From assembly GCA_902563335.1 (NCBI GenBank), contig CACEWU010000006.1:1-64000 (forward strand): DNA of 64,000 nucleotides. The letters run 5' to 3'. Every line of letters begins with the position of its first letter. The first letter of the stretch is position 1. The translations under genes were made by a program, and so were the position numbers. Of this stretch, positions 1 to 64,000 are shown one piece after another. The stretch comes from an uncultured Prochlorococcus sp. (lineage in GTDB: Bacteria; Cyanobacteriota; Cyanobacteriia; PCC-6307; Cyanobiaceae). Under the pieces are notes generated by a model. The model had not been told where the DNA came from. It made no database searches and worked only from the letters and a program-made list of their open reading frames with translations.

Positions 1-58
1 TTTCAAGTTCTTCAACCATTCTCTCTTCCTCCAAGGACCAACCTGCCAATCAATTGCT

Positions 59-1168
59 ATGCAGTTGTCGGACCGATTCCTTAATTTCGTTAATCAGCAG
101 CTCAAAAGCTTTCAAGCTGAGTCTGAAATAGAGCATTTGGTTGTTTATATTGCTCAATCAAGGGATGGAGAATCACCAAGTTTGGAGGCCGTCGGGCAGT
201 GGCCCAGCCCTGAAAAAGTTTTTCAACCAGTTGAAGCTGATCCTGAACTTAGAGCTCCTTCTCCTGATAGACGGTGGTATCCGCTCCAAGATGGAACAAT
301 TTTGCTTGGAGTTCTTAGGGTTGAGCGTTTTCGCTCAAATAAAGCTTGGTCCGATGCGCTTGATCAGCGATTGCAGGCAACTGCTTTTGCTCTCGCAAAT
401 TGTCTTGGTCTTGAGCTTGATCGAATAAAACTGATCGATGAGCTGAGTAAACAGCGAGAGCAGATCAGTTCGATGGTGCATCAATTACGTAATCCTTTAG
501 CAGCATTACGGACTTATGCACAATTGTTGTTGCGTCGACTTGGACCTGATAGTAGTCATCGCACTTTGGTGGAAGGCCTTATGTCTGAGCAAGCTCAGTT
601 GAATAAATACATATCTGCTTTAGATGAATTAAGTCAGGATAAGTTACCTTCTGCAAGAACTAATTTAACTCCTTTGTTATTACCCCCAGTTCTGCAGAAA
701 ACATCATCTTTAAATGTTAGGTCATTATTGGAGCCTCTAATAAATAGAGCTTCCGCAACTGCAGACTTGCAAGGAAGGCAATGGTTTGCTCCTTCATATT
801 GGCCTAGTTGGGCAGATCAATTGAGGCCTAAAGAAGATGGTGTTATTGCCGAAATAGTTGCAAATTTACTTGAAAATGCTTTTCGTTATAGCGATCAATT
901 TAGCGCGGTAGGTCTTTGTTTAACAGATCAAGGGCTTTGTGTTTGGGATGAGGGAAGTCAAATCCTTTCTGAGGAACGTGAACTCATTTTTCAAAAAGGT
1001 TTTCGAGGCAAAACTAGTTTTGAAAATTTGGGAAGTGGGCTTGGTTTAGCTCTTGGTCGTCAGTTGGCGGAGCAGATGGGTGGATCGCTTGAGTTAATAG
1101 TTCCCCCTAAGAATTTTGAGCCTAATCTCCCTGAAAAAGGTAATGCATTTGTTCTTAAATTATCTTGA
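59..1168 (+). CDS. sensor histidine kinase, soluble
   Basis: Two-component sensor kinase. Residues about 1-125 form a GAF-like N-terminal region without membrane segments. The phospho-acceptor H-box follows at about residue 140 (MVHQLRNPLAALRTY). The ATPase domain has an N-box (IVANLLENAFRYSD), a G1-like motif (VWDEGSQ) and a G2 box (GSGLGLALGRQLAEQMGG). No receiver domain or response regulator lies next to it, so its partner is elsewhere. The ATG start is in a short upstream gap. Its 3' end overlaps the convergent cobS by 14 bases. Being soluble, it probably senses an intracellular signal; the signal cannot be read from sequence. Confidence 0.88.
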   Translation: MQLSDRFLNFVNQQLKSFQAESEIEHLVVYIAQSRDGESPSLEAVGQWPSPEKVFQPVEADPELRAPSPDRRWYPLQDGTILLGVLRVERFRSNKAWSDALDQRLQATAFALANCLGLELDRIKLIDELSKQREQISSMVHQLRNPLAALRTYAQLLLRRLGPDSSHRTLVEGLMSEQAQLNKYISALDELSQDKLPSARTNLTPLLLPPVLQKTSSLNVRSLLEPLINRASATADLQGRQWFAPSYWPSWADQLRPKEDGVIAEIVANLLENAFRYSDQFSAVGLCLTDQGLCVWDEGSQILSEERELIFQKGFRGKTSFENLGSGLGLALGRQLAEQMGGSLELIVPPKNFEPNLPEKGNAFVLKLS

Positions 1169-1928
1169 AAAATATTGATAGCAAAAGAAGCGTAGAGGTT
1201 TCAACAATTACAACCGTAGCTCCATAAGAGTCTCCACTATGCCCTCCTAGGCGAGTGCCTAACCAATTTGGAATTACAAAAGAAGGAATAATACCTAGGC
1301 TAATAGCAATAATTAATTTTGTACGAAAGCTTGTCTCCATTGGGGTAAACATAATGACTAGAATAGTCACACAAAGGCATAGAAAAGCTGGTATAAATTC
1401 TTTTTTCCCTTGCCAGTTTTGCTTGTGCGCATGACCACTACCATTTGTATACAGGCATGAAAAATGATCGATTGCTAAAAGAGAGGAGAATCTTCCCCAA
1501 AAGGTGACTATTGGAAATGCGATTGGAACTAATTTGTCAAGGCTAATGATTGCAGAAATCTGAACAAATAGAACACTTACTAATGCGAGTACACCACTAG
1601 CCCCAACGTTACTATCACGCATTGCATGAAGAAGTCTTTTTTGCCCTGCAGCAAGTCCATCAGCTGTGTCTATTAGCCCATCAAAATGAAGTCCTCCTGT
1701 TATCCAAATTCCAAAGGATATAGATAAAAGGGTGGATGCATTTTGAGGCCAGTCGAGTTCTCTAAGGATTAGCCATAGGAGTGATTGCATTCCTCCAATG
1801 ACTAATCCAATCACTGGTGCAAAGCGAGCAATTCGCTTAAAACGTGGTTTGGGCCAAGGACAGCTTGGGAGAATGGAATAAAAGATCCAAGCCCCAGCAA
1901 GGTCTTTTAGCCATTTTAAGTGAGCCAG
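1155..1928 (-). CDS. cobS: adenosylcobinamide-GDP ribazoletransferase (cobalamin synthase)
   Basis: Joins adenosylcobinamide-GDP to alpha-ribazole in the last steps of cobalamin synthesis; integral membrane protein. The core shows the family motif GGLHFDGLIDTADGL near the N-terminal third and several hydrophobic helices. The first ordinary start codon (GTG, 1814) would remove the conserved opening (DLAGAWIFYSILP, then PWPKPRFKRIARFAP). That part is in frame upstream, and the frame is closed by TGA at 1950-1952. Between that stop and the conserved part there is no ATG, GTG or TTG. A CTG at 1926-1928 sits 8 bases after a strong AGGAGG (1937-1942), giving about 257 residues, normal for CobS. I therefore chose the CTG. 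The function is secure; the start is inferred. Confidence 0.87.
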   Translation of the reverse strand: MAHLKWLKDLAGAWIFYSILPSCPWPKPRFKRIARFAPVIGLVIGGMQSLLWLILRELDWPQNASTLLSISFGIWITGGLHFDGLIDTADGLAAGQKRLLHAMRDSNVGASGVLALVSVLFVQISAIISLDKLVPIAFPIVTFWGRFSSLLAIDHFSCLYTNGSGHAHKQNWQGKKEFIPAFLCLCVTILVIMFTPMETSFRTKLIIAISLGIIPSFVIPNWLGTRLGGHSGDSYGATVVIVETSTLLLLSIFFKII

Positions 1929-2019
1929 AACTGATTCCTCCTGACTTGATCAAGTCCAACGTAGGTTCTTAAAGAGTGCGGCATCTTCACAAGGCCGCAG
2001 ATGTTTTTCACAGCTGCAA

Positions 2020-3138
2020 GTGTTTAGTTACAAAATTAAAGCGACCTGTCCTAATACTCATGCACGAGTAGGAGTCTTTGAGACTCCTCATGGTTCTATT
2101 TCCACTCCAAGGTTTATGCCAGTAGGAACCTTAGCCACGGTCAAAGGACTTACTGCAAATCAGCTTCGATCTACTGGGGCACAGATGGTTTTATCAAACA
2201 CATATCACTTGCATTTACAGCCTGGGGAGAAGGTTGTTGCTGAGTGTGGAGGGCTGCACAAGTTCATGGGGTGGAGTTCTCCAATACTTACTGATTCAGG
2301 TGGGTTTCAAGTTTTTAGCCTTGCCAAGTTGAACCGGATAGATGACCAAGGCGTTTCCTTCCGCAACCCTCGTGATGGAAGTCAAATTGAGCTAACTCCT
2401 GAAAAATCCATAGAAATACAGAGGGCTTTGGGCGCGGATGTAGTCATGGCATTTGATCAATGTCCTCCTTATCCAGCAAGTGAAAATGATGTAGAGCTGG
2501 CTTGTAGACGAACTCATGATTGGCTAGAGAGATGTGTGGCTGCGCATCAAGGAGGAGACCAGGCTCTTTTTGGAATCGTTCAAGGAGGTTGTTTCCCTCA
2601 TTTAAGGGAGCAAAGTGCTAGGGCAGTTTCTAGTTTTAATCTTCCTGGAATAGCAATAGGTGGAGTGAGTGTTGGTGAACCAGTGGATGCAATGCATAAG
2701 ATTGTTCGTGAAGTTACGCCGTTGTTGCCAGAGAGTTCACCTAGGTATCTCATGGGCATAGGGACATTTCGCGAAATGGCTATTGCAGTAGCCAATGGGA
2801 TAGATCTTTTCGATTGTGTTCTGCCAACTCGCTTGGGAAGACATGGCACTGCTCTTATAAGAGGTGAGAGGTGGAATATGCGCAATTCATGTTTTCGTAA
2901 TGATCACAGGCCTTTAGATGAAACTTGTATTTGTGAGGCATGTCTTAGTCACACTCGTTCATATCTGCATCATTTGATCAGGAGTGAAGAGTTGCTTGGG
3001 CTAACTCTTTTAAGCCTTCATAACGTTGCTCAGCTCATTCGATTTACTAATTCAATGAGCCAAGCAATTCTGGATGGTTGTTTTTCAGAGGATTTCGCTC
3101 CTTGGCATAGAGACTCCATGGCACATCACACGTGGTAG
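2020..3138 (+). CDS. tgt: tRNA-guanine transglycosylase (queuine tRNA-ribosyltransferase)
   Basis: Exchanges guanine-34 in the anticodon of Asp, Asn, His and Tyr tRNAs for a queuosine precursor. Family landmarks: [10 protein letters not shown] after the catalytic-type aspartate in TDSGG, GGVSVGE in the middle, the second aspartate region [10 protein letters not shown], and a C-terminal zinc site built from CxCxxC plus a histidine ([16 protein letters not shown]). At 372 residues it has the normal length. The start is GTG; an ATG at 2001 is out of frame. It lies divergent from cobS and directly upstream of psbK. Confidence 0.95.
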
Positions 3139-3151
3139 GTTTCTCTCATAT

Positions 3152-3313
3152 ATGAATTCATTCCTTGGGATGGCAGCCTTGAATTTCGACTTGTTGGCTC
3201 AGTTGCCTGAGGCATATCAGGCCTATGCCCCAACGGTGGATGTTCTTCCACTAATTCCCATTTTTATCTTCTTGCTTGTTTTTGTATGGCAAGCAGCAGT
3301 GGGGTTCCGTTAA
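3152..3313 (+). CDS. psbK: photosystem II reaction centre protein K
   Basis: Small single-helix thylakoid subunit near CP43. The mature part is recognisable: [19 protein letters not shown] followed by a hydrophobic helix ending WQAAVGFR. Two starts are possible, ATG 3152 (53 residues) and ATG 3170 (47 residues, beginning MAALNFDLL); neither has a clear Shine-Dalgarno sequence. The N-terminal piece is normally removed during maturation. It follows tgt by 13 bases and is probably transcribed with it or from a promoter inside tgt. Confidence 0.94.
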
Positions 3314-3358
3314 GCATTTGGGTTTAGCCTCTTTGAGGTTAAAAGTTTTTGTAAGCGA

Positions 3359-3451
3359 TTAACGCTCAAGAAGCGAATGCTCTAAATCTTCAACACTGGC
3401 ATCAGGGCCAGATAATTTTTTATGTGCAGATCCTTTCTTGAATAGGCACTC
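3359..3451 (-). other. in-frame open stretch after the oxidoreductase stop codon
   Basis: Immediately after the TAA of the oxidoreductase gene (3452-3454) the same frame stays open for 30 codons and ends at TAA 3359-3361. Its translation ends GPDASVEDLEHSLLER. It has no ATG, GTG or TTG start of its own. It could be a former C-terminal tail cut off by a stop mutation, or chance. I see no terminator hairpin in this gap. Confidence 0.25.
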
Positions 3452-4456
3452 TTATATTTCTTCTTTTAAAGATAGTCCTGTTCCAGGATTCTCTACAGCA
3501 TGTTCAATTAGGTCGGCTAACCGAAGTGCTCTAGAGGCTTGTTCTCCATCTACAGCTGGAGTTTCTCGACCGTGAACACATTGCAAAAAATGTTCCAATT
3601 CTGCATATAGGGGTTCTATGGAAGTAGTGCTTACTTCTTCTATGAAGCCATCATTTCTGTAAAGCAACTCTCCATGGTCTGCTGAGTACCACTCATGAGC
3701 TCTACGGTGAATATGAAGTGTATGGTTTAGAAAGTCAGTTTCAACAAGACTTCCTCGACAGTGAGCACTTAGGCTCCGAATCTTTCTATGGCTCATTTTG
3801 CTTGCCGTCAAACTTGCTACAACACCATTACTGAAGCCTAAAGTTGCATTGACGTAATCAATAGGCCCTTGGGCGCTACGCCCTCCAACTGCAGCAAGTC
3901 TGACTACAGGAGCACTAGCTAATTCCAGGACGAGATCAAGGTCGTGAATCATTAGATCCAGTACTACTGACACATCATTTGCTCGATCTGCATGAGGGCT
4001 ATGGCGACGAGCTTCAAGGACAACTACTTCTTCGTTTTTGACTACTTTGATTAATTCTCGGAAGGCAGGATTGAACCTTTCAATATGTCCTACCTGAAGT
4101 ATTCTCTGTGCTTTATTGGCTGCTGTTATAAGAGAAGAGGCTTCGTCTTGGCTTGCTGCAATAGGCTTTTCTATTAATACATGCTTCCCTGCTTCTAGGC
4201 AGTCTAGGCCGACTTGATGATGTAGAAGTGTTGGAACTGCAATACATACGGCCTCGACTTCATTTAATAAATTTTTGTAGTCTTTAAAAAAAGTGCAGCC
4301 AAATTGTTCAGTCGCAAGATCACATCGCTCCTGATCTGGATCGGCAACCCCTATTAATTCTGCATCCTTAAGCAGACTGAGAACTCTGGCATGATGCCAG
4401 CCCATGTTCCCTATTCCAATTACCCCAACTTTGACTGGAATCATTGGGGTGATCAT
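3452..4456 (-). CDS. Gfo/Idh/MocA-family NAD(P)-dependent oxidoreductase
   Basis: An N-terminal Rossmann fold opens with VKVGVIGIGNMGWHHARVL (dinucleotide-binding glycine motif), followed by the EKP motif (LIEKPIAAS, about residue 95) typical of this family. The C-terminal half is the Gfo/Idh substrate domain, with DLMIHDLDLVLEL carrying the usual histidine/aspartate pair. The family oxidises sugars, inositols or UDP-sugars; the substrate cannot be named from sequence. The start is either ATG 4456 or ATG 4444; a TTG at 4462 is also in frame. It is transcribed from the same strand as the CNNM-like gene upstream, with a 27-base gap. Confidence 0.85.
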   Translation of the reverse strand: MITPMIPVKVGVIGIGNMGWHHARVLSLLKDAELIGVADPDQERCDLATEQFGCTFFKDYKNLLNEVEAVCIAVPTLLHHQVGLDCLEAGKHVLIEKPIAASQDEASSLITAANKAQRILQVGHIERFNPAFRELIKVVKNEEVVVLEARRHSPHADRANDVSVVLDLMIHDLDLVLELASAPVVRLAAVGGRSAQGPIDYVNATLGFSNGVVASLTASKMSHRKIRSLSAHCRGSLVETDFLNHTLHIHRRAHEWYSADHGELLYRNDGFIEEVSTTSIEPLYAELEHFLQCVHGRETPAVDGEQASRALRLADLIEHAVENPGTGLSLKEEI

Positions 4457-4483
4457 TTGCAAGGCATGTGTAGTTGGTTCTGA

Positions 4484-5776
4484 TTATCGATTATTAGTCT
4501 TCCCAGGATTATTTGTGGATAAGGTCAAAACCACTCTCTCAATTCGAGGCCCTTTCATTTCAGTAATTTCAAATTTGATTTCTTCATGTAACAGAACCTC
4601 CCCGGTGGAAGGAACATGTTGAAATTTTTCTAGAAGAAATCCTGCAATAGTGTGATGGTCATCTGCTTCTGGCAGATCCAGATGTAATTGGCGATTGAGC
4701 TCAATAATTTCTAGATCACCAGCGATCACCCATTTATTAGGTTGTCCATCAATTTGAAGAAGGTCAGGTTCATTTTTGTTGTTTTGAATTTCATCTCCAA
4801 CAATTTCACCAGTTAGATCAGCAGCAGTTACCAGCCCCTCTGTTCCTCCATGCTCATCAACTACTAGTAGAAGAGGCTGGCCACTTTTGATTAGTGGTAA
4901 TAGTTCTGAAAGAGTACTTGTTTCAAGAACCCTTGGGGCTTCCTGAAGATATTGCTCAAGAGGGGTGTCAGCCTTCATAGTCCCTCTTGAGATTGGTTCT
5001 GCAAGTTGCCTTAAATCAAGTAGGCCTCGAATATCGTCAAGTGATTCTCCAGTTACTAAGAAACGTGCATGTCGACTTCTGTGAACTTCCTTCATTAATT
5101 CAGAAAAGTTTACTTCCTTAGGCAAAGTCACCATCCCTGAGCGTGGCACCATAACTTCACGAACTTGTGTATCACGCAGAGCAAAAACTCCTTCAAGAAT
5201 GCTTCTCTCATCAGGTTTAAGGCCAGTGACTCCTCCAGTTTCAATAAGAGTCTCAAGTTCTTCTGCTGATAAGGCAGGCACCAGGGAATCCCAGTGAGCA
5301 TTTAGGCCAAGTAGGCGCAGAAGTGTAGATGCGACTGCTTCAATGAGAGAAATTAGAGGTGAAAGTGTTTTCATGACCGTCTCTAAAATCGGTGCAAGTT
5401 GAAGTGCAGCCGTTTCAGGACGATTCAGGACAAGAGCTTTCGGAAGTAATCCAGAAAATAAGGATGCAATTAGAACGATCAGTAGAAAAAGGATGACGTC
5501 CCAGAGCCGACTACTTGCAGCATCATCAGGCCACCAACGTGCAGCAATTCCTCTGCCAAGCCAGCCGAGGGCTATAAGAGACAAAGTTACCCCTAGCTGA
5601 GAAACCATTAAGGCTCTTCTTAGACGTCGCTGAAGCCTGTTTATCGATTGTGCTCCGGATCTTTTTTCTTCAACTAAGCGTTGCACCCTACTAGGTCTCA
5701 ATCGCAGGAGAGAGACCTCTCCTGCGGCGAAGAAGGCTGGCAGAGCAACCAATATTCCTAGAAAAAATAGTCGCAT
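4484..5776 (-). CDS. CNNM/CorC-type (hemolysin-C-like) CBS-domain membrane protein
   Basis: Three-part layout of the family. An N-terminal DUF21 transmembrane domain of about 150 residues begins with a hydrophobic stretch and has VILFLLIVLIASLFSGLLPKA. A CBS pair follows, beginning around VFALRDTQVREVMVPRSGM and containing VVDEHGGTEGLVTAADLTGEIVGD in two parts. A C-terminal CorC/HlyC domain starts near NKWVIAGDLEI. Relatives take part in magnesium or cobalt efflux and homeostasis; the older name hemolysin is misleading. At 430 residues the length is typical. It lies directly downstream of the CAU tRNA on the same strand. Confidence 0.87.
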   Translation of the reverse strand: MRLFFLGILVALPAFFAAGEVSLLRLRPSRVQRLVEEKRSGAQSINRLQRRLRRALMVSQLGVTLSLIALGWLGRGIAARWWPDDAASSRLWDVILFLLIVLIASLFSGLLPKALVLNRPETAALQLAPILETVMKTLSPLISLIEAVASTLLRLLGLNAHWDSLVPALSAEELETLIETGGVTGLKPDERSILEGVFALRDTQVREVMVPRSGMVTLPKEVNFSELMKEVHRSRHARFLVTGESLDDIRGLLDLRQLAEPISRGTMKADTPLEQYLQEAPRVLETSTLSELLPLIKSGQPLLLVVDEHGGTEGLVTAADLTGEIVGDEIQNNKNEPDLLQIDGQPNKWVIAGDLEIIELNRQLHLDLPEADDHHTIAGFLLEKFQHVPSTGEVLLHEEIKFEITEMKGPRIERVVLTLSTNNPGKTNNR

Positions 5777-5789
5777 TAATGAGAATGAA

Positions 5790-5862
5790 TGGGGGTCGCG
5801 AGGATCGAACTCGCCTTAGGCGAATTATGAGTTCGCTGCATTCACCAGATTGCTAGACCCCC
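5790..5862 (-). tRNA. tRNA with CAU anticodon (Met, or Ile2)
   Basis: On the minus strand the cloverleaf folds fully: acceptor GGGGGTC pairs with GACCCCC, the anticodon stem is GCGAA/TTCGC around loop CTCATAA, and the T arm is GCGAG TTCGATC CTCGC. The discriminator is A, and CCA is not encoded. The CAU anticodon with this loop fits either elongator methionine tRNA or the minor isoleucine tRNA whose C34 is changed to lysidine; it does not have the initiator's GGG/CCC anticodon stem. The two cannot be separated with confidence by eye. Confidence 0.93.
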
Positions 5863-5882
5863 CTCTGATGGATCTACCAGAT

Positions 5883-5903
5883 ACCTTCAATTTGATTGAA
5901 GGT
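5883..5903. repeat. 9-bp inverted repeat in the tRNA-pyrE gap
   Basis: ACCTTCAAT, a TTG loop and ATTGAAGGT form a perfect stem-loop between the divergent CAU tRNA and pyrE. There is no T-run on either side, so it does not look like an intrinsic terminator. It could be an operator or an RNA leader hairpin; function unknown. Confidence 0.4.
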
Positions 5904-5973
5904 CTTGCCTGGAATGATAATTAATCGTACTCATCCCAAACTACGTAATACATACTTGATGTAATACCCAAAC

Positions 5974-6558
5974 ATGAATTCCTCTTCTTATTCCACCCAG
6001 CGAGATAAAGAGAACCTTCTTGACCTGCTCGCAAAGAATGCGTATCGACATGGAGATTTCACTCTCTCCTCAGGAGGAAAGAGTAATCACTACGTCAATT
6101 GCAAACCTGTATCTTTGTGCGGTTTTGGCCTCTCACTAATTAGCAGAATGCTTCTTGACCATGTCGAAGAATCTTCTTTGGCTGTCGCTGGATTGACTCT
6201 TGGTGCGGATCCACTAGTTAGTGGAGTTGCAATAACTGCCTCAACATTCAACCGTCCTTTGGATGCATTAATTGTTCGCAAGGAGGCAAAGGGACATGGG
6301 ACAAAGGGTTGGTTGGAAGGTCCCTTGCCTCAAGAAGGAGCTTTGGTGACCGTTTTAGAGGATGTTGTGACTACTGGAAGCTCATCTTTAAAAGCAGTTC
6401 ATCAACTTCAAAAAGCGGGATATTTGGTAAAAAGAGTTGTCACTATTATTGATCGCCAAGAAGGTGCTTTGAGTTCTTTTCAAAAACGAGGGTTGGAGCT
6501 CATTAGTCTCTTTACGCTTAGAGAAGTTGCAGACCGTTCATTGGAACTATCTAAATGA
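5974..6558 (+). CDS. pyrE: orotate phosphoribosyltransferase
   Basis: Makes orotidine 5'-monophosphate from orotate and PRPP in pyrimidine synthesis. The PRPP-binding motif is visible as [16 protein letters not shown] (about residues 128-143). The flexible-loop segment [15 protein letters not shown] carries the expected Lys/His residues, and the N-terminal [19 protein letters not shown] is the usual orotate-binding region. At 194 residues it has normal length. Its stop overlaps the start of the next gene in ATGA, so the two are translationally coupled. Confidence 0.96.
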
Positions 6559-7406
6559 ACATCTTTCAAAAATTGTTTTGGAATCAGGTTTTCCCTTTCT
6601 TGAGAGTTTCTGGTACAGGGGCTCGTGAATTTCTCCATGGACAAACAACTGCTGAACTTCTTGGGGTTAATGAAGGAGTGATAGTTGCTGGTTGCTGGCT
6701 TTCAGCAACTGGACGATTAAGAGCTTTGTTAGAAATGAGAGTTGATCTAGAAGGTGTAGATGTAGTTGTTCTTGCTGGAGATGTTGATGACTTGGTAAAA
6801 GGTTTTGATCAGGTTATTTTCCCTGCTGACAAGGTAAGACTTGAACCTTTAAAAGAAATTCGCAGAGTTCAGATCCTTGAGAATCAAGTCTTTAGTAATG
6901 CTAATACAATTAAATGGTTAAGGGATGACGATTCTTTGCCTGATTGTTTCGCTTCTCTTAAACCTGCAAGCCCTGATGAATTTGAAATTTGGAGATTAAA
7001 AACAGGCCTCCCAATAGGGTCTGGTGAGATTAATGGTGAGACAAATCCCTTTGAATTGGGTTTGTCTAATTTGGTTGATTTAAAAAAAGGTTGTTATTTA
7101 GGTCAAGAGACAATGGCAAAACTAGCAGTGGCAGGTAAATTAAAACAGCAACTAAGATATTGGGAGGCCGATGGTTTTATAGAAGAAGGAACGATATTGC
7201 AAACCTCTTTGTCTACTTCAGTGGAAAATAGAAATGCAGGTGTAGTTACTTCTGCGTTGAACAATCAAGGCTTGGGGAGGAGTATTGGACTTGCAATCGT
7301 ACGTCGCCATGCTTTATCAGAAGAGGAACTTTTTATCTCAGATGATTCTAAGAAAGTTAGGTTGAGTGTCCCAGATAGTTTTGTCCCCCCATCTTTTGGG
7401 AATTAA
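6555..7406 (+). CDS. ygfZ: YgfZ/GcvT-like folate-binding protein
   Basis: The aminomethyltransferase-like fold shows the signature [14 protein letters not shown], whose cysteine defines the YgfZ group, plus an N-terminal segment [12 protein letters not shown] typical of it. The family uses tetrahydrofolate and helps maintain certain iron-sulfur enzymes; it is not the glycine-cleavage T protein. At 283 residues its length fits. It starts inside the pyrE stop codon. A link to pyrimidine synthesis is not implied by the family; the coupling probably reflects shared transcription. Confidence 0.85.
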
Positions 7407-7409
7407 ATA

Positions 7410-8873
7410 TTAACTATCTTGTTTCAAAAGCCATTCTGCAACTTTCCATGTAGCACAACAATCGTCTCGGTTGTACTGAAAGATCCACCTCAAAGAATTT
7501 ATATGCCCTCGTTTTTTGAACCCATTTCTTTTCCACTTTCTCCACCAGAGTAGTGACTTTGCTCCGTCGCAGTTAATTTGACTCCAATAGAAATTTAGCC
7601 AATTAGCAACTGTTTTGAGGCCATAGTTATTTAATGGTAAACGCCAATACTTACGGACGCGAGAATGAACATCAATTAAACGATATCGTAGTTCATTTAG
7701 TTCTATTTCATCAGCACCTTGGCGCTTAGCGATTCCATATAGTATTTGAAATTCTGTCTCTCCATAATGAAGAATTGGGTATTGTTTATATAAGGATATT
7801 TTTCTCTTCAACCTTTGCCAGGTTAGTTCCTCGTTGTGTTCAGGTATTACTAGAATTGGTCGGTAACTTTTTGCTTTTAAACTCCATTCCCCTTTTGCAT
7901 TTCTATCAACTTGCATAAATCCATGTAAGAAGTTTTCGCCTGCATCTGGATCTGATTCAATATCATAGAGCAAAACTCCGGGTGCTTTATCTAACTCTGG
8001 CAAGGATTTGGTTGGATCTAACCTTTCTACTAGCCCATAACATTGGGCCTTGGCTTGAGCAACAATCTCATTGGAAATAATTTGGTGTTGTCCTCCAAGC
8101 GCTTTTAATTGCATAGACAGTTTAACTGGATTAAATGCAGCCAATTCTTCTATAGTATTAATGCCTAAATTTTGTAGAAGTTGTTTACGGCTTCCTCCTA
8201 CTCCGCTGACTTCAGTTAGCTCCCCATTCTTCGCAGCTTCCGAATTACATATACTTCTCCAAGAGCATAATGAGCATTTACGTCGATCTAAAGTTATTGA
8301 TGGAGCGTATTTTTTGTTTAAATCTTTAGTTAATTTAGCAAGAGATTCAATTAGCTCTTTTTGTAGCTTTTGATTTAGTTTAACCTTTTCTTTTTCAAGA
8401 CCATAATTTGCTATAGAAATAGCAAGACCTTCCCTTATTGGTGCTTGTTGCAGAGGCTCTAGCAATAGACTTGAAAATGCTAAGGTCAGTCTATGTTCGC
8501 GAGTTAATCTTTTCCCATTTCGAGCGATTACGGGCCTATAAGTAAAATTTCCCCAGATACTTTTACCTCCAATTTTTTCTAGTAGTGGGGGATAAGCTTC
8601 AAGTAATTGTCCTGTCGATGTAATTTTTTTGAGACGAAGTCCCATTACTCCATTCTCTCCTTGAACACATGCCTCTATTCCTTTACCTGGTTTGTGTGGC
8701 ATTAAGGCAGCAAAACTTCTGTATTGGTGATCTAACTGAAGAGTTCGGTGTGCTGTCCAAAGTCTTTTCTCTCTATCCTCATAGCAATCAAGCCAAGCTT
8801 TCCTGCGACAACGAACCCAACTTTGCAGTAGTCGGTCAGTAATTAATTTGACGCCTAAAGGATTGTCAACCAT
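7410..8873 (-). CDS. TM0106-type RecB-like nuclease
   Basis: Resembles the TM0106 group of predicted RecB-family nucleases. The N-terminal segment SWVRCRRKAWLDCYED and a later CSLCSWRSIC could supply four cysteines for a Cas4-like iron-sulfur cluster. Next comes a helix-hairpin-helix-like patch (VSGVGGSRKQLLQNLGI). The C-terminal half resembles an RNase H-fold exonuclease, with YDIESDPD and, near the end, YNRDDCCATWKVAEWL. Residues fit a DNA-processing enzyme, but the role is not established. It is convergent with ygfZ (3-base gap). No CRISPR array or cas gene is near, so a CRISPR role is not supported. Confidence 0.8.
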   Translation of the reverse strand: MVDNPLGVKLITDRLLQSWVRCRRKAWLDCYEDREKRLWTAHRTLQLDHQYRSFAALMPHKPGKGIEACVQGENGVMGLRLKKITSTGQLLEAYPPLLEKIGGKSIWGNFTYRPVIARNGKRLTREHRLTLAFSSLLLEPLQQAPIREGLAISIANYGLEKEKVKLNQKLQKELIESLAKLTKDLNKKYAPSITLDRRKCSLCSWRSICNSEAAKNGELTEVSGVGGSRKQLLQNLGINTIEELAAFNPVKLSMQLKALGGQHQIISNEIVAQAKAQCYGLVERLDPTKSLPELDKAPGVLLYDIESDPDAGENFLHGFMQVDRNAKGEWSLKAKSYRPILVIPEHNEELTWQRLKRKISLYKQYPILHYGETEFQILYGIAKRQGADEIELNELRYRLIDVHSRVRKYWRLPLNNYGLKTVANWLNFYWSQINCDGAKSLLWWRKWKRNGFKKRGHINSLRWIFQYNRDDCCATWKVAEWLLKQDS

Positions 8874-8926
8874 CAGCCGACGTTACGGTGTCTTTCTGCT
8901 AGATCAAAATCATCTAATTATTCTCC

Positions 8927-10387
8927 ATGGAGTCAAATTCACTGCCTTTAGTTCCATCGCCTATTCATTTCGGCACAGATGGTTGGCGTGGAGTGCTTGG
9001 AGTTGATTTCACTATTGAAAGGTTGTTAGTGGTAGCAACTGCAGCTGCGCAAGAGTTGTTATATCGGGCGCCCGTTGGCATTAAGAGCCGAAAAGTGATC
9101 ATTGGCTATGACCGTCGATTTTTGGCACAGGAAATGGCTGAAGCGATAGCTTCAGCCGTAAGAGGATGTGAGCTAGAGCCGTTGCTGACTGAAACACCAG
9201 TCCCTACTCCAGCATGTAGTTGGTCAGTAGTTCAGCGTCAGACGTTAGGGGCACTAGTGGTCACGGCTAGTCATAATCCACCAGAGTGGCTTGGGCTCAA
9301 AATTAAAGGCCCCTTCGGAGGTTCAGTTGAAGGTGACTTCACTGAGGCTGTTGAGAATAGGCTTGCGGTGGGAGGGATTACCCCTCCTATAGAGAGGTTG
9401 AATCAGCGATTTGATTGCAGAAAAGAGCACCTTGATGGTTTAGCTAGACAATTCAACCTTCCTCAGTTGGCCGAAAAGCTTAAACAAATTGGTCTAAAAG
9501 TTATTGTCGATTCTATGCACGGTTCTGCCGCAGGTTGTGTAGGTGAACTGCTTAAGGAAGGAGGACCTGACCTTGTAGAGGAAATTCGTGTTGAGCGTGA
9601 CCCTCTTTTTGGTGGACATCCTCCTGAACCCTTGAGACCATATGTGAGTGAATTGATTAGTTCTGTTAAGGCGTCTAGTCAGTTTGGCAAACCAGCAATT
9701 GGACTTGTTTTTGATGGAGATGGAGATCGTATAGCGGCTGTTGATGAATTTGGTCGTTTTTGCAGTACTCAGCTTTTAATGCCTTTGCTTATTGATCACT
9801 TGGTACGCGTTAGGCAATTACCTGGCTGTGTCCTTAAAACAGTAAGTGGTTCTGACCTTATGGCTTTAGTCTCTGAAGATTTAGGACGTGAAGTGCTTGA
9901 ACTCCCTGTTGGTTTTAAGTACATCGCTGCTGAAATGCTTTCAGGGAATGTTCTTATAGGAGGAGAAGAATCAGGTGGGATGGGTTTTGGCATGCATTTG
10001 CCAGAAAGAGATGCATTGTTTGCTGCTTTGCTTGTTTTAGAAGCCTTGACAGAAGGTGGTAAACCTTTGGGGGCTCGTTTGGACTCGATTAAACAACGTT
10101 TTGGAAATAGTAGTTATGAACGCATAGATCTTCGGCTGCCAAATATGGCTTCGAGAAGACGTTTGGAGGACTTGTTGACACAGGATCCACCATCATTAGT
10201 TGCAGATCATCCAGTACAAGAAGTTATTCGAACTGATGGTGTGAAATTACGATTGGGTAAAAATCATTGGTTGATGTTGCGATTTTCAGGAACTGAGCCA
10301 CTTTTAAGGATTTATTGCGAAGCTCCAAGTGAAGATTTAGTTAAAACAAACCTTGAATGGGCTAAAGAACTTGCAAAATCTCACTGA
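8927..10387 (+). CDS. phosphoglucomutase/phosphomannomutase family enzyme
   Basis: Alpha-D-phosphohexomutase. The active-site serine lies in VVTASHNPPEW (about residue 110), the metal-binding loop is VFDGDGDRIAAVDE, the sugar-binding loop is GGEESGGMG, and the phosphate loop near the C-terminus is RFSGTEPLLRIYCE. At 486 residues it has the four-domain length. The FGTDGWRG opening is typical of the group. It interconverts the 1- and 6-phosphates of glucose or mannose and so can feed the UDP-sugar genes elsewhere in this window; preference between the sugars cannot be read. It is followed after 14 bases by rdgB. Confidence 0.9.
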   Translation: MESNSLPLVPSPIHFGTDGWRGVLGVDFTIERLLVVATAAAQELLYRAPVGIKSRKVIIGYDRRFLAQEMAEAIASAVRGCELEPLLTETPVPTPACSWSVVQRQTLGALVVTASHNPPEWLGLKIKGPFGGSVEGDFTEAVENRLAVGGITPPIERLNQRFDCRKEHLDGLARQFNLPQLAEKLKQIGLKVIVDSMHGSAAGCVGELLKEGGPDLVEEIRVERDPLFGGHPPEPLRPYVSELISSVKASSQFGKPAIGLVFDGDGDRIAAVDEFGRFCSTQLLMPLLIDHLVRVRQLPGCVLKTVSGSDLMALVSEDLGREVLELPVGFKYIAAEMLSGNVLIGGEESGGMGFGMHLPERDALFAALLVLEALTEGGKPLGARLDSIKQRFGNSSYERIDLRLPNMASRRRLEDLLTQDPPSLVADHPVQEVIRTDGVKLRLGKNHWLMLRFSGTEPLLRIYCEAPSEDLVKTNLEWAKELAKSH

Positions 10388-10401
10388 ATAAAAGATAGGA
10401 A

Positions 10402-10983
10402 ATGGATAAGGTGCTTGTCATTGCTAGTAGAAATGTTGGAAAGATAAAAGAATTTCGTCATTTTCTTTCAGCATTTCCACTTGAGGTAATTTCTCAGCCA
10501 GATGACATATCAGTAGAAGAAACTGGCAAATCTTTTTCAGAGAATGCACGTTTAAAGGCTGTTTCTGTTGCCAATGCAACTGGCGAGTGGTCCTTAGCGG
10601 ATGATTCTGGTTTGAGTGTCGATGCTTTGGGTGGTGCTCCAGGGATTTATTCCGCTAGGTATGCAAATAATGATCAAGAAAGAATTAATCGTTTGCTTCG
10701 GGAACTTCAGGGAATAGATAATCGATCGGCTTGTTTTAGTGCAGCAATTTGCATAGCTTCTCCAGGGAATGAGATTTTGTTAGAAGTCGAAGGACGTTGT
10801 GATGGTGTTATAACTGATGCTCCTAGAGGAGAAAATGGATTTGGATATGATCCGATTTTTGAAGTAATACAAAGTGGCCTAACTTTTGGTGAAATGCTAA
10901 AGCATCAAAAAAAGTTTTTCAGTCATAGAGGGGCTGCATTTTCATTGTTGGAACCAGGACTTAAGAAGCTTCTTAAAATGTAA
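10402..10983 (+). CDS. rdgB: dITP/XTP pyrophosphatase (RdgB/HAM1)
   Basis: Removes deaminated purine nucleoside triphosphates (dITP, XTP) from the pool. Motifs: the N-terminal ASRNVGKIKEF for triphosphate binding, LADDSGLSVDALGGAPGIYSAR for the metal site, and the C-terminal GFGYDPIFEV and SHRGAAF. At 193 residues it has normal length. It probably shares a transcript with the phosphomutase upstream. Confidence 0.96.
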   Translation: MDKVLVIASRNVGKIKEFRHFLSAFPLEVISQPDDISVEETGKSFSENARLKAVSVANATGEWSLADDSGLSVDALGGAPGIYSARYANNDQERINRLLRELQGIDNRSACFSAAICIASPGNEILLEVEGRCDGVITDAPRGENGFGYDPIFEVIQSGLTFGEMLKHQKKFFSHRGAAFSLLEPGLKKLLKM

Positions 10984-11028
10984 GCTTTTATTTACTAGAA
11001 TTGATAATTAGCGACTATTTATAAGAGT

Positions 11029-12531
11029 TTAATGATGGTCTTTAGAAGATACCCAGCTACCGTGGAGTCCATAAGGTATTGCAATTGGCAAATGAACCAA
11101 GGCTCTTTCACTAAGATCACTTGCCTCAAGAATTACTAGATCTGTCGCTTTTCTTTGGCTATTCCAAACAAGAACAATGATCCAACCTTCGTCTTCTAAT
11201 TTGCTTGCTGGATTTGGAATCATTATTGGCTCGCTTACGAAACCTCTAGGGGCAGCACTCCAAAAGCATTCGTCCCGATTACTTAAATTGACTTTCTTAA
11301 TGGCTTGGAGAGGTGCATTTCCAGTCTTTTGTTCTGCAACTGCCATCCAGCAGTAGTGACTTTGAAGACCTTGATTTCTAGGATTTACCATTGCAAACTC
11401 ACAACATTGAGGACTTATTTGAACTACTTCTATCTCTTTATCCGGGATATTGATTGAACAGCTTTTGAGTTGACCTTCAGGAATTTGATCAAAGTTAATT
11501 TGACGAAAGTCCTCATGGGGGGCAATTGAAGGAAAGTCTTTATAGTAGATACTTTCTATTATGATATTTTGATTCTTTTCCCATGCATTTAAGTGATGAA
11601 ATACAAAACCCTGAGGAGCATCAAAGGTTAAAGGTGATTGACCAGCATAGGCGCCACAGTCTCTAGGTATTAATAAGAACTTTCCTTTATCTCCTTGCTT
11701 TGACCGTAAACATTGGGCGGCTCCTTTTTGTCCAATTAAAAATGGGATGGGATTAAATGAAATGGCATTCTGTAGAAATATTGCCCAATTGGGAGTAATT
11801 GCAAAGTCATGTAGAAATGCAAAACCTTTGAAGATGTCTTTTCTGTCACTTATTAACTTGCTTGGACTAGTACCATTGTTATCAAATTCCATTAACCTAA
11901 TAGTGCTTTGGGGTCCTGTTTTTACTCCAAATGTGACCATTCGATGATGACCATGATGGCCTGGGTCAAAACGAGGATGGGCGCTAAAGGCTTCCCCAGG
12001 TTGAAGTACACCACCTAGGTTGGATAATCCAAATGTTTCAAGGTTGTTTGGATTAAGTGCATGAGGGCCAGCCGCTTCCCAAAGAGCCAGTAATTCATTG
12101 CCAAGTTGGACTACATGAGTATTTGCAATGTTTTTGAGGCGCAAGTCAAAAGCATTGGCTAATGGTCCCCCGGACTTTTGTGTACCAAAAACACCTCTAT
12201 AGATAAACTTTCCCGCTTTTTCTTCTTCTTTCCAAGCTTCAGTTTGAACAAAACGGTTGCTGAAAGTTATCTTCCCATTTTTAATTTTCACAGCTGTAAT
12301 CATTCCATCCCCATCAAATGGATGATGAACCCATTGGCCAGAACGCTCTAGTCTTCCTGGACCGTTTTTATATAAGGTTCCAGATAGTTGTTCAGGGAGA
12401 CTCCCACTGACAAGCTCTAAAACATAATCATTAAGCTCTTCTTCGACATTGCAATATGCACTGGCCCAGTCTTGTCGATCGAAATACTCGGGAGCATTGG
12501 TTGATGAACTGTGCAAGACAGACTTGTTCAC
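11029..12531 (-). CDS. carotenoid cleavage oxygenase
   Basis: RPE65/carotenoid-oxygenase family, a seven-bladed propeller with an iron held by four histidines. Candidate ligands are visible in AHPRFDPGHHGH, FLHDFAIT, FHHLNAWE and the C-terminal GLHGSW. At 500 residues it has the length of cyanobacterial enzymes that cleave carotenoids or apocarotenoids to retinal-like products. The substrate is not predictable. It is convergent with rdgB. The start is ATG at 12531. Confidence 0.9.
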   Translation of the reverse strand: MNKSVLHSSSTNAPEYFDRQDWASAYCNVEEELNDYVLELVSGSLPEQLSGTLYKNGPGRLERSGQWVHHPFDGDGMITAVKIKNGKITFSNRFVQTEAWKEEEKAGKFIYRGVFGTQKSGGPLANAFDLRLKNIANTHVVQLGNELLALWEAAGPHALNPNNLETFGLSNLGGVLQPGEAFSAHPRFDPGHHGHHRMVTFGVKTGPQSTIRLMEFDNNGTSPSKLISDRKDIFKGFAFLHDFAITPNWAIFLQNAISFNPIPFLIGQKGAAQCLRSKQGDKGKFLLIPRDCGAYAGQSPLTFDAPQGFVFHHLNAWEKNQNIIIESIYYKDFPSIAPHEDFRQINFDQIPEGQLKSCSINIPDKEIEVVQISPQCCEFAMVNPRNQGLQSHYCWMAVAEQKTGNAPLQAIKKVNLSNRDECFWSAAPRGFVSEPIMIPNPASKLEDEGWIIVLVWNSQRKATDLVILEASDLSERALVHLPIAIPYGLHGSWVSSKDHH

Positions 12532-12603
12532 TGGAACAAAGACAGATGGCTGTAATGTTCGCGTAAAGATCAGTCAGTCGCGAGCTTCTGGTTTTAATTA
12601 AAA

Positions 12604-13248
12604 TTATTTATTTTCTATTGAGCCGGCTTGTTCTAGTAGTCCCTTGCTACTAGGGATCTTCCCATCTCTACGAGGATCTTTTTCCGTTGCCATGCGCAAG
12701 GCTCTTGCAAATGCTTTGAAACATGCTTCGACAATATGGTGCGAATTGGTGCCACCCAATTGTTTGATATGGAGAGTCAATCCGCTGTTATTTACAACAG
12801 CGACAAAGAATTCCTTTACTAATTCGGTGTCATAGTTGCCAATACGTTGTGAAGGAATATTTAGTCCATAACTGAGGTGTGGTCGTCCTGAACAATCCAG
12901 AGCAACTTGTACTAATGCTTCATCTAATGGAGCAGTGAAATGTCCAAATCGATTTATACCGCTTCGGTCACCTAGCGATTTTGAGAGTGTTTGCCCGAAG
13001 GCAATGCCAACATCTTCATTGGTGTGATGGTCATCGATATAAGTATCCCCGCGAGCAATAATCTCTAGATCTAGGAGCCCATGGCTGGAAATTTGTTGAA
13101 GCATATGGTCAAGAAATGCCACTCCAGTGCTCACCTCGCAACTACCATCACCGTCAAGGAATAAACGAACTAGAACATCCGTTTCCTTTGTGATCCGATG
13201 TACTTCTCCTTTTCGCGATGAAGTCATATTCTCAAGCTGAGTAAGCAC
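12604..13248 (-). CDS. hisB: imidazoleglycerol-phosphate dehydratase
   Basis: Sixth step of histidine synthesis. The two metal-binding repeats are seen as [17 protein letters not shown] with [14 protein letters not shown], and the second half with [19 protein letters not shown]. It is a monofunctional enzyme of normal length, without the phosphatase domain of enterobacterial HisB. The start is GTG 13248 or ATG 13227; the latter gives 207 residues beginning [12 protein letters not shown]. It lies 15 bases downstream of fabI on the same strand, a likely operon. Confidence 0.95.
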
Positions 13249-13263
13249 ATGCTGACAGCTAAA

Positions 13264-14046
13264 TCACATTCCGTTAATGCAATAGCCAGCATCAACGTAA
13301 ATTGTTTGCCCAGAAATACCACTAGAAAGATCGCTTAGAAGAAAAGCTGCTGTATTACCAACTTCAGTTTGTGTAACAGTCCGTCTTAAGGGAGCTTTTT
13401 CTTCAACGTTGTGAATCATGTCAAGAATGCCTCCTATTGCAGAACTTGCCAAGGTTCGAATAGGACCAGCACTGATTGCATTTACTCGTACTTGCTTCTC
13501 TGGACCTAGTTCTGCTGATAGATATCTAACGGAGGCTTCTAACGCGGCTTTTGCTACTCCCATAACGTTGTAGTTAGGGATTGCGCGTTCAGCGCCCAAA
13601 TAAGTCAACGTGACAATTCCGGCATTTTGACTAAATAGAGGCTTTGCATACTTACAAAGTGGTGCGAGTGAGTATGCACTTATTTCTAAAGCGCGTGAGA
13701 AACCTTCAACGCTAGTGGCACTGAAGTCACCAACCAGTTCTTCTTTACCTGCAAATGCTAGGCAATGCACCAGGCCATCTAACTGGCCCCATTTTTCAGC
13801 TATCGATGCAAAAACCGCTTCGATTTGAGATTTGTCCTGGACATTTAAGGGAAGAAAAAGGGTGGGATTTAGGGGAGCGGTTAGTTCACGGACTTTTGAT
13901 TCAAATCTTCCTTTTTCATCTGGGAGGTAAGTGATTCCTAGCTCTGCTCCTGCAGCTTTTAATTGTTGAGCAATACCCCAGGCAATAGAACGATTGTTTG
14001 CGATGCCTGTAACGAGTATTTTTTTGCCGCTTAGATCGAGAAGCAT
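13264..14046 (-). CDS. fabI: enoyl-[acyl-carrier-protein] reductase (NADH)
   Basis: Last reduction of the type II fatty acid cycle. The FabI variant of the short-chain dehydrogenase fold: ILVTGIANNRSIAWGIAQ at the N-terminus for NADH, the active-site pair in YNVMGVAKAALEASVRYL, and ISAGPIRTLAS near residue 195. At 260 residues its length is normal. It is the first gene before hisB; its upstream gap carries a paired 10-base direct repeat. Confidence 0.96.
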   Translation of the reverse strand: MLLDLSGKKILVTGIANNRSIAWGIAQQLKAAGAELGITYLPDEKGRFESKVRELTAPLNPTLFLPLNVQDKSQIEAVFASIAEKWGQLDGLVHCLAFAGKEELVGDFSATSVEGFSRALEISAYSLAPLCKYAKPLFSQNAGIVTLTYLGAERAIPNYNVMGVAKAALEASVRYLSAELGPEKQVRVNAISAGPIRTLASSAIGGILDMIHNVEEKAPLRRTVTQTEVGNTAAFLLSDLSSGISGQTIYVDAGYCINGM

Positions 14047-14104
14047 CTGACCAAATCAATGGGTACATTTTTATGATTCTCTCCTATTCAGTGCCCTCTA
14101 TTCG

Positions 14105-14134
14105 ATCAAGATCTAGGTATCACTATCAAGATCT
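14105..14134. repeat. two copies of ATCAAGATCT, 20 bp apart
   Basis: ATCAAGATCT occurs at 14105-14114 and 14125-14134, so the copies sit on the same face of the helix (two turns). They lie between the divergent fabI and thioredoxin-fold genes. This spacing suits a dimeric regulator, but no regulator is known to me for this sequence. Confidence 0.3.
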
Positions 14135-14166
14135 ATTGATTATGGGCTTTTTGACCCCTTTGAATT

Positions 14167-14787
14167 ATGGTCCTAACCCCTTCGACAATGCTCCCCTTAG
14201 GGACTGAATTACCTTTTTTTGATTTAGCTGTAGTATCAGGAATTGAACTTAGGAGTGGTGATGAACGAAGCGGTTTAGAGAGAATTGATCGAAATAAATT
14301 GTCTAAGAAGCCATTGCTATTAATGATTTTGTGCGCTCATTGTCCATTTGTTAGGCATATAGAGGCGGAGTTGACTCAATTAGACAAGAAATATGGAAAT
14401 CGAGTTCAGATATTTGCCATAGCTAGCAATAGTTTAATTACGCACCCTCAGGATGCACCTATAAATCTACTGGAGCAAGCGGTTAGAAATTATTGGAAGT
14501 TTCCATATCTTTTAGATTTAGACCAGTGCTTTGTTAAGGCTCTTAAGGCTGCATGTACTCCGGATTTTTTTCTTTTTTCATCGGAGAAAGATGGACCTTT
14601 TAGACTGCAATATAGAGGCCAACTGGATGACAGTCGTCCAGGAAATAATGTGAAAGTTACAGGAAAGGATCTCCGATTGGCGTTGGATTCAGTTTTGGAG
14701 GACAAGGTTCTAACTTTTGACCAAAAACCTTCTATTGGATGCAATATCAAATGGCACCCTGGAGGAGAGCCTCCATGGTTTGGCTGA
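14167..14787 (+). CDS. thioredoxin-fold redoxin (AhpC/TSA-like)
   Basis: Peroxiredoxin/redoxin-type fold: an N-terminal LPLGTELPFFDL opening, then a candidate active-site motif MILCAHCPFVRHIEAEL (CxxC near residue 55), and the cis-proline segment ACTPDFFLF. A conserved C-terminal part SIGCNIKWHPGGEPPW is shared by this subfamily. It is a small cytosolic redox protein; the partner is unknown. The start is ATG 14167, and an in-frame ATG lies at residue 8. It is followed by a DegT aminotransferase on the same strand. Confidence 0.82.
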   Translation: MVLTPSTMLPLGTELPFFDLAVVSGIELRSGDERSGLERIDRNKLSKKPLLLMILCAHCPFVRHIEAELTQLDKKYGNRVQIFAIASNSLITHPQDAPINLLEQAVRNYWKFPYLLDLDQCFVKALKAACTPDFFLFSSEKDGPFRLQYRGQLDDSRPGNNVKVTGKDLRLALDSVLEDKVLTFDQKPSIGCNIKWHPGGEPPWFG

Positions 14788-14842
14788 TTCCTCTATCGCT
14801 AAGTGGCCAAAGTGGTTAACAGCAAGATCTAAGGTGCGTTTT

Positions 14843-16057
14843 ATGCATGTACCCCCTTTTAGTCTTTCTAAACAGCTTTCTGAACTTGGAGCTGATCTTG
14901 ATACAGCCATTTTGAAGGTATTACGCAGTGGTCAGTACATAGGCGGAGCAGAAGTTCAGGCTTTTGAAGAGTCCTTTGCGAAGAGCGTTGGTGTCTCCCA
15001 TGCAGTGGGCTGTAATAGTGGCACTGACGCCCTAATTTTGGCTCTGAGAGCTCTGGAAATAGGTCCAGGAGATGAAGTCATCACATGTTCGTTTAGCTTT
15101 TTTGCTACAGCAGAAGCAATTAGTGCGGTGGGAGCTAAACCAGTTTTTGTTGATGTTGACCCAAATAATTATTTGATTGACCTTAATGAGATGGAACAAG
15201 CAATAAACAATAAAACGAAGGCAATTTTGCCTGTGCATTTATTTGGATGCCCAGTAGATATGAACCAGTTGATGAAAATTGCCAAGACAAATGGCCTGAA
15301 AGTAATTGAAGATTGTGCTCAGGCGAGTGGTGCTTTTTGGGACGGGCGGCCAGTCGGAAGCTGGGGAGATCTAGGTTGCTTTAGTTTTTTTCCTACTAAA
15401 AATCTTGGAGCAGCTGGCGATGCAGGTGCTGTGACGACAGAAGATTCGGAACTCGCTCAGAGAGTTCGTGAATTAGCAGTTCATGGTATGCCTCGTCGAT
15501 ATGTTCATACTCAACTTGGATATAACAGTAGACTCGATGCTTTACAGGCTGCTGTTCTAAATGTCAAATTACCAAAGCTCCATCTATGGGTTAAGCAGCG
15601 ACAATCAATTGCAGCCCGATATTTAGAATTATTGAAAGATATTCCAGGACTTTGTCTTCCTGAAACGATAAATTCAATTCATATGAAGCATGGATGGAAT
15701 CAATTTGTAGTAAGAATTATCAGTCCTTTTACTCATGAGATTGCTACTAATAGTGACTTCCCTTCCAGTGATGCTTTTGAGTGTTACCCCTCTCAATCTA
15801 GTAAGCCAAGGGAATGGATTAAAAATAGTCTTCAAGACCAAGGAGTTAATACGATCATTTATTATCCAGTTCCTATACACCTTCAACCTGCCTATAAGGA
15901 TCTTAATCCTAATCAGATAAGCTTGCCAGTTACAGAGAGGCTTTGCCATGAAGTTTTAAGCTTGCCGATTTTCCCTGAGATAAGTTTTGAAGAGCAGAAT
16001 TATGTAATTGATTCACTTAAGGGGCTTTTATTTCAATCAAATGAATCTCATATTTGA
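14843..16057 (+). CDS. DegT/DnrJ/EryC1/StrS-family PLP aminotransferase
   Basis: PLP-dependent sugar aminotransferase fold. The family opening is RSGQYIGGAEVQAFEESFA; the PLP-binding aspartate is in VIEDCAQASGAFWDG, and the Schiff-base lysine lies in FSFFPTKNLGAAGDAG. At 404 residues from ATG 14843 the length is typical. A longer frame back to 14717 overlaps the previous gene and lacks homology-like sequence, so I excluded it. Relatives aminate nucleotide-linked keto-sugars for surface glycans; the substrate is not known. Confidence 0.88.
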   Translation: MHVPPFSLSKQLSELGADLDTAILKVLRSGQYIGGAEVQAFEESFAKSVGVSHAVGCNSGTDALILALRALEIGPGDEVITCSFSFFATAEAISAVGAKPVFVDVDPNNYLIDLNEMEQAINNKTKAILPVHLFGCPVDMNQLMKIAKTNGLKVIEDCAQASGAFWDGRPVGSWGDLGCFSFFPTKNLGAAGDAGAVTTEDSELAQRVRELAVHGMPRRYVHTQLGYNSRLDALQAAVLNVKLPKLHLWVKQRQSIAARYLELLKDIPGLCLPETINSIHMKHGWNQFVVRIISPFTHEIATNSDFPSSDAFECYPSQSSKPREWIKNSLQDQGVNTIIYYPVPIHLQPAYKDLNPNQISLPVTERLCHEVLSLPIFPEISFEEQNYVIDSLKGLLFQSNESHI

Positions 16058-16128
16058 GCTATTAATTAATAAGATCTCAAAGCATTGCCTGAGGAAAAGT
16101 TGGTTTTTAAAACTTTTTTGTGGCGGCC

Positions 16129-16701
16129 TTAGCCAAAATTCAGGAGTTTTCTAGCTCTATACCATGCTGCAATGCTTTTTCCGTCAAGAGGCTCATCATT
16201 GCTTGTGAGAGTTTTATCTAGTTCTTCTGTTGTCATAAGCAGTACTTCGAGATCTTCATCTTCATCTCCTGAAGGTTTTTCTTTTAATGCTTGAAGACCT
16301 CTTGCCAGAAAAAGATTGATAACTTCATCAGAGTATCCAGGGCATGGAAGCATTTGCCCAAGAGAATCCCATTGATTAGCCGAATAGCCAGACTCTTCCG
16401 CCAGCTCTCTTTTCATTGAAGTAAGTGGATCTTCTCCTTCCTCAAGTGTTCCTGCTGGAAACTCCAAAATTCTTCTTCCGACAGCAAAGCGGTATTGCCT
16501 AAGTACAACAATTAAGCCGTTGTCAGTAATTGGTACAGCTAGCGAGGCTCCTGGATGGCGAATAACCCCATAGGTACCTTCTATTCCAATTGGTAACTGA
16601 ATTCGATTGATTTCAAATCGGATTTTTCTTGCTTCGATAGAAGTTTTGGTCTCTAGAACTGAAGCCGGTTCAGTGGGAAGCAATGGAGTCATTTGAGTCA
16701 A
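16129..16701 (-). CDS. Nudix hydrolase (ADP-ribose pyrophosphatase-like)
   Basis: The Nudix box is complete: GTLEEGEDPLTSMKRELAEESGY (positions about 81-103) has the conserved Gly, Glu, REL and EE residues that hold magnesium. The order of strands around it (VVLRQYRFAVGRRILEFPAG) resembles ADP-ribose pyrophosphatases. The start is TTG 16701 with AAGGA 6 bases upstream; ATG 16692 is the alternative. It is in the same direction as folK upstream. The substrate is inferred only at subfamily level. Confidence 0.85.
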   Translation of the reverse strand: MTQMTPLLPTEPASVLETKTSIEARKIRFEINRIQLPIGIEGTYGVIRHPGASLAVPITDNGLIVVLRQYRFAVGRRILEFPAGTLEEGEDPLTSMKRELAEESGYSANQWDSLGQMLPCPGYSDEVINLFLARGLQALKEKPSGDEDEDLEVLLMTTEELDKTLTSNDEPLDGKSIAAWYRARKLLNFG

Positions 16702-16760
16702 GAATGATCCTTCAGCATGACTGCTTATGGAGTCATCATGTTAGACATTTTGCTTGGTTT

Positions 16761-17342
16761 TTATTCAGGCCAATCTTTATCTGGGGGAATCTTCTTAGGA
16801 ATGTTGCTTTGTCTAGTAAGAGCTGCTGTTAGCGGCACAAGTACAAAACTTCGTTCAATAATCCGAGGATGAGGAAGTGTTAGTACTTCATTTTCTACCT
16901 GTAGTGAGCCCCAGGCAAGAAGATCAAGATCTAATGATCGAGGCCCCCACGGAACTTCTCCTGAATTTCGATTTCGTCCAAACTCCTTTTCTAATAGAAG
17001 AAATCTGTCGAGTAATTTGATAGCAGCTTCTTTGGAAGGCCTAAGTGCTGAAAGCATGGCTCCGTCAACGATTAATGCTGCATTTATATACATAGGTTGT
17101 CCAGGAGGACCGCCAATAGGCTCTGTTTCAAATAATGGTGACCATCGCCATCGCAAAGTCTTGTTGTGATTTTCAATTAAATCAGCTCTATTCAATGATG
17201 TTTGAAGCCAATCTGTGATGGTCTTTTCGATCTTTGGCCTTGCTGCCAGAAGGGTTGCACGTGGCTTACCTACTCGACTGGGCAGATTTGCTCCCAGAGC
17301 TATTGCAAGAGTGCTTGGTGTTGGGAAGTTTGAAGAGGTTAT
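16761..17342 (-). CDS. folK: 2-amino-4-hydroxy-6-hydroxymethyldihydropteridine diphosphokinase (no ordinary start codon)
   Basis: Transfers pyrophosphate from ATP to the pterin in folate synthesis. The catalytic stretch is clear: FGRNRNSGEVPWGPRSLDLDLL, then LPHPRIIERSFVLVPL. The family's opening segment, TLAIALGANLPSRVGKPRATL, lies in the same frame upstream of the first TTG (17195). From the TAA that closes the frame at 17388 there is no ATG, GTG or TTG before that conserved opening; the ATA at 17342 is the first codon that could serve. The indicated start is therefore tentative. Either initiation is non-standard or there is an indel. It is divergent from chlD. Confidence 0.82.
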   Translation of the reverse strand: MTSSNFPTPSTLAIALGANLPSRVGKPRATLLAARPKIEKTITDWLQTSLNRADLIENHNKTLRWRWSPLFETEPIGGPPGQPMYINAALIVDGAMLSALRPSKEAAIKLLDRFLLLEKEFGRNRNSGEVPWGPRSLDLDLLAWGSLQVENEVLTLPHPRIIERSFVLVPLTAALTRQSNIPKKIPPDKDWPE

Positions 17343-17391
17343 GTCTTTATCAGCGAGACTGGCATAAAAGTAACTGGATCGGGCGCATTAA

Positions 17392-19539
17392 ATGGCTGTA
17401 AGTGGATCAACCTCTAGTTCTACCTCCTCATGGTCTGGAGAGAGGGAAGTTAAAGATATGGCTGATCGTGCTTTCCCTCTTGCGGCCATAACTGGTCATG
17501 GGACATTAAAGCTTGCTCTTCTTTTGGCAGCAGTTGATCCAGGTTTAGGAGGCGTAATAATTGCTGGTGGGAGAGGTACTGGGAAGTCGGTTCTGGCTAG
17601 AGGGTTGCATGCATTGCTCCCTCCTATTGAAGTGATTGACCTTGCCAATAATCCAGAAAATCAATCTAATGACGAGTCATTACGCCCAATTGGTTTAAAC
17701 CTTGACCCCCAATTGCCAGATGAATGGGATCAAGCAACCAAATCTTTAATTGATAAGAGAGCTAAATCGAAGTATGGAGAAGAAACGGATGGGTCGATAC
17801 CAAGAAGAGTTGTGCCAGCGCCTTTTGTCCAAGTTCCTCTTGGAATTACTGAAGACCGATTAGTAGGTGCTGTGGATGTTCCAGCATCTCTTGCAAGTGG
17901 GAGTCCTATTTTTCAGCCGGGATTGCTGGCTGAAGCTCATCGAGGTGTCCTTTATGTGGATGAATTGAATTTGCTTGATGAGGGCATAGTTAATCTTTTG
18001 TTGGCGGCATTCGGCTCGGGAGAGAATCGAGTCGAGAGAGAAGGTTTAAGTCTGAGCCACCCTTGTCGACCTCTGTTGCTTGCCACTTATAACCCTGAAG
18101 AAGGTGCTATTAGGGATCATCTCTTAGATCGATTTGCAATTGTTTTGTCTGCAGATCAATTAATTAGCAATGAACAACGAGTGGAAATAACTCAGGCCGT
18201 TCTTGCACATGGGAAATGCAGTAGTAGTTTTGCGGCAGCTTGGGCCCAAGAAACAGAGGCCTTGGCTACACAACTTCTGTTAGCACGACAGTGGCTTCCA
18301 GATGTCCAGATTAGTCATGATCAGATTGAGTATCTTGTTGCGGAGGCTATTCGCGGGGGAGTAGAGGGACATCGCTCTGAACTTTATGCAGTTCGTGTAG
18401 CAAAGGCTCATGCAGCTTTATGTGGTCATGACAAGGTCGATGCAGATGATTTGCAGGTAGCTGTACGCCTTGTTATTGCTCCACGTGCATTGCAGTTGCC
18501 GCCTCAGGAAGAGCAAATTGAACCGCCGCCACCAGAAGATCAGCAAGAACCCCCGCCTCCAGATCAGCCTGAAGAAGACACATCTGATCAAGATGATCAG
18601 CAAGAAGAAGAAGATGATACCCCTGAGGATCAAACCCCCCCTGTGCCAGAGGAGTTCATGATGGATCCAGAAGCATGTGTGATTGATCCTGATTTGTTGC
18701 TTTTTGCTTCCGCGAAGTCAAAAAGTGGCAATAGTGGTAGTCGATCAGCTGTCCTTAGTGATAATCGTGGCCGCTATGTAAAGCCAATTATCCCTCGAGG
18801 GCCTGTTCGTCGCATTGCAGTTGATGCAACATTAAGAGCAGCTGCTCCATATCAGAAAGCTCGTAGAGAAAGAGAACCTGGAAGGAAAGTCATTGTTGAA
18901 GAAGCTGACTTGCGAGCAAAGCTACTTCAACGAAAAGCTGGAGCCCTAGTCATTTTTCTCGTAGATGCAAGTGGATCTATGGCGCTAAATCGAATGCAGA
19001 GTGCAAAAGGGGCTGTAATTCGATTGCTTACAGAGGCTTATGAGAATCGAGATGAGGTTTCATTGATTCCATTTCGAGGAGATCAAGCAGAGGTTTTGTT
19101 GCCTCCAACAAGATCAATTACTGCAGCCAAACGTCGTTTGGAGACGATGCCATGCGGTGGGGGTTCTCCTCTTGCCCATGGGTTGACTCAAGCTGCTCGT
19201 GTTGGAGCAAATGCTCTGGCAACTGGAGACCTTGGTCAAGTAGTTGTTGTGGCCATTACAGATGGCCGCGGAAATGTCCCTTTGGGAACTTCTCTGGGTC
19301 AGCCTCAGATTGAAGGAGAGGAGCCTGTAGATCTAAAACAAGAAGTGCTTGATGTTGCTGGTCGCTATCGCAGTTTAGGAATCAAATTGTTAGTTATAGA
19401 CACTGAACGTAAATTTATAGGGAGTGGTATGGGTAAGGATTTGGCCGAGGCAGCTGGGGGAAAATATGTTCAACTTCCAAAAGCTAGTGATCAAGCTATA
19501 GCAGCAATTGCAATGGAGGCAATTGGCACAGTTGGCTGA
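17392..19539 (+). CDS. chlD: magnesium-protoporphyrin IX chelatase subunit D
   Basis: AAA+ and von Willebrand-A subunit of the Mg-chelatase, first committed step of chlorophyll synthesis. The N-terminal AAA+ part has [16 protein letters not shown] (Walker A-like) and a Walker-B-like [19 protein letters not shown] Pro/Asp/Glu-rich linker covers about residues 365-420. The C-terminal VWA domain starts near residue 520 with the metal-site motif [12 protein letters not shown]. At 715 residues it has normal ChlD length. It pairs with ChlI and ChlH, which are not in this window. A gap of about 50 bp separates it from folK. Confidence 0.96.
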
Positions 19540-19555
19540 TTAGAGAATTGTTAGA

Positions 19556-20410
19556 TTAAATCTTTTCTGGATAAAGTTCATTAAATAATTCTCCAAGACC
19601 AATAGTGAGACTCCTTATGGCATACATTAATTCCTTGTCCTCTAGTATTTGGCTGAAATCACTTCCAAAGTTATCAATTTTTTTTGTGATAGATCTTGTA
19701 GAGCTTGCTGTTCTCTGAAGATCTTCCAGGGTATCTGGATTGTCAATGGCGGCAAGAATATTGTTGATATGTGAGCTTGCCTTTTTTAGGTTTGTGATAA
19801 TGGGCTCTGCCCTATATATTTCTTTTTTGAATTGAATAATTAGGTCGTCAAGATTTTTCTGGGTCTGATCAAATTGTTTGGAAGATTCAACTACACTAGA
19901 AACAATATCTTCTTTATCTGCTTGTTGAATAATTTTTTCTAGTTCTTCTGTCAAGGTAGAGATGCTCATTAATGATTCGCCTCTAATTGTCTCAGCGTTG
20001 CACAAGACTTTGCTTTGAGGACACGTTTTTGACTGAGGTAATGGTGAATTAAGAGGGAGTTCTTTGCCAAGACTTATCAATGAAACTTGAGCATCTCCAC
20101 CTAAAAGAGAGCTGGTGACAACTTTTGCAAATACAGGCTTAGGAAGACGAAGGTCACTTTTTTGGATTTCCAGAGTTGCATTGACTGCTTGGGGAGAAAA
20201 GGTGATTTTTCCCACTGAACCTACGAGAATTCCTCTAAAAGTCACTGGGGAGCGCTCTGCGAGCCCACTTGCGTCTGAAAAATTTGCAGTTACATACCAG
20301 TTTTTCTCACCAAGCTTTATACCCCTAAGCCAAAGCGAAGATCCTGCGAAACCTGCTATCCCTCCTAGGATAGAAAGTCCAACAATTGCATCTCGAATAC
20401 TTCGGCGCAT
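19556..20410 (-). CDS. MlaD-like MCE-domain substrate-binding protein
   Basis: An N-terminal membrane anchor (about residues 5-28) is followed by an MCE domain: YVTANFSDASGLAERSPVTFRG, then VGSVGKITFSPQAVNATL. The C-terminal half is helical and coiled-coil-like. MCE proteins bind lipid substrate for Mla/TGD-type transporters. It starts 4 bases after the ATPase gene ends, so both are from one operon. The permease is not here and must be encoded elsewhere. Convergent with chlD (16-base gap). Confidence 0.85.
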   Translation of the reverse strand: MRRSIRDAIVGLSILGGIAGFAGSSLWLRGIKLGEKNWYVTANFSDASGLAERSPVTFRGILVGSVGKITFSPQAVNATLEIQKSDLRLPKPVFAKVVTSSLLGGDAQVSLISLGKELPLNSPLPQSKTCPQSKVLCNAETIRGESLMSISTLTEELEKIIQQADKEDIVSSVVESSKQFDQTQKNLDDLIIQFKKEIYRAEPIITNLKKASSHINNILAAIDNPDTLEDLQRTASSTRSITKKIDNFGSDFSQILEDKELMYAIRSLTIGLGELFNELYPEKI

Positions 20411-20414
20411 GAGT

Positions 20415-21200
20415 TTAATTGTCTTCAGGTTGCATGGGCCCTTGAAGACTACCTTTGCGGAATTGTGTTACATAGGGATTAGTGCTTTGTTTGAAATCTT
20501 GGATTGATCCGTCCCATTGAAATTTACCTCCATAAAGCATTATTACTCTTTGAGCGGAGCGCTCAATTGTGCTTTTTACGTGACTCACAACAATTGAGCA
20601 TCCACGTGCAACTGTAGTGGTTTTAACAATCAGATCTTCGATTCGTGTACATGCAACTGGATCAAGTCCAGCTGTTGGTTCGTCATATAACAGTAAAGGC
20701 ATAGATTCTTTTTCCTTATAAGGATCATGGATTAATGCTCTAGCAAAGCTAACTCTTTTCTGCATTCCTCCACTCAGTTGGCCTGGGAATTTGTGAGCAA
20801 CGTCGTATAGGCCAACTTCTTTAAGACATTTCATAACAAGATTGCGAATATCTTGATTACTGAGGCAAGTAGTTTGCATCAGTAAAAACCCTACATTTTC
20901 TTCCACTGTTAGAGAGGCTAAAAGCGCAGGATTCTGAAAAACAAGTCTTACATCAGGTGGGTTGCGTTGATCGAGTCGAAGATATTCTTGATTTTGCCCG
21001 AACAAATGTAGGTTTCCTCCAGTAGGTAACTGAAGCCCAGCTAATAGACGAAGAATAGTTGACTTGCCGCAACCAGAGGGACCCACAATTGCTAGTCGCT
21101 CGCCAGGATTCATTAGCAAGTTGACCTTGTTCAAGATGGGATTTGAACCCCATTGCATTGTTAGGTTTTGCATCTCGACCACGGGCCTGGTTTGAGGCAC
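20415..21200 (-). CDS. MlaF-like ABC transporter ATP-binding protein
   Basis: Full set of ABC ATPase motifs: Walker A VGPSGCGKSTILRLLAG (about residue 38), Q-loop VFQNPAL, signature LSGGMQKRVSFARAL, Walker B LLLYDEPTAGLDPVA, H-loop VSHV. The LSGGMQKRV form is typical of the Mla/TGD lipid-transport ATPases. The start is GTG. It is the first gene of the pair with the MCE protein, pointing to lipid traffic between membranes. Confidence 0.9.
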   Translation of the reverse strand: MPQTRPVVEMQNLTMQWGSNPILNKVNLLMNPGERLAIVGPSGCGKSTILRLLAGLQLPTGGNLHLFGQNQEYLRLDQRNPPDVRLVFQNPALLASLTVEENVGFLLMQTTCLSNQDIRNLVMKCLKEVGLYDVAHKFPGQLSGGMQKRVSFARALIHDPYKEKESMPLLLYDEPTAGLDPVACTRIEDLIVKTTTVARGCSIVVSHVKSTIERSAQRVIMLYGGKFQWDGSIQDFKQSTNPYVTQFRKGSLQGPMQPEDN

Positions 21201-21308
21201 GATTACTACTAACTTGATAAAGGGCTCTCTTATCTTGCCTGGGCTGTGTAACTAGGGAAGTTTCTTTAGAGTTCTCAAACGATCTATGGTCAAGCTTCGA
21301 TAACACAT

Positions 21309-22730
21309 TTGAGCTCGTCGAATTCTCGATCCTCCAATATTCGCCTCAGACGGCGCAGAGCATTGAGGCGGCGTAAAAGAACTCGTCAAGGAGTCCATCA
21401 GAAGGATTTGATTACGAGATCGCGCCGAGCAGTTCGATGGCTTTTGCCAGGTCTTGTAGTTAAGCGCTGGATGCTTACTTCAGGTTTTGGATTGTTAATG
21501 GCTCTTTTAGGCGCTGCTATTTGGGCTGATTTGAAGCCTATTTATTGGACTATTGAGATCCTTGTCTGGATTCTGGGAGCAATAACGACCTTTTTGCCTC
21601 GAAGCATTACAGGCCCACTAGTCCTTTGTTTTGGGGCAGGGCTATTACTTTGGGGTCAGAGTAGAAGCTTTGGATCGATTCAGGAGGCCTTAGCGCCCGA
21701 TAAAGACACAGTTTTGGTCGATGCATTAAGGGCTAAAAGTAAATTAAATAGAGGCCCAAATATTGTTGCAATTGGTGGAGGGACTGGGTTATCTACTTTG
21801 CTTAGTGGACTAAAGAGATATAGCAGTCGCATAACTGCAATAGTTACGGTTGCAGACGATGGAGGAAGTAGTGGAATTTTACGCCGTGAAATGGGTGTCC
21901 AACCTCCTGGAGATATTCGCAATTGCTTAGCAGCATTGTCTACAGAAGAACCTTTGCTTTCAAGGCTTTTTCAATATCGATTTTCAGCGGGAAGTGGTCT
22001 TGAAGGTCATAGTTTTGGGAATCTTTTTCTTTCTGCATTAACAGCAATTACAGGAAACTTTGAAACTGCTATTACCGCTTCCAGCAGAGTACTTGCGGTG
22101 CAAGGACAAGTTGTTCCCGCCACAAATGTTGATGTGCGCCTATGGGCCGAGCTGGAGAATGGCCAACGAATTGAAGGTGAATCTGCTATTGGTAAGGCTC
22201 CAAGTCCAATAGTGAGAATGGGTTGTTTGCCAGAACAGCCCCCAGCTCTTCCAAGAGCTCTAGAGGCTATAGCTAATGCAGAATTGATTGTGCTTGGCCC
22301 TGGAAGCCTTTATACGTCTTTAATTCCAAATCTGCTTGTTCCAGAATTGGTTGAAGCAATTCAACGCAGTAGTGCTCCAAAGCTATACATATGCAATTTG
22401 ATGACCCAACCAGGAGAAACGGATGGACTTGATGTTATTGGGCATTTGAGGGCTATAGAAGCTCAACTTGCAAGCCTTGGGGTTACTCATAGAATTTTTA
22501 ATTCAGTTCTTGCTCAAGATGATATGGAGCCTTCTCCATTGGTTGATTACTATCGAGACAGAGGGGCAGAGCCAGTTATTTGTGATAAGAGAGCACTCAT
22601 TTTGCAGGGATATGACGTTATGCAGGCTCAATTGCAAGGAGGAAGGCCAACAGCAACTTTGAGGCATGATCCCAGGAGTCTTTCTCTAGCAATAATGAGG
22701 TTTTATCGAAAATATAAGAGAGATATTTAG
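21309..22730 (+). CDS. YvcK/CofD-like protein (UPF0052)
   Basis: Residues 1-45 are very basic, followed by two hydrophobic helices at about 50-125. The cytosolic domain then begins [20 protein letters not shown], with [14 protein letters not shown] and [10 protein letters not shown], the nucleotide-sugar binding signature of YvcK/MgfK proteins. Relatives bind UDP-sugars and affect carbon flow and cell-wall precursors in Bacillus. The N-terminal membrane part is a common cyanobacterial extension. The start is TTG. Its 3' end overlaps ndhJ by 4 bases, convergently. Confidence 0.87.
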
Positions 22731-23281
22731 TAGGCATCTTGCATTTCATAGAACTCAGGCTGCACATAGTCTTTGCGTAATGGCCAGCCTTTCCAGTCTT
22801 CCGGCATTAAAAGTCTTTTATGGCGAGGATGGCCTTCGAAATTGATACCAAACATGTCGTAGGTTTCTCTTTCTTGCCAATCAGAACCTTTGAAAATTTC
22901 ATAAAGACTAGGGACTTTAAGTTCACCTTGACGAGGTAAGAATACTTTTAGGCGAACCTCCCGAGGCTTTGACTTTTTTTGTTGGTCAGTGTTGCTTTCA
23001 ACAAGCTCACTCATTGCAATTAAGTGGTAAAAACTCACCAGGTTTTGTCCAGGCCCCTCGTCATATGCACCTTGACATTGCAGGTAATCAAAACCTTGAG
23101 CTTTTAGTGCTTTAGCAACTTTAAAAAGCAAAATAGGCGGGATCGCTATTAATTCGATTCCTAGGTGGTCTGGTTCTAGTAAGGAATGCTCAAAACCTTC
23201 ATTGCTTAGCCATTGACTGATAGGGCCAGGTAGAGGTTCTTTTTTTGCTAAAGGTTGGGTGTTGGAAGAATCCTCGTTCAT
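22727..23281 (-). CDS. ndhJ: NAD(P)H dehydrogenase-like complex subunit J
   Basis: NuoC/30-kDa-like subunit of the thylakoid NDH-1 complex. Recognisable are [22 protein letters not shown] and the C-terminal [19 protein letters not shown]. At 184 residues it has normal length. It is third in the ndhC-ndhK-ndhJ operon, 15 bases after ndhK. The complex takes part in cyclic electron flow and in carbon dioxide uptake. Confidence 0.97.
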
Positions 23282-23296
23282 GATTTTTATTGAGTT

Positions 23297-24073
23297 TTAG
23301 GAGAGTGTTTCTAGGTCTCTTGTTGCTTCTTGTGTCTGCGATGAAGTGGGGGCAAACGGTTTTTCTGATCCTGCCTCTAGAGAGGCTTGTGAGGACTTGA
23401 TATTTAAGTAGGCACCTGTGATAAGTGGGTCTACTTTTTTCATTTGATGTGGAATCGTGCAGTAGCGATGGGTTTGGGAGATTTTTTTACGTTCGGAAAT
23501 AGATTCATTCCCAACTTTTTTACGAAGCTTGATGACGGCATCAAAAATTGCTTCTGGTCTTGGAGGGCATCCAGGTAGATAGAGATCAACAGGAATAAGT
23601 TTGTCAACTCCGCGAACAGCAGTAGTTGAATCTGCACTGAACATTCCTCCAGTTATTGTGCAAGCTCCCATTGCGATTACATATTTTGGTTCTGGCATTT
23701 GCTCATAAAGTCTGACTAATGCTGGAGCCATTTTCATAGTTACTGTGCCAGCGACTATGAGCAGATCAGCCTGGCGAGGAGAGCTTCGAGGAACTAATCC
23801 AAAGCGATCAAAATCAAATCTAGAACCGATTAAGGCTGCAAATTCAATGAAACAGCAAGCTGTTCCATATAGAAGAGGCCAAAGGCTGCTGAGTCGAGCC
23901 CAATTGTGTAGATCATCTAGACTAGTGAGAATAATGTTTTCACTAAGATCACTAGTCACAGTTGGGGAACCGACTGGACCGCAACTTGCTTTTCTTAGAT
24001 CTCGTACTGCATCTGTTGAAAGTGAATTAGTCAAGGGATCAACTCCACTCAAGGGCGCCCTTACGCCATGCAT
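23297..24073 (-). CDS. ndhK: NAD(P)H dehydrogenase-like complex subunit K
   Basis: NuoB-type subunit carrying the N2 iron-sulfur cluster: [13 protein letters not shown] supplies the CC pair, [13 protein letters not shown]-like sequence ([13 protein letters not shown]) and [11 protein letters not shown] give the remaining cysteines. It overlaps the end of ndhC by about 35 bases, which is usual in cyanobacteria. The start is ATG 24073, with TTG 24079 as an alternative; a later methionine would remove little of the core. Confidence 0.96.
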
Positions 24074-24401
24074 ACGCAAGAGCTACTACAAGGATGGCAA
24101 TAAAAATAAGCGCTTCTATAAATGCCAGTAACCCAAGACGATGAAATGCAACTGCCCAGGGATATAAGAAAACAGTTTCGACATCAAATATGACAAACAC
24201 AAGAGCAAACATGTAGTAGCGGATGTTGAATTGAATCCAGGCCCCTCCAATAGGTTCCATTCCTGATTCATAAGTAAGCTCTCTCTCTCCAGCACTGCTT
24301 TTGGGAGAGACAAGTTTATTTGTCACTAATGCCAAGATTGGCACAGCTGCTGCTATCAGCAGAAAGCCAAGAAACGAGTCATAACCTGGCAAGGCAAACA
24401 T
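24039..24401 (-). CDS. ndhC: NAD(P)H dehydrogenase-like complex subunit 3
   Basis: Membrane subunit with three helices. It starts at [13 protein letters not shown] (120 residues), and the family segments [12 protein letters not shown] and [13 protein letters not shown] are present. A longer frame begins further upstream (24485) but adds no family sequence, so I start at ATG 24401. First gene of ndhC-K-J. Confidence 0.97.
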
Positions 24402-24555
24402 TTGAATGATCAATTCCTTTACTAGTCTCGCATTCGCTGACAAGTCCTTACGCCGATAGAGTTGCTTTACATATCCTTTTTGCACTGAACAATGAGATCA
24501 GACCTATGAAAAAGGGGCGAGTTTTGCCTCAACTCACAATGTTGCTATTGATGAA

Positions 24556-24912
24556 ATGTCCCAATTAGACAAAGAACCCGTTGATTTAACAAGTGATTTA
24601 AGTACTCATCGTTTTGAGTGTCGTGTCTGTTCTTATATCTATGACCCAAAGGAGGGTGTGAATAAACTGGGCATTCCTGGTGGAACTTCTTTTTTTGATT
24701 TAGACCAGTCAACCTTTAGATGCCCAGTTTGCCGCGAGAGGAGCAATATGTTTAAAGATATTGGTCCTGCTTCTGCTCCCAGTGGCTTCCAAGAGAATCT
24801 CAGTTATGGCTTTGGTGTTAACAACCTCACTTCAGGTCAGAAAAATGTTTTGATCTTTGGTGGCCTAGCACTTGCTCTTGCTTGCTTCCTTTCTCTTTAT
24901 TCATTGAACTAA
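24556..24912 (+). CDS. rubA: rubredoxin with C-terminal membrane anchor
   Basis: The rubredoxin iron site is formed by two CxxC knuckles, ECRVCSYIYDP and FRCPVCRER. A single transmembrane helix follows at about residues 95-115. In cyanobacteria and plants the membrane-anchored rubredoxin assists photosystem assembly, and its position directly before ycf48 and psbE-F-L-J fits that. It ends 13 bases before the Ycf48 start. Confidence 0.94.
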   Translation: MSQLDKEPVDLTSDLSTHRFECRVCSYIYDPKEGVNKLGIPGGTSFFDLDQSTFRCPVCRERSNMFKDIGPASAPSGFQENLSYGFGVNNLTSGQKNVLIFGGLALALACFLSLYSLN

Positions 24913-24925
24913 CACATTGATTTCT

Positions 24926-25936
24926 ATGAAGCGCTTGTTTTTAAATTCCATAAATTTCTTTTTGGTGATTGCTCTTGGATTTGGGTTGGGTGGCTGTACT
25001 TCGATTCGGTTGCCTTTAGCTTCCTCGAGTCCTTGGCAAGAAGTGCAGCTTTCAACTGATGCCAATCCTTTAGATATAAGTTTTGCTAGTGCTGACCATG
25101 GCTTCTTGGTAGGTACCAATCGCTTGATACTTGAAACTAGCGATGGTGGTATTACATGGAAAGAAAGAAGCCTAGAACTTCCGGATGAAGAAAATTTTCG
25201 TTTAATAAGTATTGATTTTAAGGGGGATGAGGGTTGGATAGCTGGACAACCAGGCTTAGTCATGCACAGCAATGACGCTGGGCAAAATTGGACAAGGTTG
25301 GATCTTGGGAGCAAATTACCTGGAGACCCTTATTTAATTTCTACTCTTGGCAAGGATGCTGCTGAGCTAGCAACTACGGCAGGTGCTGTATACAGAACAG
25401 TTGATGGAGGAGAGGCTTGGGAAGGAAAAGTAAGTGATGCTTCTGGAGGGGTACGAGACCTGAGACGTAGTGAAGATGGTGGTTATTTAAGTGTTAGTAG
25501 CCTTGGGAACTTTTTTGCGACTTTGGAACCTGGCCAGGAAGCTTGGCAGCCTCATCAAAGAGCTAGTAGCAAGAGAGTTCAAAGTATTGGCTATAAGCCA
25601 GATGGTGGACTTTGGATGTTGTCTAGAGGCGCCGAGATTCGTTTTAATGATGACAGTGGGGATATAGAAAGCTGGGAGCGCCCGATTCTCCCAATTGTCA
25701 ATGGATACAACTATTTGGATTTAGCTTGGGATCCACAAGGAGGTGTTTGGGTCGCAGGTGGCAATGGGACCCTTTTAGTTAGTAATGATGGTGGTAAAGA
25801 TTGGGTCATAGACCCTGTTGGTGATCGTCAGCCTTCAAATCTCATTCGAATTTTGTTTGATTCCAAGTTTGACGAAGGTCAAGCTAAGGGATTTGTTCTT
25901 GGAGAAAGAGGAGTTTTGCTTCGTTGGGTGGGCTAA
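24926..25936 (+). CDS. ycf48: photosystem II assembly factor Ycf48
   Basis: Seven-bladed propeller lipoprotein that stabilises newly made D1 early in photosystem II assembly. A signal peptide ends in GFGLGGCTS (lipobox Cys near residue 27). The blades show repeats such as FASADHGFLVGTNRLILETSDGG and GGKDW with the usual SNDGG or TSDGG turns. I use ATG 24926; a TTG nine bases earlier is unlikely. Operon with rubA and, after about 110 bp, the psbE genes. Confidence 0.95.
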   Translation: MKRLFLNSINFFLVIALGFGLGGCTSIRLPLASSSPWQEVQLSTDANPLDISFASADHGFLVGTNRLILETSDGGITWKERSLELPDEENFRLISIDFKGDEGWIAGQPGLVMHSNDAGQNWTRLDLGSKLPGDPYLISTLGKDAAELATTAGAVYRTVDGGEAWEGKVSDASGGVRDLRRSEDGGYLSVSSLGNFFATLEPGQEAWQPHQRASSKRVQSIGYKPDGGLWMLSRGAEIRFNDDSGDIESWERPILPIVNGYNYLDLAWDPQGGVWVAGGNGTLLVSNDGGKDWVIDPVGDRQPSNLIRILFDSKFDEGQAKGFVLGERGVLLRWVG

Positions 25937-26044
25937 ATGCCTAATTTTCGTCAAATGCACAACGCTCTGTAACCAAGCCTGCCAAGCATTCGCATACTTT
26001 ATGCAGAGCCTTGATAGGATCAATGGGCTGATACGCATGAGGCT

Positions 26045-26293
26045 ATGGCTGCCGGCTCAACCGGGGAACGCCCGTTTTTTGAGATCCTTACCGACGTCAA
26101 GTTTTGGGTAATCCAAATCGTGACTCTCCCAGCGATCTTTGTCTCTGGATTCTTGTTTGTGTCTACAGGCCTGGCCTATGACGTATTCGGGACTCCAACA
26201 CCAGATGCATACTTTCAGGCTTCTGAGGCCAAGGCTCCTGTAGTTAGTCAGCGCTTTGAGTCCAAGTCTCAACTCGACTTGCGCCTGAAATAA
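26045..26293 (+). CDS. psbE: cytochrome b559 alpha subunit, heme histidine replaced by Gln
   Basis: The family opening ([10 protein letters not shown]), membrane helix and [14 protein letters not shown] block identify PsbE, and its order before psbF-L-J is canonical. The helix that normally begins R-Y-W-V-I-H reads K-F-W-V-I-Q: the axial heme ligand His is Gln24 (CAA at 26114-26116), the conserved Arg is Lys19, and the usual FGTPRP is FGTPTP. Length (82) is normal and the frame is open. PsbF in the same operon still has its His. Without the alpha-side histidine, heme binding by the heterodimer is doubtful as drawn; a substitute ligand, altered cofactor or sequencing error are the alternatives. 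Confidence 0.94.
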
Positions 26294-26296
26294 ACA

Positions 26297-26437
26297 ATGA
26301 CACAATCAACTGCCCCTCTCCAATCTCAAAGGGTCTATCCGATTTTTACGGTTAGATTTTTTGCAGTTCATGCCTTGGGTGTTCCCACGGTATTTTTCCT
26401 AGGTGCGATTGCAGCTATGCAGTTTATCCGTCGCTGA
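26297..26437 (+). CDS. psbF: cytochrome b559 beta subunit
   Basis: 46 residues beginning [17 protein letters not shown]. The heme-ligand histidine is present in [10 protein letters not shown] (about residue 25). The aromatic Trp that normally precedes it in most species (RWVAVH) is Phe here (RFFAVH). It begins 3 bases after the psbE stop and ends with the expected FIRR. It lies in the thylakoid membrane beside PsbE. Confidence 0.97.
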
Positions 26438-26456
26438 TCGATCACCACTACTAGCA

Positions 26457-26576
26457 ATGCAAGTAAACCCCAATCCAAACAAATTGCCGGTTGAGTTAAA
26501 CCGCACAAGTCTTTACTTAGGCTTGTTGCTGGTTTTCGTCATGGGAATTTTGTTTTCTAGCTACTTCTTTAACTGA
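26457..26576 (+). CDS. psbL: photosystem II protein L
   Basis: 39 residues, [20 protein letters not shown] at the start and a single helix ending SSYFFN. Stabilises quinone acceptor function and dimer interface of photosystem II. Fourth in the rubA-ycf48-psbE-F-L-J string, and below the size at which routine ORF finding would catch it. Confidence 0.97.
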
Positions 26577-26588
26577 GCTTTCTGAATC

Positions 26589-26789
26589 ATGAGCACCAAA
26601 CTAAGAGGCGCAGATGGACGTATACCTGACAGGCTTCCTGATGGCCGTCCGGCAGTTTCATGGGAACGCAGATGGACTGAAGGGGCACTTCCCCTTTGGG
26701 TAGTCGCTACAACCGGTGGGTTGGCTGTGATTTTTGTTCTTGGGCTTTTTATGTATGGCTCATATAACACTATGAATTACTTGCCCTGA
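26589..26789 (+). CDS. psbJ: photosystem II protein J
   Basis: 66 residues: a charged N-terminal part ([20 protein letters not shown]) and one helix ending with [12 protein letters not shown]. Helps electron transfer out of the primary quinone site and is assembled with cytochrome b559. Last gene of the cluster; convergent with mtnP after about 90 bases. Confidence 0.96.
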
Positions 26790-26880
26790 AGTTCATCAGA
26801 TTAGGTTTTCTTTTTTCTTTCTCCCTGGTTTCCTTTCATTAGGAGGCTGGGGAATTTTTTCTTCTAATTTGAATTTGATG

Positions 26881-27840
26881 TTAAGGGCTCTTTTGATCAA
26901 ATTCTCCCCAGTAATTACGAGTGAATATATCAACCTTGCTCCTAGTCATATTGGGGACATTTTCTTTAGGTGTCATAAGACCATTTCTTAAAGCATTGTG
27001 CGCAGGACTAGTTGGTTTCAGAGCCGCAACCTTTTTAATTGTTGCTTGTACTATTTTTGTAGCTAATTGTGCATTGGTTTTAAGATTGTCTAACACCATT
27101 TCTACGTTTACAGCTTCATGTCCTTCATGCCAGCAGTCGTAGTCGGTGACCATTGCTAAAGATGCGTAGGCGATTTCAGCTTCTCTCGCTAAACGAGCTT
27201 CAGTGTGATTGGTCATTCCAATTACTTTGCAGCCCCAACTACGATATAGATTCGATTCGGCTCGAGTAGAAAAGGCTGGTCCTTCCATTGCAAGATAAGT
27301 ACCTCCTCTGTGTAGTTGTCGACCCTCAGGCATAAGAACCTCGCCTTCGTCAGCTATCAGGCGAGATAGTGTATTGCAAAAAGGATCTGCCATGGTTACA
27401 TGAGCAACTACACCATCTGAGAAGAAGGTTAGTGGGCGTTGATGTGTGCGATCAATAAATTGATCTGGGATAACCATGTCTAGAGGTCGAACTTGTTCTT
27501 GAAGTGAACCCACAGCTGATGGCGATAAGATCCAACGTACGCCTAGTGAGCGTAAGGCCCAGATATTTGCTTGATATGGAATTTGAGTAGGAGCGAAATT
27601 GTGATGTCTTCCATGTCGCGCAAGAAATACAACTTCCATCCCTTCCAGGTTCCCTAGACGAAGCTTGTCTGAAGGTTCTCCAAATGGGGTAGTGATTTGT
27701 ACCTCTTGTATGTTTTCCAGCCCATCCATCTCATAGAGGCCACTACCTCCCAAGACTCCAAGTCGGGCATTTTTTAGATTATTTGGATCTAGATCAGACA
27801 AATAAACTTTTTCAACTATTAATATTCTATCTTCTAGCAA
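26881..27840 (-). CDS. mtnP: 5'-methylthioadenosine phosphorylase
   Basis: Splits methylthioadenosine into adenine and methylthioribose-1-phosphate. Purine-nucleoside phosphorylase fold: LGVLGGSGLYEMDGL at the N-terminus, ARHGRHHNFAPTQIPY for phosphate and ribose, and EGPAFSTRAESNLYR near residue 190. At 319 residues the length fits. The start is TTG 27840 or a later TTG. It is divergent from mtnA, which uses its product: two consecutive steps of the methionine salvage route. Confidence 0.93.
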   Translation of the reverse strand: MLEDRILIVEKVYLSDLDPNNLKNARLGVLGGSGLYEMDGLENIQEVQITTPFGEPSDKLRLGNLEGMEVVFLARHGRHHNFAPTQIPYQANIWALRSLGVRWILSPSAVGSLQEQVRPLDMVIPDQFIDRTHQRPLTFFSDGVVAHVTMADPFCNTLSRLIADEGEVLMPEGRQLHRGGTYLAMEGPAFSTRAESNLYRSWGCKVIGMTNHTEARLAREAEIAYASLAMVTDYDCWHEGHEAVNVEMVLDNLKTNAQLATKIVQATIKKVAALKPTSPAHNALRNGLMTPKENVPNMTRSKVDIFTRNYWGEFDQKSP

Positions 27841-28156
27841 AGTCGTTTTGATTTAAAAAGATATGGATGATTTAAGTAAACTTCGATAGAGAAAAGAGAG
27901 ACCACAAACTATTTATTGTTTGAAAACCCTGGTTAACTCTTCATTGTTTTTAGGCTTGTTATCTGACTATTCACCTTTTTGAAGGGACCTTATTTCCCGA
28001 ATAGATTCCTCTTGGGGGATGTCTTTTTGGTTTAAATTTTCTTTTTGAATGACACCTTTAATGTAAGAGTCTTAGATGGAATCTGGTTTCATGATTTTGT
28101 GATATGAGATTATAGAATTTATATAGTTTTCTCGAGAATAATCGCCTTTCCAGACT
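27841..28156. other. intergenic region between mtnP and mtnA
   Basis: About 316 AT-rich bases separating two divergent genes, so it should hold both promoters. I see no strong hairpin. A 35-codon open frame on the minus strand ends at about 27973 (translation ends SIREIRSLQKGE) but has no ATG, GTG or TTG start; it may be chance or a gene remnant. Confidence 0.4.
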
Positions 28157-29275
28157 ATGAATATAGAGGGCAAAGCTTGGAGAACTATATGGCTAGAGGA
28201 TGGAGGAAAGTCAATTGGCGTGATTGATCAGACACGATTACCTCACAATTTCATTACATGCTCTTTAAGTGATTGTGATGATGTTGCTGAAGCGATTGCC
28301 AATATGGTTGTGCGAGGTGCTCCTTTAATTGGTATTGCAGGTGCTTATGGTTTGATGTTGGCTCTAATAGAGGATCCAAGTTCTGAGTCTTTGGAAACTG
28401 CTTTTCAACGACTTATTGAAACTCGCCCGACTGCAGTAAATCTTCGTTGGGCTCTTTGTCGAGTTTTTGAAAAAGTGAAAACACTGCCAGTTTGTGATAG
28501 GGCTGAGGCTGCGAGGTCAGAAGCCGAATTAATTGCTGAAGAAGATGTGAGAATGTGTGAGGCTATTGGAGAATATGGGTTAGGAGTACTGAAAAAACTT
28601 GCATATTCTCGGCCAATAGAGCGACAAAAAGAACCATTAAATCTACTTACTCATTGTAATGCTGGTTGGCTGGCTACTGCTGATTGGGGGACCGCGCTTG
28701 CTCCTGTTTACAAAGCCCATCGTGCAGGACTCAATATTCACGTTTGGGTTGATGAGACTAGACCTCGGAATCAGGGGGCTAGTCTTACGGCATATGAACT
28801 TTCGCAAGAAGGAGTTCCTCACACTGTAATTGCTGACAATGCAGGCGGACACCTCATGCAACACCACCAAGTAGATGCTGTAATTGTCGGCTCTGACCGC
28901 ATCACAAGTTCAGGAGATGTATGCAACAAGATAGGAACTTATTTAAAAGCTTTGGCTGCTTTTGATAATGACATTCCTTTTTATGTTGCGATACCTGCAT
29001 CAACGATTGATTGGTCTATAAGAGATGGACTGGTTGATATACCAATAGAGATTCGCTCAGGAATGGAAGTGACTCATATTCAAGGACAATACGTGAGTTC
29101 ACCATTAAGCTCCGAACCAGAGCTAATTCGGCTTTGTCCCAGTGGTACTGAAGGATTTAATCCTGCGTTTGACGTCACACCTGCCAGGTTAGTTACTGCT
29201 TTAATTACTGAGCGCGGCATAACATCCGCAACGTATAAGGGTTTAAAAAGACTTTACTCCGATGTAGAGATATAA
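28157..29275 (+). CDS. mtnA: S-methyl-5-thioribose-1-phosphate isomerase
   Basis: Converts methylthioribose-1-phosphate to the ribulose form. Family features: MVVRGAPLIGIAGAYG, the active-site segment LTHCNAGWLATADWGTAL with its cysteine, VWVDETRPRNQGAS, and the aspartate region VIVGSDRITSSGDVCNKIG. At 372 residues the length is normal. It follows from mtnP, so methionine salvage from polyamine or SAM side reactions is the joint role. Confidence 0.94.
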   Translation: MNIEGKAWRTIWLEDGGKSIGVIDQTRLPHNFITCSLSDCDDVAEAIANMVVRGAPLIGIAGAYGLMLALIEDPSSESLETAFQRLIETRPTAVNLRWALCRVFEKVKTLPVCDRAEAARSEAELIAEEDVRMCEAIGEYGLGVLKKLAYSRPIERQKEPLNLLTHCNAGWLATADWGTALAPVYKAHRAGLNIHVWVDETRPRNQGASLTAYELSQEGVPHTVIADNAGGHLMQHHQVDAVIVGSDRITSSGDVCNKIGTYLKALAAFDNDIPFYVAIPASTIDWSIRDGLVDIPIEIRSGMEVTHIQGQYVSSPLSSEPELIRLCPSGTEGFNPAFDVTPARLVTALITERGITSATYKGLKRLYSDVEI

Positions 29276-29318
29276 ATCATAATTGTCTAGTCTAAGTAGA
29301 TGATCCAGGGATAAAAAT

Positions 29319-30347
29319 TTAATCTTTAGAGTCATAAAAACTTCTGTACCATTGAGCAAAATGCTTAATACCCTTTGTTAAAGGAGTGGATGGTCGAAAA
29401 TCAATCCAGGACTCAAGAGCCGATGTATCAGCGGCTGTAGCCATTACATCACCAGGTTGCATTGATTGGAAGTCTTTTATTGCTTTTTTGCCTAGAGCAT
29501 TCTCAAGGAGCTCAATAAATTGCATTAATTTTATCGGATCAGAATTACCTATATTGAACACTCTATGTGGAGCGTTAGCTGTTGCCGGGTCTGGATCGAA
29601 TGGATTAAAAGACTTGTTGACGGTAGCAGGCTTATAACAACAGCGTAAAACTCCTTCTACTATATCGTCGATATAGGTGAAATCTCTTTGCATATTCCCA
29701 TGATTGAAAACTTTTATAGGCTTTTCTGCAAGTATTGCGTGTGCAAATAGCATTGGTGCCATGTCTGGTCTCCCCCAAGGACCATAGACGGTAAAGAATC
29801 GAAGTCCTGTAGCGGACAAATCATAAAGATGGCTATAGGAATGGGCCATTAATTCATTTGCTTTTTTAGAGGCCGCATAAAGACTGACCGGATGGTTAAC
29901 AGGTTGTCGTTCATGAAAAGGCAAAGTTTGGTTGCCTCCATATACCGAGCTACTAGAGGCATAAACTAAATGTTCGACATCAAAATTTCGACATGCCTCT
30001 AATAAATGACCAAACCCGACAAGATTAGCTTGTATATATGCTGATGGATTTTCCAGAGAGTACCGGACCCCTGCTTGAGCAGCGAGGTTTACTACGACTT
30101 GTGGCCTCTCATTATTGAATAAACTTACTAATGACGTTTCATCCTCTATGGCAAATTGATGAAATGACCATGAGGTGTTCTTTGCGTTAAGTGCAATCTG
30201 GGATAGCCGTGCTCTTTTTAAAGCAGGATCATAGTAGTTATTTAAATTATCAACTCCGATAACTCGCTCACCATTTGAGATTAATCTTTGGGATAGGGCA
30301 GCGCCTATGAACCCTGCCGCACCTGTAACGAGGATAGTTTTTTTCAA
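29319..30347 (-). CDS. NAD-dependent sugar-nucleotide epimerase (UDP-glucuronate 4-epimerase-like)
   Basis: Extended short-chain dehydrogenase fold: ILVTGAAGFIGAALSQRLI at the start, the catalytic YxxxK in LYAASKKANE, and RYFTVYGPWGRPDMAP-like RFFTVYGPWGRPDMA, typical of UDP-glucuronate epimerases. I use TTG 30347, whose TTGA overlaps the stop of ugd (coupled translation). UDP-glucuronate made by Ugd upstream is a natural substrate, giving UDP-galacturonate for surface polysaccharide. Length about 342 residues. Confidence 0.87.
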   Translation of the reverse strand: MKKTILVTGAAGFIGAALSQRLISNGERVIGVDNLNNYYDPALKRARLSQIALNAKNTSWSFHQFAIEDETSLVSLFNNERPQVVVNLAAQAGVRYSLENPSAYIQANLVGFGHLLEACRNFDVEHLVYASSSSVYGGNQTLPFHERQPVNHPVSLYAASKKANELMAHSYSHLYDLSATGLRFFTVYGPWGRPDMAPMLFAHAILAEKPIKVFNHGNMQRDFTYIDDIVEGVLRCCYKPATVNKSFNPFDPDPATANAPHRVFNIGNSDPIKLMQFIELLENALGKKAIKDFQSMQPGDVMATAADTSALESWIDFRPSTPLTKGIKHFAQWYRSFYDSKD

Positions 30348-31792
30348 GAAGCTCCATCTCCAACACGCCAAAGCTTGAGACCTGTTGATCTAACTTCTTG
30401 AGGGTTCACTACAGATCTTGTGTCAAATACCCAAGCGGGCTGTCTCATTTTAGGGGCAATATTATTCCAATTTAGGTTTTTAAATGCATCCCATTCTGTA
30501 AGAATTAAAATTGCATCTGAACCTGTAGCTGCTTCTTCCACACTATTTGATATCCACCAAGTACCTTCTCCATTAAGTGCGGCTCGTGTTTGCCCTGCTT
30601 TTATGTCAGGACAGGAAGTCGCTGGTAGTTGTAGGTCAATTTCAATTTGATTGGATTTGACTTGAGGGTCATATATAGCTAGCTGTGCTCCCTCTTCAAG
30701 TAATTCCAGCGCAATATTTATTGCAGGAGCTTCACGAGTATCGTTTGTATCTGCCTTAAATGCAAACCCAAATATAGCTAACCTTTTGCCTGTAACAGTA
30801 CCAAAAAGCCGCTTGACTATTAGTTGAGCAATTCGAGTCTGTTGCCAGGTGTTCAAAGTAACTACGTTTTGCCAATAGTCTGCGACTTCGGGAAGGCCAA
30901 AGTGTTTGCATAGGTAGACGAGATTGAGAATATCTTTCTTAAAGCAACTTCCACCAAAGCCGGGACCTGAATTTAGGAACTTCTTCCCTATTCGACTGTC
31001 AGCACCAATTGCCATCGAGACTTCACGTACATCCCCACCTGTTACTTCACATATAGCGGCAATGGAATTGATTGAGCTAATGCGTTGAGCAAGAAAAGCA
31101 TTGGCAGTGAGTTTGGAGAGCTCACTGCTCCAAAGATTGGTACGAAGAATTTTTTTAGTAGGAACCCATTGGTTATATATCGAAGCGAGTGCATTTATTG
31201 CTTCATCATCCTCTCCACCTATAAGTACTCGGTCTGGACTTTCTAAATCGCTAATCGCAGTTCCTTCTGCAAGAAATTCGGGATTTGATAACACCACAAA
31301 ACTACGTTGGGGTTTATTAGTTGAAGGTTGCTGAGCTGCTTGGAGGATTGCTTGGATTGTTTCTGCTGTTCTTACAGGCAAGGTACTTTTTTCGACAACA
31401 ATGGTGTGACCTTGAGCATGAAGCGCCACTTGCCTTGCACAGGCTTCTACCCATCGCAAGTCACTTGCTTGGCCAGAACCAAGGCCTTTGGTTTTTGTAG
31501 GGGTATTTACGGAGATAAATATCATGTCTGCAGTTGAGATCGCTGCATTGACTTCGGTTGAGAAATAGAGATTCCGACCACGGGCACGTGCAACTACTTC
31601 ATCTAGTCCTGGTTCGTATACAGGAAGCTTGCTTAGATCCTTTTCATTCCAGGCAGCAATTCGAGATTCATTAAGGTCAACTACGTTTATTTGTATTTGT
31701 GGACAGCGATCAGCAATGACAGCCATGGTTGGCCCACCTACGTAGCCGGCCCCTATGCAGCAGATATTGCGTATTTCTGGTGGAGGCGTCAT
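30344..31792 (-). CDS. UDP-glucose 6-dehydrogenase
   Basis: Two-step oxidation of UDP-glucose to UDP-glucuronate. Rossmann opening NICCIGAGYVGGPTMAVIAD; the catalytic cysteine lies in GPGFGGSCFKKDILNL, with SNPEFLAEGTAISDLE and the second domain GFAFKADTNDTREAPA. At 482 residues it is nearer the animal/plant-type long enzymes. The stop of this gene overlaps the start of the epimerase by 4 bases. Feeds the glycan genes of the neighbourhood. Confidence 0.92.
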   Translation of the reverse strand: MTPPPEIRNICCIGAGYVGGPTMAVIADRCPQIQINVVDLNESRIAAWNEKDLSKLPVYEPGLDEVVARARGRNLYFSTEVNAAISTADMIFISVNTPTKTKGLGSGQASDLRWVEACARQVALHAQGHTIVVEKSTLPVRTAETIQAILQAAQQPSTNKPQRSFVVLSNPEFLAEGTAISDLESPDRVLIGGEDDEAINALASIYNQWVPTKKILRTNLWSSELSKLTANAFLAQRISSINSIAAICEVTGGDVREVSMAIGADSRIGKKFLNSGPGFGGSCFKKDILNLVYLCKHFGLPEVADYWQNVVTLNTWQQTRIAQLIVKRLFGTVTGKRLAIFGFAFKADTNDTREAPAINIALELLEEGAQLAIYDPQVKSNQIEIDLQLPATSCPDIKAGQTRAALNGEGTWWISNSVEEAATGSDAILILTEWDAFKNLNWNNIAPKMRQPAWVFDTRSVVNPQEVRSTGLKLWRVGDGAS

Positions 31793-31828
31793 CGCGTAAA
31801 TAATTACAGTGCTCTGTTGGAAACTTAC

Positions 31829-33091
31829 TTAAACGAATCGCTTCAACAAAGTATCTAAGTTGATGCGCTCTTCTTTTGCAATCTTTTCCAGGCCTGATCG
31901 CAGATCTTTGAGGATTACTTTGCCTTGTTGGACCTCGCTATCGCCAATAATGATGGCCCAGCGAGCTCCACTACGGTCAGCTCGTTTGAGCTGTTTACTA
32001 AATGAGGCTCCGCTTAAATCAATCTCAACAATATTTTCTTTTAAACGCAAATTCCTAGTAACCATTAGGGCAAAGGATTCGGCGCTTTCTCCACGATTCA
32101 CCACATATATCTTTTGCTCTCTATGTGTCTTTTTCTCTGCAAACTGGGCTATCAGTAAGGCCAAGCGCTCCATCCCTATTGCCCAACCAATGGCAGGAGT
32201 TGAGGGACCACCTAATTGTTTTATTAAATCGTCGTATCTACCTCCACCACAGATAGTGGCTTGAGCTCCCAGTTCAGTTGTTGTAATTTCAAAGGCTGTA
32301 TGGCTGTAGTAATCGAGACCACGCACTAAAAAAGGGTTGACTGTGTAAGGAATCCCTAGTTCATCTAGCCCTATTTGAACTTTTTCAAACCTCTCAAGGC
32401 TTTCTCTTGAAAGAGAATTTTTAAGTATTGGAGCCTCTTGAAGGAGAGCTTTGGTTGAAGGGTGTTTCGAATCAAGTATTCGCAAGGGATTTGTTTTTAA
32501 ACGATGCTGAGAATCTTCATCTAATTGCTGAGAATGTCCCTCAAGCCATTTGATTAATGTTTGTCTATACATTTTCCTGTCGCTTGAGTCCCCTAGAGAA
32601 TTGAGTTCAAGGGTCAGATTTTTTACTTGAGTATCTTTTAAAAGATCCCACGCAAGTTGGATTGCCTCAATATCACTTCGTGGCTCCACAAACCCTAAGA
32701 ATTCCACCCCAATTTGGTGAAATTGCCTCTGTCTGCCAGCTTGAGGCCTTTCATATCGAAACATCGGACCTGAATACCAGAGTCGCTGTGGTCCTTGGCT
32801 TATTAGCCCATGTTGGATAGCTGCTCTAACAACCGAGGCCGTTCCTTCGGGCCTGAGAGTGCAATTTCTTTCTCCTTTATCAAGAAATGAGTACATCTCT
32901 TTGCTGACTACATCTGTTGACTCACCGACTCCACGTGAGAATAATTCTGTAGCTTCTAGTAAAGGTGTCCTTATTTCCGAAATGGCTGCTTGTTTGAAGT
33001 GACGACGTGCAGTCTCTTCGATCTTCTGCCAAAGGGTTATTTGATCTGGCAACAGATCAACCATGCCTCGTAACCCTTGTAATTTCTCCAT
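31829..33091 (-). CDS. hisS: histidyl-tRNA synthetase
   Basis: Class II aminoacyl-tRNA synthetase. Motif 2 is [20 protein letters not shown], and histidine-specific segments are [15 protein letters not shown] and [15 protein letters not shown]; motif 3 is GWAIGMERL. The C-terminal anticodon domain follows. At 420 residues it is normal. It begins upstream of ugd, same strand, and is divergent from galE. Confidence 0.97.
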
Positions 33092-33170
33092 TCAACGATC
33101 TAGCGCTTCTGCCATCTTGCGGGATAACGGCGACAAACCCCTATCGTGTCTTTAAAAGAGTTTTTTTTTT

Positions 33171-34214
33171 ATGGCTCAGCTGTTGATTACCGGCGGAGCC
33201 GGGTTTATCGGCAGCCACACTTGCTTCTCTTTGTTAGAGGCTGGCCATAATCTTGTTGTTCTTGATAACTATTCCAACAGCTCTTCTGTGGTGCTTAGGA
33301 GAGTGGCGGAATTGGTAGGACTTAAAGACTGCAAAAGGCTAAAGGTTTTACAAGGGGATATTCGTAGCAAGGAAGACTTGGACAAGGCTTTTTCGGCAGG
33401 GGAGGAGCCTGTCACAGCTGTTGTACATCTCGCAGGACTAAAGGCAGTAGGGGAATCATTTAACCGCCCTTTGGATTATTGGGATGTCAATGTGACCGGA
33501 AGCCACTCTTTGCTGAGGTCAATGCAACGCCATGGTTGCCGCACGATTGTTTTTAGTAGTACTGCCACGCTATACGGCTTGCCTAAGGAGGTCCCTATTC
33601 CAGAGACATTTGCAGTTCAACCTATTAATCCATATGGGCATACGAAAGCAGCAGTGGAGCAGCTTTTAGGGAATTTGGTTAATAGTGAACCTGGTTGGCG
33701 AATAGCTTGTTTGAGATATTTCAATCCTGTTGGAGCACATCCAAGTGGACGAATTGGGGAAGATCCTAGTGGTGTGCCCAATAATTTATTTCCCTTTGTA
33801 AGTCAGGTTGCAGTTGGACGACGCCAAGAGTTGCAGGTCTTCGGGGCAGATTGGCCTACTCCTGATGGCAGTGCTGTACGGGATTACATACATGTGCTTG
33901 ATCTCGCAGAAGGTCACTCTGCTGCATTGGAGTTTCTACAAAGAGAAAAACCACAATTGCTCATTTTGAATTTGGGCAGCGGACGTGGCTATTCCGTATT
34001 TGAAGTAGTTCGAGCTTTTGAGCAAGCAACTGGGAGAGAAGTGCCATATCGAATTGCTAATAGGAGAGTTGGCGATGTTGCTTGCTCAATAGCTGATCCA
34101 CGAGTTGCACAAGAACTTTTGGGTTGGCAGACCAAAAGGACTTTGGAAGAAATGTGTCAAGATTCCTGGTCATGGCAACAAGCCAATCCTCTTGGATATG
34201 GTTGCGCCGAATGA
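33171..34214 (+). CDS. galE: UDP-glucose 4-epimerase
   Basis: Classic GalE: LLITGGAGFIGSHTCFSLL for NAD, VFSSTATLYG, the YxxxK catalytic pair in NPYGHTKAAVEQLL, and the UDP-sugar part RYFNPVGAHPSGRIGEDP. At 347 residues the length is normal. A run of ten T precedes the start codon. It heads a plus-strand pair with the sugar transferase downstream and supplies UDP-galactose. Confidence 0.95.
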   Translation: MAQLLITGGAGFIGSHTCFSLLEAGHNLVVLDNYSNSSSVVLRRVAELVGLKDCKRLKVLQGDIRSKEDLDKAFSAGEEPVTAVVHLAGLKAVGESFNRPLDYWDVNVTGSHSLLRSMQRHGCRTIVFSSTATLYGLPKEVPIPETFAVQPINPYGHTKAAVEQLLGNLVNSEPGWRIACLRYFNPVGAHPSGRIGEDPSGVPNNLFPFVSQVAVGRRQELQVFGADWPTPDGSAVRDYIHVLDLAEGHSAALEFLQREKPQLLILNLGSGRGYSVFEVVRAFEQATGREVPYRIANRRVGDVACSIADPRVAQELLGWQTKRTLEEMCQDSWSWQQANPLGYGCAE

Positions 34215-34282
34215 TCAGAACCCTTTAGATAGGTCTTTAATATCGATTTTGACCATAATTAATCTCATCGAATTGAACTTGA

Positions 34283-35611
34283 TTGATTAGTTTGTCCTTG
34301 CGCAATCCTCGCCGCAATCTGTTGCTATGTGCAGCCCTAGATCTGTTGGGGATGGTTGTTGTGCTTTTTACATTAGTGAGCATTTGGGCTCAGTCTTTAC
34401 AAGGTCAAGTCACTTGGATTCTTATAACTACCTCTTCGTATTTGCTTTTTGGCTGGTTGTTGGGGACATATACAGTGCTTGGTTGGCCCCAGCTTTCTGG
34501 GTGGACACTCTTTCAGCGGTTGGGGCTTTGTCTGTTAAGCACATTGATGCTTGTGGCGATTTTGCGTTGGGTTATTAATCCCTCTTTGGATGTCTGGTTG
34601 GTTTATCGAAGCACTCAGACGGTATGGCTCTTTTCTACGGCGGTTTGGTCTTTGATGGTTCGTATTGGTTTGCGACGAGGAGCATTACTGCCAGAGGAGC
34701 CCAAACTTGTTGTTGTTGCACCTGAAGAGGAAGCTTATGAAGCTCTTCATGCTTGGAGGGTAACTCCAACGAGAATTATGCCTCGTTGGTTGCCGTCGAA
34801 TGAAGCTGTCTTGCAGCCAAGTCCTCTTGTTCTAGCTGTCTCACCTAGTTTGCGACTAAACCCTGAATACCGGCATTTGCTTGAGGAGCTTGAACAAAGA
34901 GATCCACGAGAGTGCAGTTTGACCACTCCTTTAGCTCTCGCAGAACGACAATTGGAAAGATTGCCTCCAACACTGCTACCGGAACCATGGGTTAGTTATT
35001 CGGAAATACCTGGGAATACTTTGTTTAGTCCTCAAAGACAGTTGAAACGTGTTGCTGATGTTTTACTTTCATTGTTGCTTTTAGGTCTGACTGCTCCTCT
35101 TGTTGTTTTTGCTGCTTGTTTGATCTGGTTAGAAGACCGAGGGCCAGTTTTTTATGTTCAGGAGCGCAGCGGCTGGCTGGGAAGACCATTTAAAGTTGTG
35201 AAACTTCGAACAATGAAGGTTGCTTCTTCCCACGTCCCTGTTTCTTGGACTGTGCCTGGTGACTTGCGTATTACAAAAGTAGGTCATTGGTTGAGGAGAT
35301 CCAGGCTTGATGAATTACCACAGTTAGTGAATGTTGTTCTTGGAGATATGAGTCTTATAGGGCCAAGGCCAGAAAGGCCTGAGCTGGAACTAGAGCTCGA
35401 GGAGAGAATTCCTCATTATCGAAAACGGCATTGGATGCGACCTGGGTTAAGTGGATGGGCACAAGTTTGTGCTCCCTATGCATCCAGTATTGAAGACTCT
35501 GAATTAAAGCTTTCATATGATTTGTTCTATCTCAAAAATTTCAGCACTTTCTTGGACTTAGTAATACTTTTCCGCACAATTAAAACAGTGTTAAAGGTGG
35601 CAGGTCGTTGA
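34283..35611 (+). CDS. polyprenyl-phosphate sugar transferase (WbaP/exopolysaccharide type)
   Basis: Initiates a glycan chain by moving a sugar-1-phosphate onto a lipid carrier. The N-terminal four helices are followed by a spacer; the C-terminal catalytic part has its own helix and then GPVFYVQERSGWLGRPFKVVK, KLRTMK, RRSRLDELPQLVNVVLGDMS and LIGPRPERPE. At 442 residues this is the bacterial sugar transferase family. The start is TTG. It is downstream of galE, so galactose-phosphate is a reasonable substrate, not proven. Confidence 0.92.
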   Translation: MISLSLRNPRRNLLLCAALDLLGMVVVLFTLVSIWAQSLQGQVTWILITTSSYLLFGWLLGTYTVLGWPQLSGWTLFQRLGLCLLSTLMLVAILRWVINPSLDVWLVYRSTQTVWLFSTAVWSLMVRIGLRRGALLPEEPKLVVVAPEEEAYEALHAWRVTPTRIMPRWLPSNEAVLQPSPLVLAVSPSLRLNPEYRHLLEELEQRDPRECSLTTPLALAERQLERLPPTLLPEPWVSYSEIPGNTLFSPQRQLKRVADVLLSLLLLGLTAPLVVFAACLIWLEDRGPVFYVQERSGWLGRPFKVVKLRTMKVASSHVPVSWTVPGDLRITKVGHWLRRSRLDELPQLVNVVLGDMSLIGPRPERPELELELEERIPHYRKRHWMRPGLSGWAQVCAPYASSIEDSELKLSYDLFYLKNFSTFLDLVILFRTIKTVLKVAGR

Positions 35612-35732
35612 ATATTCCAATGTCCATTTGTCGATTGATAATGCTCTAATTTTTTTTAAAATAATTGCTATGAGAAACAACTTTTTACAATTAGCAAAAA
35701 CCTTTCTTCTTTCAAATCAGGAATAAAAGTAT

Positions 35733-37907
35733 ATGTTGTTTGATCATCTTGTCCTTGCTGGTGGAGGTCATACTAATTCCTTAATGTTACTTCGCTGGGC
35801 CATGTACCCTGATTTGAGGCCACAGGGTCTGATTACTTTAGTTAATCGTAATAGCACAACAATTTATTCAGGTATGATCCCTGGCTTAATTGCTGGTAAA
35901 TATAAGCTTGATGAGACTTCTATTGACCTTCGCCGATTAGCAGATCAAGCCGGTGTTGCCATTGTTGTAGCTGAGATTATTGGCATAGATATCTTCAAAA
36001 ACTGCTTATTCCTTGCGAATCGACCACCTATTTTCTTTGACAGACTCAGTATTGATGTTGGATCAGAAACACTTCATGGGGATCAACATGAACTCCTAAT
36101 CCGTAAAGGAGCCTTTGTTCCAATTAAGCCTCTTGAACCTGCATTGTCTTGGATTGCCGAGCAAGAGAGTGGGGCGTTGAGTGAGAATTCAGAACCTTTT
36201 ACCATAGTTGGCGCTGGGTTTGCGGGTGTCGAGGTTGCATTGGCATTGCGACAAAGATGGCCTAAACGTCGACTTCAAATACAATCCCTACCTGGACAAC
36301 CTGTTCCTCAATTAAAGGTGGCACTTTTGCGAGCTGGAATTGCTCGTGTGGATAGAGGTAATAATCTGTCAGGACAAGGGCTTTTATGTACTGGTAGCCA
36401 TGGTCCTAGATGGTTGAAAGATAGTGGCTTATCAGTGGATCGGTCTGGAAGGGTTCTGACGGAAGACACTTTTCAGGTTGTTGACCATCCTGAACTTTTT
36501 GCGGTGGGTGACTGTGGCGTAATTAGAAATAACTATCGTCCTGCATCGGGAGTTTGGGCTGTGAGGTCTGCTACTCCTCTTGCAAGAAACTTGGAGCGAG
36601 ACTCTCAAGGACTGTCCCCTCTCCCTTGGAATCCTCAACCTAAAGCTTTGCAATTATTAGGTGGTCGTGATCATCTTGGTCGTTTAGTGGCTTGGGCTTT
36701 TTGGGGTGGGTTAGTAGTAGGTCCACATCCATGGCTATGGCGTTTGAAAGAGGCTATTGATAGGAAATTCATGGAGAAGTTTGCTTTTGTTGGTGATATA
36801 ACTCTGATGTCTAATCAACAAGATACAAACAATTTATGTCGAGGTTGTGCTGCAAAGCTTGCAGCACAACCTTTAGCAAATGCTCTTCAACGAGCTGGGC
36901 TTTCCTTGCTAGGTGATCAACCAGAAGATGCAGCATTGATCGCTACTTCATTAGACGGTGGTATTTGCCTTCAAAGTGTTGATGGATTTCCAGCTTTAGT
37001 TAGTGACCCTTGGTTAAACGGACGTCTAACGACATTGCATGCTTGTTCTGATCTTTGGGCAAGTGGAGCGAATGTTAGTTCGGCTCAGGCTGTGATAACG
37101 CTACCTGCTGTTTCAGAAAATATTCAACAAGAGTTGTTGGCTCAGGTTTTACATGGAATTCAATCGGCATTAGAGCCTCAAGAGGCTAAATTGTTGGGTG
37201 GGCATACCATTGAGGCAAGAGTTTTACCTCCAGAGCCATATAGTCTTGGTGTACAAGTCTCTTTGACTGTTAATGGCCTGGTAAGAGATCGCTCACTTTG
37301 TTGGAAGAAAGGTGGCCTTCAAGCGGGAGATAGCCTACTTTTAAGTAGAGGACTAGGAAGTGGAGTCATTTTTGCTTCGGCTATGGGTGGATATGTTTGT
37401 CCAAAAGACGTAGATGCTGTCCTTGCTCAAATGACTAATAGTCAGCATTATTTGATTAAGTCCTTGCAGGAGAATCATCAGACAAAATCGATACATGCTT
37501 GTACCGATATAACTGGATTTGGTTTGTTAGGGCATTTAGGTGAAATGCTTATTGCTAGCAATACCGAACGTGCTATCAAAGGGCTTCCTTCTATTAGAGT
37601 AAAAATTTCTGCTGAAAAAATACCTGCCTTTCAAGGAGCCTTTGAGCTCTTTCGAGATGGACTTTCGAGTAGCTTGGCTCCTGCTAATCGACGTTCATTA
37701 TCATTATTAGATTCTGTTAAAAATGATCCTCCACTAGTGGAATTAGAACTTGGGAAAATTTGTTACGGGAGTACAAAACATAGGATAGTTATGGAGTTAA
37801 TAGTTGACCCTCAAACATGTGGTCCATTATTAATTGCTTGCCCTTCGAAACTCTCTTCAGAGCTAGTCCAAATTGGTCCTTGGCATCAAATTGGCGAAGT
37901 TGTTTGA
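35733..37907 (+). CDS. fusion of FAD-dependent NADH-dehydrogenase-like domain and selenide, water dikinase (SelD)
   Basis: Residues about 1-360 form a NAD(P)/FAD oxidoreductase (opening LVLAGGGHTNSLMLLRW; FTIVGAGFAGVEVALALRQR; HPELFAVGDCGV). Residues about 365-724 are SelD-like: RGCAAK gives Cys372 and Lys375, the equivalents of the catalytic pair in E. coli SelD, then VDGFPALVSDPW and TDITGFGLLGHLGEM. Such NDH-SelD fusions are known in cyanobacteria. SelD makes selenophosphate, but no other selenium gene lies in this window, and the flavin domain's job in the fusion is not established. The start is ATG 35733. Confidence 0.9.
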   Translation: MLFDHLVLAGGGHTNSLMLLRWAMYPDLRPQGLITLVNRNSTTIYSGMIPGLIAGKYKLDETSIDLRRLADQAGVAIVVAEIIGIDIFKNCLFLANRPPIFFDRLSIDVGSETLHGDQHELLIRKGAFVPIKPLEPALSWIAEQESGALSENSEPFTIVGAGFAGVEVALALRQRWPKRRLQIQSLPGQPVPQLKVALLRAGIARVDRGNNLSGQGLLCTGSHGPRWLKDSGLSVDRSGRVLTEDTFQVVDHPELFAVGDCGVIRNNYRPASGVWAVRSATPLARNLERDSQGLSPLPWNPQPKALQLLGGRDHLGRLVAWAFWGGLVVGPHPWLWRLKEAIDRKFMEKFAFVGDITLMSNQQDTNNLCRGCAAKLAAQPLANALQRAGLSLLGDQPEDAALIATSLDGGICLQSVDGFPALVSDPWLNGRLTTLHACSDLWASGANVSSAQAVITLPAVSENIQQELLAQVLHGIQSALEPQEAKLLGGHTIEARVLPPEPYSLGVQVSLTVNGLVRDRSLCWKKGGLQAGDSLLLSRGLGSGVIFASAMGGYVCPKDVDAVLAQMTNSQHYLIKSLQENHQTKSIHACTDITGFGLLGHLGEMLIASNTERAIKGLPSIRVKISAEKIPAFQGAFELFRDGLSSSLAPANRRSLSLLDSVKNDPPLVELELGKICYGSTKHRIVMELIVDPQTCGPLLIACPSKLSSELVQIGPWHQIGEVV

Positions 37908-37946
37908 TTAACTCATGGATTGGTTGTGAATTGAAGGTGTGTAATT

Positions 37947-39197
37947 TTACTTGAGTAACTTGTCGAGTTGCTCTTTTCTAAGTCTATTCAACTCAGCACC
38001 AAGTTCAGGCCCAGATTGCCATCCTTTATTCATTAGCTCCTTTGCAGAGATTGGAGAGGAAATATGTCTCCACCTTCCCCACCATTTCAGTAAAGGTCGC
38101 CACATTGGTAAACCTATGCAAATAGTTATTGCTATTGCATCTACACTCCAATTTGTTTTTTCGAGCTCATTGCACCATCGAGAAGGAGGCCAATTATTGT
38201 AGTTATCATTTTTTTCAATTAAAGCGAGAGATTTTCTTAGCTTTAGGCTTTCAGCAATCAGACGATATTCTTGTTTGGGTAATTGCAGTCTTTCTGCAAC
38301 CGAAAGTGAGTTGCCTGTACCTGCAATTAATGCTGTTAGTGGCTTTATCTTGAGCCTTGAGGCCCAAAACATTCTTCGTTTCCACCGCTGATCATTTTGC
38401 AGGCTTTCATCTAGTAAAACAAAAGCGCCCCACTTTTGTAGATATGTCAAGGCATAGTCCCACCTTTCTTCTTTTAGTAGAAGCTCTAGCTCAAGTCGTA
38501 GCCTTGTAGATAAAGATGGAGGTGCGAGATTTACTGGCTCACCTGGTAGCCAATTCCATGGCCAATTCTCAAGAGAAGATTGAATTTGTTTAATGCTTGT
38601 TGGAGTCATTTTGAAGTGAAGCCTTGATGAATAACGTGCACCGCGAATAATTCTTGTTGGATCTTCCTCAACACTTTTTGGGTGAAGGAATTCAAGTTGA
38701 GCGTTTTTTAATGCTTTTATGCCTTTGTAAGGATCTATCAGATTCCATCCAGATAGATCTATAGCCATTGCATTGATTGTGAAGTCACGTCTACCAAGGT
38801 CTTGTTCAATTTTGCTTGATGTGACATTAGGGTTTTCTCCAGGAGCTGGATACCTTTCAGTTCTCGCAGTAGCCATATCAATTAACACCTCATCGACTTT
38901 CATCTCGACTGTCTTGTAAGTGCTATGTATACGTACCTTTGAAATTCGTTCAGCTTCTAGATGAACCTTTAGTTCTCTTGCTAGCTCTATAGCAGATCCT
39001 TCTATGACTATGTCAATATCACGTGGCTTTTCCCATGGTCTGAGATTTAGTTGATCAAGGAGTCCATCCCGGACAATGCCGCCTACAAGCGCAATGCGAA
39101 TTATTCCTAATTTGTTAGCAGTTGTCTTAATTGCCATTAGTAGGTCGATGGGCAAATTAGGGGGCATCAATATGTCCGGCATAACCGGTTTCTCCAT
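37947..39197 (-). CDS. CCA-adding enzyme/poly(A) polymerase family nucleotidyltransferase
   Basis: Class II nucleotidyltransferase: LVGGIVRDGLL, then DIDIVIEGSAIELAREL (metal aspartates), the RRDFTINAMAIDL segment and RIIRGARYSSRL. The C-terminal region is helical. At 416 residues it fits the tRNA CCA-adding enzymes or poly(A) polymerases, which cannot be separated by eye. Adds CCA to tRNA; neither tRNA gene in this window encodes CCA. It follows the helicase on the same strand, 53 bases away. Confidence 0.9.
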   Translation of the reverse strand: MEKPVMPDILMPPNLPIDLLMAIKTTANKLGIIRIALVGGIVRDGLLDQLNLRPWEKPRDIDIVIEGSAIELARELKVHLEAERISKVRIHSTYKTVEMKVDEVLIDMATARTERYPAPGENPNVTSSKIEQDLGRRDFTINAMAIDLSGWNLIDPYKGIKALKNAQLEFLHPKSVEEDPTRIIRGARYSSRLHFKMTPTSIKQIQSSLENWPWNWLPGEPVNLAPPSLSTRLRLELELLLKEERWDYALTYLQKWGAFVLLDESLQNDQRWKRRMFWASRLKIKPLTALIAGTGNSLSVAERLQLPKQEYRLIAESLKLRKSLALIEKNDNYNNWPPSRWCNELEKTNWSVDAIAITICIGLPMWRPLLKWWGRWRHISSPISAKELMNKGWQSGPELGAELNRLRKEQLDKLLK

Positions 39198-39250
39198 AGT
39201 TTTGAAAAAAGGGTTTAGGCCATCATCCCTATTTTTTTTCTTATTTGCTT

Positions 39251-41680
39251 TTAGTTGCTATCCAATGGTTCGATTGGTGCAAGCCTTGGGTCGAGAATTT
39301 TTGGGCCCATACCACTGAATTTGACAGCAATTGAAACCTTTTCTCCGCTTCCAAAAGTATGAGTTATTTCTCCTTCTCCAAATTTGACATGCTTTACTCT
39401 GTCACCAATAGCCCATTTTTTGTTGGAACTGGATGCATTGTGTAGTCGTCTAACAGCATTGTGTGGATCACCAGGTGAACTCCCTGGATTGATATTTTCA
39501 TTAACTGTTCTATCTATTCTAGTCAGTCGATCTAGACGTTGATTCCTTCTGATTGCAGCTCCTCCACCTAGGGGGAGATCACCTTTTATAAGATCTCTTG
39601 GGATTTCCGAGAGAAATAATGAAGGTGTTGCTGGTTCACGCATTCCCCCCCATGTTCTTCTCTCATTTGCATGTGAAAGAAATAGCCTTTCTTTTGCCCT
39701 TGTTAAACCTACATAGCAAAGTCTTCGCTCTTCTTCAAGAGAAGAAGGATCATCAAGGGAGCGATAGCTTGGAAATAAGCCTTGCTCCATTCCTACAAGA
39801 CATACGATTGGAAACTCAAGTCCCTTGCTGCTATGAAGGGTCATGAGGGTGATTCGATCTGCAGCCGTATCTTTGTTGTCTGCATCACTGGCTAATGCTG
39901 CCGAGGCAAGAAAGCCCTCAAGATCAGCATCCTCACTTTCTTCTTGGTATTGAAGTGCGGCATTGACAAGTTCTTGTAGGTTTCGACGGCGCTCTTCCGA
40001 TTCGTCCGTTGATTCTGTAATTAATTCTTTTATATAACCGCTACTTTCTAGAACTTGCTGGATTATTTCAGAGGGCTTTGCCTTTTTAAGGACACTTTGA
40101 AGATAGTTTATCAGCTCACAAAACTGCAGTAGACCTTTTGCTGATCTCCCACCTAATGAACGGATTGCTTCAGGGTCGCTAACTACGTCCCATAAAGGAA
40201 TATTTAGTTGGTTTGCTACGTCTGTAAGTCTTTGAATAGTTGTTTTCCCAATGCCACGTTTAGGAACATTAATTACTCTCAGGAGACTTATCGTGTCTGC
40301 AGGGTTAAGTAATATTTTTAGATAACCTAAAATATCTTTAATTTCTCGTCGGTCATAAAATCGTAATCCCCCTACGACTATGTATGGGAGACTCCAACGA
40401 ACTAATGACTCCTCAATGGCTCGTGATTGTGCATTAGTTCGATAGAGAATAGCCATGTCTCTCCATTTCAATTCAGGAGATGCTGACTCAAGCATACGTA
40501 GTCGATGAACAACCGCTTCTGCTTCTGCAATTTCGTCATCACAACGTGTGAGCTTTATTAGCTCTCCCTCTCCCCTTGTAGCACGCAAGATTTTTTCAAT
40601 ACGTTCAGTGTTATTAGCAATTAGTGAATTTGCTGCTTCCAGGATTGTGGATGTGGATCGATAATTTTCTTCTAACTTCACCATCGTGGAGGTGCTTTCG
40701 TCAGGAGCATTGTCACCAAAATCTTCTTGGAAACCCATCAAGATTCTGAAGTCAGCGGCCCTAAAGCTATAGATGCTTTGGTCAGCATCCCCAACTACAA
40801 ATACTGATCGATTCTCCCATTTTTTAAATGAGCATGGTTCGTTTCCATTAGCAACTAAAAGCTTGATTAATTCATATTGAGTTTTGTTCGTATCTTGGTA
40901 TTCATCAATAAGGATGTGTCGGAATCGCTGATGCCAATAATGCCTGACAGCTTCATTCTGTTTTAAGAGCTCAACGGGTAGAAGTAATAGATCATCAAAG
41001 TCCAGGGCGTTATTTGCTGCTAGGGCTTTGCGATAAAGGCCATATGTTTCGGCAGTTAATTTGCCGCGATAACCTTCAGCTTGATTCTCTAGTTGCTTTG
41101 GTAAAAGACCTTTATTCTTGGCATTGCTAATTGCCCAACGAATCTTCTTTGGCTCAAATCTTTTCGGGTCTAGCTTCATTTCTTGAGTAACGATTTCTTT
41201 GATGAGACTTTGTGCATCGGATTCGTCATAAATAGAAAATTGACGTGTCCATCTAAGTCCCTCTGCATCTCTGAACTTTTCTATATCGAAACGAAGAAGA
41301 CGAGCAAAAATTGCATGAAAGGTTCCAATCCATAGCTCCTTAGTAATTTCTTGATATATCCGATTTCTTAATTGGCGTTGATCTTCTTTCGGAATTGTCT
41401 TTAGAGGTTGACCGAATTGATTCTGGGCCAATCTCATTGCTAAGAGTATTCCAAGCCTTTCTTGCATTTCTCTTGCAGCTTTGTTGGTAAATGTGACGGC
41501 AAGAATCTCAGCAGGGTCGACTTTATAGCTTGTTATTAAATGTGCAATCCTATGTGTTAAAGCGCGTGTTTTTCCACTCCCAGCCCCTGCTATTACTAAT
41601 AAAGGGCCATTAAAATGCTCAACTGCTCGAGATTGTGCTTCATTAAGTCCTTCTAGAAAAGAAGATTTTCCTGAGTTCAT
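39251..41680 (-). CDS. UvrD/PcrA-type superfamily 1 DNA helicase
   Basis: 3' to 5' DNA helicase. Motifs in order: Q motif LNEAQSRAVEH, Walker A AGAGSGKTRALTHRIA (about residue 32), FTNKAAREMQERL, Walker B LIDEYQDTNKTQYEL, GDADQSIYSFRAAD, the NYRST motif, VNVPKRGIGKTT, and LMTLHSSKGLEFPIV, then YVGLTRAKERL near residue 650. At 809 residues it has full length. Its first four bases overlap the stop of the O-antigen-ligase-like gene upstream on the strand order, ATGA-type coupling. Confidence 0.96.
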   Translation of the reverse strand: MNSGKSSFLEGLNEAQSRAVEHFNGPLLVIAGAGSGKTRALTHRIAHLITSYKVDPAEILAVTFTNKAAREMQERLGILLAMRLAQNQFGQPLKTIPKEDQRQLRNRIYQEITKELWIGTFHAIFARLLRFDIEKFRDAEGLRWTRQFSIYDESDAQSLIKEIVTQEMKLDPKRFEPKKIRWAISNAKNKGLLPKQLENQAEGYRGKLTAETYGLYRKALAANNALDFDDLLLLPVELLKQNEAVRHYWHQRFRHILIDEYQDTNKTQYELIKLLVANGNEPCSFKKWENRSVFVVGDADQSIYSFRAADFRILMGFQEDFGDNAPDESTSTMVKLEENYRSTSTILEAANSLIANNTERIEKILRATRGEGELIKLTRCDDEIAEAEAVVHRLRMLESASPELKWRDMAILYRTNAQSRAIEESLVRWSLPYIVVGGLRFYDRREIKDILGYLKILLNPADTISLLRVINVPKRGIGKTTIQRLTDVANQLNIPLWDVVSDPEAIRSLGGRSAKGLLQFCELINYLQSVLKKAKPSEIIQQVLESSGYIKELITESTDESEERRRNLQELVNAALQYQEESEDADLEGFLASAALASDADNKDTAADRITLMTLHSSKGLEFPIVCLVGMEQGLFPSYRSLDDPSSLEEERRLCYVGLTRAKERLFLSHANERRTWGGMREPATPSLFLSEIPRDLIKGDLPLGGGAAIRRNQRLDRLTRIDRTVNENINPGSSPGDPHNAVRRLHNASSSNKKWAIGDRVKHVKFGEGEITHTFGSGEKVSIAVKFSGMGPKILDPRLAPIEPLDSN

Positions 41681-42936
41681 TTAATAGGGGTATTCCTTGA
41701 TATTAGTGCTTGATAACGTCCAAATATAGCTGCAGAGGAAAACCAAAAAAGAGGGACATTTCCCAAATGGCCAGAAAACATTACATAAACTAACCCTTGT
41801 AACCAAAGGCATACAATCCATACATCATTTTTAGACAAGTTGATTAAATTTATAGAGGTCAATGTGGTTAGTATTATGAATGAAACCATTATTCCACCTA
41901 ACAATAAACCACCAATTAAAAGGGATTCAATAATGAAATTATGAGGATAATAGTGATTTAGACTTGGGAAAAGACTCTGAAGAAGGCTATGCATTTCAAA
42001 TCCTTGTCCGAGTAATGGCTTCTCTAGCCAAGAGCTTAACCCAGATGAGGCAAATGCCAGCCTATTTAATTCGCTTTCGCCTTGTCCAATGGTTTGAAGC
42101 TTATAGCTTAAACCACTTTTGCTAAATAGTAAATATGAAACCAAAATACTAGAGAAAAGAAGAATCATATTTAAGATTCTTCTTCTTATACTACCAGAGC
42201 GGTTGTGGACAATTAATATCAGTATTAAAGCTAAAATTAATGAAATAAAAGCACTGCGTGTAGAGCTTGAAAGGGTTATGTAGAGCCCAATAAAAGTTCC
42301 TAATAGACTCAATCCCCTTAACCATGGATATGAAAAGATTGATTGGTAACCTTTCTGAAGAAAAATAGAAGATAAGCTTACAATAAAAAGGCTTGTACCA
42401 GCATGACCTGCTGGTATTGGATTGAGGTCGGGAAGTAAAAAACGGCTTTCAGTAGGATTAAAGTTGATAGCAAAAACAATAACAGATGCGCCTAAAGCTA
42501 ATATTCCCCAAAAAATCAGAGGAGAAGGATCTAGTGTATATTTTGTGCTAGATGCTAATGAATAAATAGCAAGAGATGGTAGAAAGCTAACACCTATGCT
42601 CCAAGCAAAGAGCTCCCAGGTCGGAATTGCCAAGGAGACGTTAAGGTGGTTTATGTCATACATTAACCTTATAATATAAATTGACCAAAATGAACTAATT
42701 AGAATCACCCATTGATTCACATTTATATTTCTATTTTTGTTCAGAATAAAAATAGAAATAGCTAATATTAACCCTCTGGTTAATAGCATTAATGGCCTGT
42801 TGGGTAGATTAATTCCAAAGGCTAAAAATGATACAGGAACTTGGGCGAAAAGTAGGATAGCAAGCAATATAATTAAAAGTTGATTAGGGCTTTGAATCTC
42901 TTTGATGTGAGTTATAACTTTTGTTTTATTTTCCAT
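41677..42936 (-). CDS. O-antigen ligase/polymerase-like membrane protein
   Basis: About ten hydrophobic helices in 419 residues and a hydrophilic loop in the C-terminal half containing GLSSWLEKPLLGQGFEM and HNFIIESLL, resembling the Wzy_C region of O-antigen ligases and polymerases. The assignment is to the family, not to a defined sugar. The start is ATG 42936. Ends overlapping the helicase start, and begins 4 bases after the glycosyltransferase stop, so these genes form one transcript. Confidence 0.78.
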   Translation of the reverse strand: MENKTKVITHIKEIQSPNQLLIILLAILLFAQVPVSFLAFGINLPNRPLMLLTRGLILAISIFILNKNRNINVNQWVILISSFWSIYIIRLMYDINHLNVSLAIPTWELFAWSIGVSFLPSLAIYSLASSTKYTLDPSPLIFWGILALGASVIVFAINFNPTESRFLLPDLNPIPAGHAGTSLFIVSLSSIFLQKGYQSIFSYPWLRGLSLLGTFIGLYITLSSSTRSAFISLILALILILIVHNRSGSIRRRILNMILLFSSILVSYLLFSKSGLSYKLQTIGQGESELNRLAFASSGLSSWLEKPLLGQGFEMHSLLQSLFPSLNHYYPHNFIIESLLIGGLLLGGIMVSFIILTTLTSINLINLSKNDVWIVCLWLQGLVYVMFSGHLGNVPLFWFSSAAIFGRYQALISRNTPIK

Positions 42937-42940
42937 CTCT

Positions 42941-44101
42941 TCAATTTTTTAGTAGCTTTAACATTCTCTTGGTTCTATTAGAATAAGTATTCTCTCTTGC
43001 TAGTGCTTGTCTTTTTTCTTTATCGTAATGATTGTTTTGAGAATTTACGGCATTAGCAATTCCATCTGAAAAGGTTTTTGCATCTTTGCAAAGTGTGACT
43101 AAAGAGCGATACTCTAAAAGTGCTGGAATTTCCATGGCCACTACAGGAATTCCTGTTGCTAGGTATTCAAAGAACTTCATGGGAAACATCGAAATTGTGT
43201 AATCATTTCTCTGTGATGGAAGAATTCCTACATCAAATTGTTTCATGAATCCAGGTAAGTCTTTGTATGGTTGAGGACCTAAAAAAAATATATTTTTCCG
43301 AAGATATAATTCGCTAACATTGGTACTCGATTCACCTTCTCCAACTGAACCTATTAATACAAAAGAGTAATCTATATGCTCATCAACTGCAGAAAGAAGT
43401 AAGTCAAAATTGACTTTATAATTACTTATTGCTCCTACAAAACCAATAATAGGTCTAGGTAGATTTTCCATTAAACGAGATGCTTTTTTCAGAGATGAAT
43501 CAGATGGGTTCGCAAAATGTTTGTACTCAACGACATTTGGCATGATATGTAAATTAGAGCAATGACCTTGCATCCTTTTGAAGAGATTATTTGTAGTAAC
43601 TACAATATGATTGACTTTTCTTGCAGTCTCTTTCTCGATCATTCTCAGATCTTTTGTAGGCATATTTGGTTGGACTGAAATATCATCAACACAATGGTAA
43701 ATAGAATGTTCAAAGTCAGAAGGATTTAAATAAAGAGTTGTTGCTGGACTATATGTCCAGAGGACATTGCATTTGAATCCTATTCGTCTATAAGCATATA
43801 AAAGTGTCAGTGACATTATAAATCGATTAAGCCAGCGAAAAAAACCTTTTTGTATACCTGGGAGAACAATAGGTGATATAATCCACAATCCTTTTCTGAC
43901 AAGCCTTGGAGATAAAAAAACACCTTTTAGTCTTCTAAATACTCTTTGGCGATCTTTAGTTTTTGTTGTTATTTGACGAAGTCCCAAGGAATCTACATAG
44001 ACTACTTTATGGCCATTCTCAGCAAGTGTTCTGGCTACATGTTGTTTGTTTGTCCAGAAAGGATGTTCCCAATCTGCAGTGGAAAGAAGTAATATGTTCA
44101 T
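42941..44101 (-). CDS. glycosyltransferase (GT-B fold)
   Basis: A GT-B type enzyme: N-terminal LLLSTADWEHPFWTNKQHV, a long middle, and the C-terminal nucleotide-sugar domain with GFVGAISNYKVNFDLLLSAV and DVGILPSQRNDYTISMFPMKFFEYLATGIPVVAM, ending with the EYLATG pattern of family 4-like enzymes. At 386 residues it has normal length. The donor sugar is unknown. It lies between an ABC exporter and an O-antigen-ligase-like protein, suggesting surface polysaccharide assembly. Confidence 0.85.
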   Translation of the reverse strand: MNILLLSTADWEHPFWTNKQHVARTLAENGHKVVYVDSLGLRQITTKTKDRQRVFRRLKGVFLSPRLVRKGLWIISPIVLPGIQKGFFRWLNRFIMSLTLLYAYRRIGFKCNVLWTYSPATTLYLNPSDFEHSIYHCVDDISVQPNMPTKDLRMIEKETARKVNHIVVTTNNLFKRMQGHCSNLHIMPNVVEYKHFANPSDSSLKKASRLMENLPRPIIGFVGAISNYKVNFDLLLSAVDEHIDYSFVLIGSVGEGESSTNVSELYLRKNIFFLGPQPYKDLPGFMKQFDVGILPSQRNDYTISMFPMKFFEYLATGIPVVAMEIPALLEYRSLVTLCKDAKTFSDGIANAVNSQNNHYDKEKRQALARENTYSNRTKRMLKLLKN

Positions 44102-44151
44102 TGCTCTAATAACTTCAAATGATAAGTAATGATTTGATAAAGGTACATATT

Positions 44152-45984
44152 TTATAAGTCAAAATTCTTAGCGTCTTTCACGCTTAAACCTAATGGATGT
44201 TCTGGATTGCATAAGTCATGGTAATTACCTGATGATGCAACCAAACCATCTTTTATTTCGTATATATGATCGCACTTAGCAAGTGTATTTAGTCTATGGG
44301 CAATCACTAAGGTAGTACATCTACGTCCAACTATCTCTAAGGAATTAATGACATCACTTTCAGTTTTTTCATCTAGTGAGCTTGTGGCTTCATCAAGTAC
44401 TAGAAACTTTGTATTTCTATAAAAAGCTCTCGCTAAAGCAAGTCTTTGTCTTTGCCCTCCTGACAAGTTAAATCCATTCTCTCCTACACATGTGTATAAC
44501 CCGTGTGGCAATTCTGTGATTAAATCATAGAGCTGGGCTGCATATATTGCATCCCAGACTTCATCATAATTAATTTCATCTTCGTTAGTCCCAAAAGCAA
44601 TATTCTCAATGATACTTGTATCTAAAAGATGGATATTTTGTGGTACCTCAGAGCAACACCTTTGCCAAGCAGAAATATCATTTGCAACTATAGGTATTCC
44701 ATCTAGCTTCATCGACCCAGTAGTTGGTTCTAAATGAGCAAGAAGGATGCTTGATAAAGTTGTCTTTCCACTTCCAGTTGGCCCCATTAATGCTACTCGT
44801 GAGCCAACAGGAACATTTAATGAGATTGAGCGTAGAGCCGCTTGATCAGATTCTGGATACCTATAGCCAACATTGTGCAATGAGATCTCTCTTCTTGGGA
44901 AAACGCCATCTGGAGATAAGCTAAGAGGTGAAACAAAAGCTCTTTTTGGGGTTGGTAGTTCCAAATAACCTAATGCTGAATCAACTTCAGGTAATGCTCC
45001 TCTTAACCTTGTTATTGCCTTAAACAAATCCTGTAGAGGTGGTGTTATTTTGACAGAGGCCACAACAAAAGTAGTAACAAATGGAATTAATGTGATTGCA
45101 AGATCTTGCCCTTCTGGTTGACCAATTAGCGGAAGTAATGCAGCCGAGAAAATAAAGGTAATAGCAAGTGGTTCGATTACAAAGCGAGGAACATCTGGGA
45201 GAAGACGTGATATCCATTCGTAGGACTTTGCAGACTCACCAGCTTTGACAAACCTTGATTCAAAGTATTTGCCAGTGTGAGTTAAATGAATATCTCTTAT
45301 TGAAAAAAATATTTGATTTAAGAGTGAGCTTGCTAATATATCTAATCTAACTCTTTGATTCGAAGCATGGCGTAAATATGGCACAACCATTGATGATATA
45401 ATCATAAACGCTATTCCTAGCACGCTAAGCAAGACAATTGCCTTTAAACCAAGAGTTATTCCAAGCGCAATTGCAAGGAATATGAGTACAATTGAGCTTG
45501 ATGTGATTGTTAAGATGGGAGCAATAATTAGATCTGAAACTCTTTGCATATTTGCCATCATTTGGGCTGAAATAGCAGAATTTTTTGCTGTGATGTAATA
45601 GTCGTATGGCTGTCCAATAATTCTCCCTAGAATCCTATCTGAAATGTCTCGCCATACTTGGGCGGTAAGTCTCTCTTGGAAAACTTTTAGGACTAACTTT
45701 GATATTGAGCCTAGCCAGCTCAATATCACAAATATCAGAACCAGCCAAAGAGCTTGCTCTCCTAACGATCCTCCAAAAACTTTGACGCCTGGAATTGAGT
45801 CATTTAGTTTCTGTCCAACAAGGCTTCCTGCCAGACGAGCCGCAACTGCAACAATGCCAAGATCAAGTACGCCTGAAAAGGCAGATAGCGGAAGGACCGC
45901 CATCAATGACTTAACGCGTTTGCGAGGGATTACCCGAAACAAACGTCTAAGCCGATGAAGCGTCTGGCCCTTTAGAAGAGGCAA
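44152..45984 (-). CDS. ABC exporter, fused permease and ATPase
   Basis: Residues about 20-320 carry six transmembrane helices of the ABC exporter type; the ATPase follows: Walker A MGPTGSGKTTLSSIL, signature NLSGGQRQRLALARAF, Walker B FLVLDEATSSLDE, H-loop VIAHRLNTLAK. At 610 residues it resembles MsbA-type lipid or glycolipid exporters. The start is TTG 45984. Sits first in the minus-strand glycan string; the cargo may be the glycan made by its neighbours, but this is inference. Confidence 0.87.
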   Translation of the reverse strand: MPLLKGQTLHRLRRLFRVIPRKRVKSLMAVLPLSAFSGVLDLGIVAVAARLAGSLVGQKLNDSIPGVKVFGGSLGEQALWLVLIFVILSWLGSISKLVLKVFQERLTAQVWRDISDRILGRIIGQPYDYYITAKNSAISAQMMANMQRVSDLIIAPILTITSSSIVLIFLAIALGITLGLKAIVLLSVLGIAFMIISSMVVPYLRHASNQRVRLDILASSLLNQIFFSIRDIHLTHTGKYFESRFVKAGESAKSYEWISRLLPDVPRFVIEPLAITFIFSAALLPLIGQPEGQDLAITLIPFVTTFVVASVKITPPLQDLFKAITRLRGALPEVDSALGYLELPTPKRAFVSPLSLSPDGVFPRREISLHNVGYRYPESDQAALRSISLNVPVGSRVALMGPTGSGKTTLSSILLAHLEPTTGSMKLDGIPIVANDISAWQRCCSEVPQNIHLLDTSIIENIAFGTNEDEINYDEVWDAIYAAQLYDLITELPHGLYTCVGENGFNLSGGQRQRLALARAFYRNTKFLVLDEATSSLDEKTESDVINSLEIVGRRCTTLVIAHRLNTLAKCDHIYEIKDGLVASSGNYHDLCNPEHPLGLSVKDAKNFDL

Positions 45985-46011
45985 TCCTTAACGCCCAACA
46001 CTTTTTTAAAT

Positions 46012-46152
46012 TTATTCCGCAAAGAGTCTTGTTAGCTCTTGAGATAGCCAGTACATGAACCGATCACGCGTGCCTTTCCTCATTTTTAATGATTTCGCCT
46101 GGGCTAATAATTCAACTATTTGGCCATCACAATTATAAAAATGCGTATAAAA
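46012..46152 (-). pseudogene. short open frame, possible small gene or remnant
   Basis: On the minus strand a frame of 46 codons runs to TAA at 46012-46014 and is closed upstream by TAG at 46153-46155. The translation carries a non-random-looking stretch RKGTRDRFMYWLSQELTRLF. The first ATG is 46083, giving only 23 residues; there is no GTG or TTG before it. It may be a real small protein with a non-standard start, a remnant, or chance. The rest of the 46153-46279 gap is extremely AT-rich, and I see nothing else there. Confidence 0.35.
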
Positions 46153-46279
46153 CTAAATAATTAAAATTAAAAATAGAAGAATAAAGATTAACTCATTATA
46201 GTTATTAATTTTTAAAGAAATTGCAAGATTCACTTGCTATTTATTCATAAAGTTAAATTAATAAAGTTATTTAATTTTT

Positions 46280-46504
46280 TCAGGAATGAGAATGATTTGA
46301 TTGGCTGCTGTATTGCTCAATGAGTTGTGAAAGTAGGGTTTCAATTCGAATGAGCTCGGAATGCTCTGCAAGTGTGGAGTCAATTTTTCTTTTGGGTATT
46401 TGTAGTTTCTGCGCAATGGATGTGACTTCTGTTTGTAGGCGATCTCTATACGCGGAGAGCGCTTCGATAGATTCTTTAAGCTCTTGTGGCGAGGGTTCTG
46501 ACAT
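46280..46504 (-). CDS. small conserved-looking protein, upstream of cpeB
   Basis: 74 residues starting at ATG 46504. Residues 6-35 look like a coiled coil (QELKESIEALSAYRDRLQTEV), followed by a proline/lysine break (IPKRKID) and a second helix (LIRIETLLSQLIEQY). No membrane segment or cysteine is present. It reads away from cpeB across about 320 bases. I do not recognise a family with certainty; its function is unknown and the link to PE is only by position. Confidence 0.7.
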   Translation of the reverse strand: MSEPSPQELKESIEALSAYRDRLQTEVTSIAQKLQIPKRKIDSTLAEHSELIRIETLLSQLIEQYSSQSNHSHS

Positions 46505-47375
<871 letters not shown>

Positions 47376-47397
47376 TTGATTCTCAAGCAGCTTCTAA

Positions 47398-47898
<501 letters not shown>

Positions 47899-47940
47899 AG
47901 AAACAGATTATTTCAACATTAAATAATAAGTATGAGCTAA

Positions 47941-47954
47941 ATATTCATGAATAT
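47941..47954. repeat. 14-bp palindrome between cpeA and cpeZ
   Basis: ATATTCATGAATAT is a perfect palindrome about 40 bases after cpeA and 42 before cpeZ. It could be an operator for the lyase gene, or chance in AT-rich sequence. Confidence 0.25.
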
Positions 47955-47996
47955 AGAGTTTTTCCCTCTTACTTTTTTGTAGATGTTTAGATTATA

Positions 47997-48623
47997 ATGG
48001 AAAAGGAAATTTGCAAAAATAATGTATCGGATCTTGAGCAATTGTTTGTTGATCTAAGTCATCCAAATCCGAATATAAATGAACAAGCATGTTTGAGAAT
48101 GCTCTCTGCTTGGCCAAGCGAGTCTATGGCACGATTGATTAAAAATTTGGCTAATGAAGATGTAGCTTTAAGACGGAAATCAGTAAAAGCCTTAGGCTTA
48201 TTTGGACATATTGCATTGCCTCATGTGGTGGATTTATTTCTTCAAAATGAGAACAAAATAGTGCGAACTAGTTGCTTGAAGGTTCTTGTGAAGATTGCCG
48301 CTGCTTCATGTGAGGACTCATTCCCTGCCGAAGTATTTAAAGCTATAGAAATTGCACTTAAAGATGATTCTCCTGAAATAACACTTTCAGTTGTCTCACT
48401 TCTTAGGCAGATGGGCAAGGATGGTTTGCCTTTGTTAATTCGAATAGCTAAAGATGAAGATATCCTTAGGTCCACAGCAGCAATTTCAGCACTTAGTGAA
48501 TTAAATAGTCCCATTATTCAGACTTGCTTAAGTGAGCTTGTTAATGATTTGTCTAGAGACGAGATGGTGCGTTTGGCTGCTAATGAATCATTAAAAGCTT
48601 TAGCTGGTGGGGAAATTATATGA
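47997..48623 (+). CDS. cpeZ: CpeZ-type HEAT-repeat bilin lyase/chaperone
   Basis: 208 residues, made of HEAT-like repeats (LIKNLANEDVALRRKSVKAL; HIALPHVVDLFLQ; GLPLLIRIAKDEDILRSTAA). Length and position after cpeBA match CpeZ, which in other cyanobacteria works with CpeY to attach phycoerythrobilin to the alpha subunit and to help folding. The assignment to CpeZ rather than another E/F-type lyase rests on length, order and overall look. It is convergent with the 296-residue HEAT gene, with only 8 bases between stops. Confidence 0.78.
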   Translation: MEKEICKNNVSDLEQLFVDLSHPNPNINEQACLRMLSAWPSESMARLIKNLANEDVALRRKSVKALGLFGHIALPHVVDLFLQNENKIVRTSCLKVLVKIAAASCEDSFPAEVFKAIEIALKDDSPEITLSVVSLLRQMGKDGLPLLIRIAKDEDILRSTAAISALSELNSPIIQTCLSELVNDLSRDEMVRLAANESLKALAGGEII

Positions 48624-48631
48624 ATAATATT

Positions 48632-49522
48632 TTAATCTTTTGTTTGCTCAACTTCATTGTCCTTAGACAATTGATTAATCGCTAGCTTTATGACGTTAAT
48701 CACTTCTATATCTTTTTCTTTTGATTTTCTTGATAGAAGATGATTTATAGCAGTAGTTGATTTTAACTGCATTAAAGATAGAGCAGCATTTTTACGCACT
48801 TGGTTGCTTGAATCATATAATCGTTTAATTAGAAGTGGTTGGGCCCAATCATGTTCATTTAAACGACCTATCAATTTTGTCGCTTCTGCTCTGACCTCGC
48901 TAGAGTTATCTTCTAAAGCATTGAGTAGAATAAAACGTGCTTCTTTATCATTTAAAGAGTGAATCTGCTCGCCAAGCGCTGCAATAGCTGCTGCTCTAAC
49001 AGGAGAGTGTTTTGATTGGGCTGCTTTTCGAAGGGCGGCTGGAGCCTCGGCACCAACAAATGCAAGCCCCCATGAAGCTAGGCCGCATTGCATAGAGGTG
49101 CTTTGGGGATTTGTCAGTACTTGGATTAAAAGGGTTACAGCTTCTTCTCCGAAGATTGCCATTGCTCCTACGGAAGAGCATTGAACCACTGTATCTGGAT
49201 CATTGATCAAGGCTGTTAGCAGATCTGGTAATGCACTTGGATCCCCTACCAATTTGAGGGCTTTAGCTGCTGCCCTTCTTACAATGACATTTGTGTGAGA
49301 AAGGAGTGCATCTCTAAGTCCAGCTACAGCTGGTTGTCCAACCATTCCAAGGCCTTCTGCAAAGGTTCGTCTAATGAGTCCTCTGCTATCTCCAAGACCA
49401 GCAATCATTAGTTCAACCTTCTTGTTATCGGCTATAGGCATTTCCCCGGAACGCATTCGCTCTTTTAGCTCATTGGCAAGTTCAGTTGCTTCTTCCTCGC
49501 TCAATTTGATTTCATTGGCCAA
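48632..49522 (-). CDS. HEAT-repeat bilin lyase-like protein (MpeX/MpeU/CpeF group)
   Basis: 296 residues with about six HEAT repeats, rich in alanine: LIRRTFAEGLGMVGQPAVAGL, NVIVRRAAAKALKLVGDPSALP and similar. Size and repeats fit the MpeU/CpeF/MpeX group seen in PE clusters; CpeF-type proteins attach the doubly linked bilin at beta Cys50/Cys61, a natural leftover job here, because no other gene in this cluster is assigned to it. That is inference. Start TTG 49522; antisense to the rest of the lyase genes but next to cpeZ. Confidence 0.75.
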   Translation of the reverse strand: MANEIKLSEEEATELANELKERMRSGEMPIADNKKVELMIAGLGDSRGLIRRTFAEGLGMVGQPAVAGLRDALLSHTNVIVRRAAAKALKLVGDPSALPDLLTALINDPDTVVQCSSVGAMAIFGEEAVTLLIQVLTNPQSTSMQCGLASWGLAFVGAEAPAALRKAAQSKHSPVRAAAIAALGEQIHSLNDKEARFILLNALEDNSSEVRAEATKLIGRLNEHDWAQPLLIKRLYDSSNQVRKNAALSLMQLKSTTAINHLLSRKSKEKDIEVINVIKLAINQLSKDNEVEQTKD

Positions 49523-49815
49523 AGTTGATTGATTTGCTGACTTTTCTTTAAATATTCTGATGCAAATTTTCTATTGATAAAGCCTTGTAAAGGATGCTTG
49601 GTAAAAAACTTATAAATGACCTTGGGAATTCCTTTAGCATTTCTTTTCCCTATACTAAGCTTAGTGAGATACCCTAGTTAAAGGATTTTCGTTTCTTCCT
49701 TATTTTAAAGCATTGAAAACCTTCAAAGGGAATTTTTGAATAACTCAATATTTGGAGAATATTTTTTTCAACACCTTTAGGTTTCTTTTTCAAGCTCCAA
49801 TGGATTAAAACTTAA
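49523..49815. promoter_or_regulatory. divergent region between HEAT lyase gene and cpeY
   Basis: About 293 bases that must hold two promoters. On the plus strand a TATACT at 49651-49656 could be a -10 box for cpeY. A short palindrome ACTAAGCTTAGT overlaps it. I see no terminator and no convincing small gene. Confidence 0.4.
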
Positions 49816-51141
49816 GTGAAAACAAGTCATTTTGATAATCTTCCATCTTTAACTAAGAAAGAGGCTCTACATATACTTTCAACGCCAAGTTCTCAATTAG
49901 AGCTTTCAAGTGATTATTACAAAGCGGTCTTTCATTTATATAAATATCCTGGACCTGATACAGAGAAGGTTCTTATAGACTTGCTGAAATCTGATTCAAA
50001 AGAACAAGCCGTTGTCATAGCAAAGAGAAAGGCGGTTGAGGTTCTTGCTCGAACTGGCTGCATTAATGCGATTCCTATTATTGGAAAATGTTTATGTAGC
50101 GATGATATTTATCTTGTAGAGAATGCTGCTTTGGCTCTGCCAGAACTGGGATGTAAAGACTCTGAATACCAAAACAAGATTGGATCTCTTCTTGAAGATC
50201 CAAAGCAAAACAGGAGGGCTCTTATTCAAAGTCTTTCGAAAATGGGAGCAGTATCAGAACTTTCTAGAATCAAACTTTTGGTGAATGACTACTCTTTGTC
50301 TCCTGATATTAGGGGGGCTTCAATTGCAGCAATCGCTAGATTAGAGAATAAATATGATCAGTTGAGCCAGCTGGAAGAATATCTCCTACTTCCTAATCAA
50401 AACTATAGACACTGTGCGGTGCAAGATATTATTGATGTGGGTAAAGTAGAATTACTTCCTGCGGTTTTAAGGTCTCCAGTTGCACCGTCTTTTCGTATAC
50501 GCGCATTAAATAATCTTTGGAAAGAAGAAATAGAAATTAGAAATAACCTTAAGCTTTTTAGCATTTTAGATAAATTGATCAAAGATGACCCTAATGATTT
50601 GGATATTGTTCATTGCTATGAAACTCATCCAAGTACTCAATTCTTAGTCGAGGAATTATTTCAAACCGACTTTAGTAGAGCCTATCTAGCATTAAGGACT
50701 CTTTATTTAAGAGAAAAAAAAGATATTTGGCTTAACCTAGCTTCTTTTCTAGATAGGATTAATAAAGACTATGGTGCCCTGTATTTTGTTAGTATTTTAT
50801 TTAGACTAGTGGATGCCTGGGACGATTTTCAGGTGAGCAAAATTGAAGAAATCATGCAATCTTGTTTAGATAGTAAATGGCCAGACTTTATGAAATTTAG
50901 ACCTTCTGCTATTTTAACGTTGATGGAGCTTAACTCTAAAAAATATCAGGAATGTATCGGGGAATGGTTGAATGAAGAGAAAACCCCATTTTGGGTTTGT
51001 CGCTACTCTGCATTAATGTCATTAGAGAATCAATTTAAAGGTGAGTTATTGGAATCTAATAGTAAACATATAGCGGTTGCAAAAAATGATAGCAACCGCT
51101 TTGTTAGAGCTAAAGCGAAAAAAATTTTATTAGAATTGTAA
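49816..51141 (+). CDS. cpeY: CpeY-type phycoerythrobilin lyase
   Basis: 441 residues, HEAT-repeat E/F-type lyase: KAVFHLYKYPGPDTEKVLID at the start, then AVVIAKRKAVEVLARTGCINA, LVENAALALPELG, and C-terminal KTPFWVCRYSALMSLENQF. The GPDTEKVLIDLL and NRFVRAKAKK repeats match CpeY, which attaches phycoerythrobilin to the alpha Cys82 site in other cyanobacteria (Cys73 here). The start is GTG 49816. It ends 18 bases before the stop of the convergent cpeT. Confidence 0.87.
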   Translation: MKTSHFDNLPSLTKKEALHILSTPSSQLELSSDYYKAVFHLYKYPGPDTEKVLIDLLKSDSKEQAVVIAKRKAVEVLARTGCINAIPIIGKCLCSDDIYLVENAALALPELGCKDSEYQNKIGSLLEDPKQNRRALIQSLSKMGAVSELSRIKLLVNDYSLSPDIRGASIAAIARLENKYDQLSQLEEYLLLPNQNYRHCAVQDIIDVGKVELLPAVLRSPVAPSFRIRALNNLWKEEIEIRNNLKLFSILDKLIKDDPNDLDIVHCYETHPSTQFLVEELFQTDFSRAYLALRTLYLREKKDIWLNLASFLDRINKDYGALYFVSILFRLVDAWDDFQVSKIEEIMQSCLDSKWPDFMKFRPSAILTLMELNSKKYQECIGEWLNEEKTPFWVCRYSALMSLENQFKGELLESNSKHIAVAKNDSNRFVRAKAKKILLEL

Positions 51142-51159
51142 ATAGATAAATATTTTTCC

Positions 51160-51777
51160 TCATAAAAATTTAGTCCAGTTCTCATTAATTATTTCAATTG
51201 AGCTAATCACTTTTTCGAATTCTAGAGGACCATTTTCAGAGCCCCAAATAAGATGATCTGTGTTTACCTCATAACCTTGATCTAAACTTTTCCACTTCTG
51301 ATCATTGAACTCTACATTGCTTTTTAGATAAGTTTTTTTGTCGTCTCTATAGACTATACATTTCTTTCCTGGCTCTACTTCTCCTTGGTAGTTCCCTGAA
51401 GAATTCTCTTTAAAATTCATTGCACAACCTTGCCTCGGTTCAAGATTCACGTTCTGAAGAACAGATAAAAGGCTGGAATTAAAACCAGCACCAGCAATCT
51501 TGATTGGATCCTTGATAAAAAAATTGCTCATTATTATACTTTTATCTTTGACTGAAATTCCATGAACTGCTTGTCTATAGGGTGACCATGGAGAGTAATC
51601 AAAGCTTTGCTCAGAATAAAAGCCAGGTCCTTGCAATATTGACCAAGGTAATGGTTGGAAGTAAATATTTATATGAGCAAATGCCCTTGGTTTTTTTTGA
51701 GATTGTTGCTTATTGCTATAGTGACCAGCAAGTATTCTTGCAAATCTCAAAATAGTATTTTTATCTATTTTATCCAT
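51160..51777 (-). CDS. cpeT: CpeT-type chromophore lyase
   Basis: 205 residues. CpcT/CpeT-family marks: RFARILAGHYSNKQQS near the N-terminus, the segment HINIYFQPLPWSILQGPGFYSEQSF, and GCAMNFKENSSGNYQGEVEPGKKC. The family attaches bilin to a beta-subunit cysteine near the C-terminus (Cys163 in this CpeB). It follows cpeS after 14 bases on the same strand. Confidence 0.92.
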   Translation of the reverse strand: MDKIDKNTILRFARILAGHYSNKQQSQKKPRAFAHINIYFQPLPWSILQGPGFYSEQSFDYSPWSPYRQAVHGISVKDKSIIMSNFFIKDPIKIAGAGFNSSLLSVLQNVNLEPRQGCAMNFKENSSGNYQGEVEPGKKCIVYRDDKKTYLKSNVEFNDQKWKSLDQGYEVNTDHLIWGSENGPLEFEKVISSIEIINENWTKFL

Positions 51778-51791
51778 CTTATATTTCTATA

Positions 51792-52325
51792 TTAAGAATT
51801 TAATCGACGGACTTCTGAGGCAAATGATGTTTGAAGAATACCCGAACCTTTAGAGGTGCGGAGAATCGACGAACGACATCTTAAATTTGAATTGGCAAAC
51901 CAAATACGCTCTTCTGCAATAGTGTTATGATATTTGGTACTTAGAGTTAATGTTCCGTCAGAAAGAAATGAATAATTTGTTAGTGCTTTTATAGCTTCTG
52001 CATATCCAAGACTCCTTAAAATTATACCTTTTGTTGGTGTGCATGGAAAAGGTATTAAAATAGAAATGCCAGATGCAACACTGGATTCATCATTAGGTTC
52101 CCAATCACTTTCTGCCTCCCATTCTATTTTAAAAGGAGATGTAGGTTGATTTCTTATATTTGTATTTGATTCTAAAAGATCTAGAACACTAGGATCTTCT
52201 AGACTTAATAATTCGATTTTAATTTTGCTGAGAACTTGCTCAAATTGTTGGAAAGCAAGAGAATGACCGCTTCTCATTGAACGCCATTCTCCTTGGCTCT
52301 GAGCAATAAACTGCTCAATATCCAT
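51792..52325 (-). CDS. cpeS: CpeS-type chromophore lyase
   Basis: 177 residues beginning MDIEQFIAQSQGEWRSMRSGHSL, which is the CpcS/CpeS opening; family segments SDWEPND and TYHNTIAEERIWFANSNLRCRSS-like KYHNTIAEERIWFANSNLR are present. These lyases bind bilin to the Cys82 site of beta subunits. Its ATG overlaps the stop of the 58-residue gene upstream by one base (TAATG), so the two are translationally coupled. Confidence 0.93.
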   Translation of the reverse strand: MDIEQFIAQSQGEWRSMRSGHSLAFQQFEQVLSKIKIELLSLEDPSVLDLLESNTNIRNQPTSPFKIEWEAESDWEPNDESSVASGISILIPFPCTPTKGIILRSLGYAEAIKALTNYSFLSDGTLTLSTKYHNTIAEERIWFANSNLRCRSSILRTSKGSGILQTSFASEVRRLNS

Positions 52326-52501
52326 TAAGTTTCGGCTGATTCTTCGTTTTCTTTCTCTGTTTCATTGTTATTGGCTTTTTGAATCATGCGAACCATAGAA
52401 TCGACCATCATTGACATAGCCATTGGAACTTTTTTCCCAGATGGAGTCTTAGAAGATTGATCACCCGGTCTTTCATTGGAAGGTGGGCGAAACAGAGACA
52501 T
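52325..52501 (-). CDS. 58-residue protein coupled to cpeS
   Basis: A small open frame, start ATG 52501, stop TAA at 52325-52327. The N-terminus is MSLFRPPSNERPGDQSSKT, followed by a methionine-rich stretch, VPMAMSMMVDSMVRMIQKAN, and an acidic tail. It shares one base with the cpeS start (TAATG), which strongly implies it is translated with cpeS. No membrane segment or catalytic motif. A role in phycoerythrin maturation is suggested only by position. I do not recognise a named family. Confidence 0.78.
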   Translation of the reverse strand: MSLFRPPSNERPGDQSSKTPSGKKVPMAMSMMVDSMVRMIQKANNNETEKENEESAET

Positions 52502-52529
52502 GTGATTTAGAGCTTGGTGGAATGTTAAC

Positions 52530-52551
52530 GATGTCCCATCGATGGGATATC
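52530..52551. repeat. 22-bp near-palindrome before the 58-residue gene
   Basis: GATGTCCCATC is followed directly by GATGGGATATC, complementary but for one G-T pair. It lies 28 bases before the small gene and about 90 after the linker gene. It could be an operator or an RNA stem-loop separating the linker from the cpeS operon. Confidence 0.4.
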
Positions 52552-52641
52552 TATTAGCTTAATTGATATATGCATATTACTAGTAGTTATTTAGCATGAG
52601 TTCATCTCTATTTTCAGAAAGTTTAGAATTGATAGATTTTG

Positions 52642-53589
52642 TTAAATTTGTTTTTCGAGATCAACTTGAGAGTTGATTTTTTCCTCTTCTTCATTAATGA
52701 GTTGTTGTGAATACAGAGGGATTTTAATTGTTTCAGAAGTCCCTTTGGCGAGTATTTTCATTAATAAGCTTTTGCCTCCAGATTTTTCTGAGGAGTTGAT
52801 TCTTGTATGTAGAGCATTGTCGCTTGTAGCGAAACTTCTAGTCATATGGGAGAAATTATTGAAACTAGAGGTTTGTAGACCAAGAGGTGAGTTCCAACAG
52901 CGTGGATATGGAACAGTATTTGCTCCAAAAACTTCCTCATATTCATCTGAGTCAATAAGTGAATCGATATGACTTTCAAAGCCTTCATTAAAAATTCGTT
53001 TTATATGAAAGATCACTTCTTCTTGATGATTTGGACATCTACCAAGAAGATGTTTAAAATTTAATTCGATACACCTTTGTTGATTTACTGATTCAAAATA
53101 ATGTGATTTGTAAAATGGAGATTTAGCTAGGTTCCTTATGAATTCCTGGATAGTTATATCGCCATTCCTTAGTCGCCTTTCTAGGTCAATTGGTCGCTCA
53201 CTTTCCATAGCATGAAAGTTACCATAAATCTGTCGATATGCGGCTTCAATTACTATCTCCAGAGTAGCATCATCATGCGGTGAGTATTCTTGATAAGTAA
53301 AAGGAGTTGCTCGTGCGAATTTAGTTCCAATTGGGGCGGACAATTTTAAATTTTGCTGTCGCTTAAAGGCTCTAATTATTTGATTCTCATTAAGTGGGGC
53401 ATCTTGCCCTGGGCTATTTAAATAACTTGCACTGAACAACTCCGGTTGACCTGGCATTGAGCCTGCTTTTGAATGAAGTATGTAGCTCATCGTTGGACTT
53501 TGGGCTACTCGGGATTTACCATAAGAAATTGGTGAGTCATTCTTGCTCAGGGCTCCAAATCTTAGTGCAGCACTAGGAATGAACGACAT
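52642..53589 (-). CDS. ppeC: PE-associated linker polypeptide (PBS linker domain)
   Basis: 315 residues. The phycobilisome-linker domain spans about 95-240: TLEIVIEAAYRQIYGNFHAM, then SERPIDLERRLRNGDITIQEFIRNLAKSPFYKSHYF in two parts, and FESHIDSLIDSDEYEEVFG. Residues 1-90 have the usual flexible leader with ALRFGALSKND. The C-terminal part is serine/asparagine rich. It resembles the PpeC linker reported in PE-containing Prochlorococcus, which have no phycobilisome. It is first in the minus-strand run linker, small gene, cpeS, cpeT. Confidence 0.88.
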   Translation of the reverse strand: MSFIPSAALRFGALSKNDSPISYGKSRVAQSPTMSYILHSKAGSMPGQPELFSASYLNSPGQDAPLNENQIIRAFKRQQNLKLSAPIGTKFARATPFTYQEYSPHDDATLEIVIEAAYRQIYGNFHAMESERPIDLERRLRNGDITIQEFIRNLAKSPFYKSHYFESVNQQRCIELNFKHLLGRCPNHQEEVIFHIKRIFNEGFESHIDSLIDSDEYEEVFGANTVPYPRCWNSPLGLQTSSFNNFSHMTRSFATSDNALHTRINSSEKSGGKSLLMKILAKGTSETIKIPLYSQQLINEEEEKINSQVDLEKQI

Positions 53590-53780
53590 TGTCAGGTTCG
53601 CGGGATAGGACAGTTAAAGGGATAAAATCCTTTTGATGCAAAGAATTTAGCTTTGGTCAGTAGTGAGATCATAAATTGGTAAGGCTTAGATTTCAAAGTT
53701 GTTTAACAGCATTCTCAATAATTGGAATTTGTATTTGGGTTTCTGAAAAATTCTTTACTATTGATGATTTTTATTAAATG

Positions 53781-54224
53781 TTATGTGCTTAATTTTCTTA
53801 TTGGAAGATCAATTGCAGGGGAAGCACTTAACCACCCATGTCTATCTAGGTAAAAAGCCCATGTAATTTCAGTGCCTAACCCTGGACAATGTTCGGAGGC
53901 AATTTGGGTGAGACCAGATTTAACTCCTAGTAGTTGAAGCATTTTTATTGCTTCTATAGGGCTCTTGGAGAGGAATGGTCGAATAGCAGCTCCAACTACC
54001 CAAGTTAGATTAGTGTCCTTGAATTCACAGTCCTCCTTTTCACATGCTAGTAGAAGGTTATATGGCTCTGAATATCTGTTAAGGGTTTCTTTCCATAATC
54101 GAATATTTTCTAATTTCAGATCTATTTTAAAAATTCCATGTAATGAATGGATCTTTTGCTCTGGGTTGTTCTCTGCTGTTTTAAGGAGAGCTTTTATTTT
54201 GTTCTCAGCTGATACTGATTCCAT
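53781..54224 (-). CDS. unassigned 147-residue protein at the edge of the PE cluster
   Basis: Start ATG 54224. The N-terminal half is helical and charged (ENKIKALLKTAENNPEQKI). The C-terminal half contains CEKEDCEFKD, GVKSGLTQIASEHCPGLGTE and ITWAFYLDRHGWLSASPAID, with three cysteines and a histidine. No membrane helix or signal peptide. It is in the same direction as the linker gene but separated by about 190 bases. I do not recognise the family. The DxHG segment and its position make a PE-related role possible, nothing more. Confidence 0.72.
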   Translation of the reverse strand: MESVSAENKIKALLKTAENNPEQKIHSLHGIFKIDLKLENIRLWKETLNRYSEPYNLLLACEKEDCEFKDTNLTWVVGAAIRPFLSKSPIEAIKMLQLLGVKSGLTQIASEHCPGLGTEITWAFYLDRHGWLSASPAIDLPIRKLST

Positions 54225-54340
54225 TAGTATTTTGAGCCTCTCAATAGCTTAATTTTTTTAAAGAGACCATCTCGATTTGACATGCTTTAGACTGCACTTC
54301 ATGATAGTCATAGGAAGCCTTATAAAGTACTAAATTGTTC

Positions 54341-54346
54341 TATAAT
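54341..54346 (+). promoter_or_regulatory. candidate -10 box
   Basis: TATAAT at 54341 about 130 bases before the start of the coiled-coil gene, with no good -35 upstream, as is common in Prochlorococcus. It reads away from the unassigned gene at 54224. Confidence 0.35.
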
Positions 54347-54474
54347 ATGGTAATCCTTTTTGAGGAATGTAGAGCGTATCTGTCATCATTAGTTGATTTT
54401 TTGAATTTAATGAGATGGACAGCATGCTAGATACCGATACCATCGGCAAGATTACGCTTAGGAGGGAATTACTG

Positions 54475-54933
54475 ATGAAAAAAAATGATCAGAATTCAGC
54501 CTTTGAGCAGTTACTTTGCCAGAAATTGCTTGAGTTAAGCCAATTGAGTGAAACTCTCACCTTGAGGATATTGGAGGCTGAAGAGCGCTTTGACAATATT
54601 AAAGGCAATAAGAAGATATTTGAAAGCTCCTCTAAGCATTTGAGTAGGCAGCTTCTTCAGGAAAGTGAGGAAAAACTAAGGAATTTGAAGAACTTACTGG
54701 CTGTTGATCATGCGATTAGGTCTTTGCCGAAAACATCTGGATCAGCCTCTCCTCAAGAAAATAACCTTAGCCAACAAAATAATGATATAGAAAGCTGCAT
54801 GTCGAGTAAACCTTTAACTGATAATCAGCAAAATAATGCCATTAAACTTGAAGATAAAGAATCTTATAAGACTAATGAAAACAATGTGAATCAATATATG
54901 GATGACCTTCAAATACCTTTGAAATCAGTCTAG
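54475..54933 (+). CDS. coiled-coil protein of unknown function
   Basis: 152 residues from ATG 54475, chosen because GGAGGG (54461-54466) lies 8 bases before it; a longer frame from 54415 is open but has no such site. Residues about 10-75 are a coiled coil (LLCQKLLELSQLSETLTLRI, LLQESEEKLRNLKN). The rest is asparagine/glutamine/lysine-rich and probably disordered. It sits between the PE cluster and tRNA-Phe. No family recognised. Confidence 0.62.
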   Translation: MKKNDQNSAFEQLLCQKLLELSQLSETLTLRILEAEERFDNIKGNKKIFESSSKHLSRQLLQESEEKLRNLKNLLAVDHAIRSLPKTSGSASPQENNLSQQNNDIESCMSSKPLTDNQQNNAIKLEDKESYKTNENNVNQYMDDLQIPLKSV

Positions 54934-54940
54934 GTGATAT

Positions 54941-55189
54941 TTATGAAAGTTTTAGAAGCCGTACCCTGAACTTTGCCACCTGTTGGGCTTTATCAGGAGC
55001 TTTTTTTATAAATGGATGATCTTTAATTGTTTCTAATACGAGTGAAATCTTTTCGTTTTCGTTCTTTTCAGCGCAATGCTCATTTGATTTGAATTTCTTC
55101 CAGGCTGCATCAAAAGCAATTGCGAAACTGTCTGCATTGTTGAAGAGACGGTCATTCTCTTGACTTGTCGAACCGAAAGACAAAATCAA
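54941..55189 (-). CDS. small hypothetical protein beside tRNA-Phe
   Basis: 82 residues, start TTG 55189, or a TTG six bases on. Helical throughout: ADSFAIAFDAAWKKFKSN, ETIKDHPFIKKAPDKAQQV. No motif recognised. It begins 15 bases after the end of tRNA-Phe on the same strand, so it may be read on the tRNA transcript. Convergent with the coiled-coil gene. A low-confidence start but a probably real frame. Confidence 0.55.
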   Translation of the reverse strand: MILSFGSTSQENDRLFNNADSFAIAFDAAWKKFKSNEHCAEKNENEKISLVLETIKDHPFIKKAPDKAQQVAKFRVRLLKLS

Positions 55190-55204
55190 AGCTACTTAAA
55201 CTTA

Positions 55205-55277
55205 TGCCAGGACCCAGATTTGAACTGGGGACACGGCGATTTTCAGTCGCCTGCTCTACCAACTGAGCTATCCCGGC
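55205..55277 (-). tRNA. tRNA-Phe(GAA)
   Basis: Full cloverleaf on the minus strand: acceptor GCCGGGA with TCCTGGC, D arm GCTC..GAGC, anticodon arm GGCGA CTGAAAA TCGCC with GAA anticodon, T arm CCCAG TTCAAAT CTGGG. Discriminator A; CCA not encoded. 73 nucleotides. No direct repeat or integrase gene flanks it. Confidence 0.96.
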
Positions 55278-55412
55278 CTATTGACTGTGGAATTTTAGAT
55301 CACAGTGTGAGTGGATGCTTGAGATCTTGATGCATCGGACAACTGAATTGTTTTTCTCTATTTGCTCTGTAGCCCCTTAGAAAAACTCGATAAGGAGAAT
55401 GGAGGACTTAAT

Positions 55413-55697
55413 TCAGGGATTTTGTGCTGGGGCTTTTGGAATGGCTTTCAGCATTGAAACCAAGGTTCTATGTGCATCTTCGCTGTCATGGAGTTGATGG
55501 TCGAAGGAAATTTGAATCACCTTGCCATCAACTTCTATTTCCATACATAGGGAAGTTAAAGAAATCATTTTTGCTTCTTGTGGATTTTCTATCCCGCCAT
55601 ATTGACGTGCATATGCCTTTATGGCTTCCTTGTGACCATGGTTCATATGAGAACAGATACGAGAACTTATCTCAGTAGTTAGTGAACCGGTAGTCAT
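55413..55697 (-). CDS. DUF2470-domain protein
   Basis: 94 residues from ATG 55697 (MTTGSLTTEISSRICSHMN). The DUF2470 pattern HMNHGHKEAIKAYARQYGG and EVDGKVIQISFDHQLHDSEDA are present. In plants and cyanobacteria this fold occurs in heme-related or glutamyl-tRNA-reductase-binding proteins, and heme-binding histidines are here (H-x-N-H-x-H). A role in tetrapyrrole handling is plausible but not shown. An upstream frame to 55742 adds a hydrophobic stretch that I regard as leader sequence. Confidence 0.8.
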   Translation of the reverse strand: MTTGSLTTEISSRICSHMNHGHKEAIKAYARQYGGIENPQEAKMISLTSLCMEIEVDGKVIQISFDHQLHDSEDAHRTLVSMLKAIPKAPAQNP

Positions 55698-55773
55698 AAA
55701 AACTATCGAGGAAAAAATATCATATTGAAAGAGTATAAACATTAAATGAATTTTCAGTAAAATATTCTATTGA

Positions 55774-57015
55774 CTATATGGTTTTAAAATAATTTTTTTT
55801 GATTGCGTCCATAGCAAGCAGAGCTGCTCCATACGCAGGAGGATTGCTACATGTTTTTACTGGTATGTTCAGTGCTCTTTCTCGCAATCTTCTCCATTGA
55901 GGATTTCGAGCACCTCCTCCAAGAGTAATGATTTTTTTTGGAGGAGCTGCCCCCATTTCTTGTAGTTTTTTCCAGCTTGCTACTTCAATTTTTGTTAGAC
56001 CTTCTAATAGTGCATGCAGGTATAGAGAGTCACTAATTGGCCTTGGTTCTAAGACAGGCTTTAGTGTTGGGTCATTAACCGGAAAACGTTCTCCTTCGAA
56101 TGGGAGAGGGAGAAGATTTATCCCACTATCGAATTCAGGATTGATTTGTCTGCTTAGTTCTAAAAGTTGTTGATTAGAGAAAAATTTCCTGAGAACAGCA
56201 CCTCCAGCATTAGACGCCCCCCCAGTTATCCATCTTCCCGCGACTTTATGGTTGGTTATTCCTATCCCTTTTAGAGGACTTTTTACAAAGGCTTTGACTA
56301 CTATTGTGCTGCCAAGAATAGTTATGCCATCAACGGAATTTGCGTTTGCAGCAAGTACCGCAGCATTCGCATCGGTAGTTCCAGCAATTAAAATCATTTC
56401 TTTTGGGAGAGAAAGTTTAAAGACATGTTTTGATGCAATTTTCCCAAGTAAACTCCCACTTTTAACTATTTTGGGCAAGGCTTTCTTCCATTGTAGGTTT
56501 GTATATCTTTTGGGCCAACATTGCTCAACTGCATTCCAGCCAAGGCGATAATTGTTATTTTCTTCTCCAAATCTCCAATTATTTATCAACCATCCATTTA
56601 TCCAATCAGCTTGATGTCTAAGAAGTATATTTGCCCCATATAAGTTAATCAGACGAAGTGCTCTGGCTAGGCTGCTATTGCTATTCCCTACAGATTCTTT
56701 TTGCGGGATTAATTTTTTTAGGAGATCTTTTTGCTCTGGACAATTAAGGTGGTAAGGCAAGGCATTCCCAAGGGGCTTACCTTTATAATCACAAGCAATG
56801 ATGGTCCCAGAGGTTCCATCTACAGAACATGCAATTAGATTATTTTTTATTGACTTAGGTATATCTCTTATTAATGATGTAGAACAATTCTCCCATTCTT
56901 CTACTACTTCAAGGCCTGTTGGATATTCTATTTCATCTGAATAGATAAGATCTTTTTTTTCATCAATGACAGCAACACGAACTCCTGTAGTTCCAAGATC
57001 TATGCCGAGATACAT
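55774..57015 (-). CDS. FGGY-family carbohydrate kinase (D-ribulokinase/xylulokinase-like)
   Basis: Sugar kinase of the FGGY/actin-like fold: MYLGIDLGTTGVRVAVID, the ACSVDGTSGTIIACD and GTTDANAAVLAANAN phosphate loops, and the C-terminal ITLGGGARNPQWRRLRERAL ATP motif. At 413 residues it is shorter than enterobacterial enzymes but like cyanobacterial D-ribulokinase/xylulokinase homologues. The sugar is inferred only. It lies downstream of metK on the same strand. Confidence 0.85.
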   Translation of the reverse strand: MYLGIDLGTTGVRVAVIDEKKDLIYSDEIEYPTGLEVVEEWENCSTSLIRDIPKSIKNNLIACSVDGTSGTIIACDYKGKPLGNALPYHLNCPEQKDLLKKLIPQKESVGNSNSSLARALRLINLYGANILLRHQADWINGWLINNWRFGEENNNYRLGWNAVEQCWPKRYTNLQWKKALPKIVKSGSLLGKIASKHVFKLSLPKEMILIAGTTDANAAVLAANANSVDGITILGSTIVVKAFVKSPLKGIGITNHKVAGRWITGGASNAGGAVLRKFFSNQQLLELSRQINPEFDSGINLLPLPFEGERFPVNDPTLKPVLEPRPISDSLYLHALLEGLTKIEVASWKKLQEMGAAPPKKIITLGGGARNPQWRRLRERALNIPVKTCSNPPAYGAALLAMDAIKKNYFKTI

Positions 57016-57058
57016 AAAATGTATGTAAACCCTTTTAAATTATCAATTGTACATAATT

Positions 57059-58291
57059 CTATGCGTACCTTTGCAGAAGATCTGCTACCTTTTGAGTAAC
57101 ATCTTCCCATGGAAGATTTAGATCAGGACGACCAAAGTGTCCATATGCAGCTGTATCTCTATAGAAACGACCACCTCTTAACTTGGGTAGTTCTTTAAGT
57201 TTAAACTGTTTAATAATTGCAGCCGGTCTCAGGTCAAAGTTTTTATTGACTATTTCGGTTAGGTCATAATTAGAAACTTTGCCACTCCCAAATGTTTCAA
57301 CCAAAATTGATACAGGTTTAGCAACTCCTATTGCATAACTTAATTGAACCTCAGCTCTTTGCGCTAGACCTGCTGAAACAAGGCATTTGGCTACAAACCT
57401 TGCGGCGTATGCTGCTGAGCGGTCAACTTTTGTTGGGTCCTTTCCAGAAAAGGCTCCCCCTCCATGTCTGGCATACCCTCCATATGTATCGACAATGATT
57501 TTGCGCCCCGTTAACCCTGCGTCGCCTTGTGGTCCTCCCACTACAAATTTGCCAGTTGGATTTACTAGGAAGCGGGTTTGATCTCTATTCGGTTTTAAAG
57601 GGAGATCATCTGTTGCTGGTCTTACAACATGTTCCCATAGATCCTCAGTTATTCTTTTTCTTATACCTTCTTCATTTGTTATACCTTCTACAGCTGTTGT
57701 GTGTTGGGTTGAGATCAAAATCGTATCTATAGATACAGGTTGATTGTTTTCGTAAACGACGCTGACTTGGGTCTTTCCGTCAGGTAATAAGTAGGGTAGT
57801 AGTCCTTTGTGTCTAACTAGGGAAAGCTTTCTGGATAACCTGTGCGCGAGGCTTATAGGAAGGGGCATTAATTCGGGGGTTTCATTACACGCATAACCAA
57901 ACATGATGCCTTGATCTCCAGCGCCCACTTTGTCTAGAGGATCACCATCGTGATCATCAGCTTCATTGACTCCCATAGCTATATCTGGCGACTGTTGATC
58001 GAGAGCTACTAATACTGCACAACTGGTGGAGTCAAACCCTCCTGCACGAGCACCGGTGTAGCCAATGTCTTGGATTACATTTCTGACAAGGTGAATGAAA
58101 TCGACCTTTGCATTTGAGGTGACTTCTCCTGTAATTAGACAGAGACCTGTATTGACCACAGTTTCACAGGCAACGCGGCTATTGGGGTCTTCAGCTAGTA
58201 GAGCATCTAAGACTGCGTCACTGATTTGATCGCAAATTTTGTCGGGATGACCTTCAGTAACAGATTCAGAGGTGAAGACGTAATTACTCAT
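57059..58291 (-). CDS. metK: S-adenosylmethionine synthetase
   Basis: Makes SAM from methionine and ATP. Motifs: [20 protein letters not shown] at the start, [35 protein letters not shown] and [20 protein letters not shown]. At 410 residues its length fits. The HAD phosphatase stop overlaps its ATG by 4 bases. Confidence 0.98.
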
Positions 58292-59100
58292 AGATAACTG
58301 ATCTTGCTCAGCACTTTAGGGTTTTGCTGAACAGTCAACTCATCCCAGTTGTGAATTAGATGTTGATGGGCGCTTAGGTTCGGTTTTTGAGTCCATCCAG
58401 CCGTATAGCCTAATGTTAATTCAATACCTGCTTTTCGTGCCATTTTTAAATCTGAATCAGCATCTCCAATTAGGGCACAATCACGGGGATTAATGCTAAG
58501 TATCTTGCAGAGATTATGAACAGCAGCAGGGTCTGGTTTTGTTGGTTGATTTTCAGCACTCCAAAAATTAGTAATTATTGTTTCTAAATTATTTTTCAGG
58601 AGAAAGTTTTTAATACCTGAATTTGTATCATTACTAATTAAGGCGCAAATAATTCCAGATTGATGGAAGCTTTGTAATACATTATGGACACCAGGAAGTA
58701 GTAATCTTTCTTTGATTGATTTGTGTGAATTGTTTTTGGGCGAATCAACTTTTTGGAAAATTTCCTCTGCTAGCTCCTGAGCTTTAGGCCAGTCCTCTCC
58801 TAATACACAGAGAATAGTTGCTGTTGAAATTAGGTTTTGGTAGCGAGATGCTACCGCAAGTGTTCCTCCTGGATTAAGTCCCTCTGGTTTGATTCCATAA
58901 GCATCCTTAAGAAGGCTTTGAAGTTTAGAAACCTCATTTTGGTTGGCAGTACCATTTCGAAATAATTTAATTGCTTCTTGAATGCGTGCAGCTGCAATGT
59001 CTGCTAGATGATCTTCGCTATATGAAAGGGTACCGTCCTTATCGAACAGTACCCCTTTGATGGTGCCTATGGGTTTACCCCTCAGCAAAAGCTTTGGCAT
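58288..59100 (-). CDS. HAD-superfamily phosphatase
   Basis: HAD hydrolase: motif [15 protein letters not shown] (nucleophile Asp-x-Asp), motif [12 protein letters not shown], motif [11 protein letters not shown] and motif [17 protein letters not shown] cap domain sits after motif I. At 270 residues it resembles phosphoglycolate-phosphatase-like members; the substrate is unknown. It overlaps the start of metK by 4 bases and follows rpsA after 16. Confidence 0.88.
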
Positions 59101-59116
59101 TAGAACCCTGAAGATT

Positions 59117-60223
59117 TCAAACCATCATCGTTGCTGGACTTGACTCTTCTCCTTCTTCTGCTTGTTCAAGGAGCATTTGCTTGTAGCGTGCAGCCATTTC
59201 TTCTGCTTTATCAAAAACCTTTTGGGGATCAGTCAGCATGTCACCTGGTTCTGGTTCAAGAGCCTTGGTTGATAAGGAGATACGGCCTCTCTCTGCATCC
59301 AAATCAATAATCATCACCTTCATTTGATCATTTACGTTCAAAACTGAGTGGGGGGTTTCTATATGCTCGTGACTGATCTCAGATATGTGGAGCAGCCCGC
59401 TCACTCCACCTATATCTATAAATGCTCCATAGGGCTTAATACCTCTAACTGCACCTACTACAACTTCTCCAACTTCAAGGCGATTCATCTTCCTTTCCAC
59501 TAGTGCTCTTCGATGGCTAAGAACTAGACGGTTTCTCTCTTCATCAACTTCAAGGAATTTTAAGGGAAGGAAATCAGCCACAAGTTCTTCTTTAGCTTTA
59601 CGAGTGCTTATATGAGAACCAGGGATAAAACCTCTTAGGCCTTCAACTCTCACTAAGGCGCCTCCTCTATTAGTTGCAAAAACTTCAGAGTAAATAGTGG
59701 CATCTTCCTTTTGAAGCTGTCTAACACGTTCCCAAGCTCTTTGGTATTCAATTCGTCTAATTGAAAGGGCGAGTTGACCATCTTCATTCTCTTCGCTCAT
59801 GATGAAGAATTCCCTGATTTCTGCTGGTTGAAGTACATCACTGAGGCCTTCTACTCGATTTATAGAGACTTCTTGCATGGGCATGAATGCAGCTGTTTTT
59901 GCCCCTATGTCAATCATTGCTCCCTTTGATTCAAGAGCAAATACAGTGCCATTAACAATGTCTCCAGGCTTGAAGTTGTAGTCATATTTACTTAGTAAGG
60001 ATGCAAACTCATCTATGGTGAATCCAGCGCTGTCTAGGTCTTTCTTATTGACTCTGCTGCTGGGATCATCTGCTGTAGGTACTTCTGCAGGGATACTCAG
60101 ATCTTCTTGTGGGGTTTCGTCTTGAGGATCTGAACTCTGAGCGATTGAGGATGCGTTTTGCTCATGCTCAGCTTCTTTGTTAATCGTGTTCTCTTGAACA
60201 GTTTCTTTTGAGCTAGCAGACAT
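59117..60223 (-). CDS. rpsA: 30S ribosomal protein S1
   Basis: Three S1 domains (FKPGDIVNGTVFALESKGAM; ALVRVEGLRGFIPGSHIS; VVVGAVRGIKPYGAFIDIGG with SGLLHISEIS) after an acidic N-terminal stretch of about 60 residues. At 368 residues this is the short cyanobacterial/chloroplast type of S1 rather than the six-domain E. coli form. Binds mRNA for translation initiation. It lies about 100 bases downstream of nrdR on the same strand. Confidence 0.94.
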   Translation of the reverse strand: MSASSKETVQENTINKEAEHEQNASSIAQSSDPQDETPQEDLSIPAEVPTADDPSSRVNKKDLDSAGFTIDEFASLLSKYDYNFKPGDIVNGTVFALESKGAMIDIGAKTAAFMPMQEVSINRVEGLSDVLQPAEIREFFIMSEENEDGQLALSIRRIEYQRAWERVRQLQKEDATIYSEVFATNRGGALVRVEGLRGFIPGSHISTRKAKEELVADFLPLKFLEVDEERNRLVLSHRRALVERKMNRLEVGEVVVGAVRGIKPYGAFIDIGGVSGLLHISEISHEHIETPHSVLNVNDQMKVMIIDLDAERGRISLSTKALEPEPGDMLTDPQKVFDKAEEMAARYKQMLLEQAEEGEESSPATMMV

Positions 60224-60323
60224 TTTGGGATGGCGGTCTGCCCTAGGGCAGTACGAAATTATTCCTGTAGGCCCGCCGACCTTTAGGAATTAAGTTGCCA
60301 CTCTACATATCTACTTATCTTGT

Positions 60324-60800
60324 TTAACGAACAGTGGCCAATTCACCTTTGTCAGCCTTAAAAGTTTCGAGGGTGGCAACGAAATCATTAATGCCATGAA
60401 ATTGACGATGAACCGATGCAAAACGAATATAGGCAACCTCGTTAATCTCACGGAGCTGAGTTAGGACCATTTCACCTATCTCAGAACTATTTACTTCTCG
60501 CACACTGCGTTGTTGGAGTTGTATCTCTAGTTCATCAACTATGGTTTCGAGTTTTTTTGTTTCTATACAAGTCTTCTCACATGCTTTTGAAAGTCCATTT
60601 AAAAGTTTGCTTCGACTAAATGTTTCTCTGCTTCCATTTCTCTTCAATACATTTATTGGGACCGTTTCAACTCGTTCATAAGTCGTGAATCTGAATTCAC
60701 AATTTAGGCATTCTCGTCGTCTGCGAACACTGCGACCTGCATCGGCTGCTCGTGATTCGAGAACTCGACTATCTGTGTTTTGGCAAGAGGGGCATTGCAT
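60324..60800 (-). CDS. nrdR: transcriptional regulator NrdR
   Basis: Zinc ribbon from two CxxC pairs ([36 protein letters not shown]), then an ATP-cone domain: [20 protein letters not shown]. At 158 residues it is a normal NrdR, which represses ribonucleotide reductase genes. No NrdR box was found in this window. Confidence 0.97.
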
Positions 60801-60968
60801 GCTGCCCTATCAACTCAAATGATTTATACCAACTGTATACATTTATTCCTATTCTGAGAAGGGCTTGGATAATTAATCTGATCAGAAAAATTTATTTATT
60901 TCCTTGTTTTGAATATTGAAGCATAGACAAATACCCAGAATGAGAGGACTTGTTGGGAGTTTCACTAT

Positions 60969-61002
60969 AAAAAAAAGCCCTGCGTAAGCAGGGCTTTTTT
61001 TT
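60969..61002. terminator. bidirectional intrinsic terminator between psbT and nrdR
   Basis: AAAAAAAAGCCCTGC and GCAGGGCTTTTTTTT form a perfect 15-bp stem with a GTAA loop, and U-tracts on both strands. It ends psbB-psbT on the minus strand. Confidence 0.93.
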
Positions 61003-61013
61003 GTAACTAACGC

Positions 61014-61109
61014 TTATTTTTTGAACTTCGGGGGGTCGCGGAATGCAACTGCGAAGAACAATGTTAGAAGCGCCAGTGTGAGGATGAGAACGTAAGAGAA
61101 GGCTTCCAT
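61014..61109 (-). CDS. psbT: photosystem II protein T
   Basis: 31 residues, [20 protein letters not shown] and then [11 protein letters not shown], the standard single-helix PsbT next to the D1/D2 interface. 43 bases after psbB, which is the usual order. The terminator follows immediately. Confidence 0.97.
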
Positions 61110-61152
61110 CGTGAATCTGGTGAAAGGGCTATCGACTTAATTTGGCCTAAGC

Positions 61153-62709
61153 TTAGGCTTGACCAGGCACACGCCGTGTGGATTGGTCTCCAAGTTTCTT
61201 GAATAAACCGAATTCCACTTGATCGCCCATATCAGGATCGATTCCAGCGAATACATCGCGGTAAAGAGTCCTGGCTGCGTGCCACCAGTGTCCAAAGAGA
61301 TAAAGCAATCCAAAGCTGGCATGAGCGAATGTGAACCAGCTTCTTGGTGAGCTTCTGAAGACACCGTCTGACTTGTAACGGTCACGGTCAAACTTGAAGG
61401 CTTCTCCAAGTTGAGCTTTACGGGCAAGACGTTTGACCACTACTGGATCAGAGAAAGTTTGTCCGTTCAGCTCGCCGCCATAAATGGTAGCTGTTACACC
61501 AGTCTGCTCGATTGAATACTTCGCCTCTGCGCGACGGAATGGTATGTCAGCTCGAACATTTCCATTTTTATCTTCAAGAATCACTGGGAAGTTCTCGAAG
61601 AAGTTTGGAATCCTTCTTACTTCAAGGTCATTTCCTTCTTTGTCTGTGAAAGAAACGTGTCCTTGCCAACCAGTTGGAACTCCATCTCCATTAACCATTG
61701 CTCCAACACGGAACAGGCCTCCTTTGGCAGGGCTATTGCCTACATAGTCATAGAAGGCAAGCTTCTCAGGGATAGAGGCATAAGCCTCTGCTTTGGAAGC
61801 ACCATTATCAATAGCAGTTTGAACTCTACGGTTAATTTCAGTCTTGAAATAACCAGAATCCCATTGATAACGAGTAGGGCCAAAAAGTTCAACTGGCGTG
61901 GTGGCAGAGCCGTACCACATTGTTCCGGAGACTACGAAGGATACGAACAGGGTTGCTGCCAGTGCGCTAGCAAGCACTCCCTCTAAGCTGCCCATCCGTA
62001 GGTTCCTGTAGAGGCGTTCTCCAGGACGGTTGGTGATATGGAATATTCCTCCAATAATTCCTAGAAGGCCAGCACCAATGTGATTGGCAACTATCCCTCC
62101 TGGGTTGAATGGATTGAATCCAGCTGCTCCCCATGCTGGGGCAACAGGTTCAACGTGACCAGTTAATGCATATGGATCAGAAACCCATAAGCCAACTTGG
62201 CCGCAATGGAAAACACCAAAGCCAAAACAAGTAAGTCCTGCGAGAAGCAGGTGAATACCGAAGATTCTTGGTAGGTCTAGAGCAGCCTCGCCAGTACGGG
62301 AGTCTTCCCAGAGTTCAAGATCCCAGTAAGTCCAGTGCCAGATCGCTGCAAGCATTAGCAGACCACTGAAAATGATATGTGCTACGGCAACGCCTTCAAA
62401 CGTAGAAAACGGAAGAGCTTTGCCCCAGAATCCCAATGAATCTAGATCGAATGCTGCAGTCGCACCGGTTAAGTCCCAGCCGGTCCAGCTACTTGTGACA
62501 CCTAGGCGGGCCATGAAGGGCATGACATACATGCCTTGGCGCCACATTGGGTTCAGTACTGGATCAGAAGGATCAAAGATGGCCAATTCGTAAAGGGCCA
62601 TGGAGCCGGCCCAGCCGGCTAAAAGAGCTGTGTGCATGAGGTGCACGGCCAGTAGTCGGCCGGGGTCGTTGATAACGACGCTGTGCACCCGATACCAGGG
62701 CAATCCCAT
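61153..62709 (-). CDS. psbB: photosystem II CP47 chlorophyll-binding protein
   Basis: Starts [19 protein letters not shown]. The inner antenna protein with six membrane helices, histidines for chlorophyll (for example [19 protein letters not shown]), and the large luminal loop. The C-terminus carries [20 protein letters not shown]. At 518 residues it is slightly longer than the common 507-510. The only good Shine-Dalgarno-like AAGGAGGA in the leader lies about 70 bases before the ATG, and the start has no near-consensus site. Confidence 0.98.
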
Positions 62710-62883
62710 GGGGTCAGGTTCGTGGAACGAAGCTGCTTAATGCAGCCAGACCAGACGATCGTAAAGCGTCCTCCTTATGCCAAGGGACTTCTTGTCGTTA
62801 GCTGCAACGTGTAGTGACACTTTTGAGTCTTGAATGGAGCTGTGTTTCCGGCATATAGGGGAGATTTGTCGAGGAGTATCGAT

Positions 62884-62899
62884 TGTGATTTCGGTCACA
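62884..62899. promoter_or_regulatory. TGTGA-N6-TCACA palindrome (CRP/FNR-family site)
   Basis: TGTGATTTCGGTCACA is an exact match to the 16-base consensus used by CRP and cyanobacterial SyCRP1. It lies about 175 bases upstream of the psbB start and about 390 before psbM. Whether a CRP relative acts here is not shown. Confidence 0.5.
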
Positions 62900-62960
62900 A
62901 ATCGCAATGCCAATAAGCAAAAAGGAGGATTAGCTCCTTTAAATTTAGAGACTGTTCAGA

Positions 62961-62995
62961 TTCTTTATTTGGCTTATAAGAGGCCAAATAAAGAA
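62961..62995. repeat. perfect 13-bp inverted repeat
   Basis: TTCTTTATTTGGC and GCCAAATAAAGAA flank a 9-base loop. No long T-run follows on either side. It may be an RNA structure in a non-coding transcript, or a binding site. Confidence 0.5.
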
Positions 62996-63156
62996 GTGGC
63001 TTGAATGTTGCAAAAGGCGCCCAAAACAGTTTTTTTCCCTTTTCTCAATTGAAGGAAGACGTAAAGAGGGTTGTTTTTTGCTTAATGAGCTACTTCGATA
63101 GCTTTACTTAGCCGTGCATTAACTGGCGGATTAATAATTGCTTTGTAATTTGGTGA

Positions 63157-63181
63157 AAAATCCCCTTTTAAAAGGGATTTT
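63157..63181 (+). terminator. weak terminator-like hairpin
   Basis: AAAATCCCCTTTT and AAAAGGGATTTT pair with one bulged C. The arm ends in TTTT, so it could act as a terminator in either direction upstream of psbM. Confidence 0.35.
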
Positions 63182-63289
63182 GGGCATATCCGTTCTCAGT
63201 TTGCTGCTAAGCCCTATGACAAGGCCTAACAAGAAAGCAGTTTTTTAGTGCTTGCTGGTGATAAATTCTGTGGGTACCCAACTGCGGAC

Positions 63290-63442
63290 ATGGAAACCAC
63301 CAATTTTGGCTTTATCGCTAGCCTTTTGTTCGTTGCGGTTCCAACGATTTTCCTTATAGGCCTTTACATCTCTACTACTGATGGAGAGAAGTCAAGCTTC
63401 TTCTCAAGTTCAGGTAAAGGAAAAATCGGACCTTCGGTTTAA
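63290..63442 (+). CDS. psbM: photosystem II protein M
   Basis: 50 residues beginning METTNFGFIASLLFVAVPT, a single helix with the family LIGLYISTTDGEKSSFFSS end. PsbM lies at the dimer interface of photosystem II. Upstream frame to 63248 is not part of it. A strong inverted repeat follows about 38 bases after the stop. Confidence 0.94.
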   Translation: METTNFGFIASLLFVAVPTIFLIGLYISTTDGEKSSFFSSSGKGKIGPSV

Positions 63443-63479
63443 GGGCTCGGTCATTTTTTGACTTTTTAGTAGGAGCTTT

Positions 63480-63536
63480 CATAAACAATCAAATTGCTAT
63501 GCCCTTTTTAAAGGCATAGCAATTTGATTGTTTATG
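63480..63536. repeat. perfect 24-bp inverted repeat after psbM
   Basis: Left arm 63480-63503 (begins CATAAACAATC, ends TATGCC) and right arm 63513-63536 (begins GGCATAG, ends GTTTATG) are exact reverse complements around the 9-base loop CTTTTTAAA. On RNA it forms a very long hairpin, probably terminating psbM, though no U-tract follows. It is much longer than ordinary terminator stems here. Confidence 0.8.
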
Positions 63537-63622
63537 GTTGCTTTTAAATTTATTTGAATCGGCTTTTATCTAAAGAGTACTTTCTTCAGAATTTTCATTT
63601 GAATGAGTAAAGAATTTTGAAT

Positions 63623-64000
63623 ATGGCAATGGAGGAAATTACAGGTAATTGTGAGCCGTGGAAGTTAATTAAAAAAGTATTGCCTCAACATACAGATCAT
63701 GCAGGGGTTATGTGGCATGGATCTTATTTGGCATGGTTGGAGGAGGCAAGGATTGAAGCGCTAGAGGAAGTTGGTTTGGCATATAGCAAGCTGTCTTTTC
63801 TTGGATTTGAAATACCAGTTGTTTCTTTGGAAATTAATTATTTAAGCCCTCTCCATCATGGAGATACAGTTGTGCTTGAAAGTTGGCCATTATTACGAAA
63901 AGGTGTTCGTTTTCCATGGAGAACCAAGTTTTTTAGAGATGGAGACCAACTTGTTGCTGAAGCTCAAGTGGATTTGGTTGTAGTAGCAGGAGAAAATAAT
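63623..64000 (+). CDS. hot-dog fold acyl-CoA thioesterase, partial
   Basis: Open from ATG 63623 (or ATG 63629) to the window end, so the 3' end is missing. The first 126 residues have the YbgC/4-hydroxybenzoyl-CoA thioesterase pattern: QHTDHAGVMWHGSYLAWLEEAR, with the catalytic Asp/His region, and LGFEIPVVSLEINYLSPLHHGD. A DHNA-CoA hydrolase of phylloquinone synthesis is a cyanobacterial member of this fold and is a possible identity, not shown. Confidence 0.78.
   Translation, partial: MAMEEITGNCEPWKLIKKVLPQHTDHAGVMWHGSYLAWLEEARIEALEEVGLAYSKLSFLGFEIPVVSLEINYLSPLHHGDTVVLESWPLLRKGVRFPWRTKFFRDGDQLVAEAQVDLVVVAGENN

Follow-up and report, generated by a model that had tools for sequence, protein, structure and literature searches.

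Unk6, a small conserved protein encoded before cpeS in picocyanobacteria, read as a short hendecad helix with a possible accessory role in phycoerythrin maturation

Introduction

Phycoerythrin persists in high-light Prochlorococcus though nearly the whole phycobilisome has been discarded, and the reason for its retention is a standing question. Among the accessory proteins of the phycoerythrin system, CpeZ is a HEAT-repeat type protein. The S-type lyase CpeS must act first on CpeB, which it renders soluble, and the CpeS of Synechococcus RS9916 attaches phycoerythrobilin to CpeB in Escherichia coli (PMC7948978). The parts of that report that deal with the RS9916 work in E. coli do not name Unk6 among the proteins co-expressed (PMC7948978), and it is therefore seemingly not required for catalysis there.

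Small unexplained proteins are a feature of phycoerythrin gene regions. They include Unk7, Unk8 and Unk10, to which the relevant passages of the papers assign a Nif11-type domain, and Unk6, the product of a gene described by Six et al. in 2007 as 57-61 aa long, located upstream of cpeS, conserved in phycoerythrin-containing Synechococcus and Prochlorococcus and, in the passages concerned with it, given no assigned function (PMC2246261). According to the same account, every Prochlorococcus has unk6 placed upstream of cpeS, and Table 4 of that paper gives RCC307 as lacking it (PMC2246261).

Here we describe unk6 in a Prochlorococcus contig and its relatives in other genomes. It is a real, well-conserved small gene, already known since its naming in 2007. 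Our best guess for its product, to which we would give a probability of about 0.45, is a short self-assembling or docking hendecad helix that acts as an accessory in the maturation of CpeS and CpeB. Added to the 2007 description are a three-gene remnant of the phycoerythrin locus in high-light strains, the hendecad reading, a long form that replaces the cpeS-linked gene in one clade, and relatives linked to sufE.

Results and Discussion

The unk6 gene and its neighborhood

The window, a stretch of 64,000 nucleotides of contig CACEWU010000006.1 from an uncultured Prochlorococcus sp., encodes the following proteins around unk6.

46821..47375, plus strand: cpeB, phycoerythrin beta subunit (NCBIfam NF058508, above cut-off)
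47431..47898, plus strand: cpeA, phycoerythrin alpha subunit (NCBIfam NF058506, above cut-off)
47997-48623: 208-aa HEAT protein
48632-49522: 296-aa HEAT-repeat protein
51160..51777, minus strand: cpeT, 205 aa, downstream of cpeS (Pfam CpeT, 8e-56)
51792..52325, minus strand: cpeS, S-type phycoerythrobilin lyase, 177 aa (Pfam CpeS PF09367, E 2e-56)
52325..52501, minus strand: unk6, 58 aa, coding sequence including the stop
52642..53589, minus strand: phycobilisome rod-type linker, 315 aa, upstream of unk6 (Pfam PF00427, 3.6e-46)

By size, we take the 296-aa HEAT protein to be more likely a CpeF/MpeV-type lyase, and the 208-aa protein is presumably the likelier CpeZ. The frame at 49816-51141 (plus strand) is CpeY-like, a diverged CpeY that scores 264 bits against an NCBIfam cut-off of 600. 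Upstream of the linker, at 53781-54224 (minus strand), lies a 147-aa open reading frame (ORF) that has no Pfam match and a 49% identical relative at another locus (L145); by size, we presume that it is perhaps unk12.

The start codon of unk6 is the ATG at 52501 and its stop ends at 52325, where the final A of TAA is also the A of the ATG of the cpeS ORF, 52325..51792. The 58-residue frame, its seven methionines, its acidic C-terminal tail and the TAATG common to the two genes had all been pointed out in an earlier note made from the sequence alone, which gave no strand, and the translation agrees with that account; the remark that size cut-offs would miss such a frame is upheld for Unk6. The same note knew no name for the gene, and here it is superseded: this is the unk6 of Six et al., a name that we give because the protein falls within the size range of their description and its gene occupies the same position, directly upstream of cpeS and here overlapping it by 1 nt (PMC2246261). 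In loci titled Synechococcus as well as in those titled Prochlorococcus, relatives of Unk6 occupy the same place before cpeS. A whole-word search for unk6 in open-licence papers yielded, among the matches listed, only Six et al. as relevant by title, and the literature search found no suitable paper with transcript or proteome evidence for the gene.

No matches to Unk6 were detected in Pfam, NCBIfam or PHROGs. Three candidate identities, an S-type lyase of the CpeS/CpcS kind, a small phycobilisome linker and a Nif11-type small protein, were rejected on the corresponding Pfam domains, none of which the protein contains (0 Pfam families); in having no Pfam match it differs from Unk7, Unk8 and Unk10. 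Profile A4, built from the Unk6 alignment of the same name, matched none of the solved structures, and a search of viral contigs revealed no phage copies.

Distribution and sufE-linked relatives

With the 58-aa protein as query, matches (E ≤ 0.1) were obtained in 237 of 400 genomes of the family, and at the level of the order profile A4 matched 287 of 299, the sufE-linked relatives described below included. When the profile was applied to genomes drawn from the class, 36 of 291 matched, all in the window's own family, and there were no matches in the other 255; Unk6, the long form and the sufE-linked proteins have so far been found only in this group of marine and freshwater picocyanobacteria. 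We sought cpeS in 70 genomes, counting as true cpeS a match with E below 1e-30, and found it in 42 of 59 genus representatives. A cpeS-linked Unk6 is present in 35 of these 42, 33 of them identified by profile or sequence search and two (G018 and G025) by eye, as divergent Unk6 proteins encoded beside cpeS. The seven cpeS-bearing representatives without a linked Unk6 are G008, G024, G027, G041, G048, G055 and G056.

Profile A4 also matches genomes that lack phycoerythrin, over the helix only. The matching proteins correspond to stretches of ~45-60 aa, a length given without fixed start codons, that are flanked by ruvC/folate ligase on one side and by a secreted protein or sufE on the other, these neighbors being named by recognized similarity, and their core is close to DALSMMVSSMVxMVQAGKSSDSRW. 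They were seen in phycoerythrin-lacking and some other Synechococcus (L179, at 6759-7064; L180, L181, L183-L194 and L199), and the two that were tested gave no significant Pfam match. A profile of the sufE-linked protein matched 50 of 75 genomes. Where phycoerythrin is lacking it picked up the sufE-linked form, and in most of the Prochlorococcus genus representatives among the genomes searched its only match is the cpeS-linked Unk6. Profile-profile comparison of the two proteins gave a probability of 96.6 and an E value of 6.5e-10 over 22 columns. The sufE-linked protein is likely homologous to Unk6, but the shared stretch is short (~20 residues) and convergence is possible.

The existence of these sufE-linked relatives speaks against an exclusive role in phycoerythrin. 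They would fit a general small adaptor of picocyanobacteria, that is, a helix family docking on a housekeeping partner, of which the cpeS-linked copy is merely co-regulated with phycoerythrin. The profile-profile result speaks for such an adaptor, as does the recovery of cpeS-linked Unk6 by a sufE-linked profile that contains no Unk6 rows. The sufE-linked form is present in genomes that lack a true cpeS, among them G005, G009, G023, G030 and G046. The ruvC-sufE locus is without the protein in 12 of the 13 genomes reached via sufE, all of them Prochlorococcus or marine Synechococcus as judged from genome size and gene content, G024 being the one that has it. On the other hand, about 20 shared residues could reflect convergence on a short helix, and five high-light genomes devoid of cpeS and cpeB contain no detectable member of the family at all, an absence that is unexpected for a housekeeping role and favors a role in phycoerythrin. 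We regard the general adaptor as possible, if on the doubtful side, and prefer the accessory role at the CpeS step.

A three-gene remnant in high-light Prochlorococcus

In high-light-type Prochlorococcus (g18), the best genomes of which measure 1.6-1.8 Mb, Unk6 is kept in 103 of 108 genomes, as counted by hand from the profile A4 search. The five genomes without it (G263, G373, G387, G427 and G428) are also without CpeS and CpeB, and the g18 controls in the same searches were positive for CpeS in 5/5 and for CpeB in 12/12. Within g18, unk6, cpeS and cpeB are thus kept or lost as a unit; because the three genes are adjacent, their co-loss may represent one deletion and not independent events. 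The genes flanking the deletion junction of G263 were not found in the 100 kb examined. With cpeB, cpeS and unk6 all missing, phycoerythrin has apparently been lost entirely from the five genomes.

CpeT and the 296-aa HEAT protein, the two proteins sought genome-wide, are absent from all 20 g18 genomes tested, and both are present in all 10 comparison genomes from outside g18 (four other genera). For the 208-aa protein, CpeA, CpeY and the linker, the search covered five g18 loci, each 12-19 kb long, and of the nine phycoerythrin-locus proteins only cpeB and cpeS were found there. What is left of the g18 phycoerythrin locus is cpeB, cpeS and unk6, which is new here. If the minimal set that is kept consists of the beta subunit, its lyase and Unk6, then Unk6 would be an overlooked third component of the remnant. 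In one high-light-type locus (L148), cpeB and cpeS run toward each other, with a 17-nt overlap of their 3′ ends (8211-8738 and 8722-9273).

This pattern also bears on the idea that Unk6 is a structural component of the phycobilisome or phycoerythrin, such as a tiny linker or cap. The position of unk6 in the phycoerythrin operon, adjoining a rod-linker gene, would suit it, but Unk6 is kept in high-light Prochlorococcus, where the search of the five 12-19 kb loci revealed no linker and no cpeA, and this, together with the lack of a Pfam or NCBIfam match, makes a structural role improbable.

Linkage to cpeS and selection on the protein

In all 48 related loci, which were found by Unk6 sequence, cpeS lies directly downstream of Unk6 on the same strand, so the small frame before cpeS is conserved in other strains. 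With the cpeS start estimated from the alignment, the two genes overlap by 11 nt in 38 of the 48 loci, by 4 nt in two and by 1 nt in one, and are separated by 9-16 nt in seven. The earlier note had made much of a tight one-base coupling; it exists in the window but is a minority arrangement, 11 nt being usual. The broader claim that the small protein is tied to cpeS stands, given its position, the overlap and, in high-light-type Prochlorococcus, the fate that it shares with cpeS and cpeB, all three being retained or all three missing.

The constant presence of cpeS downstream and the codon substitution ratios show that the ORF did not arise by chance. For residues 1-41, dN/dS ranged from 0 to 0.19, and mostly from 0.01 to 0.15, in 29 pairs within groups of close relatives, and among 52 distinct sequences the pooled pN/pS was 0.28 for residues 1-24 versus 0.11 for residues 25-41, with pS near saturation. 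The Unk6 protein is under strong purifying selection. Conservation of the C-terminal DEN is not evidence about Unk6, because the DNA of the 11-nt overlap also encodes the start of CpeS.

A frame so placed might matter mainly as a translational or leader device that brings ribosomes to the cpeS start, and the overlap or close spacing at 48/48 loci is consistent with this, as is the location of the DEN end on CpeS-start DNA where the overlap is 11 nt. Selection at the protein level across residues 1-41, strongest in the helix, and conservation of the same domain in copies unlinked to cpeS render such a device quite improbable.

Production of the small protein in a fixed ratio with CpeS, which had been read from the coupling, cannot be general, since in all five genomes of the g56 clade that were inspected the frame in front of cpeS is gone and only an unlinked, longer form is present, and since a homologous small protein is encoded beside sufE in phycoerythrin-lacking Synechococcus. 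That CpeS is the partner of Unk6, as we infer, is plausible but unproven. For a bilin carrier, another role suggested in the earlier note, the present results offer no sign of bilin binding.

A hendecad helix and its long form

Two segments of Unk6 stand out in the alignments.

52478..52501, minus strand: N-terminal motif M-x-x-x-R-P-P-S, residues 1-8, shared by the Unk6 of Prochlorococcus and that of Synechococcus (alignment A6)
52367..52426, minus strand: central helical region (residues 26-45, PMAMSMMVDSMVRMIQKANN) bearing the stripe A28-M32-M36-M39-A43

The best explanation of the protein's plan is an RPPS motif followed by a flexible linker, a predicted Met-rich amphipathic hendecad helix and a variable acidic tail. 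For Unk6, AF2 predicted a single helix at residues 31-45 with low confidence (mean pLDDT 65), and for a cpeS-linked copy of the long form (L035) it predicted a single unbroken helix at residues 27-102 with a mean pLDDT of 82. Alignment A4, which comprises 17 divergent rows, has four invariant columns, M1, A28, M32 and M39. Of the 11 registers compared over 75 distinct 21-mers, 25/28/32/36/39/43 ranks first in hydrophobicity (0.87), and the lowest entropy falls on a neighboring register that has 28/32/39/43 in common with it. The 21-mer rows were chosen by a motif demanding Met at 32 and 39, so invariance at these positions is by construction and alignment A4 is relied on; the motif missed two rows, and in L042, which is one of the two, the helix has a 4-residue deletion.

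In the long form, the stripe continues as A28-M32-M36-M39-A43-L47-V50-A54-L58-V61 in unbroken 4-4-3 hendecad spacing. Because the conserved stripe of Unk6 is in register with these 11-residue repeats, we favor reading Unk6 as a short hendecad helix for assembly or docking, and its family shares the 11-residue hydrophobic periodicity of hendecad coiled coils. The stalk of the ATP synthase b subunit is a hendecad helix with the same periodicity, and the long form weakly matches ATP-synt_B, but there is no significant homology and Unk6 barely exceeds one hendecad. High-light copies keep A28, M32, M36, M39 and A43 and replace M27 by S and M29 by K, which we read as a putative assembly or docking stripe that has been preserved beside a second face that has been lost.

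The long form consists of the Unk6 domain, with its helix extended by 11-residue repeats (DLERVDQRARA) to a total of ~86-119 aa, and is encoded by some Prochlorococcus. Its profile matched 22 of 201 genomes over at least 84 of 108 positions, and both forms occur in six genomes (G001, G014, G052, G064, G177 and G189). The long form is mostly unlinked to cpeS, and the neighbors of the unlinked copies vary. Unlinked long-form proteins with 33-bp tandem repeats and no constant neighbors were observed at L079, L081-L083 and L085-L089. The repeat in L079 amounts to 5.5 copies (94%). At L034 and L035 the repeats are carried by the cpeS-linked copy itself, with 4.5 copies (73%) in L035. A TPSGK segment is common to the Unk6 of Prochlorococcus and most long forms and is absent from Synechococcus Unk6, which suggests that the long form arose within Prochlorococcus.

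In g56, no Unk6 frame was present at cpeS in the five loci inspected, and all nine genomes matched by the long-form profile have the long form only, a state that contradicts, for this clade, the 2007 statement on the position of unk6 (PMC2246261). The hendecad-repeat fusion form is a finding added to the 2007 description, and neither it nor the sufE-linked relatives are mentioned in the passages of that paper that treat the gene (PMC2246261).

Another quite improbable alternative takes the long form for a membrane- or surface-binding amphipathic helix of apolipoprotein-like 11-mers and Unk6 for its short membrane-touching version. The long form does match the apolipoprotein domain of Pfam (E 0.0014, far below the curated cut-off) and ApoA-I (E 0.025), both weakly, but matches of this kind arise from charged helical repeats, and those to ATP synthase subunit b and keratin are equally weak.

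A possible role at the CpeS step

In the accessory role that we prefer, the Unk6 helix would self-associate into a small coiled coil or dock on a helical partner, and the protein would serve as an adaptor or chaperone-like accessory at the CpeS step, in which phycoerythrobilin is attached to Cys82 of the beta subunit; it might, for instance, hold CpeB or the CpeS-CpeB pair. Through co-translation, Unk6 and CpeS would be produced together. The second face of the helix (M27, M29) may contact something that high-light strains have lost, whether CpeA, CpeT, linkers or other lyases. Unk6 would thereby resemble the chaperone-like accessories of the CpeZ type, as the sources describe them, in aiding the chromophorylation of CpeB by CpeS, the same step; it differs from them in being a 58-residue, predicted single helix with no HEAT match. 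Weighing against an accessory role is the retention of cpeS without a linked Unk6 in g56 (5/5), G024, G008 and G048.

A wider proposal, speculative and in our judgment unlikely to hold as a whole, is that Unk6, the long form and the sufE-linked protein constitute one family of self-assembling mini-helix adaptors that serve S-type lyases, namely CpeS in strains with phycoerythrin and CpcS in those with phycocyanin only. In Prochlorococcus the helix would have grown longer as its own last hendecad was duplicated in tandem, and the long form would have replaced the cpeS-linked gene in one clade. With the long form and the sufE-linked relatives, there are three natural variants for finding the partner.

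DNA upstream of unk6

A consensus scan of the intergenic region in the window found no sigma-70-type promoter and no terminator, and the palindrome TCCCATCGATGGGA, ~30 nt before the start, was dropped as a candidate because relatives do not conserve it. One other element was noted.

52590..52597, minus strand: ATGCTAAA, possible promoter element, ~96 nt before the unk6 start (pattern chosen post hoc)

The corresponding pattern, ATGCT(A/G)(A/G)A, is a lead only, having been picked after viewing the same sequences in which it was counted: it occurs in 11 of 62 distinct upstream stretches versus 1.5 expected, with a maximum of five in 200 shuffles. Most occurrences lie ~90-120 nt before the start, and ten other loci have the pattern at a distance similar to that in the window.
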